Source of the DNA: Muribaculaceae bacterium
Lineage (GTDB): Bacteria > Bacillota > Clostridia > Lachnospirales > Lachnospiraceae
Direction: 5' to 3'
DNA: 37,618 nt
Assembly (NCBI GenBank): GCA_023663465.1
Contig: JAMPHJ010000018.1
Span: forward strand, 1 to 37,618
Part shown: one piece after another, positions 1-37,618 of the stretch
How the letters are laid out: every line of letters begins with the position of its first letter
Numbering within the stretch: position 1 is the first letter of the stretch
Translations under genes and position numbers: made by a program
Notes under the pieces: model-generated
What the model was told of the DNA's origin: nothing
The model's database searches: none
What the model saw: the letters and a program-made list of their open reading frames with translations, nothing else

Positions 1-64
1 GACGCAAAGCGGCTTTTGAGCTTAGTACCGCTGCGTTTTTCACGGAGCGAGAGCGTGCCTTCGC
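1..64 (-). repeat. Truncated copy of a dispersed palindromic repeat
   Basis: On the minus strand this stretch aligns with 18669-18732 over nearly its whole length: shared blocks include GGCACGCTCTCGCT, AACGCAGCGG and TCAAAAGCCGC, with a few substitutions and one 1-base gap. The copy is cut off by the window edge, so its outer inverted repeat cannot be seen. No protein-coding explanation is apparent. Confidence 0.6.
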
Positions 65-143
65 GGGATTTCTATCTGCTCTGCCACCTCAATATTTACA
101 TGCTGACTGAAAATTGATTTCCATGACCCTGCTGCCCCCCATA

Positions 144-173
144 TTGACGAAAACCCCACCCACCCATTATAAT
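144..173 (+). promoter_or_regulatory. Probable sigma-A promoter for the methyltransferase/asnA pair
   Basis: TTGACG at 144-149 and TATAAT at 168-173 are separated by 18 bases, and the gene starts at 222. It is the only good -35/-10 pair seen upstream of the two plus-strand genes. Confidence 0.55.
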
Positions 174-221
174 TAGAAAGAATTACAGTATATTCCCCAA
201 AAATGAAAGGCAATTTTTCTC

Positions 222-1001
222 ATGAACAACAAATCCTTCGACGAAAAAAGAATCGCCACCGGATATGCAAAAGACCGACCTTTTCTACATAAACTGGTAA
301 TAGAGCGGCTAAAAAAAGACTGCTCCATAAACACCCTCTTCCAGAACGGACTGGACGTAGGCTGCGGTGCGGGTCTCTCTACGAAAGCGCTGCGCCTTCT
401 AAGCGATAAAGTCACTGGGACGGATATTTCCCCAGAAATGATTAAACTATGCAAACAGCTCTATCCCGATTCCGGCTTTACTTTCTATACGGCGAAGGCA
501 GAAGAAACCCGGATACCGGATACCCCGTATGACATTGTGACTGCTGCCGGCGTCGTCAACTGGGTGGATAAAGATGCTTTTCTGCAAAATATGATACAGG
601 TTACGTCCGATAATGCGCTCCTCGTGATATATGATTTCTGGATATCGGACAAAATGATAGGAAGCGAGACCTATACCCAATGGTATAACGAACAATACCT
701 TCCGCTTTTCCCGAAACCGCCAAGGCAGGAAAACATATGGACCGCGCAGGATCTCCCTACAGGCTTACAAATGAAGGGACAGGTTTCTTATCAATTACAA
801 TATCCGTTTGAAAAAGAATCCTTCATCCGCTTTATGATGATTCAGTCCAATGTCAACGCCCAGATTACCGCGGGCCACAAGAGCGAAGCAGAAATCTATG
901 CCTGGATGGACAAAACACTAACCCCCATTTTCCACTCCCAGACAAAACAGCTTATCTTCGACGGCTACAGCTGGTATCTACAGAAAACTGCACTTAAATA
1001 A
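222..1001 (+). CDS. Class I SAM-dependent methyltransferase
   Basis: This is a 259-residue cytoplasmic protein. The glycine-rich SAM-binding motif I (LDVGCGAG) lies at about residues 43-50, followed by the acidic end of strand 2 (TGTDISPEMI, about 69-78) and a motif with AEETRIPDTPYDIV near residue 100. This pattern fits the Methyltransf_11/25 group, whose substrates are very diverse, so no substrate is proposed. The C-terminal half has no recognisable motif. The start has only a weak AAAGG ribosome binding site. asnA follows after 21 bases on the same strand, so the two are probably co-transcribed, although no functional link is evident. It could be a small-molecule, quinone or tRNA methyltransferase. 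Confidence 0.8.
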   Translation: MNNKSFDEKRIATGYAKDRPFLHKLVIERLKKDCSINTLFQNGLDVGCGAGLSTKALRLLSDKVTGTDISPEMIKLCKQLYPDSGFTFYTAKAEETRIPDTPYDIVTAAGVVNWVDKDAFLQNMIQVTSDNALLVIYDFWISDKMIGSETYTQWYNEQYLPLFPKPPRQENIWTAQDLPTGLQMKGQVSYQLQYPFEKESFIRFMMIQSNVNAQITAGHKSEAEIYAWMDKTLTPIFHSQTKQLIFDGYSWYLQKTALK

Positions 1002-1022
1002 ACATAAAAAGGAGGCTTTCCC

Positions 1023-2033
1023 ATGAACCATTTCATCATCCCCACCAACTACCAATCCGCCCTGAATCTCCACGATACGCAGATTGGCATCAAAACCGTA
1101 AAAGACTTTTTCCAGACCCTGCTGGCGGAGCGGCTCCACCTGCTACGCGTCTCAGCGCCCCTCTTTGTAGACCCGGACTCCGGGCTGAACGACAACCTAA
1201 ACGGCGTGGAGCGCCCGGTCACTTTCGGCATCAAGGAGCAGGATGATGCTCCGGCGGAAATCGTTCATTCCCTGGCTAAGTGGAAACGCTTCGCCCTGCA
1301 AAAATACGGATTTTCCTACGGGGAAGGGCTTTATACGGACATGAGCGCCATCCGTCGGGATGAACAGACCGACAATATCCATTCTATCTATGTAGACCAG
1401 TGGGATTGGGAAAAAATTATTTCCCGCGAAGAAAGAAACCTGGAATTTCTGAAAGAAACGGTACGCACCGTCTACAAAGTGCTGCGCAAAACCGAAAAAT
1501 ACATGGCAATCCGTTACGATTACATAGAGGAAATCCTGCCCCACGACATTTTCTTCCTTACCACGCAGGAATTGGAAGACAGGTTTCCTGACATGGCGCC
1601 GAAAGAGCGAGAATATCAAATCTGTAAAGAAAAAGGGGCTGTCTGTATCATGCAGATTGGCGACTTGCTTAAATCCGGCGAAAAACACGATGGTCGCGCC
1701 CCAGACTATGACGATTGGGCGCTGAATGCGGATATCGTGGTGTATTATCCGGTTCTGGACATCGCCCTGGAATTGTCCTCGATGGGCATCCGGGTGGACA
1801 AAGACTCTCTTTTAAGCCAGCTTGAGAAAGCGGGCTGCCCCGAAAGAGCGAACCTTCCATTTCAGAAAGCCATTCTGGAAGAAAAACTGCCACTGACTAT
1901 CGGCGGCGGTATCGGTCAGTCCCGTATCTGTATGTTTTTCCTGCGAAAAGCCCATATTGGTGAAGTACAGTCTTCCCTCTGGCCCGCAGACATGATGGAA
2001 ATGGCGCAGGCTAATGGGATACAGTTGTTGTAA
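1023..2033 (+). CDS. asnA: Aspartate-ammonia ligase (AsnA-type asparagine synthetase)
   Basis: The enzyme makes asparagine from aspartate, ammonia and ATP (giving AMP and PPi) in the cytoplasm. The 336-residue length matches the AsnA family. Recognisable family blocks include LHLLRVSAPLFVDPDSGLND near the N-terminus, ERPVTFGI, YVDQWDWEK around residue 125, and the C-terminal TIGGGIGQSR around residue 295 that belongs to the class II aminoacyl-tRNA-synthetase-like ATP site. The start is fixed by AAGGAGG seven bases upstream of the ATG. It follows the methyltransferase by 21 bases and is closed by a terminator hairpin at 2052-2093. This ammonia-dependent enzyme is distinct from the glutamine-dependent AsnB. 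Confidence 0.97.
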   Translation: MNHFIIPTNYQSALNLHDTQIGIKTVKDFFQTLLAERLHLLRVSAPLFVDPDSGLNDNLNGVERPVTFGIKEQDDAPAEIVHSLAKWKRFALQKYGFSYGEGLYTDMSAIRRDEQTDNIHSIYVDQWDWEKIISREERNLEFLKETVRTVYKVLRKTEKYMAIRYDYIEEILPHDIFFLTTQELEDRFPDMAPKEREYQICKEKGAVCIMQIGDLLKSGEKHDGRAPDYDDWALNADIVVYYPVLDIALELSSMGIRVDKDSLLSQLEKAGCPERANLPFQKAILEEKLPLTIGGGIGQSRICMFFLRKAHIGEVQSSLWPADMMEMAQANGIQLL

Positions 2034-2051
2034 GCGCTGAACCTATTATTT

Positions 2052-2093
2052 AAAAAAAACGGGACTCTGCCTTAGCAGTAAGCCCCGTTTTTT
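2052..2093. terminator. Bidirectional intrinsic terminator between asnA and the sortase gene
   Basis: A run of A (2052-2059), a stem ACGGGACT / AGCCCCGT with one mismatch, and a run of T (from 2088) form a hairpin that can terminate both strands. It sits between the convergent ends of asnA and the sortase gene. Confidence 0.8.
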
Positions 2094-2120
2094 CTATCTT
2101 AACATCATAAATAACACTAG

Positions 2121-3116
2121 TTATTGACACCTCTTTGCTACAATCGCAAACCGCCCGTCGTCCACATGATAGGCGCAGGTAGAAAGCGTCAGGAAGGTAT
2201 CCCCAAATTCCGCCGTCACTCCTGTATCATATAAGGAAAGCGCTTTGATGTTCTCGTAAAAATAGTCAAATTCCTCTTCCGTATCCGCCTCATAAAACTG
2301 ATAGTACTTAAATACATCATCATCCGAATTGTAAATTTGAGAACGGAATACCGATATAATCTCGTAAGTACGTTCCTCATACAGCGTATCAAAGGAAATC
2401 ATGGAATGACCCGGATAAAAGCTCTCATCCAGGTACAAATCCAAATCGCCAAACATGGCTCCATCCCGCATGTTATGCCCATATATGATAAAATTGAAGC
2501 CGTTATTGATATCGGCTCTGCCCCTTACATACAGACACCCATACCTATCTTCGTTTTTATCAAAATCGTGATGCAGATAATACTCGTCATCCTCACACTG
2601 CATGACGGGATAATCGATGACCATCCCTTCTATGAATAGCCATGCCGCCAAATCACTGTTTTCTTCATAAAGTTTTTCAAAGCGTTCCAACATAACCGGT
2701 TCTTCCGGCTGCCCGGAACCTGCGGATAATAACGCTGCCATATCCGATTCCACATCGCCTGGCGATATTTCCTCTTTCAAGGGCTCCACGCCTTTTGCTA
2801 TCACGTCTTCTTCTGCTGCAAGGACTGCTTTCAGACGTTCCTGCTTCTTCCTATGCTCTATGGATAGATAACATTCCCGCAGGGCAAGGAACAGAAAAAA
2901 CGTCATGGACATAAGAAGCGCCGCTTTTAAAAGCCGATACCCTTTTTTATGCCGGGCAGACTTTCTTCTTTTCGCCGTCATATGTCTGCCAATACCATGA
3001 TAGTACGCAAGCAGCAAAATGAGTGCGGCAAACGCAGACAGTCTGCGGAGCTTTCCGCCCTGTTTCGCCCAGCCGGTTATACGGAAACATAATTCTTCTT
3101 TTTTCTTTTCCGTCAT
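2121..3116 (-). CDS. srtB: Class B sortase with two N-terminal membrane segments
   Basis: This transpeptidase probably anchors PxTG-type proteins to peptidoglycan at the outer membrane face. The 331-residue protein has hydrophobic segments at about residues 27-43 and 64-83, then an extracellular catalytic domain. Sortase B features include the IDYPVMQ block, the catalytic His in NFIIYGHNMRDGAMFGDL (about 215), the Cys in TLSTCAYH (about 313) and the downstream Arg in RFAIVAKR. It is longer than most SrtB proteins because of the extra membrane segment. That N-terminus (first 43 residues) is a near copy of the C-terminal tail of the surface protein encoded just upstream (31 of 43 identical). 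The gene follows the surface protein gene by 38 bases, which fits a dedicated sortase/substrate pair. The ribosome binding site is weak. Confidence 0.93.
   Translation of the reverse strand: MTEKKKEELCFRITGWAKQGGKLRRLSAFAALILLLAYYHGIGRHMTAKRRKSARHKKGYRLLKAALLMSMTFFLFLALRECYLSIEHRKKQERLKAVLAAEEDVIAKGVEPLKEEISPGDVESDMAALLSAGSGQPEEPVMLERFEKLYEENSDLAAWLFIEGMVIDYPVMQCEDDEYYLHHDFDKNEDRYGCLYVRGRADINNGFNFIIYGHNMRDGAMFGDLDLYLDESFYPGHSMISFDTLYEERTYEIISVFRSQIYNSDDDVFKYYQFYEADTEEEFDYFYENIKALSLYDTGVTAEFGDTFLTLSTCAYHVDDGRFAIVAKRCQ
2988..3116 (-). repeat. Duplicated segment, copy A (5' end of the sortase gene)
   Basis: It encodes sortase residues 1-43 (MTEKKKEEL ... YYHGIG). Copy B at 3197-3325 encodes the matching tail of the surface protein. 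Similarity is clear at DNA level too, with shared blocks such as CTGCGGAGCTT and GCCCAGCCG on the plus strand. Confidence 0.85.
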
Positions 3117-3196
3117 TCTGCATCCGCCCGCTTTTCTAAAATATTCATCGTTATTTATTCCTCATAAATCTGTAACCATTCCATCCTTACCTGTTT

Positions 3197-3325
3197 CCCG
3201 ATACTGTGATAATAGACCAGAAGCAGGACAAGTGCGGCAAGCGCAGGTATCCTGCGGAGCTTCCTGCCCTGTTTTGCCCAGCCGATTATGCGGGCAACCA
3301 GCTCGTTCTTCTTTTCTTCCGTCAT
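3197..3325 (-). repeat. Duplicated segment, copy B (3' end of the surface protein gene)
   Basis: It encodes MTEEKKNEL ... YYHSIG, 43 residues of which 31 are identical to sortase residues 1-43, including the GWAKQG and AALxLLLxYYH blocks. It is fused in frame directly after the sorting-signal hydrophobic segment and GRHG. A further 13 unrelated residues follow before the stop. Confidence 0.85.
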
Positions 3326-6300
3326 TCCATGTCTGCCCGCAAACAGGAGCATCAGATAAGAGGCGCCCTCGATAAAAGCAATTGTTGCATACAGCTCAAA
3401 ATGCATGGGCTGACCGGTTCTTGGCTCGGAGTCCTTCTGACTTTGGGAAACCACTTTCATCTGAATCGGATGGATGTCCGTATCATCGTCCACTACCTGC
3501 TCCGGGTAGTTTTCGACCTGCCTGTCTGCATATACAAGCGCATAGGTAGAAAACCTATCCGTATCTATGGTAATCGTACTGTCATCCGAATCCATATCCT
3601 GTAAAATAACGGCATTCCCATTATGTACCCTGATGATTGCAAACTTTCTGGGCGTCTGGGTATTGCTTTTCCTGAATTTCTTGGGCACTTCAATGGTCAG
3701 TCTTATCTTGTCGTCTGTCTCCCTAATCTGAATCCTGTCTGCATTCATTTCCTTATACAGATTCACATCAAAATACTGCCCTGATTTATAAGATGCTATC
3801 TTGGAAGCAACAGCCACTTTATCGGCGTCGCTGACTGTATTGTCCGCATCCTCTACGGTAAGGACAATCTCGATATCCACTCCATTTCCTACCGCATGCA
3901 TATCTTCCTCTTCCAATGCCGCCAATGCCAGCGCGGGCAGCCTCATGGAAATTACTGTCTGGGGCGCATTTTTACCGCATTCTTCGCGTTTGGTTATTTT
4001 CCCGCGTTTGATTGATTCCGTTTCACTATAACCACAGACAATGCAGGAACGATGTCTAGCGCCATCTTTCGTTTCCGTTGCATCCTCATCCGTTTCCCAC
4101 TCCCCGAATTCATGAAAATCACTATCCATCTTCGTATTGCAGACAGCACATTCATGCCAATGCTCAATGGGATTGATACACCACTCATCCTTCATGCTAT
4201 GCCCATTTGCAGGAATGACTTCCCGCTCTGTCGCACCGCAGGTTAAGCAGTATCTGGTCTTATAGCCTTCCGTGATGCAGTCCACGTCCTGCTCTATCGT
4301 ATATTCACTCCATACATGGGTATGACCAGTATCCGCAGTTCTCTTCAAATCAAAATAGGCATATCCATGTACAGTAGATTCGTAAGAAGAACCTATAATC
4401 GTCTGTCTCACAGTATAGCGTCCCCCAGACCATTGCGATGCATCTTCCCCCACAAGGAAGGATGGGACAGCGCTATCAGAGGCCGACATTTCAATCAGAT
4501 AAACCGAACCGTTGGGTTTGATAATCTCATACTTTACCTTATAACCGTCCTTACTCTCATAATAGTACGCAATATCGTCTATGATTTCAATCCGGTAACC
4601 TCCCCCGGTAAGGGAATCTTCCGATAATGTCCTGACCTGCCCGCCATCTGCTGCAGATTTCAGCCAGATATTGCCCACTGCCTGTTTCGGGTCTGCGTTG
4701 GTAAGCCCTTCTTCATTTTCATCCGACTGTAGTTTGTGCTGCAGATAGGTGGTAGATTGTTGCCCGATATAGGCAGCAATCGCCGCTGCAAGTTCATTCA
4801 CATCCAGAAGCCCCTCGTTTTTCATCTCGTATAGATTAGAACCTGCCACACCGCTTTTCCCAAGGTATGGCGCAAACAGCGTTTCCCTGTCCGTAATCAG
4901 CGCAACGCCTTCCACCTGCATCAGTTTCAGATACTCCTGATACAGCCCCGTCTCAACGCCTTCATTATTATAGTCCTTGTCAGATGTGCCAAAAAGATTC
5001 AGAAAATACTTCTGCGTTCCTTCCTGCGTATAATCAGCCATCTCTAACGGCTGGAGCATATTTTCATTTCCCTGCGTAGGATTCGTATAATACATGTGTA
5101 AATTAGAATAGGTAAAGCTGCTGGCTCTGGCACAATTGTGGCCAGAAGTTGTATACGCCACCAACGGACCAAAACCGTTATAACCGCTGTCTTCCACGTC
5201 CACAGACAGATATCGTGATTCCTCTCCACTAAAATCCGTAGTCCCATCCTTCGGCTTTTGCCAGATTTCGATTTTTTTGGGCGAAACTTTAATCTGGACG
5301 CTCATCTCCTTGTCCCATTTTTCAAAAAAATTGCTGCCATATGCACTCTGTAACTCAATTGTTCCCAGCTTGCCTAGTGCCGACTTTAAATCCCAGGTTC
5401 CACCATGTAGTTGCTCGACATCAATTCCGCCCTCTTCGTCGTCAACTCCATCTAACTTATAAATATACAGATTAGTAGGATTAGCCCCAGGGGTAGTAGA
5501 AGAACTTCCATAATAATAAAAAATGAGATAACCGTACAACCTGCCAGCTTCCACACCAGCATTTACTAAAAATCCGGTTCCCGCCAGTGCATGGGAAATT
5601 ACATTGGTAGAATCGATATCATAGTTTACTACCTTTTCGCCATTCGATTGTGGATTATAATACATAAAATCTACATATGCCGGGTCGCCATATCCCACAA
5701 ATGTCATATCCGTACTTCCTGCCGGATTATAAATATGCTCCCGAAACTGGGCTAAACTTTTTACCCCAAGATACAGATAATCCTCTCTATCCAGCCACTC
5801 GGCAATTGTATAAACCGCTTCTCCGGTATGTTGAGAATAGTACGTTTCCGTACATGAATAATACTTTCTCCTCGGATTGTTCCCATATACATTAAACCAG
5901 TTTTGCGGTATTTCACTATCAGGTACCTTTTCACTTCCCCAGCAGCCTTCCGCCGTATCATAGTGGTCATACACATACCAATCACGCAAATCTGTCGTAT
6001 CTACCTGTGCTCTTTTCGGTATTACCGAATATCCATAGGCAGACTCAAGTTTATTCGTAAGCGCTTCCAGAAACTCATCACTATACCCGCTTTCCTCGGC
6101 AGCGCTGATATAAATCTCGACCTTATCATCATGCCTGTCCAACTCATTATCCGTTGTTGACTCTAATTGCATCAATTCCGGTTCTCCCTCGGAATCTTCC
6201 ATCTGCTCCTGCATACAAATCAGGATTGCCTCTCTGCAGAAATAGAATCCATCCCTTTCTATGTCGATAGAGGAATCATAATAGATGGTACTTCCATTGG

Positions 6301-7465
6301 AAGCATATAAATCCGCTCCATAGCCGGAACCTTCCGCCACGCTGTTTTCCTGAATGACGTCCGCATAGAGATAAAGCAGCGCGCCATCCGCCAGATAAAC
6401 GCCGCCTCCGAACTCGTCCGCAAAATTCCCGGTAACCAGCGCATTTTCCGTTACCCTCAGTTCGCCGTATACCTGTATGCCGCCCCCAAAGTCACTGACT
6501 ATCACTTCCACTTTCCCGTCTGCATCGTAACGATAAGTACCGTAGTTTTTATTATTCTTGATGAACGCTCCTTCTCCCAAAATCAGACTGCCATGGTCAA
6601 TGATTGCCGGAGCGCCCGCACGGTTCCCGGAAGTCTGCCCATCCACACAGATATCACGAAGCATCAGCGTTCCGTAATGCTCCTTGGTATAATCCTCACC
6701 GCCCAGAGAAAGCATGGTTCCCAGAAAAGCGCCGTCTTCCCCCGTTCCTCTCTTCAAGGAAAAGCCGTTTCCATCCAGTACCGTATTCGCAGACATCGGC
6801 ACAGTCAACGTAGAAGTCAAGGAAATATCCGCCGCCAAGGTAATCTCAGACTCCCCCGCTAAAAGGGCGGCTTCCAGTTCCTCCTGCGTATCGATAATGC
6901 CGTCGCCCACCTTTTTCTGTTCTTCTTCAAAGCTCACCGTAATAACCGGAATGTCATCCGCCTCGTAAGCATAAGCGGCTTCATCCCATCCTGGCAGGAA
7001 ACGATAGCTTTCTAACTCCGTATTATCATAGTCCTCATCGCATTCCCAGCTTACAGGCACTTCCAGCTCCTGCAAAGCAGTTTCCGCTGTTTCCTTTTCT
7101 TCCGTATGCAAATAAGCCTGTGCATACGCCTTTAGCAGCGCGGGCATCTTTAGAGTCACTTCCGCTAGTGTCCCTTTTTCCTCCAATATCATATGGGAAT
7201 CTGTCTCTGCAAGCGGCTCGAAACTGGAAAGAATGATTGCACCGTCAGGCGTCCTGACAAACTGAAACTCTTCCGTAGTTTCCGTCTCTTCTGGATTTTC
7301 GTCTTCCTTATCCTCTTCCTCTTTTTCATCCTCGTCGTCAGAATCTCCTGACTCTTTCGGGGTTTCGTCTTCCTCTTTATCAGGCTCTTCCCCGTTATCT
7401 ATATCGCCCGAATTATCCGTTTCTCCATTATTGGTATTCCCTAAGTTTCCTGTATCCCCTGAGCC

Positions 7466-7720
7466 TTCTCCGTCTTCCTTATCTTCCGGGTTTTCTGTAT
7501 TTCCTGAGTCTTCCCCACCTTCCTTATCCTCTGGGTTTCCCTCATTTCCTGAGCCTTCTCCGTCTTCCTTATCCTCCGAGGTTCCCGGATTTCCTGAACC
7601 TTATCCATTTCCCTTATCTTCTGGGCTTTCTGTATTTCCTGAACCTTCTCCATCTTCCTTATCCTCTGGGGTTCCCGGATTTCCCGAACCTTCCCCGCCT
7701 TCCTTATTCTCAGGGTTTTC
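7466..7720 (-). repeat. 45-bp tandem repeat encoding a 15-residue acidic stalk
   Basis: Successive units read GSGNPGTPEDKEDGE, GSGNTESPEDKGNG(stop), GSGNPGTSEDKEDGE, GSGNEGNPEDKEGGE and DSGNTENPEDKEDGE, flanked by partial units. The second unit contains the premature TAA at the position where the others have GAA. Such repeats are prone to slippage and copy-number change. Confidence 0.85.
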
Positions 7721-8106
7721 CATGCCCCCTTCGCCTCCATTAAATTCAGCGGAAGTATCCCCAGTCTGTCCTTCTTCTGTAATCCTCTCTGTATTTTCCC
7801 ATACTGCCCCGCTTCCCACAGCCGTCTCTTTCGCCTGTACCTGAGCACAATCAATAGAGGTGAACAGCAAAACAACACTCAGAAAGACAGCCAGATAAGA
7901 CTTTGCATTCATCTTCCGCCCTTTTTTAACATTCTTAGTATTGATATCCTTGACATTTCTCTGTAAATCCATCGTTTCATCCCCTACCCATTACCTATCA
8001 TTACAATACTATGGTAATCATATCATATCTTGCAAAATGTTTCCATTAATCTTTATCTAACCAGCACGGAAGCACGGAAAATACACAGAAAACGAAAAGA
8101 AACCAT

Positions 8107-8154
8107 AAAAAAGAAAACCCGCGATTGCCAATCCAAAACAACCGCAAGGTTTTC
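8107..8154 (-). terminator. Intrinsic terminator downstream of gltBD
   Basis: On the minus strand GAAAACC with an imperfect inner stem (GCGGTTG / CAATCGC) pairs with GGTTTTC and is followed by TTTTTT. It lies 39 bases after the gltD stop. The rest of 7973-8192 holds the AGGGG ribosome binding site of the surface protein and an AT-rich stretch with no convincing promoter. Confidence 0.75.
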
Positions 8155-8192
8155 CCCATTTTTTCTCATCTGTTAACAGATTTATTACAGTT

Positions 8193-9686
8193 TTATTGAA
8201 TATACAAATTCGTATACCCCATCAAACTCTCATCCACTTCCCTCGCACATTCCCGGCCCTGTCTGATTGCCTTGACGACCAGGGACTGTCCGGTATGCAT
8301 ATCACCTGTTACGAATACATTGTCTGCCGACGTCTTAAAGGCGCCCGCTCCCGTTTTCACATTGGTCCTTGCATCAAGCTCCACTTTAAACGCATCGGTC
8401 ACATATTTCTGGCTTCCCAGAAATCCTGCTGCAATCAACACGATATCCGCATCTAACACCCGTTCGGAACCCGCCGCTTCCTTGCTGTTCATGCGCCCTG
8501 TCGCGGCGTCTTTTTCCCAGCACAATCCGACGATTTTAACTGCCTTTAAATTTCCCTCTTTGTCTTTGATAAATTCTTTGACGGTGGACTCATAGATACG
8601 AGGGTCATGACCGTATACGGCAATCGCTTCCTCCTGGCCATAGTCCGTCTTGCAGACTTTCGGCCATTCCGGCCAGGGATTGTCTTCTGCTCTGACGTCC
8701 GGCGCTTTCGGCATCATCTCTATCTGGGTGACGGATTTGGCGCCGTGGCGGATTGTGGTGCCTACACAGTCGTTGCCGGTATCGCCGCCGCCGATAATCA
8801 CCACATGTTTGCCCTTTGTATCGATGTATTTCTTATCCTGAAAACCGGAATCCAGAAGGCTTTTCGTGTTCCTGCCAAGGAAATCCACCGCGAAATAAAT
8901 ACCTTTGGCATCTCTGCCGGGCGCGGTAATATCCCTCGGATTGGAAGCGCCGCAGGCTAAAACCACACGGTCAAACTCTTTTAAAAGTTTTTCCGCTTTC
9001 ATGCCTTTTCCTACATCCGTATTAATAACAAACGTTATTCCTTCCTCTTTCATGACGTCTATTTTCCTGTCAATCACGGATTTTTCCAGCTTCATATTCG
9101 GAATACCGTACATCAGCAGACCGCCAATTCTATCAGAGCGTTCAAATACTGTAACAAGATGTCCTCTTTTATTCAGTTGATCCGCCACCGCAAGACCGGA
9201 AGGTCCGCTGCCCACGACGGCTACCGTTTTCCCGGTTCTCGTCTTCGGGGGTTTTGCCGCCGCATAGCCTTTTTCATAAGCATTCTCGATAATTGCATAC
9301 TCGTTTTCCTTCGTCGCCACCGGCTCCCCTGTCAGATTGCAGGTGCATGCCGCTTCACAGAGCGCGGGACAGACCCTCGACGTAAATTCCGGGAAGTTAT
9401 TCGTCTTATGAAGGCGGTAATACGCCTGTTCCCAGTTTCCCGTGTAAACCAAATCATTCCACTCCGGCACCAGATTGTGCAGCGGGCAGCCAGAAGTCAT
9501 GCCGCATAAGGTCATGCCGGACTGGCAGAACGGCACGCCGCAGTCCATACAGCGCGCGCCCTGCAGCTGCTGTTCTTCCATGGAAAGGTGTTCGTGAAAC
9601 TCTTTAAAATTTTTTATACGCTGTTTCGGGCTCGTCGCAGCGGAAACTTTGCGCTCATAATCCAAAAATCCTGTAGGTTTTCCCAT
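8193..9686 (-). CDS. gltD: Glutamate synthase (NADPH) small subunit
   Basis: The flavoprotein passes electrons from NAD(P)H through FAD and iron-sulfur clusters to the large GltB subunit. The 497-residue length is typical. Near the N-terminus are the cluster-binding cysteines (CMDCGVPFCQSG, about residues 41-52, then SGCPLHNL and CPALCEAACTCNL). The FAD dinucleotide fold follows (AVVGSGPSGLAVAD, about 152-165), then a second nucleotide fold (VVIIGGGDTGNDCVGT) and the C-terminal VFVTGDMHTGQSLVVKAIRQGR that closes the FAD site. An AGGA box lies nine bases before the ATG. It follows gltB by 27 bases, so both are translated from one transcript ending at the hairpin at 8107-8154. Confidence 0.97.
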   Translation of the reverse strand: MGKPTGFLDYERKVSAATSPKQRIKNFKEFHEHLSMEEQQLQGARCMDCGVPFCQSGMTLCGMTSGCPLHNLVPEWNDLVYTGNWEQAYYRLHKTNNFPEFTSRVCPALCEAACTCNLTGEPVATKENEYAIIENAYEKGYAAAKPPKTRTGKTVAVVGSGPSGLAVADQLNKRGHLVTVFERSDRIGGLLMYGIPNMKLEKSVIDRKIDVMKEEGITFVINTDVGKGMKAEKLLKEFDRVVLACGASNPRDITAPGRDAKGIYFAVDFLGRNTKSLLDSGFQDKKYIDTKGKHVVIIGGGDTGNDCVGTTIRHGAKSVTQIEMMPKAPDVRAEDNPWPEWPKVCKTDYGQEEAIAVYGHDPRIYESTVKEFIKDKEGNLKAVKIVGLCWEKDAATGRMNSKEAAGSERVLDADIVLIAAGFLGSQKYVTDAFKVELDARTNVKTGAGAFKTSADNVFVTGDMHTGQSLVVKAIRQGRECAREVDESLMGYTNLYIQ

Positions 9687-9713
9687 TTTTATATCCTGCC
9701 TTTCTCTCTCAAC

Positions 9714-12700
9714 CTAATGTACGTTGGCGTAAAATGCTTCGATTTGCGCCTGTTCCGCACTCAGACCTTTTTCTTCCATCTGCACAATTAATTTCAACAT
9801 ACGCTCATAATCGTGAGGAATAATCTTCTTGAATTTCGGCAGATATTCCCCGAAATTATCCAGAATTTCCTTGCCTTTTACGGAATTGGTATATGCCACA
9901 TGCTCCTTAATCATCTGCTTTAAATCCAAAACGTCATATTTGGAAGTAATCTCATAAGAAGATACCATCTCTTTGTTAATCTTTGTATACAAATCGTTGT
10001 GTTCATCCAGGACATAAGCGATACCGCCGCTCATACCCGCCGCAAAATTCTTGCCGGTCCGTCCAAGTACTACCACGCGCCCGCCGGTCATATATTCGCA
10101 GCCATGCTCCCCGACGCCTTCCACGACCGCTACCGCGCCGGAATTGCGGACGCAGAAACGCTCGCCTGCCACACCGTTGATGAAGGCTTTCCCGGACGTC
10201 GCCCCATAGAGCGCCACGTTTCCGATGATAATGTTTTCGTCCTGTCTGAATTTAGAGCCTTTCGGCGGATAAACAATCAGCTTGCCGCCGGAAAGTCCTT
10301 TGCCAAAATAGTCGTTGGAATCGCCAATCAGCTCCAGCGTCAGTCCTTTCGGAATGAACGCGCCGAAACTCTGACCGCCGGAACCGTTACAGAGAATACG
10401 GTAGGTATCTTCCGGCAAGGCGCTGCCAAAGCGTCTGGTAATCTCGGAACCGAGTATCGTGCCAAAAGTCCTGTCCGTATTGGATACATCCACTTCCAGA
10501 CTCCTCTTGCTTCCTTTTTCCATCGCTCCCGTAAGCTGTTTCAACAACACTTTCTCATCCAGCGTCTTTTCCAGCGCAAAGTCATAGACCTGTTTGGGGT
10601 CAAAAATGACTTTTTCCTTGCTCTTCTCATAAGGATTGGAAAGAATCTGGCTCAAATCTATCTTCCTTAGCTTCTCGGACAAGTTTTCCTTCATTTTCAG
10701 TAAATCCGTCCGTCCGACCAGTTCATCCACGCTGCGGACGCCCAGCGCAGCCATATATTCCCGCAGTTCCTGCGCAATAAATCTCATGAAGTTCTCTACA
10801 TATTCCGGTTTGCCCCTAAACCGTTTGCGAAGCTCCGGGTTCTGCGTCGCCACGCCCACCGGACAGGTATCTAAGTTGCAGACTCTCATCATGACGCAGC
10901 CCATCGTCACAAGCGGCGCCGTTGCAAATCCGAACTCTTCCGCGCCAAGTATCGCCGCAATCGCCACATCTCTGCCGCTCATCAGTTTCCCATCCGTCTC
11001 GATGCGGACTTTGTTGCGCAGCCCGTTCTGGATTAAGGTCTGATGCGTTTCCGCCAGTCCCAGCTCCCACGGAAGTCCCGCGTTGTGGATGGAATTGCGC
11101 GGCGCGGCGCCGGTTCCGCCGTCATAACCGGACACAAGGATGACTTGCGCTCCTGCCTTGGCAACGCCCGCCGCTACCGTACCAACGCCCGCCTCGGAAA
11201 CAAGTTTCACGGAAATACGCGCTCTCGTGTTGGCATTTTTCAAATCGTAAATCAACTGCGCCAAGTCCTCAATCGAGTAAATGTCATGGTGCGGCGGCGG
11301 TGAAATCAAGCTGACGCCCGGTGTGGAATGCCTTGTTTTCGCAATCCAGGGGTAAACTTTTCCGCCTGGAAGATGCCCGCCCTCGCCGGGCTTCGCTCCC
11401 TGCGCCATCTTAATCTGGATTTCCTGTGCACTGTTTAGGTATTCGCTCGTCACGCCGAATCGTCCGCTCGCCACCTGCTTGATGGCGGAACATCTGTTGA
11501 CGCCGTCTTCGCCGGGTCTCAACCTTTCTTCATCCTCGCCGCCTTCCCCGGAATTGGATTTACCGTGCAGACGGTTCATCGCAATCGCCAAGGTCTCATG
11601 TGCCTCTTTGGAAATGGAACCATAGGACATCGCGCCTGTCTTAAATCTTGTGACAATACTGTCAACTGCCTCAACTTCCTCTATTGGCACGGGTTTCTTC
11701 GCATAATTGAAATCCATCAGCCCGCGCAGCGTCTTAATGCTCTCTTCATTATTGACCGCTTTGGTATATTGTTTGAATAATTCGTAATCTCCCCGTTTCG
11801 TTGACTCCTGTAGTAAATGTATCGTTTCCGGGTTGTAAAGATGCTCATCCGCACCGCTTCTCATCTGGTGATGTCCAGCGGTATCCAGCTCCAAATCCGT
11901 GGATAGACCAAGTGGGTCAAAAGCCATAGAGTGCAAGGTGTCCACTTCTTTTTCAATATCCTTCAGCGTAATGCCTCCCACGCGGCATACCGTATTGGTA
12001 AAGTATTTATTGATGACTTCTTTGTCAATGCCGATTGCTTCAAAAATCTTAGAACCCTGATAGGATTGAATCGTGGAAATACCCATTTTAGAAGCAATCT
12101 TCACGATACCATGCAAAATGGCGTCGTTATAATCGTTTACCGCCGCATAATAATCTTTATCCAGCATATGATTCTCAATCAGCTCCTTGATGCTGTCCTG
12201 TGCCAGATAAGGATTGATTGCGGAAGCGCCGAATCCCAACAAAGTTGCAAAATGATGCACTTCCCTGGGTTCCGCCGATTCCAGGATAATCGCTACACTT
12301 GTTCTTTTCTTGGTATTGACCAAATGCTGCTGTAAGGCGGATACCGCAAGCAGGGAAGGAATCGCCACACGGTTTTCATCCACGCCGCGGTCTGAGAGAA
12401 TCAGGATATTGACCCCGCCCCGGAATGCCCGATCTACCTCTACGAACAGCCTGTCAATCGCTTTTTCCAGACTCGTATTTTTATAATAAGTAATCGGAAC
12501 GACTTCTACTTTGAAGCCTCCTGATTTCATATTTTTAATTTTTAACAAATCCGTGCTGGTCAGAATCGGATTGTGTACTTTTAACATATTGCAGTTTTCC
12601 GGTTTTTCTTCCAGCAGATTTCCATCCGTCCCCAGATAAACTGTGGTAGAGGTGACAATTTCCTCCCGTATCGCGTCAATCGGCGGATTCGTTACCTGCG

Positions 12701-14258
12701 CAAACAACTGTTTAAAATAATGAAATAACGGGTGGTGTGCTTTGGACAATACCGGAATCGGCGTATCGACGCCCATCGCCGCAATCGCTTCCGAACCGTT
12801 TTTCGCCATTGGCAGAATGCTGGTTTTCAGCTCTTCATAAGTATAGCCAAACGCTTTCTGCATACGCTGTCTTTCCTCACGGGTAAATTCCTCTACCCGC
12901 TGATTCGGAATCTTTAAATCCTGCAATGCCACAAGATGCGTATCCAGCCATTCCCCGTAAGGTTTTGCCGATGCGTACTGCTCTTTTAATTCATCATCAT
13001 CGATGACCCTGCCCTGCACTGTATCCACGAGAAGCATCTTGCCCGGATGCAGCCTTTCTTTCACCACAATCTTCGTCGCATCAATATCCAGAACGCCTAC
13101 CTCGGAAGAAAGAATCAAGGTATCGTCGTCTGTAATCATATATCTGGAAGGACGTAGACCGTTCCGGTCAAGAACCGCTCCCATGATATCGCCGTCCGAG
13201 AAGAGAATCGAAGCCGGTCCGTCCCAAGGCTCCATCATCGTCGCATAATATTGGTAGAAATCCTTTTTCTTCTGGGACATTGTTTTGTTATTTTCCCAAG
13301 GCTCCGGTATCGTAATCATGACCGCCAGCGGCAGCGGCATACCGCTCATCACAAGAAACTCCAGCGTATTATCTAACATCGCCGAATCGGAACCGGACGC
13401 ACTGATTGCCGGAAGCACTTTATGAAGATGCCCCGCCAGATGCTCTGATTCCATCGTTTCCTCCCGCGCCAGCATCTTATCCGCATTGCCCCGGATGGTA
13501 TTAATTTCCCCATTATGTACCATAAAACGGTTCGGGTGCGCACGCTCCCAGCTCGGATTCGTATTCGTGGAAAAACGGGAATGTACCATCGCGATTGCCG
13601 ATTCATAATCCTTATCCTGCAAATCCGGGAAAAACGTCCGCAGCTGTCCAACCAGAAACATTCCTTTATAAACAATCGTCCTGCTGGATAAAGATACGAC
13701 ATAGGTTACATCTGTAGACTGCTCAAACGTCCTTCGCAAGATGTAGAGCTTTCTGTCAAAGGCAAGCCCTTTTTCAATCCCCGCAGGTTTCTTCACAAAC
13801 GCCTGCATAATACAGGGCATACACTCTACCGCCTTATGTCCAAGTACGCCGGGATTGATGGGCACGGTCCGCCAGCCCAGAAATTCCAGTCCCTCTTTTT
13901 CCGCAATGATTTCAAACATCTTCTTCGCCTGGTTACGCTGCAGCTCATCCTGGGGGAAGAAAAACGTGCCTACGCCGTACTCCCGCTCCCCGCCGATGTT
14001 AATTCCCAGCTCCTTCGTCACCTTCTGCATGAATTTATGCGGAATCTGCGTCAGAATCCCGACGCCGTCGCCTGTCTTTCCTTCTGCGTCTTTCCCGGCT
14101 CTATGCTCCAGATTTTCCACAATCTTCAAGGCATTTTCCACCGTCGTCCGGCTTTTGAGTCCCTTGATATTCACACATGCGCCGATACCACAGTTATCGT
14201 GTTCAAACTCCGCCCTGTACAGCGGCGCTTCCGGCGCCGTTCTCTTTGCATCAAACAT
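9714..14258 (-). CDS. gltB: Glutamate synthase large subunit
   Basis: The enzyme converts glutamine plus 2-oxoglutarate into two glutamates. The start chosen here is the ATG at 14258, because GGAGA sits eight bases ahead of it; the frame stays open 21 codons further to 14321 without such a site. This gives 1514 residues, the normal size. Cys23 in EHDNCGIG is the class II glutaminase nucleophile and implies removal of a 22-residue propeptide. The central and synthase domains follow with the FMN-site blocks (SNSGEGGEDEER, SVKLVSEAGVGTVAAGVAKA, SGYDGGTGAAP). Then come the 3Fe-4S cysteines in CVMMRVCNLDTCPVG and the GXGXG beta-helix (GGQSFGAF, GGRVVVLGRTGKNF) at the C-terminus. A large palindrome sits directly upstream. 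Confidence 0.97.
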   Translation of the reverse strand: MFDAKRTAPEAPLYRAEFEHDNCGIGACVNIKGLKSRTTVENALKIVENLEHRAGKDAEGKTGDGVGILTQIPHKFMQKVTKELGINIGGEREYGVGTFFFPQDELQRNQAKKMFEIIAEKEGLEFLGWRTVPINPGVLGHKAVECMPCIMQAFVKKPAGIEKGLAFDRKLYILRRTFEQSTDVTYVVSLSSRTIVYKGMFLVGQLRTFFPDLQDKDYESAIAMVHSRFSTNTNPSWERAHPNRFMVHNGEINTIRGNADKMLAREETMESEHLAGHLHKVLPAISASGSDSAMLDNTLEFLVMSGMPLPLAVMITIPEPWENNKTMSQKKKDFYQYYATMMEPWDGPASILFSDGDIMGAVLDRNGLRPSRYMITDDDTLILSSEVGVLDIDATKIVVKERLHPGKMLLVDTVQGRVIDDDELKEQYASAKPYGEWLDTHLVALQDLKIPNQRVEEFTREERQRMQKAFGYTYEELKTSILPMAKNGSEAIAAMGVDTPIPVLSKAHHPLFHYFKQLFAQVTNPPIDAIREEIVTSTTVYLGTDGNLLEEKPENCNMLKVHNPILTSTDLLKIKNMKSGGFKVEVVPITYYKNTSLEKAIDRLFVEVDRAFRGGVNILILSDRGVDENRVAIPSLLAVSALQQHLVNTKKRTSVAIILESAEPREVHHFATLLGFGASAINPYLAQDSIKELIENHMLDKDYYAAVNDYNDAILHGIVKIASKMGISTIQSYQGSKIFEAIGIDKEVINKYFTNTVCRVGGITLKDIEKEVDTLHSMAFDPLGLSTDLELDTAGHHQMRSGADEHLYNPETIHLLQESTKRGDYELFKQYTKAVNNEESIKTLRGLMDFNYAKKPVPIEEVEAVDSIVTRFKTGAMSYGSISKEAHETLAIAMNRLHGKSNSGEGGEDEERLRPGEDGVNRCSAIKQVASGRFGVTSEYLNSAQEIQIKMAQGAKPGEGGHLPGGKVYPWIAKTRHSTPGVSLISPPPHHDIYSIEDLAQLIYDLKNANTRARISVKLVSEAGVGTVAAGVAKAGAQVILVSGYDGGTGAAPRNSIHNAGLPWELGLAETHQTLIQNGLRNKVRIETDGKLMSGRDVAIAAILGAEEFGFATAPLVTMGCVMMRVCNLDTCPVGVATQNPELRKRFRGKPEYVENFMRFIAQELREYMAALGVRSVDELVGRTDLLKMKENLSEKLRKIDLSQILSNPYEKSKEKVIFDPKQVYDFALEKTLDEKVLLKQLTGAMEKGSKRSLEVDVSNTDRTFGTILGSEITRRFGSALPEDTYRILCNGSGGQSFGAFIPKGLTLELIGDSNDYFGKGLSGGKLIVYPPKGSKFRQDENIIIGNVALYGATSGKAFINGVAGERFCVRNSGAVAVVEGVGEHGCEYMTGGRVVVLGRTGKNFAAGMSGGIAYVLDEHNDLYTKINKEMVSSYEITSKYDVLDLKQMIKEHVAYTNSVKGKEILDNFGEYLPKFKKIIPHDYERMLKLIVQMEEKGLSAEQAQIEAFYANVH

Positions 14259-14333
14259 GATTCTATCTCCTTCCATTGTTATCACATCGGACGCCGCGCT
14301 TTGTGGGCATCCTAATCCCATCGTACAATTTCC

Positions 14334-14648
14334 TATATGGATTCGGGTGTCAAAAGGCTCTTTCTCAAGTTGTTACTGACAGATTGCACAAAATGTTTCT
14401 GAAGCTGTCTTGTGAAGGAATATGGGATTTTCTTAATATTCCCATCAGTATCCAGCAATTCCGGGACATGGATGTCCCGGAAAGCCCGCACTGAGCCTGG
14501 ATGGCGAATTGCGGGCAGTTGCGTCCGGTTTCCATAACGCTGCCGGAATATTTAGAAAATCCATATGACGGAGCAGACGCAAAGAAACATTTTGTGCAAT
14601 CTGCCGACTACCATTTTAGAAAGCGCCTTTTGACACCCGAATCCTATA
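14334..14648. repeat. Roughly 315-bp imperfect palindrome upstream of gltB
   Basis: The left arm (14334 to about 14454) and right arm (about 14530-14648) are inverted copies. Shared blocks read inward from both ends include GATTCGGGTGTCAAAAGG, AGATTGCACAAAATGTTTCT and ATATGG(G)ATTTTCT(T/A)AATATTCC. The centre carries two further hairpins: CCGGGACA TGGA TGTCCCGG at 14461-14480, and GCCCGCA / TGCGGGC at 14484-14516. Read as RNA this gives a long stem capped by two hairpins. It may be a MITE-like insertion or a structured gltB leader. No protein is supported in it, and 14701-14828 beyond it is AT-rich with nothing recognisable. Confidence 0.75.
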
Positions 14649-14652
14649 TGAC

Positions 14653-14697
14653 AAAAAAGCCGCAAAATCCCCTCCCAAGGAGCGCACCTTTGCGACT
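14653..14697 (-). terminator. Intrinsic terminator on the minus strand
   Basis: GTCGCAAA pairs with TTTGCGGC around an inner GCTCC/GAGGG stem and is followed by TTTTTT. It should end transcription arriving from the membrane protein gene at 14829-15359 and separate it from the gltB leader. Confidence 0.75.
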
Positions 14698-14828
14698 TAA
14701 CTATCCATAACTATACACCTGTTTTCCCTTCTTGTAAATAAAGATTTTTTCTTAAATTGTCAGATAATATGATAATTTGTGTTTTTAACCGGAATTTTCT
14801 GTTTATTTTGTTGTGGGAAGTGAATTTA

Positions 14829-15359
14829 TTACCAATCATAAAACAATACTACTGACACTATGATAACTACAATGATAATTCCCGTAATAATCATCGCAAT
14901 GTTATCACTTTTCACTTTCCTTTGATATTCCTCTAACGCTGCAGCCGTATTAACATATCTGCCCATTTCCCTCAACAGCTTCTTATGATACAGGCATGTG
15001 TATCTGCCGGATAACGTGATGATTTCCAGCTTTGGCTTCGATGCGTTCGCAGGCTCTAATCGAAGGTCTATTTCCTCATAAAAATGTACTTCCATAATCT
15101 GTTCCCAGTTTACGCTCCAGATTAGGTTTTTCCCGACATAATATTGTAATCCTGCGCTGGAAAGCATTGCATACTGCACCGGCAGCAAGATGCCTACCAG
15201 CAAAAATATCCCTGCTATGATAATTGCAGTCGATCCCAACGATACCCCTAACATCCAATCAACATATTTCCATAACAGCGCCGAAACAGGCAGTAAAGCC
15301 ACCAGAATTGATGCCGCTACGATACCCATGTACCGGTTACGGGTGATTTCAATTTTCAT
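14829..15359 (-). CDS. Uncharacterised membrane protein with a PH-like middle domain
   Basis: I do not recognise a named family for this 176-residue protein. It has two hydrophobic segments near the N-terminus (about 12-30 and 36-60), a soluble stretch of about 90 residues, and a single C-terminal membrane segment (about 153-173) ending FYDW. The soluble part (ML-SSAGLQYYVG... WSVNWEQIMEVHFYEE... LEIITLSGRYTCLYHKKLL) has the strand-rich pattern of bacterial PH-like membrane proteins, but that is inference. The start is secure, with GGAGG six bases before the ATG. The next gene upstream (CPBP protease) ends 57 bases away on the same strand, and a strong terminator lies about 130 bases downstream. 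Confidence 0.75.
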   Translation of the reverse strand: MKIEITRNRYMGIVAASILVALLPVSALLWKYVDWMLGVSLGSTAIIIAGIFLLVGILLPVQYAMLSSAGLQYYVGKNLIWSVNWEQIMEVHFYEEIDLRLEPANASKPKLEIITLSGRYTCLYHKKLLREMGRYVNTAAALEEYQRKVKSDNIAMIITGIIIVVIIVSVVLFYDW

Positions 15360-15416
15360 ACTAATCCTCCATGTCAGAGCAGTTCACTGCAATTAAGGCA
15401 TATTTGAGGCTCTGAC

Positions 15417-16253
15417 TCAAATTGCCGATTGTGTCCTATACAGCCTATAAAGCCAAAAACACAACAACACGGCTGCCACCGAAAAAAAAATGCAACAGCG
15501 GGGATTCATGATTTTTTCATAGAGCGCCGGGCTGCCCGTCACTGTATAGACTGTCACATTAGCAGCTCCATGAAATAACAACGCATAGAAAAAATTTCCA
15601 AAGCATTCATAAACAAAGGCAATCAGGCAGCCCATTGCAAAACCATATATCCCCTGCACCAGATTTCCATGATATCCGCCAAAAAGCAATGCTGACAACA
15701 GAATCGCCGCCCAGACAGAACCCAGCTTTTTTATCCTATTATAAACGATGCCGCGAAACACCACTTCTTCCGCAAAAGGCGAAAGTATGCCGTAGAGAAA
15801 AAGCCCCACCGGAAAAATCACGCCGTATTGATTTTGTGCCACCTGTTGATATGTCTGGGAGCTTTCCATCATATGCATCGCGCTAAAAAGGAAATTAATT
15901 GCAAGCGAAGCCGCCGTTGCTAAAAAAATTGTAAAAAAGACGCCCACTATTTTTTCTGCTCTTTCTATTCCTTCTTTCCGCTGCAAAACTTCCCGCTTAA
16001 AAGCTGGAAGCAACGGTATGATTCCAATAAACATCGCTGCGCCGTTTAACAGAGCGTTTACCGTCGATTCAAGCTCCGCCGGCAAACTTGCTTCCCCAGA
16101 ATTGTTTTGTGGCAGCGTCATATTGACTATTACAGTCAATATCAGAAGGGATAAAAAGGACACTACACTATAAATAACGATTGGTATTAATATATCGACC
16201 CATTTTGAGACTTGGTTTTTATAGAAATTCTCATACTGCTTCTCTTTCGCCAT
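15417..16253 (-). CDS. CPBP-family intramembrane glutamic protease
   Basis: This is a 278-residue polytopic membrane protein of the CAAX protease and bacteriocin-processing family (Abi/Rce1 type). The conserved motif 1 with the paired catalytic glutamates and arginine is AEEVVFRG (about residues 165-172). Motif 2 is GGYHGNLVQGIYGF (about 196-209), and motif 3 is FHGAANV (about 233-239). About seven or eight hydrophobic segments are visible. Family members process prenylated proteins in eukaryotes, and in bacteria are tied to bacteriocin self-immunity or signalling; the substrate here is unknown. Nine bases separate it from the HAD gene upstream, so the two are co-transcribed. No bacteriocin precursor is visible nearby. 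Confidence 0.9.
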   Translation of the reverse strand: MAKEKQYENFYKNQVSKWVDILIPIVIYSVVSFLSLLILTVIVNMTLPQNNSGEASLPAELESTVNALLNGAAMFIGIIPLLPAFKREVLQRKEGIERAEKIVGVFFTIFLATAASLAINFLFSAMHMMESSQTYQQVAQNQYGVIFPVGLFLYGILSPFAEEVVFRGIVYNRIKKLGSVWAAILLSALLFGGYHGNLVQGIYGFAMGCLIAFVYECFGNFFYALLFHGAANVTVYTVTGSPALYEKIMNPRCCIFFSVAAVLLCFWLYRLYRTQSAI

Positions 16254-16262
16254 TTCCCTATT

Positions 16263-16970
16263 TCACTTTCCATTCTTTCCCAGTAAGAAATCCTTTAACT
16301 TTCCTACCGAATCCACAATATAATCCGCTCCCGCCTCTTCTAACTCTCCCGGCGGCGCATAACCGAAAGAAACGCCTATGCTTGCTAAATGAAACATTTG
16401 AGCACCCTGGATATCAAACTTCCTGTCACCTATCATGACAACCTGGCTATATTTATTGCCGGTTTCTTCCTTATCTTCTGTTTCTTCTTTAAATAACTGC
16501 CGTAATGCCTCCTGTATCACTTCTTCCTTCTTCGTGCGGGTTCCATCCAGTTCGCTCCCTACAATCACGTCAAAATATTCTTTGATTTCAAAATGTTGTA
16601 ATATTTCCAACACATATACTGACGCTTTGCTGGACGCAACCGCCAGCTTTTTCCCCGCTGCCTTTAATTCCCCCAGCATGTCCTTTATTCCCGGATAGAT
16701 TTCATTCTCATAGAGACCAACCGTCCCGAAACGCTCTCTATAGAATTTAATTGCATCAGTTATTTTATTCTCATCAAAACCATAAAACTCACGGAAGCTG
16801 AAAGCAAGCGGCGGTCCGATAAAAAGTTCCAGCTTATCCAAGTCTGGCTCCTCTATTCCGAGTCTATGCAGACTGTACTGTACGCATTTCGTTATGCCCT
16901 CCTTCGGGTCTGTCAGCGTACCGTCTAAATCGAAAAGCAGATATTGAAATTGATTGGGGGTAGGATTCAT
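16263..16970 (-). CDS. HAD-superfamily hydrolase (phosphoglycolate phosphatase-like)
   Basis: This 235-residue soluble phosphatase belongs to HAD subfamily I with an alpha-helical cap. Motif I is LLFDLDGTLTDP (about 11-22) with the nucleophile and acid/base aspartates. Motif II is the threonine/serine in VASSKAS (about 115-121), and motif III/IV is VVMIGDRKFDIQGA (about 185-198). The overall layout resembles Gph/PgmB-type enzymes, some of which clean up phosphoglycolate or hydrolyse 5'-nucleotides, so the substrate cannot be named. It lies nine bases upstream of the CPBP protease on the same strand and downstream of the antitoxin/toxin remnant. Its ribosome binding site AGGAAAGG is somewhat far from the ATG. 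Confidence 0.88.
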   Translation of the reverse strand: MNPTPNQFQYLLFDLDGTLTDPKEGITKCVQYSLHRLGIEEPDLDKLELFIGPPLAFSFREFYGFDENKITDAIKFYRERFGTVGLYENEIYPGIKDMLGELKAAGKKLAVASSKASVYVLEILQHFEIKEYFDVIVGSELDGTRTKKEEVIQEALRQLFKEETEDKEETGNKYSQVVMIGDRKFDIQGAQMFHLASIGVSFGYAPPGELEEAGADYIVDSVGKLKDFLLGKNGK

Positions 16971-16994
16971 GATTGTTTGTACCTTTCCTGCTAG

Positions 16995-17265
16995 TCATTC
17001 TTTCCAATAGTCTATCGTTTCCTGTGGAGTGGTTATAATGCCAAATAATTTTCGCATAAAATCTTCTTTTTCATGAAACATTTCCAAGACAAGTATAGTA
17101 TCTTCATCCTTCATACGGTAAAAGAAATAATTCCAATTTTCTGATTTCTTTCATCATATTGTGTATAATCTTCTCTGCGTTATTTTTTCCATAACTTTGA
17201 GTCAAATCACCGCGTAACTCCTTCAGCTTTTTCTTAACAATCTGTGAATATTCCAATTTAACCAA
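16995..17265 (-). pseudogene. Degenerate RelE/ParE-type toxin
   Basis: A TTG start at 17263-17265, four bases after the antitoxin stop, opens a frame reading LVKLEYSQIVKKKLKELRGDL and ending in a stop after LFLLPYEG. The remaining family signature (NYFFYRMKDEDTILVLEMFH ... IIDYWKE-like end, stop at 16995-16997) is in another frame of the same strand. The two halves together are shorter than a normal toxin of about 100-110 residues, and the segment that usually joins them appears missing. The gene is therefore inferred to have suffered an internal deletion plus frameshift. Order (antitoxin, then toxin, nearly overlapping) is typical of type II modules. Confidence 0.7.
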
Positions 17266-17269
17266 TCCG

Positions 17270-17524
17270 CTATACCCCCAACTCTTTTTCTAATTCATCC
17301 GCAGATATAGTCCCCTCCGTAATTACAGAATTTTCAGCCTCCTGCAACTTTAATAACAACTGATTTAATGCTTTCTGCTTATCCAATTCATCCAATTCCT
17401 GCATATCAATAATAGCACATGAACCATGCCCGTTACGAGTAAGATAAACCCTGTTACCATAGGATACTTCGTTCACAACCGCCGTATAATTTCTTAAATC
17501 TGATATTGGCTTTATATTCGGCAT
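17270..17524 (-). CDS. Type II antitoxin, Phd/YefM (prevent-host-death) family
   Basis: This is a small 84-residue DNA-binding antitoxin. The N-terminal block MPNIKPISDLRNYTAVVNEV followed by RVYLTRNGHGSCAIIDMQELDEL is the classic Phd/YefM fold that pairs with RelE/ParE-family toxins. The C-terminal half (KALNQLLLKLQEAENS...) would wrap the toxin. The frame is open far upstream, but the ATG at 17524 is preceded by GGAGGG at the right spacing and begins exactly where the family begins. Its partner toxin gene just downstream is broken, so the antitoxin now probably acts alone, perhaps as a repressor of its own promoter. Confidence 0.85.
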   Translation of the reverse strand: MPNIKPISDLRNYTAVVNEVSYGNRVYLTRNGHGSCAIIDMQELDELDKQKALNQLLLKLQEAENSVITEGTISADELEKELGV

Positions 17525-17672
17525 CTCAATCCCTCCAATCTTTTTCTTCGATAATTCTATTATAATTACTATTGTGTGCAATTTGCAATAAAATTCACAC
17601 GGAAATTTACAGCAAGTCAATATTGGACTATTTTGACCAAGATAAAATAGAATCTTCCCCACAAAATTCCAA

Positions 17673-17701
17673 TTGACAACTCCCCACAAACACTCTATAG
17701 T
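17673..17701 (+). promoter_or_regulatory. Sigma-A promoter of the TPP riboswitch-thiT unit
   Basis: TTGACA at 17673-17678 and TATAGT at 17696-17701 are separated by exactly 17 bases, and the riboswitch begins about 22 bases further on. Confidence 0.75.
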
Positions 17702-17722
17702 AATACCATACTATTATATTCG

Positions 17723-17820
17723 CTAGGGGAGCACATCGCTGAGATTGGAATTAAAGAGATGGAATCTGACAATTCCTAACCCTCACTACCTGACCCGGAT
17801 AATACCGGCGTAGGGAAGCA
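17723..17820 (+). promoter_or_regulatory. TPP riboswitch (THI element)
   Basis: The conserved THI-box blocks appear in order: AGGGGAGC, GCTGAGA, the ACCTGACCCGGATAATACC pyrophosphate-sensing part and GGCGTAGGGA. A variable P3 arm (about 17745-17775) lies between the two halves. It precedes thiT on the same strand, so thiamine pyrophosphate should lower production of the thiamine transporter. Confidence 0.95.
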
Positions 17821-17882
17821 CAAGACTGCATATAAATACCACATGTGTATCATGTGTTATTTTATATGGGTAAGATGTTGTC

Positions 17883-17905
17883 CCTCCTCGCGCACACGAA
17901 GGAGG
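17883..17905 (+). promoter_or_regulatory. Shine-Dalgarno sequestering hairpin of thiT
   Basis: CCTCCTCG (17883-17890) can pair with CGAAGGAGG (17897-17905), burying the AAGGAGG ribosome binding site seven bases before the ATG. This suggests that the riboswitch acts at translation initiation. A weaker hairpin (ACATG/CATGT near 17842-17858, then TTATTTTAT) could instead act as a terminator. Confidence 0.55.
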
Positions 17906-17912
17906 TCTTTTT

Positions 17913-18608
17913 ATGTCACAATTTTTTCAGGCTGAGGATGGCTACTATGCCCTCACCAAATCGGGGACGATTGTTTTTATGGTCATCGTCGCCCTGCTAA
18001 TCGTATCGATTGCCTTTCTCATCAAGCGGGAAACGGCGTCCGAAAAACCCCGGAAGCAAAAAGTCTTTTCCGCCAGACAGCTTGCCTTTTCCGCTATGGC
18101 GATTGCGCTCGGTTTTATTACTTCTTATATCAAAATCGTGCATATGCCTTGGGGGGGCTCGATTACGCTCTGCTCGATGCTGTTTGTCACGCTCATAGGC
18201 TATTGGTACGGACCCGCGGTAGGTCTCGTGGCGGGCTTCGCTTATGGGTTTCTGCAGTTCGTCCAGACCGGGGCAAGTTATATTCTTTCCCCCACGCAGG
18301 CGTGCATGGACTATATCCTGGCTTTTGCCGCCCTGGGTCTGTCCGGTTTATTCTACCGGAAAACGAACGGACTCATCAAAGGGTATCTTTTCGCTATTTT
18401 CATGCGGGGGGTCTTTCATTCCATCGGCGGTTACTTATACTGGATGGACTATATGCCGGATTCTTTTCCGCGATTCCTTGTCCCCGTCTATCCGATTGCT
18501 TATAATTATGCCTATATTCTGGCGGAAGGGTTAATAACGGTAGTTATTTTATCTATACCGGCGGTGAAAAATGCTATGGGAAGAGTGAAAATATTGGCTA
18601 CGGAATAA
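17913..18608 (+). CDS. thiT: Energy-coupled thiamine transporter S component ThiT
   Basis: ThiT binds thiamine in the membrane and works with the shared ECF energising module (EcfA, EcfA', EcfT), which is not encoded in this window. The 231-residue protein carries the family blocks MPWGGSITLCSMLFV (about 79-93) and YGFLQFVQTGASYILSPTQ (about 110-128), then HSIGGYLYWMDYMPD and PIAYNYAYILAEG with the His, Trp, Tyr and Asn residues that line the thiamine pocket. It has an extra N-terminal membrane segment (about 20-38) before the region where shorter ThiT proteins begin. The TPP riboswitch directly upstream supports the substrate. The AAGGAGG site fixes the start. Confidence 0.95.
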   Translation: MSQFFQAEDGYYALTKSGTIVFMVIVALLIVSIAFLIKRETASEKPRKQKVFSARQLAFSAMAIALGFITSYIKIVHMPWGGSITLCSMLFVTLIGYWYGPAVGLVAGFAYGFLQFVQTGASYILSPTQACMDYILAFAALGLSGLFYRKTNGLIKGYLFAIFMRGVFHSIGGYLYWMDYMPDSFPRFLVPVYPIAYNYAYILAEGLITVVILSIPAVKNAMGRVKILATE

Positions 18609-18645
18609 GGTTTTCATTTATGAAACTAAGATTTCGCAGCCGTCC

Positions 18646-18793
18646 GTTGTACAGAAAATACAATCCAACGCAGGCACGCTCTCGCTACGGTTCAAACGCA
18701 GCGGATACTAAGTTCAAAAGCCGCGAGGCGTCTTTTTCACTAAGTACCGGCGTTTTCACAGTGCCTGCTTATGGATTGTATTTTCTGTACAAC
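18646..18793. repeat. 148-bp palindromic element with near-perfect terminal inverted repeats
   Basis: The left arm at 18646-18677 and right arm at 18761-18793 are inverted copies. The outer 22 bases, beginning GTTGTACAGAAAATACAATC, are perfect, and GGCAC/GTGCC blocks continue inward. The core (18669-18732) matches the minus strand of 1-64. The element sits between the convergent thiT and nagA genes and could end transcription of both. It has the size and shape of a MITE-like or structured intergenic repeat. Nothing else is seen in 18609-18831. Confidence 0.85.
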
Positions 18794-18831
18794 TACATAT
18801 TGTTAAAATTGAGGTTGCAAGTATCTACCTG

Positions 18832-19980
18832 CTAGGTCCTGTCTACCACGGTTTCCCCGTCCAGAATGACTTGCTGTAGCGTCAGGTCTGCTTTTTTTAA
18901 TAATACTACATCTGCATGTTTCCCGCTGGATATGCTTCCGTATTCTTCGTAGATGCCGATGCATTTTGCGGGATTGGCAGTGGCGCATTTGACGGCGGAT
19001 TCTAATGGAATGCCCATTTGAAGTACGATGGTCCGCATACAGTCCAAAAGATTGGTGACGGAGCCGGCAATGGTTCCATCCTGTAGTGTTGCAAGATTTC
19101 CCGTAACTTTTACGTCCTGACCGCCCAGCGTATAGTCGCCATCTTCTAACCCGGTCGCACGCATACTGTCGCTGATTAAGATAATACGCTCATCACCAAA
19201 AATCTTAAAAGATGTCCGAACCGCCGACGGATGGATATGCACTCCGTCGCAAATCATTTCTACCTCGACTTTTTCCTTATCCGCAGCGGCGCCGATTACG
19301 CCCGGCTTCCTATGATTATAAGGATTCATTGCATTATACAGGTGGGTCACATGGTCTGCGCCTTTTTCAAAAGCTTCCACAGCAGTCTCATAATCTGCTG
19401 CGGTATGCGCCAGAGACATAATCACTTCCCCGTGTCTTTTCTCAATCAGCTCCATAGCGCCTTCCTGTTCCGGTGCAATGGCAAGCAGTTTCACACGTTT
19501 TCCAGAAGCTTCATTCAGTCTGTCAAATACGGCGATATCCGGCTTCTGTATATAGTCCTCGTTCTGCGCGCCCTTTTTGGCAGGGGATACGAACGGTCCT
19601 TCCATGTTGATTCCCTGAAAACGCGCCCTTGCTTCCAATTTTCCTTCTTCTGCATATGCTTTTGCCATGCGGCAGATAGTAAGAAGCGTATCCTCTGCAA
19701 GCGTCATCGTCGCCGGTACGATATTGGTCACACCGACAGAAACCTCATAAGCTGCCATAGCGTCCACGGCTTCCCTCGTCCCATCGCTGAAATCATGTCC
19801 CATGCAGCCATGAAAATGAATATCTGTCAGTCCCGGTATGGCGTAACACCCTGCAGCGTCGATTACCAGATTGTCCGTTACCTTATCCGCACTATCCACA
19901 AAAAAAGCGCCGTCTATATAGATATCCTTTTCCAGAAACCGCCCATCTTCCGTAAACACCCCCGCATTTTTAATAATCAT
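18832..19980 (-). CDS. nagA: N-acetylglucosamine-6-phosphate deacetylase
   Basis: The enzyme removes acetate from GlcNAc-6-phosphate to give glucosamine-6-phosphate. The 382-residue length fits the family. Amidohydrolase metal ligands and active-site blocks are visible: HFHGCMGHDF (about 55-64), NMEGPFVSPAKKGAQ (about 124-138), SLAHTAADYETA with the first metal His, HLYNAMNPYNHRKPG (about 218-232), DGVHIHP and the catalytic Asp in ISDSMRATGLEDG (about 272-284). GGGGG precedes the ATG by about 11 bases. It is the last gene of the nag/PTS operon, 165 bases after nagB, with a structured repeat filling that gap. Confidence 0.97.
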   Translation of the reverse strand: MIIKNAGVFTEDGRFLEKDIYIDGAFFVDSADKVTDNLVIDAAGCYAIPGLTDIHFHGCMGHDFSDGTREAVDAMAAYEVSVGVTNIVPATMTLAEDTLLTICRMAKAYAEEGKLEARARFQGINMEGPFVSPAKKGAQNEDYIQKPDIAVFDRLNEASGKRVKLLAIAPEQEGAMELIEKRHGEVIMSLAHTAADYETAVEAFEKGADHVTHLYNAMNPYNHRKPGVIGAAADKEKVEVEMICDGVHIHPSAVRTSFKIFGDERIILISDSMRATGLEDGDYTLGGQDVKVTGNLATLQDGTIAGSVTNLLDCMRTIVLQMGIPLESAVKCATANPAKCIGIYEEYGSISSGKHADVVLLKKADLTLQQVILDGETVVDRT

Positions 19981-20044
19981 CCCAACATTTCCCCCTTCCT
20001 ACCTATTTTCCATGTCTGCTATTCCTTGATATCACCAATTCCCC

Positions 20045-20151
20045 GGAAGAATGGCGCGCAGAGCCATTCTTCCATGTGAAGCGGATTTGCCTCGCAAATC
20101 CTAGAATATCTTAGTCTGCGTCCTTTGCAGACTTAGATATTCTCTTCACAT
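20045..20151. repeat. Three-hairpin structured repeat between nagB and nagA
   Basis: An 11-bp hairpin GGAAGAATGGC / GCCATTCTTCC (20045-20073) adjoins a closed three-way junction. The junction's outer stem is ATGTGAAG (20074-20081) with CTTCACAT (20144-20151). Inside it are GGATTTGC / GCAAATCC (20083-20101) and a 17-bp stem with one mismatch (20103-20119 with 20127-20143). The right outer arm contains the nagB stop codon. It may set the ratio of nagB to nagA mRNA, or be a mobile palindrome inserted at the gene end. Confidence 0.8.
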
Positions 20152-20877
20152 TTCACATTCTGAGAGCGCCGCTTCATCCGCCACAATCGTTACATCGCCA
20201 TGAAGCTGCAAAATGGAAGCCTGTACCTTCGGGGTAATCGCTCCAAAGAACGCCTCTTTGACGATTGCCGCCTTATCTTTTCCGCTGACCACTACCAGAA
20301 TTTTTTTCGCCTGCATAATCGTCTGGATTCCCATCGTATATGCCTGGCGGGGCACGTCTTCTATGGAAGCAAAGAAGCGTTGATTTGCCTTAATCGTGGA
20401 TTCTGATAAATCTACGCAATGCGTCTTTGCCTTAAATTCATCCCCTGGCTCGTTGAAACCGATATGCCCATTATGCCCAAGCCCCAGCAGTTGTATGTCC
20501 ACGCCGCCCGCTGCCTCTATCACCCGGTTATAGTCCTGACATGCCTTGTCGCTGTCCGGTTCTGTTCCATCGGGCAGGAATGTGCGGCTCTTATCAATGT
20601 TTACCTTGCCAAACAAGTGTTCGTTCATAAAATAATAATAGCTCTGATCGTTTTCTTTCGTCAGTCCCTTATACTCGTCCAGATTCACTGTCGTCACGCC
20701 GGAAAAGTCTAAATCCCCCTTCTGATACCATTCTACCAGCTGCGCATAAGTCCCGATAGGCGTAGAACCGGTAGCAAGTCCCAGCACGCAGTCCGGTTTC
20801 ATAATCACCTGCGCCGATAGGATATTTGCCGCCTTCCTGCTCATATCCTGATAATCTTTCGCCCTGACAATCCTCAT
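20146..20877 (-). CDS. nagB: Glucosamine-6-phosphate deaminase
   Basis: It converts glucosamine-6-phosphate to fructose-6-phosphate and ammonia. The 243-residue protein starts at the ATG at 20877 (MRIVRAKDYQDMS), preceded by GGAGG; an in-frame ATG 30 bases earlier lacks such a site. Motifs are GLATGSTPIGTY (about 34-45), the catalytic Asp in TVNLDEYKGL (about 63-72) and GLGHNGHIGFNEPGDEF (about 127-143) with the proton-relay His. The C-terminus ends SECEM, and its last codons and stop lie inside the arm of the structured repeat at 20045-20151, so its 3' end may have been reshaped by that element. It is cotranscribed with the PTS genes upstream and nagA downstream. Confidence 0.96.
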   Translation of the reverse strand: MRIVRAKDYQDMSRKAANILSAQVIMKPDCVLGLATGSTPIGTYAQLVEWYQKGDLDFSGVTTVNLDEYKGLTKENDQSYYYFMNEHLFGKVNIDKSRTFLPDGTEPDSDKACQDYNRVIEAAGGVDIQLLGLGHNGHIGFNEPGDEFKAKTHCVDLSESTIKANQRFFASIEDVPRQAYTMGIQTIMQAKKILVVVSGKDKAAIVKEAFFGAITPKVQASILQLHGDVTIVADEAALSECEM

Positions 20878-20917
20878 TTCCTGTCCTCCTTTTTCCATCT
20901 TATACAATTGCTATGTG

Positions 20918-20944
20918 AAAAGAACGGAGACCCGAAGGTCTCCG
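20918..20944 (-). terminator. Hairpin with U-tract between nagE and nagB
   Basis: CGGAGACC CGAA GGTCTCCG forms a perfect 8-bp stem with a four-base loop (20925-20944). On the minus strand it is followed by TTCTTTT. It lies between the EIICB gene and nagB, so it probably gives partial termination and lower expression of nagB-nagA relative to the PTS genes. Confidence 0.75.
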
Positions 20945-20982
20945 ATCTGCTAGGATTTTGGTATTCCCGGATATTCTAATAC

Positions 20983-22452
20983 CTATAACATCTTCTTCAT
21001 TTCATCAGCCACAAACTGTACTTTCGTACCTACGATAACCTGCACCGCGTTTTTACTAGGTCTCATAACACCTGCAACTCCTGCGGATTTGATTTTCTTC
21101 TCATCAACCAAAGTATAATCCTTGATTTCCATACGAAGTCTTGTAATGCAGTTATCCAATGTGGTAATGTTTTCTTTTCCGCCAAGTCCTTCTAAGATGA
21201 TAGAAGCCACTTCGGTAAAGTTGTTGTTAGCAAGAACTACTTTTTTCTCTGTCTCTACATCGTCATCTTCTCTTCCGGGTGTCTTTAAGTCAAATTTCAC
21301 GATAGCGAAACGGAATACGAAGTAGAATACGACAAACGCTGCCAGACCGAGAGGAATAATCATCCATGTATTCTGTGCCGCCGGTAAGGAAGCCGAGAAT
21401 ACGAGGTCCGTTGCGCCGGCGCTGAAACTGAAACCAGCCCTAAAGCCAACCAGCGTTACAATTACTGTAAAGATACCGTATAACAATGCATAAATCAGAT
21501 ACAGAGCAGGCGCCAGGAACATGAAACCAAATTCAAAAGGCTCCGTAACACCGCAGATAAATGCACAGACAGCTGCGGAAGCAACAAGACCAATTGCGAC
21601 TTTTTTCTTACCTTCTTTTGCCGTATGAACCATTGCAAGCGCCGCGCCTGGAATACCGAACATCATACAAGGGAAGAACCCGGACATATACATACCGAGG
21701 CTCCATGTAACGTCAGCGCTCGTCTCGCCCGCCCAGAAGTGGGACAAATCGCCAAGCCCGATGGTGTCAAACCAGAATACGTTGTTCAAAGCATGATGCA
21801 GACCTGTCGGAATCAAAAGTCTGTTCAAGAATGCATAAATACCTGCGCCTACTGCGCCGAGTCCTACGATTGCTTCGCCAACGGAAATCAGTATGCCGAA
21901 TACGATAGGCCATACTACCAGAAGAATCGCTGCCACAACGATAGAAACAACGCCTGAAACAATCGCTACACAGCGTTTGCCACTAAAGAAGGACAGCCAA
22001 TCCGGCAATTTCGTGGCTTTAAATTTGTTGTAGCAAGTTGCTCCGATAATACCTGCAAGAATACCGATAAACGGATTTGCAATTTTATCAAATGCCAATG
22101 TCTTGTTTGCGCTTTCCAGGATGGACGGCATCAAGGTGGAAACGGTGCCTGTAGCAAGCAGATTGGTTATCATCAGCCAGGAAGCAAATGCAGCCAGACC
22201 TGCCGTACCGTCGTGGTCGTCAGCCATTCCGACGCCGACGCCGATTACGAATAACAGCGCCATATTGTCGATTAATGCGCCGCCTGCTTTTACCAGAAAG
22301 AATCCCAGCATATTCAGAAAACCGCTCATTTCACCGCCCTGCATAGTTGCCGGACAAAGTGCGTATCCAATTCCCATCAGGATACCGCAGATTGGCAGAC
22401 ATGCTACTGGCAGCATCAAGGATTTCCCTAATTTTTGTAAGTATTTCATCAT
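20983..22452 (-). CDS. nagE: PTS N-acetylglucosamine-type EIICB component
   Basis: This is the membrane permease and phosphotransfer subunit that imports and phosphorylates a sugar. The 489-residue protein has a glucose/GlcNAc-type IIC domain (about 1-370, about ten membrane segments; blocks GLHHALNNVFWFDTIG and GVTEPFEFGFMFLAP). The C-terminal IIB domain (about 405-489) has the phosphorylated Cys in LDNCITRLRM. No IIA domain is attached; IIA is encoded separately in the same operon. GlcNAc is the best guess because nagB and nagA follow, although glucose cannot be excluded from sequence alone. Two adjacent ATG codons offer equivalent starts behind a GGGGG box. Confidence 0.92.
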   Translation of the reverse strand: MMKYLQKLGKSLMLPVACLPICGILMGIGYALCPATMQGGEMSGFLNMLGFFLVKAGGALIDNMALLFVIGVGVGMADDHDGTAGLAAFASWLMITNLLATGTVSTLMPSILESANKTLAFDKIANPFIGILAGIIGATCYNKFKATKLPDWLSFFSGKRCVAIVSGVVSIVVAAILLVVWPIVFGILISVGEAIVGLGAVGAGIYAFLNRLLIPTGLHHALNNVFWFDTIGLGDLSHFWAGETSADVTWSLGMYMSGFFPCMMFGIPGAALAMVHTAKEGKKKVAIGLVASAAVCAFICGVTEPFEFGFMFLAPALYLIYALLYGIFTVIVTLVGFRAGFSFSAGATDLVFSASLPAAQNTWMIIPLGLAAFVVFYFVFRFAIVKFDLKTPGREDDDVETEKKVVLANNNFTEVASIILEGLGGKENITTLDNCITRLRMEIKDYTLVDEKKIKSAGVAGVMRPSKNAVQVIVGTKVQFVADEMKKML

Positions 22453-22563
22453 ATCACTATACCCCCTTTTTTCATTGTTGGCTCCGCCCTAGCCACGGAA
22501 CCTGTAACCCTACTTTATATTCTATGGAACTATCCCCAAGAATATCATCATCATTACAGCGCC

Positions 22564-22821
22564 TTATAGATTTTCCTTAAAAAAGGTCTGCATTTCTTCC
22601 AATGCTGTCTCTTCATCCTCCCCTTCTATCTGGCAGGACACTTCCATGCCTTGTTTGATGCCAAGCCCCATCAGCATAATCAGCTTCTTGGCGTCCGCGC
22701 TCTTTCCGTTGCCGCTGATGGTAATTTTACTTTGCAGGCTTGCAGCTTTCTTGACCAGAAGCCCCGCGGGTCTTGCATGGATGCCTACCGGGTCCTGAAT
22801 CACATACTGAAATTCCTTCAT
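22564..22821 (-). CDS. ptsH: HPr phosphocarrier protein with Lys in place of Ser46
   Basis: HPr carries phosphate from enzyme I to EIIA. The 85-residue protein has the active His15 in the block PVGIHARPAG. Aligned by eye without gaps to Bacillus subtilis HPr, its residue 46 (codon 22684-22686, AAG) is Lys in ADAKKLIMLMGLGIKQG, where the HPr-kinase target Ser46 normally lies in LKSIMGVMSLGI. It should therefore work in transport but not be phosphorylated at that site and not serve as CcpA corepressor. It sits between EIICB and enzyme I in the nag operon. A run of eight G forms part of its ribosome binding site on the coding strand. Confidence 0.95.
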   Translation of the reverse strand: MKEFQYVIQDPVGIHARPAGLLVKKAASLQSKITISGNGKSADAKKLIMLMGLGIKQGMEVSCQIEGEDEETALEEMQTFFKENL

Positions 22822-22842
22822 CGAATCCCCCCCCTGTCCTTT

Positions 22843-24459
22843 TTATGAAATATCTCTTACTGCTTTACGCACCTTCAATACGGAAGAAGCGGATACGCTC
22901 AGCTCATCTACCCCCATATTGAGGAAAGTTTCCGTCAAATCTGTATCTGCCGCCAGTTCCCCGCAGATTCCCGCCCAGATTCCGTTTTGGTGTGCGTTTG
23001 TTACCGTCATTTCTATCAGTTTCAGAACTGCCGGATGATGCGTGTCGCAAGTGCTCTCCAGCTTCTGATTCTGCCTGTCTACCGCCAGTGTATATTGCGT
23101 CAAATCATTGGTTCCGATACTGAAAAAATCCACTTCTTTCGCCAGCTCATCCGATATCAGCGCCGCTGCCGGCGTCTCAATCATAATCCCCAGTTCCACG
23201 TCTTTCATCGGATAGCCTTCTATCGCAAGCTCTGCTCTTACCTGCCCTACGATTTCCTTAATCCGTCTGACTTCGTTCACGGAAACCACCATAGGGAACA
23301 TAATCGCCGCCCTGCCATATGCTGAGGCGCGGTAAATGGCGCGAAGCTGTGTCATGAAGATTTCCGGTCTGTCTAAACAGATTCTAATCGCCCGGTATCC
23401 CAGCGCAGGATTTTCCTCTTCTTCCAGCTTAAAATAATCTACTTTCTTATCCGCCCCGATATCCAGCGTCCGAATGACTACCTTCTTATCCTGCATCTTC
23501 TCAAGAACCGTCTTATAGCTTACAAACTGCTCTTCTTCCGTCGGAAACGTGTCTCTTCCAAGATAAAGAAACTCACTTCTGAATAACCCAATTCCTCCGG
23601 CATCAGCAGATAATGCGCCCTCTGCATCTTCCACTTTGCCGATATTGGCAAACACATCGATTCGTCTGCCGTCCTTAGTGACATTGTCCTGCCCTTTTAA
23701 CTGCTCTAATGCCTCTAAATCAGCCACCCACTGATTTTTACGAAGAATCATTTCATCTAAAATATCCTGCTTAGGTTCTATCAGAAACTCCCCGTTAAAT
23801 CCGTCTACCACGCCGATTTTGCCGTTTAATTCTTCCCCGGCTTTCATCTGCGTATTCACAAGCGCCGGAAGATTCATGCTCCGCGCCAGAATCGCCGTAT
23901 GGGAATTGGCGGAACCGCGCAGCGTTACAAAGGCAAGAATCTTATTTTTATCCATCTTGACCGTCTCGCTCGGCGTCAAATCATCGGCGACTACAATCAC
24001 CGGATCCTCTGCAAGAATGCCATCTTCCGGGATACCCGCCAGAATCCGTATGACCCTTTTGGAAATATCGTGGATATCCGCCGCCCTTGCCTTCATGTAA
24101 TCGTCGTCCATAGCGGCAAACATTTCTGAAAACTGCGCCTCTGCCGTATCCACTGCATATTCCGCGTTCCAGCCGTCTCCTATCACCGCCCTGATGGCGT
24201 CTAAATAATCTTCATCCTCTAACATCATCCGGTGGATTTCAAAAATCATGGCATGGTCTTCGCCTACACTCGCAAGCGCCTTATCATAGAGTACGCCAAG
24301 CTGCGTTTTCGCCTGCTCCACCGCATTTTCAAAACGGCTCCGTTCTGCTTCTTTATCTTCTATCGCCGTCTTCACAACCTGATATTCCTGTTTCTGATAC
24401 CAACAGATTCTGCCGATGGCAATTCCTTTCAGTACGCTCTTTCCGGTATATTTTTCCAT
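22843..24459 (-). CDS. ptsI: PTS enzyme I (PEP-protein phosphotransferase)
   Basis: It takes phosphate from phosphoenolpyruvate and passes it to HPr. The 538-residue protein is slightly shorter than the usual 570 or so. The N-terminal HPr-binding/phosphohistidine domain contains the active His in RGSANSHTAILARS (about 185-198). The C-terminal PEP-binding barrel has GGIGLFRSEFLYLGRDTFPTEEEQ (about 290-313), RTLDIGADKK, NPALGYRAIR, the signature DFFSIGTNDLTQYTLAVDRQN (about 435-455) and the catalytic Cys in WAGICGELA. GGAGG lies before the ATG. It is 13 bases from crr and 21 from ptsH. Whether the genome has another ptsHI pair cannot be seen here. Confidence 0.96.
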   Translation of the reverse strand: MEKYTGKSVLKGIAIGRICWYQKQEYQVVKTAIEDKEAERSRFENAVEQAKTQLGVLYDKALASVGEDHAMIFEIHRMMLEDEDYLDAIRAVIGDGWNAEYAVDTAEAQFSEMFAAMDDDYMKARAADIHDISKRVIRILAGIPEDGILAEDPVIVVADDLTPSETVKMDKNKILAFVTLRGSANSHTAILARSMNLPALVNTQMKAGEELNGKIGVVDGFNGEFLIEPKQDILDEMILRKNQWVADLEALEQLKGQDNVTKDGRRIDVFANIGKVEDAEGALSADAGGIGLFRSEFLYLGRDTFPTEEEQFVSYKTVLEKMQDKKVVIRTLDIGADKKVDYFKLEEEENPALGYRAIRICLDRPEIFMTQLRAIYRASAYGRAAIMFPMVVSVNEVRRIKEIVGQVRAELAIEGYPMKDVELGIMIETPAAALISDELAKEVDFFSIGTNDLTQYTLAVDRQNQKLESTCDTHHPAVLKLIEMTVTNAHQNGIWAGICGELAADTDLTETFLNMGVDELSVSASSVLKVRKAVRDIS

Positions 24460-24472
24460 TCCAGCGCCTCCT

Positions 24473-24958
24473 TTATTTACGCAGATTCATGATATCGTCC
24501 CCTGCTTCCACATCCCTCGGCTCTGCTGGTTCTATTTCCGAAAAATCGTCCGAATTGCATATAATAATAGGTGTTATTATATCGTATCCTTCGGCTGCAA
24601 TCTGCTCCAAATCCGCCTCTAACAGTAAATCACCCTTCTGTACCGTCTGTCCTTCTGTCGCATGAATCGTAAAATGTTTCCCATCCAGTTTGACCGTATC
24701 CAGTCCCACATGAATCAGCACTTCCGCGCCTTCGCTGCTCGTGACTGCCGCCGCGTGACCGGTGGGAAAAACAGTGGCAACCGTCCCCTCTACCGGCGAA
24801 CAGATCCGGTTATCGGAAGGAATCAGTGCGACTCCTTTTCCAAGGATTTCCTCACTAAAGGTAGGGTCGCTTACCTCCTTAATACTGACCAACTTTCCTG
24901 CCGCCGGCGCGCCAACCGCTATGCCGCCCTTACCGAATAAATTTTGAAAAAGTTTCAT
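24473..24958 (-). CDS. crr: PTS glucose-family EIIA component
   Basis: This is a 161-residue soluble IIA(Glc)-type protein that passes phosphate from HPr to the IIB domain of the EIICB two genes downstream. The fold blocks are GKLVSIKEVSDPTFSEEILGKGVAL (about 21-45), PVEGTVATVFPTGHAAAVTS (about 56-75, containing the first active-site His), and the phosphorylated His in VLIHVGLDTVKLDG (about 80-93). It is a stand-alone protein rather than a fused domain. A strong GAGAGGGGGG site precedes its ATG. Its separate position between the antiterminator and enzyme I suggests it may serve more than one permease. Confidence 0.93.
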   Translation of the reverse strand: MKLFQNLFGKGGIAVGAPAAGKLVSIKEVSDPTFSEEILGKGVALIPSDNRICSPVEGTVATVFPTGHAAAVTSSEGAEVLIHVGLDTVKLDGKHFTIHATEGQTVQKGDLLLEADLEQIAAEGYDIITPIIICNSDDFSEIEPAEPRDVEAGDDIMNLRK

Positions 24959-24973
24959 GAAAGTCCCCCCTCT

Positions 24974-25813
24974 CTAACAGATATATAAATTTTTCATACG
25001 CCGGATATTCAATGCCAGATAAATTTTCTCTTCTTCCGTCATACTGCACTGATATTCCTTCCCGATGTAGCTGTTTACGTTATTAATCAGCTCATATTCT
25101 TCCTTATAATGTTCCTCGACGAAACGATAGAGCTGTTCGTCCCTTCTTCCTCTCATCGGTTCTTCCATGACCAGCCGGTTCGCCAACTGTTTCAAATCGG
25201 AAATCAGTCTGTCTTTCGGATAGTTCCTGTCCTCTGGAATCGCAACCTGCCGCTCGATTATTTCCATCATTTCGCGCATCATCTTAATCATGATAAAGGT
25301 AGTTCCCATCGCCGTATTGGATTCCCCATTTACAATATGAAGGGCGATGGACGCCGCCTCGTCTTCCGTCATGCGACACCCCGTTCTTTCCCCTATCAGC
25401 TCCAGTGCATATCTTCCAACCGAATACTCTACCGGATAAAAGAGCTTTACTTCATCATATAACGCATTGTTAAAATTCATTCCTTCCCGATATCGTTTCA
25501 ATGCAAAATTGATATGGTCTGTCAGCGTCAGATAGACATTCGGATTCAGCATAATTCCCAGACTTTCCTTTGCATAAGCGATGATATCCATCGATAACCT
25601 GATATGCTCCAACGGAAGAGAAGCCAGCAGTTCCTTGAAATGCTCCGTATCATCCATATTTTCCAGTTTGAAGATTTTCTCAATTTTCCCATCCTCAACC
25701 TCACTGCCCGGCTTCTTCTCAAAACCGATACCCCTTCCCATAGCAATGAGTTCAATCCCTTTGTCGTTTCTTGACGAAATGATATTATTGTTGATTACCT
25801 TTTCGACACGCAC
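24974..25813 (-). CDS. BglG/LicT-family transcription antiterminator
   Basis: This RNA-binding regulator frees the operon from a leader terminator when the sugar is present. The 279-residue protein has the N-terminal CAT RNA-binding domain (about 1-57; VINNNIISSRNDKGIELIAMGRGIGFEKKPG). Two PTS regulation domains follow (about 65-170 and 171-279) with conserved His residues in HIRLSMDII, LTDHINFALKR, ALHIVNGE and FVEEHYKEE that can be phosphorylated by PTS proteins. The start is GTG at 25813. It is the first gene of the operon, and its leader carries the cognate RAT, so it controls itself as well as the PTS and nag genes. It could equally be named LicT or GlcT-like. Confidence 0.93.
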   Translation of the reverse strand: MRVEKVINNNIISSRNDKGIELIAMGRGIGFEKKPGSEVEDGKIEKIFKLENMDDTEHFKELLASLPLEHIRLSMDIIAYAKESLGIMLNPNVYLTLTDHINFALKRYREGMNFNNALYDEVKLFYPVEYSVGRYALELIGERTGCRMTEDEAASIALHIVNGESNTAMGTTFIMIKMMREMMEIIERQVAIPEDRNYPKDRLISDLKQLANRLVMEEPMRGRRDEQLYRFVEEHYKEEYELINNVNSYIGKEYQCSMTEEEKIYLALNIRRMKNLYIC

Positions 25814-25891
25814 GTTCCATTCCCCATTTAATCCATTCGTAAAACCATAAAACCAATTCCACTAACGTAAATTTCCAGAAATCATTTTCAT

Positions 25892-25948
25892 AAAAAAAAC
25901 CAAATTTCATAAACCAGCGCAATCGTTGTATTTACAAAATTCGGTTTT
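25892..25948 (-). terminator. Leader terminator competing with the RAT hairpin
   Basis: On the minus strand AAAACCGAATTT (25937-25948) pairs with AAATTTGGTTTT (25896-25907) with one mismatch and is followed by a T run. Its 5' arm overlaps the 3' end of the RAT, so both structures cannot form together. Confidence 0.85.
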
Positions 25949-25971
25949 GCCTGTTTGCACAGTAACAATCC
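25943..25971 (-). promoter_or_regulatory. RAT (ribonucleic antiterminator) site
   Basis: The 29-base element begins GGATTGTTACTG and ends CAGGCAAAACC on the minus strand. It differs from characterised LicT/SacY-type RAT sequences mainly in the loop. It lies downstream of the promoter at 26001-26029 and is the expected target of the antiterminator encoded next. Confidence 0.93.
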
Positions 25972-26000
25972 AAATAAAAATTACTTTATTCATAGTTTTG

Positions 26001-26029
26001 ATTATAGCAATATGCATAACAAAAGTCAA
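26001..26029 (-). promoter_or_regulatory. Sigma-A promoter of the nag/PTS operon
   Basis: On the minus strand TTGACT and TATAAT are separated by exactly 17 bases. The RAT starts 30 bases downstream. No cre-like operator was convincingly seen here. Confidence 0.85.
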
Positions 26030-26098
26030 CAGGAAAAATTTATTCTTTGTTATTATGTCTATATTATCCAATATATTTGCACTTTTTTTGTGCTTATT

Positions 26099-26590
26099 TT
26101 ACAATTCAAGAACATCCCTTCCCATACACAACGATTCCGGCATGTCCCGATACGCTCCATAATTTTCTATCTGCTCAAATCCGTACCGCCTATATAAGCA
26201 GACGGACGCCTCCAGAAAAGCTCCTGTTTCCAAAATCATCCTCTGGTACCCCATCGCTTTTGCCCGCACGATTAATTCCTTTAACAGAGCGCTTCCGATA
26301 TGTCTTTTACGATACTCTTCCCTGACGAAAACCCGCTTCACCTCTACTTCTTTCTCAGAATACCGGCGCAGTGCGGCTCCTCCCGCCGGTTTTCCGTCAA
26401 CATACGCTATCAATACCACGTCCATTGTCTCCGGGCAATTAAATCCAATATACTTCTGTCGTTTTTCCCTGCCGCCAATCGCCCCATCCAAAAAGAAATC
26501 CAACTCTTCGCACAACATCAAAAAATCCCGGTTATCAGAAGAAACCGTTTGCAATACAATCTGTGCCCTATCCATTCGTTCTCTGTCCAT
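26099..26590 (-). CDS. GNAT-family N-acetyltransferase
   Basis: This is a 163-residue cytoplasmic acetyl-CoA-dependent acyltransferase. The acetyl-CoA motif A is visible as VKRVFVREEYRKRHIGSALLKELI (about 88-111, Q/RxxGxG/A-like RKRHIG), followed by the motif B region LETGAFLEASVCLYRRYGFEQIENYG. The N-terminal half contains a strand block VLIAYVDGKPAGGAALRRY. The acceptor is not predictable from sequence. The start is well supported by GGAGG eight bases upstream. It stands alone: the nag operon promoter follows it on the same strand, and an intergenic hairpin at 26693-26736 lies upstream. Confidence 0.88.
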   Translation of the reverse strand: MDRERMDRAQIVLQTVSSDNRDFLMLCEELDFFLDGAIGGREKRQKYIGFNCPETMDVVLIAYVDGKPAGGAALRRYSEKEVEVKRVFVREEYRKRHIGSALLKELIVRAKAMGYQRMILETGAFLEASVCLYRRYGFEQIENYGAYRDMPESLCMGRDVLEL

Positions 26591-26692
26591 GGTATCCGCC
26601 TCCTTTTCCGCTTTCTGTTAGCATATCACCAGAATAAATAACATATGATTTCTAAAATTTTCATCTACTATTTGCACTTTCTTTACATAGCA

Positions 26693-26736
26693 AAATCCTC
26701 ATTTGATTAAAAATCCTTAAAATCAAATGAGGATTT
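26693..26736 (-). terminator. Perfect 16-bp inverted repeat, probable terminator
   Basis: AAATCCTCATTTGATT and its exact complement flank a 12-base loop. An outer TAGCAAA / TTTGCTA pair (to about 26753) extends it. On the minus strand it follows the gene at 26781-27224 and is trailed by only a short T run, so termination is likely but not certain. Confidence 0.6.
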
Positions 26737-26780
26737 AACATTTCAATTTGCTATTTTCTTAGGAATAAGACAGCCTGCTA

Positions 26781-27224
26781 TTATGCAGTCATAAACATTT
26801 CATACGCCTGAATCGCTCTCTGCATCTGCATGGAAATAGGATTGCCATTCCCGGACTCTGCATCTGCGCCGTCTGCGTTTGCATTTTGCGTAATCGGTGT
26901 TATTTTATTCTCAGTTTCCTGCTCCGGTTTCTTTGCTGCCGTCTGCGCGGTCTCTTCTTCCACAGGCGTCATCTGCTTCGTAAAAAGCTTCGCCGCACGG
27001 TTCTGTCCCTGCTGCATCTGCTTTGCAAAAATCCCTGCAAAATCTATCGTTTCGCCTTTTTTCAAAGGATTCTGGTTTTCTGCTTCCGCAGCTTTGGAAT
27101 AATCCGTCTTCTTATCCAATACATTGTCGGATATGCGGGATAATTTATTCATGCTGCCCGCGCTGACTGTATTGGGATTGTACACATATGTGGGAAAAAC
27201 ATTCCCAAGTCCTCCGATTCTCAT
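26781..27224 (-). CDS. Uncharacterised 147-residue protein
   Basis: I do not recognise a family. The coding call rests on a strong ribosome binding site (GGGAGGG before the ATG), a clean frame and a probable terminator. The protein has no signal peptide and no membrane segment. It opens with MRIGGLGNVFPTYVYNPNTV, rich in Gly, Asn and Tyr. The middle is polar and looks unstructured (about 40-125, many Gln, Lys, Glu and Asn; KQMQQGQNRAAKLF). It closes with a probable amphipathic helix ISMQMQRAIQAYEMFMTA. Ordered short ends around a disordered centre would suit an adaptor or an assembly substrate, but that is inference. It appears to be a single-gene unit. Confidence 0.7.
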   Translation of the reverse strand: MRIGGLGNVFPTYVYNPNTVSAGSMNKLSRISDNVLDKKTDYSKAAEAENQNPLKKGETIDFAGIFAKQMQQGQNRAAKLFTKQMTPVEEETAQTAAKKPEQETENKITPITQNANADGADAESGNGNPISMQMQRAIQAYEMFMTA

Positions 27225-27369
27225 AAGAACCCTCCCTGTTACTGAAACACATCTGCTACTGATACTAGTATAATCTTCCTTTCGCCAAAATGCAAGATTG
27301 TTGCTGGATTTTTTCTATTTTAGTAGAATTTCTGAACATTTTAAACGCAACAAAATAAACATTATCGTC

Positions 27370-27963
27370 CTAACGCCCAACTTCTTCCGCTTCCACATCC
27401 ACCGCTTCCAGTTCCTGCTGCATACGCCCGGCGGCATAGGAAATGCGGGATATAATCCAGATATCCGATACGCCGTCATAAATGAGAAAGATGCCGATAA
27501 ACATAATCAGCGTATCTACCGCTTTAAAAGGATTGCAGACAAGCAGAATGCCAAAGCCCACCGTCGCCAGTCCGAGTAACAGCGCAATCCACCATTTATC
27601 ATACTTGCTTTGATAGAGGCTGACTGATTGTTGTAAGTTATTCGCGCCGTGGATAATGATAATGATGCCCACCAGAATCGGAATCATCGCAATAATGGAA
27701 TCCGGTTTTAAGAAAATCCAGAGACCGATTCCGGTAATGACGATGCCCATAATCAGATTCATCTGGGAAAACAGGCTGCCATCCCTGCTGAAAATAAAAT
27801 TACATAATCTACTGATACCGCCTAGTATCAGTACTGCTCCGATTGCCATACACACAATGCGCACGGACAAATCCGGCCAGAAGACCAATACGATGCCAAG
27901 CAGGATGACAAGTAATGCCGACACGATTACATTTGCTTTAATTTTCTTCAAAATACGCTCCAT
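27370..27963 (-). CDS. DUF308/HdeD-family membrane protein
   Basis: This 197-residue polytopic protein has six hydrophobic segments arranged as three repeated pairs (about 10-27, 33-52, 66-84, 90-108, 122-141, 146-166), the pattern of the DUF308/HdeD family. Motif-like blocks are VFWPDLSVRIVCMAIGAVLILGG and LVCNPFKAVDTLIMFIGIFLIYDG. HdeD in E. coli is linked to acid resistance; here the role is unknown. The ATG at 27963 follows GGAGG, whereas the longer frame starting 36 bases earlier lies inside the VanZ-like gene and has no such site. Its start overlaps the end of the VanZ-like gene by 26 bases, which indicates translational coupling. The C-terminus is acidic and cytoplasmic. Confidence 0.87.
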   Translation of the reverse strand: MERILKKIKANVIVSALLVILLGIVLVFWPDLSVRIVCMAIGAVLILGGISRLCNFIFSRDGSLFSQMNLIMGIVITGIGLWIFLKPDSIIAMIPILVGIIIIIHGANNLQQSVSLYQSKYDKWWIALLLGLATVGFGILLVCNPFKAVDTLIMFIGIFLIYDGVSDIWIISRISYAAGRMQQELEAVDVEAEEVGR

Positions 27964-28474
27964 ATTCTTTTTCCTCCACCTTTTTCTTTTCCCGCGCACC
28001 CAGAACGACAGCGCGGCACTTTCTAAATGCTTTATAAATCAGACAGCCCATCACAGCGCCTACACAGTTTAAAAGAATGTCGTCCACGTCAAAAGCGCCG
28101 AACGCGCTGACAAGCTGAAACAGCTCCATCCCAAGCGCCAATAAAAATGCGCCGGACAATACTTTTAAGAGCTGCCATCTGCGCCCAGCAAGCATCGGAA
28201 GCAGGATACCGAAAGGCATAAATACCAGGATATTTCCCGCCAGATTCTCGAAGCTGTTTAGCTTATGGGCATATCGGATATACATCCTGATCGTTTTAAA
28301 CGGAATAAAATTCGCCGTCCCAAGCCCTTCCAGAATCACGTCCCGCCGCCAGGTCTGCGCAATCTGATAAAACTGTTCATATGGATATTTAAAAACAATC
28401 ACTCTTATGACAATCAAAAGATAAACGATAAAGATAGCCTTTATCCATTTTTGCAGGCAGCCAGAACCTCCCAT
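27938..28474 (-). CDS. VanZ-like family membrane protein
   Basis: This is a 178-residue membrane protein with four hydrophobic segments. The VanZ-like domain is recognised by NFIPFKTI (about 51-58), the block NLAGNILVFMPFGILLPML (about 75-93), LALGMELFQLV (about 110-120) and the characteristic FDVDDILLNCVGAVMGCL (about 126-143). VanZ gives low-level teicoplanin resistance in enterococci, but the wider family is common and mostly of unknown function. The gene begins inside the end of the D-lactate dehydrogenase gene (34-base overlap), with an AAGGAAAGG ribosome binding site, and ends inside the start of the DUF308 gene. Confidence 0.88.
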   Translation of the reverse strand: MGGSGCLQKWIKAIFIVYLLIVIRVIVFKYPYEQFYQIAQTWRRDVILEGLGTANFIPFKTIRMYIRYAHKLNSFENLAGNILVFMPFGILLPMLAGRRWQLLKVLSGAFLLALGMELFQLVSAFGAFDVDDILLNCVGAVMGCLIYKAFRKCRAVVLGAREKKKVEEKEYGAYFEEN

Positions 28475-29442
28475 GGATTTTCCTTTCCTTCCGCGAACAG
28501 TTTGCAGCTCGTCAAAGAATCCCTCACAACGGTTTCCACGCAGTTATCCGTGTAAAAAGCCATATGATGGGATACCGTCACATTTGGGAATCCTCTTAAA
28601 ATCGCCAATTCCCTATTTTCTAATATATCCGATTTACGGTCATAATAGTATAAACCAAATTCATTTTCCACTACATCTAAACCCGCTGCACCGATTTTGC
28701 CGGATTCTATTGCGCTAATCAAGGCTTCTGAATCAATCAGCGCGCCTCTTGCCGTGTTGATGAGCACAACGCCGTCTTTCATCGTGGCGATGCTTTTTTC
28801 ATCTATCAGGTGATAGTTCTGCTCGGTGAGCGGCGTATGCAGCGTAATTACGTCCGCTTCCCGCAAGAGTCTCTCAAGCGGCACATACTCGGCGTATTGC
28901 CTTACTTCTTCCTGTTCATATAAATCATAGGCAATCATTTTACAGCCAAATCCTGACAAATTCTTAATCACGGTCCTGCCAATCCGTCCCGTTCCGATGA
29001 CTCCTATGGTCAAATCTTTTAATTCCCTGCCCTGAATGCCCGCAAGCGTATAATCCTGAATATTGGTACGCTCTATAATCCGCTTCATCTTGCGGATGGA
29101 CATCAGAATCAGCATGACCGTATAGTCCGCCACGCCGTTTGGTCCATAAGGCGCATTTCCTACCGCAATGCCAAATTCTTTCGCCGCCTCTAAATCGATA
29201 TGGTCGTATCCGATGGTCCGGGTGGTTAAGTATTTCACGCCGTTTTCATGAAACGCGGCCATAAGCTCTCTGGTAATCTTGGAAGTAAGGATATCCACAC
29301 AGGTACAGCCTTTTGTCAGATGCGCATTGGCAAGCGTCGGCGGCTCCTTACACAAAACCAGCTCCACGCCCAGCTCTTTGCCATAGCGCAGAAATAACGC
29401 TTCTTCGTCAAACTCCCTGCAATTATACACCGCAATCTTCAT
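28441..29442 (-). CDS. ldhA: D-lactate dehydrogenase (D-2-hydroxyacid dehydrogenase family)
   Basis: The enzyme reduces pyruvate to D-lactate with NADH. The 333-residue protein has the NAD-binding motif GVIGTGRIGRTVIKNL (about 148-163). The catalytic Arg is in NTARGALID (about 233), Glu in VVENEFGLYYYDRK (about 262) and His in VSHHMAFYTDN (about 295). The blocks YDHIDLEAAKEFGI and ADYTVMLILMSIRK are typical of the D-LDH/VanH branch rather than of phosphoglycerate dehydrogenase. GGGAGGG fixes the start. Its 3' end overlaps the VanZ-like gene. VanH is a related enzyme, but no D-Ala:D-Lac ligase or VanX is present, so a fermentative role is preferred. Confidence 0.9.
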   Translation of the reverse strand: MKIAVYNCREFDEEALFLRYGKELGVELVLCKEPPTLANAHLTKGCTCVDILTSKITRELMAAFHENGVKYLTTRTIGYDHIDLEAAKEFGIAVGNAPYGPNGVADYTVMLILMSIRKMKRIIERTNIQDYTLAGIQGRELKDLTIGVIGTGRIGRTVIKNLSGFGCKMIAYDLYEQEEVRQYAEYVPLERLLREADVITLHTPLTEQNYHLIDEKSIATMKDGVVLINTARGALIDSEALISAIESGKIGAAGLDVVENEFGLYYYDRKSDILENRELAILRGFPNVTVSHHMAFYTDNCVETVVRDSLTSCKLFAEGKENPWEVLAACKNG

Positions 29443-29510
29443 AACAGTCCCTCCCAGTCTTTATCACTCCCGCTTTCTTCGCGATATGATTTCCGCTTAT
29501 GTCAATTCTA

Positions 29511-30719
29511 TTACTTTACTCTCGCCTTTTCCTCTTCCCGGTAAGGCTCCTCGACTTCCTTTTCATAGACCGTCACAATTTCCTTATCTTCTTTGCGCAG
29601 CCGTCTAAAGGAATTAAAGCCTGCAATCAGGATTTTCAGGCTTTCCTTTGTCGTGTCAAAAACGCCTTCCTCGTTCAGATTGATAACGATAATGCCGATA
29701 GGCAGCGCCAATATCATGCCGATAACGCCGGCAGTCTGATAGCCGATATAGAGTAAAAACAGTGTAGGAATGGGCGCAATCCCGATGGAATCCCCCATGA
29801 TTTTGGGCTGTATCACCTGTCGCACCAACTGTCCCACGCACCAGATAATCAGCAATCCGACTGCCATTTTGTATTCGCCGCTTAAAATTTCTATCACCGC
29901 CCAGGGAAGCATGATGGTGCCCGCGCCAAATACCGGAAGCAAATCAATGATTGCAATCCCGAATGCGATTAGAAGCGCGTAATCTATCCTCAGAATCATC
30001 AGCCCGATAAGCAAAAGCAGGTAAATCCATATCTCGATTTTCAACTGCGCCTTGAAATAGCCGCCGATTGCGTTGCGGAAACTATTTTTAATCAACCGGA
30101 ACGGGTAACTGACTGTTTCCGGCAGATATTTATCCACAAAATCGGACAGATAATTTTTATCCGCTACAAAGAAATAAGCGGAAAGCAGCGCCATGACCAC
30201 CGCCATGAAAATATCCGGCAGCCTTTTCACAAAATTCCCCGCCGCGGCAAAGGTAGGCGTGCCGATACTGCCAATCAGGGAAGAAACATAATCCCCTAGA
30301 CCGTTGACAACGCTCATCAGACCATCCTGGATATCGGATGGAAGCCGCCTGTAGATACCGCCTAAGTTCGCCCCTATCTGCGCAAACTCCGCTTCAATCT
30401 TCTGCCAAAGTATGGGCAGCTCGTTGATAAAAGCAACAGACTCCCTAATCAGCTTGGCGCCGACGCCGTAGATAAGCAGAATGACGCCTGCCAAAACGGC
30501 GATAATCACAAAGGCGGAAACGGCTTTTCTTCTGATTTTCAGCTTACGCTCCAAGAGCCTGACCAAAGGAGACGCAATCAGGGAAATAATCCACCCTATG
30601 ACAAATGGCATAAAGAAAATAACCATCCTGGGCAACAGAAAAATACATAAAAGAAGTATGACCAATGCAGTCAATAAGTTTAATATTACCTTAATATATG
30701 TTACATGTTTCTCTTTCAT
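29511..30719 (-). CDS. AI-2E family transporter
   Basis: This 402-residue membrane protein belongs to the AI-2E/PerM superfamily (PF01594 type). Two N-terminal hydrophobic stretches (about 10-52) precede another at about 65-90. A soluble middle segment follows (about 95-160; LPILWQKIEAEFAQIGANLGGIYRRLPSDIQDG), then a C-terminal bundle with IDLLPVFGAGTIMLPWAVIEIL and IAPIPTLFLLYIGYQTAGVIGMILALPIGI, the most conserved family block. Members have been tied to autoinducer-2 export and to Na+/H+ exchange, so substrate is uncertain. The C-terminus is long, charged and cytoplasmic. It begins 20 bases after engB and has an AAGAAGG site, so it may be cotranscribed with it. Confidence 0.9.
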   Translation of the reverse strand: MKEKHVTYIKVILNLLTALVILLLCIFLLPRMVIFFMPFVIGWIISLIASPLVRLLERKLKIRRKAVSAFVIIAVLAGVILLIYGVGAKLIRESVAFINELPILWQKIEAEFAQIGANLGGIYRRLPSDIQDGLMSVVNGLGDYVSSLIGSIGTPTFAAAGNFVKRLPDIFMAVVMALLSAYFFVADKNYLSDFVDKYLPETVSYPFRLIKNSFRNAIGGYFKAQLKIEIWIYLLLLIGLMILRIDYALLIAFGIAIIDLLPVFGAGTIMLPWAVIEILSGEYKMAVGLLIIWCVGQLVRQVIQPKIMGDSIGIAPIPTLFLLYIGYQTAGVIGMILALPIGIIVINLNEEGVFDTTKESLKILIAGFNSFRRLRKEDKEIVTVYEKEVEEPYREEEKARVK

Positions 30720-30739
30720 TACACACCTTCTTCAAGCGC

Positions 30740-31333
30740 CTACTCTTCGCACATTGCATCTATCAAATCATAGATTTCCTCTCTTCCCTGTTTTGACAAG
30801 GCGGAGTACGGTATGACAGTCATGTCATTTTCCTTATCCAGCGTGTCACAAATCAGTTTCAACTGTTTTGATACTTGGGAACGCTTTATCTTATCCAGTT
30901 TGGTCGCAATAATAACAGGCTTATGTCCCCTATTCACAATCCATCGGTACATGATGCAATCGTTCTCGGATGGGGCATGTCTGATATCAACCAGGAGAAA
31001 AACCGCCTTGATCATTTTTGACTGATGCAGATAATCCTCAATCAGTTTGCCCCACTGTGCCTTCACATTGACATTGGCAGTCGCATATCCGTATCCCGGC
31101 AAATCCACGAAATACATCTGTCCATTCACATTGTAGTAATTGATGGTCTGGGTTTTGCCCGGTTTCGAGCTGGTTCGCGCCAGCGCTTTCCGGTTCATCA
31201 GCCCGTTAATCAGCGAGGACTTTCCCACGTTGCTCTTTCCTGCAAACGCAATCTCCATAAGCTGGTTTTCCGGTAGTTTGCTGGTAATTCCGCACACTCT
31301 TTCCAAATTAACATTTTTTATCACCATAGTCAT
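30740..31333 (-). CDS. engB: Ribosome biogenesis GTP-binding protein EngB/YsxC
   Basis: EngB (YsxC, YihA) is a GTPase needed for late assembly of the 50S ribosomal subunit. The 197-residue length is normal. Motifs are G1 GKSNVGKSSLI (about 31-41), a G2 region around ARTSSKPGKTQTINYY, G3 VDLPGYG (about 75-81), G4 ATKLDK (about 143-148) and G5 SALSKQG. The ATG at 31333 is used here; the ATG two codons later has a better placed AGGA and may be the true start. It lies downstream of clpX across a hairpin at 31362-31393. In many Firmicutes lon sits between clpX and engB; here it does not. Confidence 0.95.
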   Translation of the reverse strand: MTMVIKNVNLERVCGITSKLPENQLMEIAFAGKSNVGKSSLINGLMNRKALARTSSKPGKTQTINYYNVNGQMYFVDLPGYGYATANVNVKAQWGKLIEDYLHQSKMIKAVFLLVDIRHAPSENDCIMYRWIVNRGHKPVIIATKLDKIKRSQVSKQLKLICDTLDKENDMTVIPYSALSKQGREEIYDLIDAMCEE

Positions 31334-31361
31334 TCCTACTTTCCAATATCGGGATATACCG

Positions 31362-31393
31362 AAAACGCCGCCTGGTAATTCGGCGACGTTTTT
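31362..31393. terminator. Hairpin between clpX and engB
   Basis: AACGCCGCC and GGCGACGTT form a nine-base stem (one mismatch) around a nine-base loop. T-runs are short on the minus strand and longer on the plus strand. On the minus strand it may attenuate readthrough from clpX into engB. Confidence 0.6.
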
Positions 31394-31421
31394 CTATTTT
31401 TCAATCTAATACCTTTGCCGT

Positions 31422-32678
31422 TTACTCGGCTTGTAACAATCTGTTCCGATAATGTACAAGCGGCTTGCCGTTTCCTTCCACGGCGTCCTTTGTCACGATA
31501 CATTCCGCAATGTTGTCATCCGACGGAATCTCGTACATAATATCCATCATGACCTTTTCCATAATGGAACGAAGCCCTCTTGCGCCGGTCTTCCTCTTAT
31601 GCGCCAAATCCGCTATCTTTTCTACCGCGTCTTCTTCCACTTCCAGTTTCACCTCGTCAAATTCAAACAGCTTCTGGTACTGTTTTACCAAGGCATTCTT
31701 AGGCTCCGTCAGAATCCTGATAAGCGCCGCTTTATCCAGCCCTTCCAACGTAACGGTAATCGGCACACGCCCGATAAACTCTGGAATCAGACCAAATTTC
31801 ATCAAATCCTGGGGTTCCACGTTCTTTAAGACCGCACCGATATCTTTGCTGCTCTTTTCCTTAATCGGCGCATTGAAACCGATGGAGTTTCTATCCAGTC
31901 TTTCTTCCACGATTTTCTCCAGTCCGTCGAACGCCCCGCCACAGATAAAAAGGATATTGGACGTGTCAATCTGAAGCAGCTCCTGATGCGGGTGCTTCCT
32001 GCCGCCCTGGGGCGGAACGCTGGACACGGTTCCCTCGATAATCTTTAAGAGCGCCTGTTGGACGCCCTCGCCGGAAACGTCTCGCGTAATGGATACATTT
32101 TCGCTTTTCTTCGTAATCTTATCAATCTCATCAATATAGATAATGCCGAACTGGGCGCGTTCGATATCATAATCCGCCGCCTGTATCAGTTTCAAAAGAA
32201 TGTTTTCCACATCTTCACCGACATACCCCGCCTCTGTAAGCGTCGTTGCGTCTGCAATGGCAAAGGGGACGTTGATGATTTTGGCAAGCGTCTGCGCCAG
32301 ATACGTCTTGCCGGAACCGGTAGGTCCCACCATGATGATATTGCTCTTCTGCAGCTCCACGCCGTCGTTATCCATCGGCGCCATGACTCTTTTATAATGA
32401 TTGTATACAGAAACGGCAAGAACCTTCTTAGCTTCTTCCTGCCCGATCACATAATCGTCCAGAAATTTCTTAATCTCTACCGGTTTTAAGAGATTGATTT
32501 CCATCTCTTCTATTTCATTGTCTTCTTCATATTCTTCTTCGATGATATCCGCGCAGATATCCACGCATTCGTCGCAGATATAAACATTGCCCGGTCCCGC
32601 AATCATCTTGCGCACCTGATCCTGCGTCTTGTTACAAAAAGAACATCTTACTTTATCGTCGGAATTTCTTCCTGCCAT
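31422..32678 (-). CDS. clpX: ClpX ATP-dependent unfoldase subunit
   Basis: ClpX is an AAA+ hexamer that recognises, unfolds and feeds proteins to ClpP. The 418-residue protein has an N-terminal four-cysteine zinc domain (CSFC at about 12-15 and CDEC at about 34-37). Walker A is GPTGSGKT (about 119-126) and Walker B is IIYIDEID (about 180-187). The pore loop GYVGED is at about 150-155. The IGF-type loop that docks on ClpP is represented by IGFNAP, and the Arg-finger/sensor blocks EFIGRVPI and [10 protein letters not shown] follow. AGGGA precedes the ATG. It lies 44 bases after clpP in the tig-clpP-clpX order that is standard in Firmicutes. Confidence 0.98.
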
Positions 32679-32722
32679 TTTCCCTGACCATGCCTTTCTT
32701 CTTCAATTCTCACACATTCTGC

Positions 32723-33322
32723 CTATGATTCCGCAGCCTCGGCATGATTCGTGATAACCCGGTCGATTAAACCGTATTCCAATGCTTCCTCTGCAGATTT
32801 CCAATTGTCACGCTCTGTATCCGCCGCAATGACTTCAAAATCCTGTCCGGTATTTTCCGCAAGAATCCGATTCATCTTTTCTTTCGTCTGCAGAATATGT
32901 TTTGCTGTAATTTCAATTTCCGTCGCCTGTCCTTTGGCGCCGCCGGAAGGCTGATGTATCATGATTTCGGCGTTAGGAAGCGCCATTCTCTTGCCTTTCG
33001 TGCCGCCCGCCAGCAAAAACGCACCCATGCTTGCCGCCATGCCGATACATACCGTGGATACATCGCATTTGATAAAACGCATCGTATCATAAATCGCCAT
33101 TCCCGCAGTAATCACGCCGCCCGGACTGTTGATGTAAAGATGGATATCTTTTTCCGGATCCTCGGATTCCAGAAACAACAACTGCGCCACAACCAGGCTG
33201 GCCGTCGTATCGTTTACTTCCTCGCCTAAAAATATGATTCTTTCCTTTAAAAGTCTTGAATAAATATCATAGGAGCGTTCCCCTTTTGAGGTCTGCTCAA
33301 TGACATAAGGTACCAATGCCAT
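32723..33322 (-). CDS. clpP: ClpP ATP-dependent protease proteolytic subunit
   Basis: This serine protease forms a double heptameric ring and works with ClpX. The 199-residue protein carries the catalytic triad: Ser in [11 protein letters not shown] (about 97), His in IMIHQPSGG (about 122) and Asp in ADTERDNW (about 171). It also has the N-terminal processing region [29 protein letters not shown] typical of bacterial ClpP. GGAGG lies six to seven bases before the ATG. It is separated by 33 bases from tig upstream and 44 from clpX downstream, and the three genes probably form one transcript from the promoter near 34730. Confidence 0.98.
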
Positions 33323-33355
33323 AATGACTCCTCCATTTTCTTTTCAACAACGGTT

Positions 33356-34642
33356 TTATTTTTCCTTCGCGTTCTCTACAACAAATTCCGTAGCTTTCCG
33401 CACAACAAGATCCAGACGGATATCCTTTTCTTCTTTCGCGCCAAGCATTTCTTTGACTTTGTCCGCATCCATCTGATAGACTTCCGCCATTGTTTCTATT
33501 TCTTTCTGATATTCTTCGTCGGTTACTTCCATCTTCTCTGCAGCCGCTATCGCTTCCAGAACAAGTCTTGCCTTGATGCGCTTCTCGGCCTGCGGTTTCA
33601 CCTGCTCTAACATCTGCTGGTAACTGGTTCCGGTAAGCTTAAAATACTGCTCCATCGGAATCCCCTGCATGGAAATCCGCTGTGCAAACTCCTCTAACAT
33701 CTGTCTCTGCTGGGTCTCTATCATAGGCTCCGGGATATCCATTTCAGCGGCTTCCACAATCGCCTCGATAACAGCGTCCTCTTTGGCGTCTTTCGCTTCT
33801 TTTTCCTTCTTCTCTGTCAGATTCTTCTTAACGTCTTCCTTATATTCAGCCAGTGTGTCAAACTCGGACACTTCGCTTGCAAACTCATCATCGATATCCG
33901 GCAGCTCTTTTTCCTTGATTTCCTTCACCGTACATTTAAAGACTGCGGCTTTGCCTTTTAACTCATCCGCCTGGTAATCTTCCGGGAAGGTAACGTTTAC
34001 TTCCACTTCTTTTCCGATTTCGGCGCCGATTAACTGCTCTTCAAAACCGGGAATGAACGCGCCGGAGCCAATCGTCAAAGGATAATTCTCACCCTTACCG
34101 CCGTCAAACGCTACGCCGTCTACAAAACCTTCAAAATCCAATACCGTCATATCGCCGTCTTTAACCGGTCTGTCCTCTATGGAAATATTTCTGGCGTTGC
34201 TTTCCCGTTCTCTTTCTATCACTTCATTGATATCGTCTTCCGTTACTTCCAAATCGGCTTTATCCACTTTGACGCCTTTGTATTTGCCCAGCTTCACTTC
34301 CGGTTTCAATGCAACCATCGCCGTAAAGATAAAAGGTTTGCCCGCTTCAATCTGGGTCACTTCAATCTGCGGGGAAGAAACAATCTCTTCCTCACATTCG
34401 TCCAACGCTTTCTCATATGCGTCGGGAATCAGGATATTGGCAGCATCTTCATAAAATACCTCTTTACCGTACATTCTCTCAATCATCTTACGGGGCACTT
34501 TACCCTTTCTGAAACCCGGAATACTGATTTTGCCTTTCTGTCTCTGATAAGCCGTGTCAATCGCCTTATCCAGCTCGTCTGCGCCAGCTTCAATCGTAAG
34601 CTTCGCCATGTTCTTTTCTAACTTTTCCACCTGTATACTCAT
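33356..34642 (-). CDS. tig: Trigger factor, ribosome-associated chaperone
   Basis: Trigger factor binds near the ribosome exit tunnel and helps new chains fold, with peptidyl-prolyl isomerase activity. The ATG at 34642 (MSIQVEKLEKNMAKL) is chosen because GGAGG stands before it, giving 428 residues; an earlier in-frame ATG at 34666 is unlikely. Domains in order are the ribosome-binding domain with the signature loop GFRKGKVPRKMIE (about 43-55), the FKBP-type isomerase domain (about 155-245; MTVLDFEGFVDGVAFDGG and IPGFEEQLIGAEIG), and the long helical C-terminal chaperone domain rich in Glu, Lys and Met. It heads the tig-clpP-clpX unit. Confidence 0.97.
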   Translation of the reverse strand: MSIQVEKLEKNMAKLTIEAGADELDKAIDTAYQRQKGKISIPGFRKGKVPRKMIERMYGKEVFYEDAANILIPDAYEKALDECEEEIVSSPQIEVTQIEAGKPFIFTAMVALKPEVKLGKYKGVKVDKADLEVTEDDINEVIERERESNARNISIEDRPVKDGDMTVLDFEGFVDGVAFDGGKGENYPLTIGSGAFIPGFEEQLIGAEIGKEVEVNVTFPEDYQADELKGKAAVFKCTVKEIKEKELPDIDDEFASEVSEFDTLAEYKEDVKKNLTEKKEKEAKDAKEDAVIEAIVEAAEMDIPEPMIETQQRQMLEEFAQRISMQGIPMEQYFKLTGTSYQQMLEQVKPQAEKRIKARLVLEAIAAAEKMEVTDEEYQKEIETMAEVYQMDADKVKEMLGAKEEKDIRLDLVVRKATEFVVENAKEK

Positions 34643-34724
34643 AAGTTGGTTTCCTCCTTCAATCACCTCTGCAAAATAGCATTCTTCGGGGCTTTGACAG
34701 AGCCCTCAATATAGTCATTTAGAA

Positions 34725-34733
34725 ATTATAACA
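34725..34733 (-). promoter_or_regulatory. Extended -10 promoter upstream of tig
   Basis: TGTTATAAT on the minus strand gives a TGnTATAAT extended -10, 83 bases before the tig start. The -35 region is weak. A small GGGCT/AGCCC hairpin lies in the leader. Confidence 0.5.
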
Positions 34734-34750
34734 CACTCGTTTGGAAAATA

Positions 34751-36289
34751 CTAGCACTTCTTTCCCGGAAATTCTTTTTGCAGGTCTATCCGCAGGGCGT
34801 CAAGCAGCTTGGCATCTTCCGCCCGATGCGTCGTGACAAGCAAAGTCCTGCCTTCCAGTTTCTTCAAAATATATGCTGCCGTCCTGCGGCGGCTGGTCTC
34901 ATCGAGTCCGGCAAAAGGCTCGTCCATCGTAAAAAGAGACGCCCCAGAAAGCATCGCGCGCAAAACGGCGCACCGCCTTTTCATGCCGCCGCTCAATTCC
35001 CGGACCGGCTTATCCAGACAGTCCTCCGGTAGAATTTCTGCGGCTTCTGTGCGGATTCTCTCGATTTCCTGTGTCTTTTTCCGGTACTGCCTTCTTTTTG
35101 TTCTTCCGGTTTCTATCTTCTCGGTTTTTGTTTTTTCACTTCCTGCGACGGCGAACAGATTGGAAATAACGTCCCTCTCTTCCATAAGGCGGTCTTCCTG
35201 AAAAACCATGCCGACCCGCTCCGGCATCCCCCGGATTTCGCCCCCATCCGCCGGCTCCATGCCGCCAAGCAGCCGAAGGAGCGTCGTCTTGCCGCTCCCG
35301 GAAGGCGCCATCAGGCAATATCGCCCGCCCGGCTCCAAGGTCAGCGAGAAATTAAATAACACTTGTTTTTCACCATAAGCCTTGCTCACATTATCCACTA
35401 AAACCGCTCCCCTAGATTCTAAATGTTGCTGTCTTGCTTTTTTTTCCGCTATGCCAGACAAACACCAGCCTATCTTTCCTTTCGCCATGCCGGGCAGCCA
35501 CTGACTTATCTTGCCTCCCACTATGCCGGGCAGCGCCGGATAGGGCTTCCAGTCTTCCAGTTTCTGGAAGAGAAAAAGCACTGCCTTCTCGAAACCAAAA
35601 CTTAACAGCACGATGATAAGCGTCCAGGCAAAGAGTCCCGCCGTATCCAGATAGATTTTGGACATATACAGACGCTCGCCCAAGGAATACCGGGGCATCC
35701 CGATGACTTCCGCCGCCACGCCCGACTTCCAGCTCATGCCGAGGGAAATTTTCAGGCAGCTTTTAAGATAAGGAAACAACGCCGGCGCATAGAGACAAAG
35801 GAACCGGTTCCAACGCTTCATATGAAAGACTTGTGCCATTTCCAGCAGTTTTTTATCCACACTGCGAAACCCGGCTATCGTATTCACATAGACGTTGGGC
35901 AGCACGATGAGAAAACTGATAAAAAAAGACAATCCCGAAGAACCCGCCCATATCAGCAGAAGCACCGTAAAAGACGCCACCGGGACTGACGTAAAGAGGG
36001 TCATGATGGGCGAGAGAAAAAGCTCTAAAAAGGAATACCGGTAACTACCCATCCCCAGAAAAAATCCTGCAAAAAAAGCAAGGAAAAAGCCGCACCCGAT
36101 TCTACAAAGGGAGTACAGCACAATTTTAAAAAAATCAGGCTCTGTCAGGTTGGCAAACAGCGCGCCCACGACCTGCAGCGGTCCCACCAGAAGCACCGGA
36201 TTATGCGTCCAGACTGCCAGAAGCTGCCAGACGCACAACCAGAAAAAAACGACGATACCTTTTTGAATTATTTTCCGCTTTTCCTTCAT
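34751..36289 (-). CDS. Fused ABC importer permease-ATPase (SsuCB/TauCB-like)
   Basis: One 512-residue chain joins two parts usually made separately. Residues about 1-245 are a BPD-type permease with five or six membrane segments and an EAA-like loop (EMAQVFHMKRWNRFLCLYAPALFPYL). Residues about 290-512 are an ATPase with Walker A APSGSGKT, Q-loop VFQEDRL, signature LSGGMKRR, Walker B LFTMDEPFAGLD and H-loop VTTHRAED. The join is a linker of three 12-residue repeats. The ATPase also has an extra Lys/Arg/Glu-rich insert (GSEKTKTEKIETGRTKRRQYRKKTQ) after the Q-loop. Both sets of key motifs are complete, so the fusion is probably functional. It overlaps the binding protein gene by four bases (ATGA). 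The substrate may be an aliphatic sulfonate, nitrate or thiamine precursor; none is favoured. Confidence 0.9.
   Translation of the reverse strand: MKEKRKIIQKGIVVFFWLCVWQLLAVWTHNPVLLVGPLQVVGALFANLTEPDFFKIVLYSLCRIGCGFFLAFFAGFFLGMGSYRYSFLELFLSPIMTLFTSVPVASFTVLLLIWAGSSGLSFFISFLIVLPNVYVNTIAGFRSVDKKLLEMAQVFHMKRWNRFLCLYAPALFPYLKSCLKISLGMSWKSGVAAEVIGMPRYSLGERLYMSKIYLDTAGLFAWTLIIVLLSFGFEKAVLFLFQKLEDWKPYPALPGIVGGKISQWLPGMAKGKIGWCLSGIAEKKARQQHLESRGAVLVDNVSKAYGEKQVLFNFSLTLEPGGRYCLMAPSGSGKTTLLRLLGGMEPADGGEIRGMPERVGMVFQEDRLMEERDVISNLFAVAGSEKTKTEKIETGRTKRRQYRKKTQEIERIRTEAAEILPEDCLDKPVRELSGGMKRRCAVLRAMLSGASLFTMDEPFAGLDETSRRRTAAYILKKLEGRTLLVTTHRAEDAKLLDALRIDLQKEFPGKKC
35439..35546 (-). repeat. 36-bp tandem repeat encoding the permease-ATPase linker
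   Basis: Three units of 36 bases are aligned by ATGCC at 35451, 35487 and 35523 and by TATC at 35471 and 35507. Translated, they read LPGIVGGKISQW, LPGMAKGKIGWC and LSGIAEKKARQQ. The repeat keeps frame, since 36 is a multiple of three. Confidence 0.8.
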
Positions 36290-37386
36290 TTCACCTCACC
36301 TAAATCCCCATGTGGGCTGAAATAGAAATCCTCCCCTGGCAGACTGCCGCCTACAAAAGTTTCATCTTGTCCATATAAAATTTCCAGATATTCCGAAAGC
36401 GCCGTCTTCATATCCTCGCCATCTAAATAAGTAATATTACAATAGGGAATTGCCCGGACTGCTATCTGCGCTTTTTCGATAATGCCGTAAGCGGCTACCA
36501 GCTCCGCCGCCTCCTCGATATGTTCGTTCGTATAAGCAGCGCTTTCTTTATGTTCTTCCAGAAATGTCTCTACCGCGTCCGGGTGTTCTTCCAGAAAGCC
36601 TTTTCTGACAACCGTTACGCCTGTCACCAGGCTGCCCGCATTTTCCTGCACTGCGTCCCACTGCGCGGTTAAGTCCATGACAATTGTCAAAGCCTCATTC
36701 TGCATACATGCCGCCGTAACAAAAGGCTGGGGCAGCACGCCGACTGCTTCCGGCATTTCCTGTAATAGCGCGGCGACTTCCGCCGCTTCGGATTTATACT
36801 CTAATGCCACGTCGTCCAAGGTAAGCCCACATGCCGCCAGAAGATACTGTAAACAATAGTCCGGTGTCGTACCTTTGCCCGTCAGATAAACGGTTTTTCC
36901 TTTTAAATCTTCCATCGTCTGAATCGACGTATCCCCGGACACCATATAGAGAACGCCCAGCGTATTGATATCGATAACAGAAATGCCGCCCTCCGTCTTA
37001 TGATAAAGAATACTCGCCACATTCGCCGGTATAAGGGCGATGTCTAAGTCCCCCGATACTATCTTAGGCAGCAGCTCGTCTGCCGCCGTCGCCATCACAA
37101 AAGTATAATCCCCGTCCGTTTCCCCTTTTTCAGATTGACTCATCAGGTAAACGAGTCCCATAGACGTAGGGCCTTTTAAAGAACCGATTCGCACGCTGAC
37201 GTCAGAACCTACTCTGCCGGCTGCCGTCTCGCCCGCTTCTGTGGCTGTATCCGCCGACGTTCCACCCGCTTCCGTGACGGTATCCGCCGCGGCTGTATTC
37301 TCTGCCTTGCCACACCCGGTCAAAAGTGCAAGTCCCAATGCAGTATTGACCAATATAGTCAATAGTCTCTTTTTCCAATTCCACAT
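36286..37386 (-). CDS. ABC transporter substrate-binding lipoprotein (NMT1/SsuA-like)
   Basis: This is an extracytoplasmic lipid-anchored binding protein for the fused importer encoded next. The ATG at 37386 (MWNWKKRLL) is chosen because it begins a lipoprotein signal peptide with lipobox LLTGC (Cys about 25), although the frame is open 41 codons further. A short low-complexity stretch with a repeated (A)DTxTEAGxT motif follows. The mature domain has GPTSMGLVYLM (about 72-82), the ISGDLDIALIPAN-like block VSGDLDIALIPANVAS, MEDLKGKTVYLTGKGTTPDYCLQYLL and EAVGVLPQPFVTAA, all typical of the COG0715 family (sulfonate, nitrate and pyrimidine binders). It overlaps the permease-ATPase gene by ATGA. 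The substrate is not predicted. Confidence 0.92.
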   Translation of the reverse strand: MWNWKKRLLTILVNTALGLALLTGCGKAENTAAADTVTEAGGTSADTATEAGETAAGRVGSDVSVRIGSLKGPTSMGLVYLMSQSEKGETDGDYTFVMATAADELLPKIVSGDLDIALIPANVASILYHKTEGGISVIDINTLGVLYMVSGDTSIQTMEDLKGKTVYLTGKGTTPDYCLQYLLAACGLTLDDVALEYKSEAAEVAALLQEMPEAVGVLPQPFVTAACMQNEALTIVMDLTAQWDAVQENAGSLVTGVTVVRKGFLEEHPDAVETFLEEHKESAAYTNEHIEEAAELVAAYGIIEKAQIAVRAIPYCNITYLDGEDMKTALSEYLEILYGQDETFVGGSLPGEDFYFSPHGDLGEVK

Positions 37387-37481
37387 ATCAATGCAACCTC
37401 TCTTCCCTGCCCAACTGCGCCGCAAAAACGCGCAAAACGAGATAATCGCGTAGCGATTTTTTAGTATTTTACAACATTTTT

Positions 37482-37515
37482 TTCCCAAAAACAACCCGCC
37501 TGTTTCCAAGCGGGT
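37482..37515 (-). terminator. Intrinsic terminator after the gene at the right edge
   Basis: ACCCGC (37494-37499) and GCGGGT (37510-37515) form a six-base stem. On the minus strand it is followed by TGTTTTTG. It lies 50 bases after the stop of the partial gene at 37565. Confidence 0.8.
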
Positions 37516-37564
37516 CGTCCTTGTTTTCTGATTGCTTTTTGTTCGCTTTTGATTGGAGCAAAGG

Positions 37565-37618
37565 TTATTTCATCTGCTCTTCCTGTTTCTTAATCATTCT
37601 ACGAACCATCTCGCCACC
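37565..37618 (-). CDS. Partial gene, probable alpha/beta-type small acid-soluble spore protein (3' end)
   Basis: The last 17 codons and stop are inside the window and read GGEMVRRMIKKQEEQMK. The GGxMVxxMI pattern followed by a short charged helix is the C-terminal signature of alpha/beta-type SASPs, DNA-binding proteins of dormant spores. Such short evidence leaves room for another small protein. A terminator follows. If correct, the organism forms spores or descends from spore formers. Confidence 0.5.
   Translation of the reverse strand, partial: GGEMVRRMIKKQEEQMK

Follow-up and report, generated by a model that had tools for sequence, protein, structure and literature searches.

A C-terminal module of EPxTG surface proteins that appears to have been captured once by the neighbouring class B sortase in Lachnospiraceae

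Introduction

Class B sortases possess a single N-terminal signal anchor. Their presumed substrates belong to the proteins with a cell wall sorting signal, which in its canonical form is described in the excerpted text of PMC5569036 as an LPXTG-type motif followed by a hydrophobic domain and a short positively charged tail. For both sortases and LPxTG proteins, a focal localisation signature consisting of a charged domain beside a transmembrane (TM) helix is described in the excerpt of PMC3516528. In the case of Mediterraneibacter gnavus, a member of Lachnospiraceae, the available part of PMC13121745 reports several class B sortases (SrtBs), most of which group in a clade of their own, with candidate substrates encoded in the vicinity.

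At the locus described here, the start of a class B sortase resembles the end of the surface protein encoded directly upstream. According to the original prediction made for this DNA, no described sortase system was known to have such an arrangement; none turned up in the open-licence PMC literature.

Results

The window, i.e., the whole stretch of 37,618 nt that was analysed (positions 1 to 37,618 of JAMPHJ010000018.1, assembly GCA_023663465.1), comes from the draft genome of a Muribaculaceae bacterium assigned to Lachnospiraceae by GTDB (3.15 Mb, 182 contigs, 86% complete). A large surface protein gene on the minus strand, ending at 3155, is followed by a class B sortase CDS at 2121-3116. 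The features of this region are as follows (the basis of each assignment is given in brackets).

2121..3116, minus strand: class B sortase CDS, 331 aa, with N-terminal extension (PF04203 and TIGR03064 scores)
2862..2939, minus strand: the sortase's own membrane helix, residues 60-85, near which SrtBs without the extension begin (alignment with 19 non-extended SrtBs)
2940..2981, minus strand: very basic loop, sortase residues 46-59, between the copied helix and the own membrane helix (charge, conservation)
2982..3116, minus strand: N-terminal extension of the sortase, residues 1-45, apparent copy of the tail module (31/45 residues identical to the window tail)
3113..3148, minus strand: mini-ORF of 11 codons, its TGA overlapping the sortase ATG in ATGA (ORF reading)
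3155..3325, minus strand: conserved tail module MTEEKK...YYHSIGK, a helical basic segment and a second hydrophobic helix (sequence comparison)
3338..3391, minus strand: first hydrophobic helix of the sorting signal (low-confidence model, helix 7-32, and alignment)
3413..3427, minus strand: EPRTG sorting motif (sequence; 58-tail alignment)
3155..7192, minus strand: surface protein ORF 3' of an in-frame stop, ending in the sorting signal and tail (sequence)

The sortase begins with MTEKKKEELCFRITGWAKQGGKLRRLSAFAALILLLAYYHGIG, and the surface protein ends with EPRTG, a hydrophobic stretch, GRHG, and MTEEKKNELVARIIGWAKQGRKLRRIPALAALVLLLVYYHSIGKQVRMEWLQIYEE (stop codon at 3155-3157, minus strand). 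The predicted resemblance of these two ends was confirmed: 31 of 43 residues are identical in an ungapped alignment, the BLOSUM62 score of which is 161, far above that obtained in 1000 shuffles (26.8 +/- 5.1, maximum 58) with the first 90 residues of the sortase set against the last 140 residues of the surface protein. At the DNA level, the two copies (about 2983-3131 on the sortase side and about 3192-3340 on the tail side) are identical in 112 of 153 columns (73%, blastn E 1e-21), and the match starts 15 bases 5' of the sortase ATG. The 45 codon pairs of extension and tail comprise 16 identical ones, 15 with silent differences, and 14 with residue changes, which indicates an old duplication.

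The window surface protein has a signal-like start, recognised by eye, at 7972. Its frame is then interrupted by an in-frame TAA (7601-7603, minus strand; codon 124 from the ATG at 7972) within an acidic repeat, which may be a real nonsense change or a draft error. In L116 (Acetatifactor sp. MAG), the relative of this protein has a signal-like start and one uninterrupted frame of 1533 codons; positions 8600-12213 of L116 are partly masked in the stored record and give X in the translation.

The sequence EPRTG followed by a hydrophobic helix identifies a sorting signal of the PxTG type in the window protein. A short charged C-terminal end is absent; in its place, the sequence continues for about 50 conserved residues containing a second hydrophobic helix. 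These residues include a C-terminal module of about 45 residues (MTEEKK..WAKxGG..YYHSIGK), which follows the EPxTG motif and the first helix in 59 counted tails from 34 genomes of one family, Lachnospiraceae. Fifty-eight of these tails are complete from the motif; the count includes L081, truncated before the motif, and the divergent L046, and outside it are the partial pieces in L080, L083:1673, and L127, the four tails of G751 and G760, and G434. A PxT sorting motif precedes all of the 59 tails but the truncated one of L081. Across the 58 aligned tails, the motif positions P2 and T4 do not vary and E1 is nearly invariant; the other nearly invariant residues include A14, T15, G21, Y24, M35, W50, A62, Y72, Y73, H74, G77, and K78.

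With a single query and a threshold of E <= 0.001, the module was detected in 12 of the 397 family genomes searched. With a profile, 27 of the 77 genomes from the genus gave matches, as did 12 of the 397 from the family, which belong to 9 of 334 genera; the matches are weak or divergent in a few genomes (G404, G434, G208). Hits in the order sample (7/392) and in the class sample (3/391) all fell within the same family, f1 (Lachnospiraceae). The original prediction regarded the tail of the substrate as a fused copy of the sortase start; its occurrence as a C-terminal module of many EPxTG proteins (27/77 genomes in the genus and 12/397 in the family) does not support this. The accompanying statement that sorting signals normally end before such a tail is correct for the textbook signal but not here, as the longer form is usual in these proteins.

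Among the 18 tails scanned, none of the curated families in two general libraries (Pfam and NCBIfam) clearly matched the module. Pfam hits were single-member ones only (best E 0.0013), and those of NCBIfam were to TIGR03063, the SrtB sorting domain, in nine tails (best E 1.8e-6), to LPXTG_double in five (E 0.0054), to LPXTG_anchor in four (E 0.022), and to weaker families. TIGR03063, which we take to be a short model of the motif and helix, has no match in the window tail at E 1. The best E value of a PDB sequence search with the tails was 0.0092. A structure model of the tail, of low confidence (pLDDT 67, pTM 0.43), comprises three helices (7-32, 37-53, and 56-89). The MTEEKK segment has an amphipathicity of 0.32 vs. 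0.243 +/- 0.016 for shuffled sequences; no weight was given to this excess, because the shuffle ignores relatedness.

A divergent tail subtype with GISEDKKNE or GISEEKKNE and without YYHSIGK is encoded beside divergent SrtBs (L046:3716-8140 and L126:5891-10198). Truncated tail remnants are present at L080:7330-7515, L081:6677-6997, and L127:5928-6044, the latter two directly before plain SrtB genes.

The window sortase matches PF04203 over residues 161-329 with 40.1 bits (cut-off 26.6), while its TIGR03064 score of 143.9 bits (E 4.7e-42) is just under the cut-off of 153.75. Residues H214, C314, and R322, presumably the catalytic His, Cys, and Arg of class B sortases, are invariant across 23 aligned SrtBs. 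An additional hydrophobic segment ahead of the usual anchor is present in the four extended SrtBs of this set and absent in the other 19. The net charge between the two hydrophobic helices of the extended sortases is +7 to +9 (+9 for residues 43-61 of the window sortase).

The positions of start codons suggest that the extension is probably a real part of the protein. No in-frame ATG, GTG, or TTG is present upstream of M1 of the window sortase, and, besides M1, no start codon preceding the own TM helix is common to all four extended sortases. The codon of M46 is ATA or CTT in the relatives. An internal start at the non-conserved M46, with the extension untranslated, was on these grounds ruled out. 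In G447, an extra in-frame ATG five codons before M1 corresponds to the ATG of the ATGA overlap seen at the sortase ATG of the three other extended loci (window, G403, and L116). The overlapping TGA belongs to a short ORF in the window and G403, and in L116 to the surface protein itself, the final residues of which differ there (GRQGIQSMNLLRNQAGAE; L116:5720-6001).

A phage or plasmid origin was considered and rejected. The tail had no match in the phage search, and the extension had no relative among viral contigs. The whole sortase as a query gave 26 plasmid records, all of less than 60% identity, and sortase residues 1-45 were uncovered in the 5 plasmid matches listed of these 26.

An SrtB gene is located downstream and on the same strand for 20 of the 59 tails, in 19 cases abutting or overlapping by frame and in L094 at a distance of 837 bases. 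Four further tails have an SrtB gene otherwise placed within 5 kb, and for 35 none was found in the fetched stretch; the SrtB of L108, being upstream of the tail, is not among the 20. Only four of these 20 SrtBs begin with the module, so that the proposed search for tails matching the N-terminus of the linked sortase was successful for these four and negative for the remaining 16. The extended sortases are those of the window, G447, G403, and L116, the last having the same sequence as G731 and being placed in another genus than the window. This small set represents four species of two genera, with the same gene order at all four loci and with sortase genes 75-91% identical pairwise in DNA (91% for G447 and L116). 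A one-off accident limited to a single strain, or a helix common in unrelated proteins, had been named as findings that would speak against the pairing of enzyme and substrate; the arrangement occurs in four species, and the module either follows a PxT motif (58 of 59 tails) or is found as an N-terminal copy on these four sortases, being otherwise C-terminal on surface proteins.

A tree built from 27 sortase domains, 26 of them different, separates the four extended sortases from the rest by a branch with support 99/98. On this tree, the extension requires one change (0/500 shuffles as low), and L039 is the closest relative that lacks the module (82/82). Since 16 of the 20 downstream SrtBs lack the module and the four extended ones fall in one clade, the comparison supports a single addition of a tail copy to the sortase, which would have occurred in the ancestor of one SrtB clade and then been retained. 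At non-extended loci, e.g., L036 and L081, the SrtB start overlaps the final codons of the tail, and therefore the genes were already abutting. In the simplest history, a surface protein with the tail stood beside a plain SrtB, and one duplication placed a tail segment into the sortase start. The predicted duplication across the gene junction, giving enzyme and substrate the same helix, thus gained support from four species, while its direction was probably the opposite one, from the surface-protein tail onto the sortase.

Judged by position, the extension likely derives from the linked surface-protein gene. Among the 58 tails, the own tail ranks first for the window extension, second for that of G403, 13th for G447, and 25th for L116; three of the four extensions have their best match in the window tail, and for the fourth (G403) the own tail is second. 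As the presence of SrtB is uninformative (75/77 genomes), SrtB counts were used: at least two SrtB matches were found in 27/27 tail-bearing genomes vs. 25/50 others (p 1.4e-6, uncorrected for relatedness or completeness).

Between the window, G447, and G403, protein identity is 76-78% in the extension, 21-50% in the loop, 54-69% in the own helix, 40-68% in the linker, and 85-90% in the catalytic domain. Compared with the window, 34-35 of the 45 extension residues are identical in G447 and G403 and 37 in L116, and the basic loop retains 3-7 of 14 residues between species. In the three species, dN is 0.12-0.14 for the extension, 0.19-0.37 for the own helix, and 0.20-0.43 for the linker; dN/dS is 0.17-0.40 for the extension, 0.20-0.62 for the own helix, 0.05-0.07 for the catalytic domain, and 0.23 and 0.32 for the linker in the two pairs where dS was computable. 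The dN/dS values of the window-G447 pair are 0.19 (extension), 0.20 (own TM), and 0.23 (linker). That of the extension is not clearly below the other two, because its dS, calculated from only 45 codons, is also low (0.70 vs. 1.82 for the own TM and 1.57 for the linker). The higher identity of the extension goes partly with this lower dS.

The extensions share 32-38 of 45 residues with one another, the linked tails 31-39, and an extension and a tail 23-31. Eighteen residues are common to all eight sequences (four extensions and four linked tails), and six (K4, C10, T14, A37, G41, and H45) are fixed in the four extensions and differ from the four linked tails. K4 and C10 are found in 0/58 tails; sortase residue 10 (window 3087-3089) is Cys in 4/4 extensions. 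Sites shared by tail and extension within their own genome only number 3 in the window, 3 in G403, and 0 in G447, vs. 9 paralogue-fixed sites, which gives only weak hints that tail and extension underwent gene conversion, a process with which the low dS of the extension could also be compatible.

Discussion

Results of our analysis point to a module of surface-protein tails that appears to have been captured once by the sortase and kept, and not to a piece of sortase on a surface protein. As to its function, the explanation that we favour, and to which we give nearly an even chance, is that the tail module is an element of membrane retention or placement which, when copied onto one SrtB clade, sends the sortase to the place of its substrates. 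The SrtB substrates would end in an extended sorting signal composed of EPxTG, a hydrophobic helix, and the conserved module of about 45 residues, and this module would place them in a specific membrane environment or complex. A copy of it would have landed, in the ancestor of one SrtB clade, at the start of the downstream sortase gene and become its first 45 codons; by sending the sortase to the same membrane place, it would co-localise the enzyme and substrates. Cleavage between T and G would leave the tail in the membrane, as a remnant of about 85 residues.

The catalytic domain must face outwards, and the stretch linking the two hydrophobic helices of the extended sortases is strongly basic; this stretch should therefore be inside, which means that the copied helix cannot simply cross the membrane from inside to outside. 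Probably, it lies in the membrane without crossing, as a re-entrant or interfacial helix; alternatively, it would be inserted in reverse. A non-crossing placement may also apply to the tail in the substrates. It is possible, although more doubtful, that the tail is a transferable membrane targeting domain defining a private sortase-substrate compartment, and that one sortase lineage captured this domain N-terminally, with a non-crossing helix. Most tails are encoded beside plain SrtBs or where no SrtB was found, and hence the extension is not required and can be seen as an embellishment.

Direct pre-docking, in which the extension would bind the substrate tail helix to helix in the membrane and so pair enzyme and substrate, seems somewhat unlikely. 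The homology of extension and tail, with the 18 residues common to the eight sequences of the four loci, and the identical gene order of these loci are consistent with it. However, the lack of the extension in 16 of the 20 downstream SrtBs indicates that pre-docking is not a general requirement, the own tail is not the closest one at three of the four loci (ranks 1, 2, 13, and 25 of 58), and a covariation test would need more than four pairs.

We consider it unlikely that the extension is a passenger, i.e., a fusion accident that supplied a start codon and a spare membrane anchor and was kept because it is harmless. The location of the duplicated sequence exactly at the gene junction would fit such an accident, as would the closeness of the window-G447 dN/dS of the extension to that of the own TM and linker; the truncated tails before the SrtBs of L081 and L127 indicate that rearrangements happen at this junction. 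On the other hand, the extension has a higher protein identity and a lower dN than the own TM and linker, its dN/dS is well below 1, and it has been kept in two genera with fixed residues specific to this paralogue.

Still less probable is a pseudo-substrate or regulatory function, with the extension occupying a site, in the sortase or a partner, that normally meets the substrate tail and thereby tuning activity. Many conserved positions of the tail are kept in the extension next to fixed residues of its own, such as the K4 and C10 seen in 0/58 tails, but the extension possesses neither the PxTG motif nor the first helix of the sorting signal.

That the tail is what remains of a second sortase gene, as the original prediction also proposed, is highly improbable and was rejected: it draws on local resemblance only, while the module belongs to surface-protein C-termini, where it is widespread, often away from any SrtB found, and in the 27-row tree only one clade of SrtBs possesses it. 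An assembly artefact of a single genome, conceivable for a draft of 182 contigs, was dismissed as practically negligible, since the same arrangement occurs in three further assemblies and pairs of the four sortase genes show 75-91% DNA identity.

The pentapeptide motif only partly explains the choice of substrate in cells with several sortases, and a conserved module beyond this motif marks a set of probable SrtB substrates. By placing the substrate module onto one enzyme lineage, evolution has carried out a natural experiment; as extended and non-extended sortases occur in similar two-gene arrangements, the effect of this tag is directly testable. If the proposed function is true, the enzyme and its substrates share one homologous targeting element, which is C-terminal on the substrates and N-terminal on the sortase.

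Among the described systems, the SrtB group of Mediterraneibacter gnavus is similar in its host family, in the presence of several SrtBs, and in the sorting-signal proteins encoded nearby; it differs in that the excerpt of PMC13121745 mentions neither a tail module nor a sortase extension. The window sortase has the sortase domain and the conserved His, Cys, and Arg of class B sortases as defined by TIGR03064, but its additional N-terminal module of 45 residues sets it apart, and its score is just under the cut-off. In the case of the sortase B protein-sorting domain (TIGR03063, srtB_target), nine of the 18 tails match and the window tail does not. The canonical sorting signal, as given in the excerpted source, and the signals described here have in common the motif (EPxTG here), the hydrophobic helix, and basic residues thereafter, whereas the tails of Lachnospiraceae run about 50 conserved residues further and contain a second hydrophobic helix. 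The focal localisation signature, the source work of which is probably that of Kline et al. 2009, resembles our case, in the part of its description available, in that the enzyme and substrates share a kind of basic element flanking the membrane. The difference is that a charge signature is shared there, while here it is a homologous module copied between two genes.
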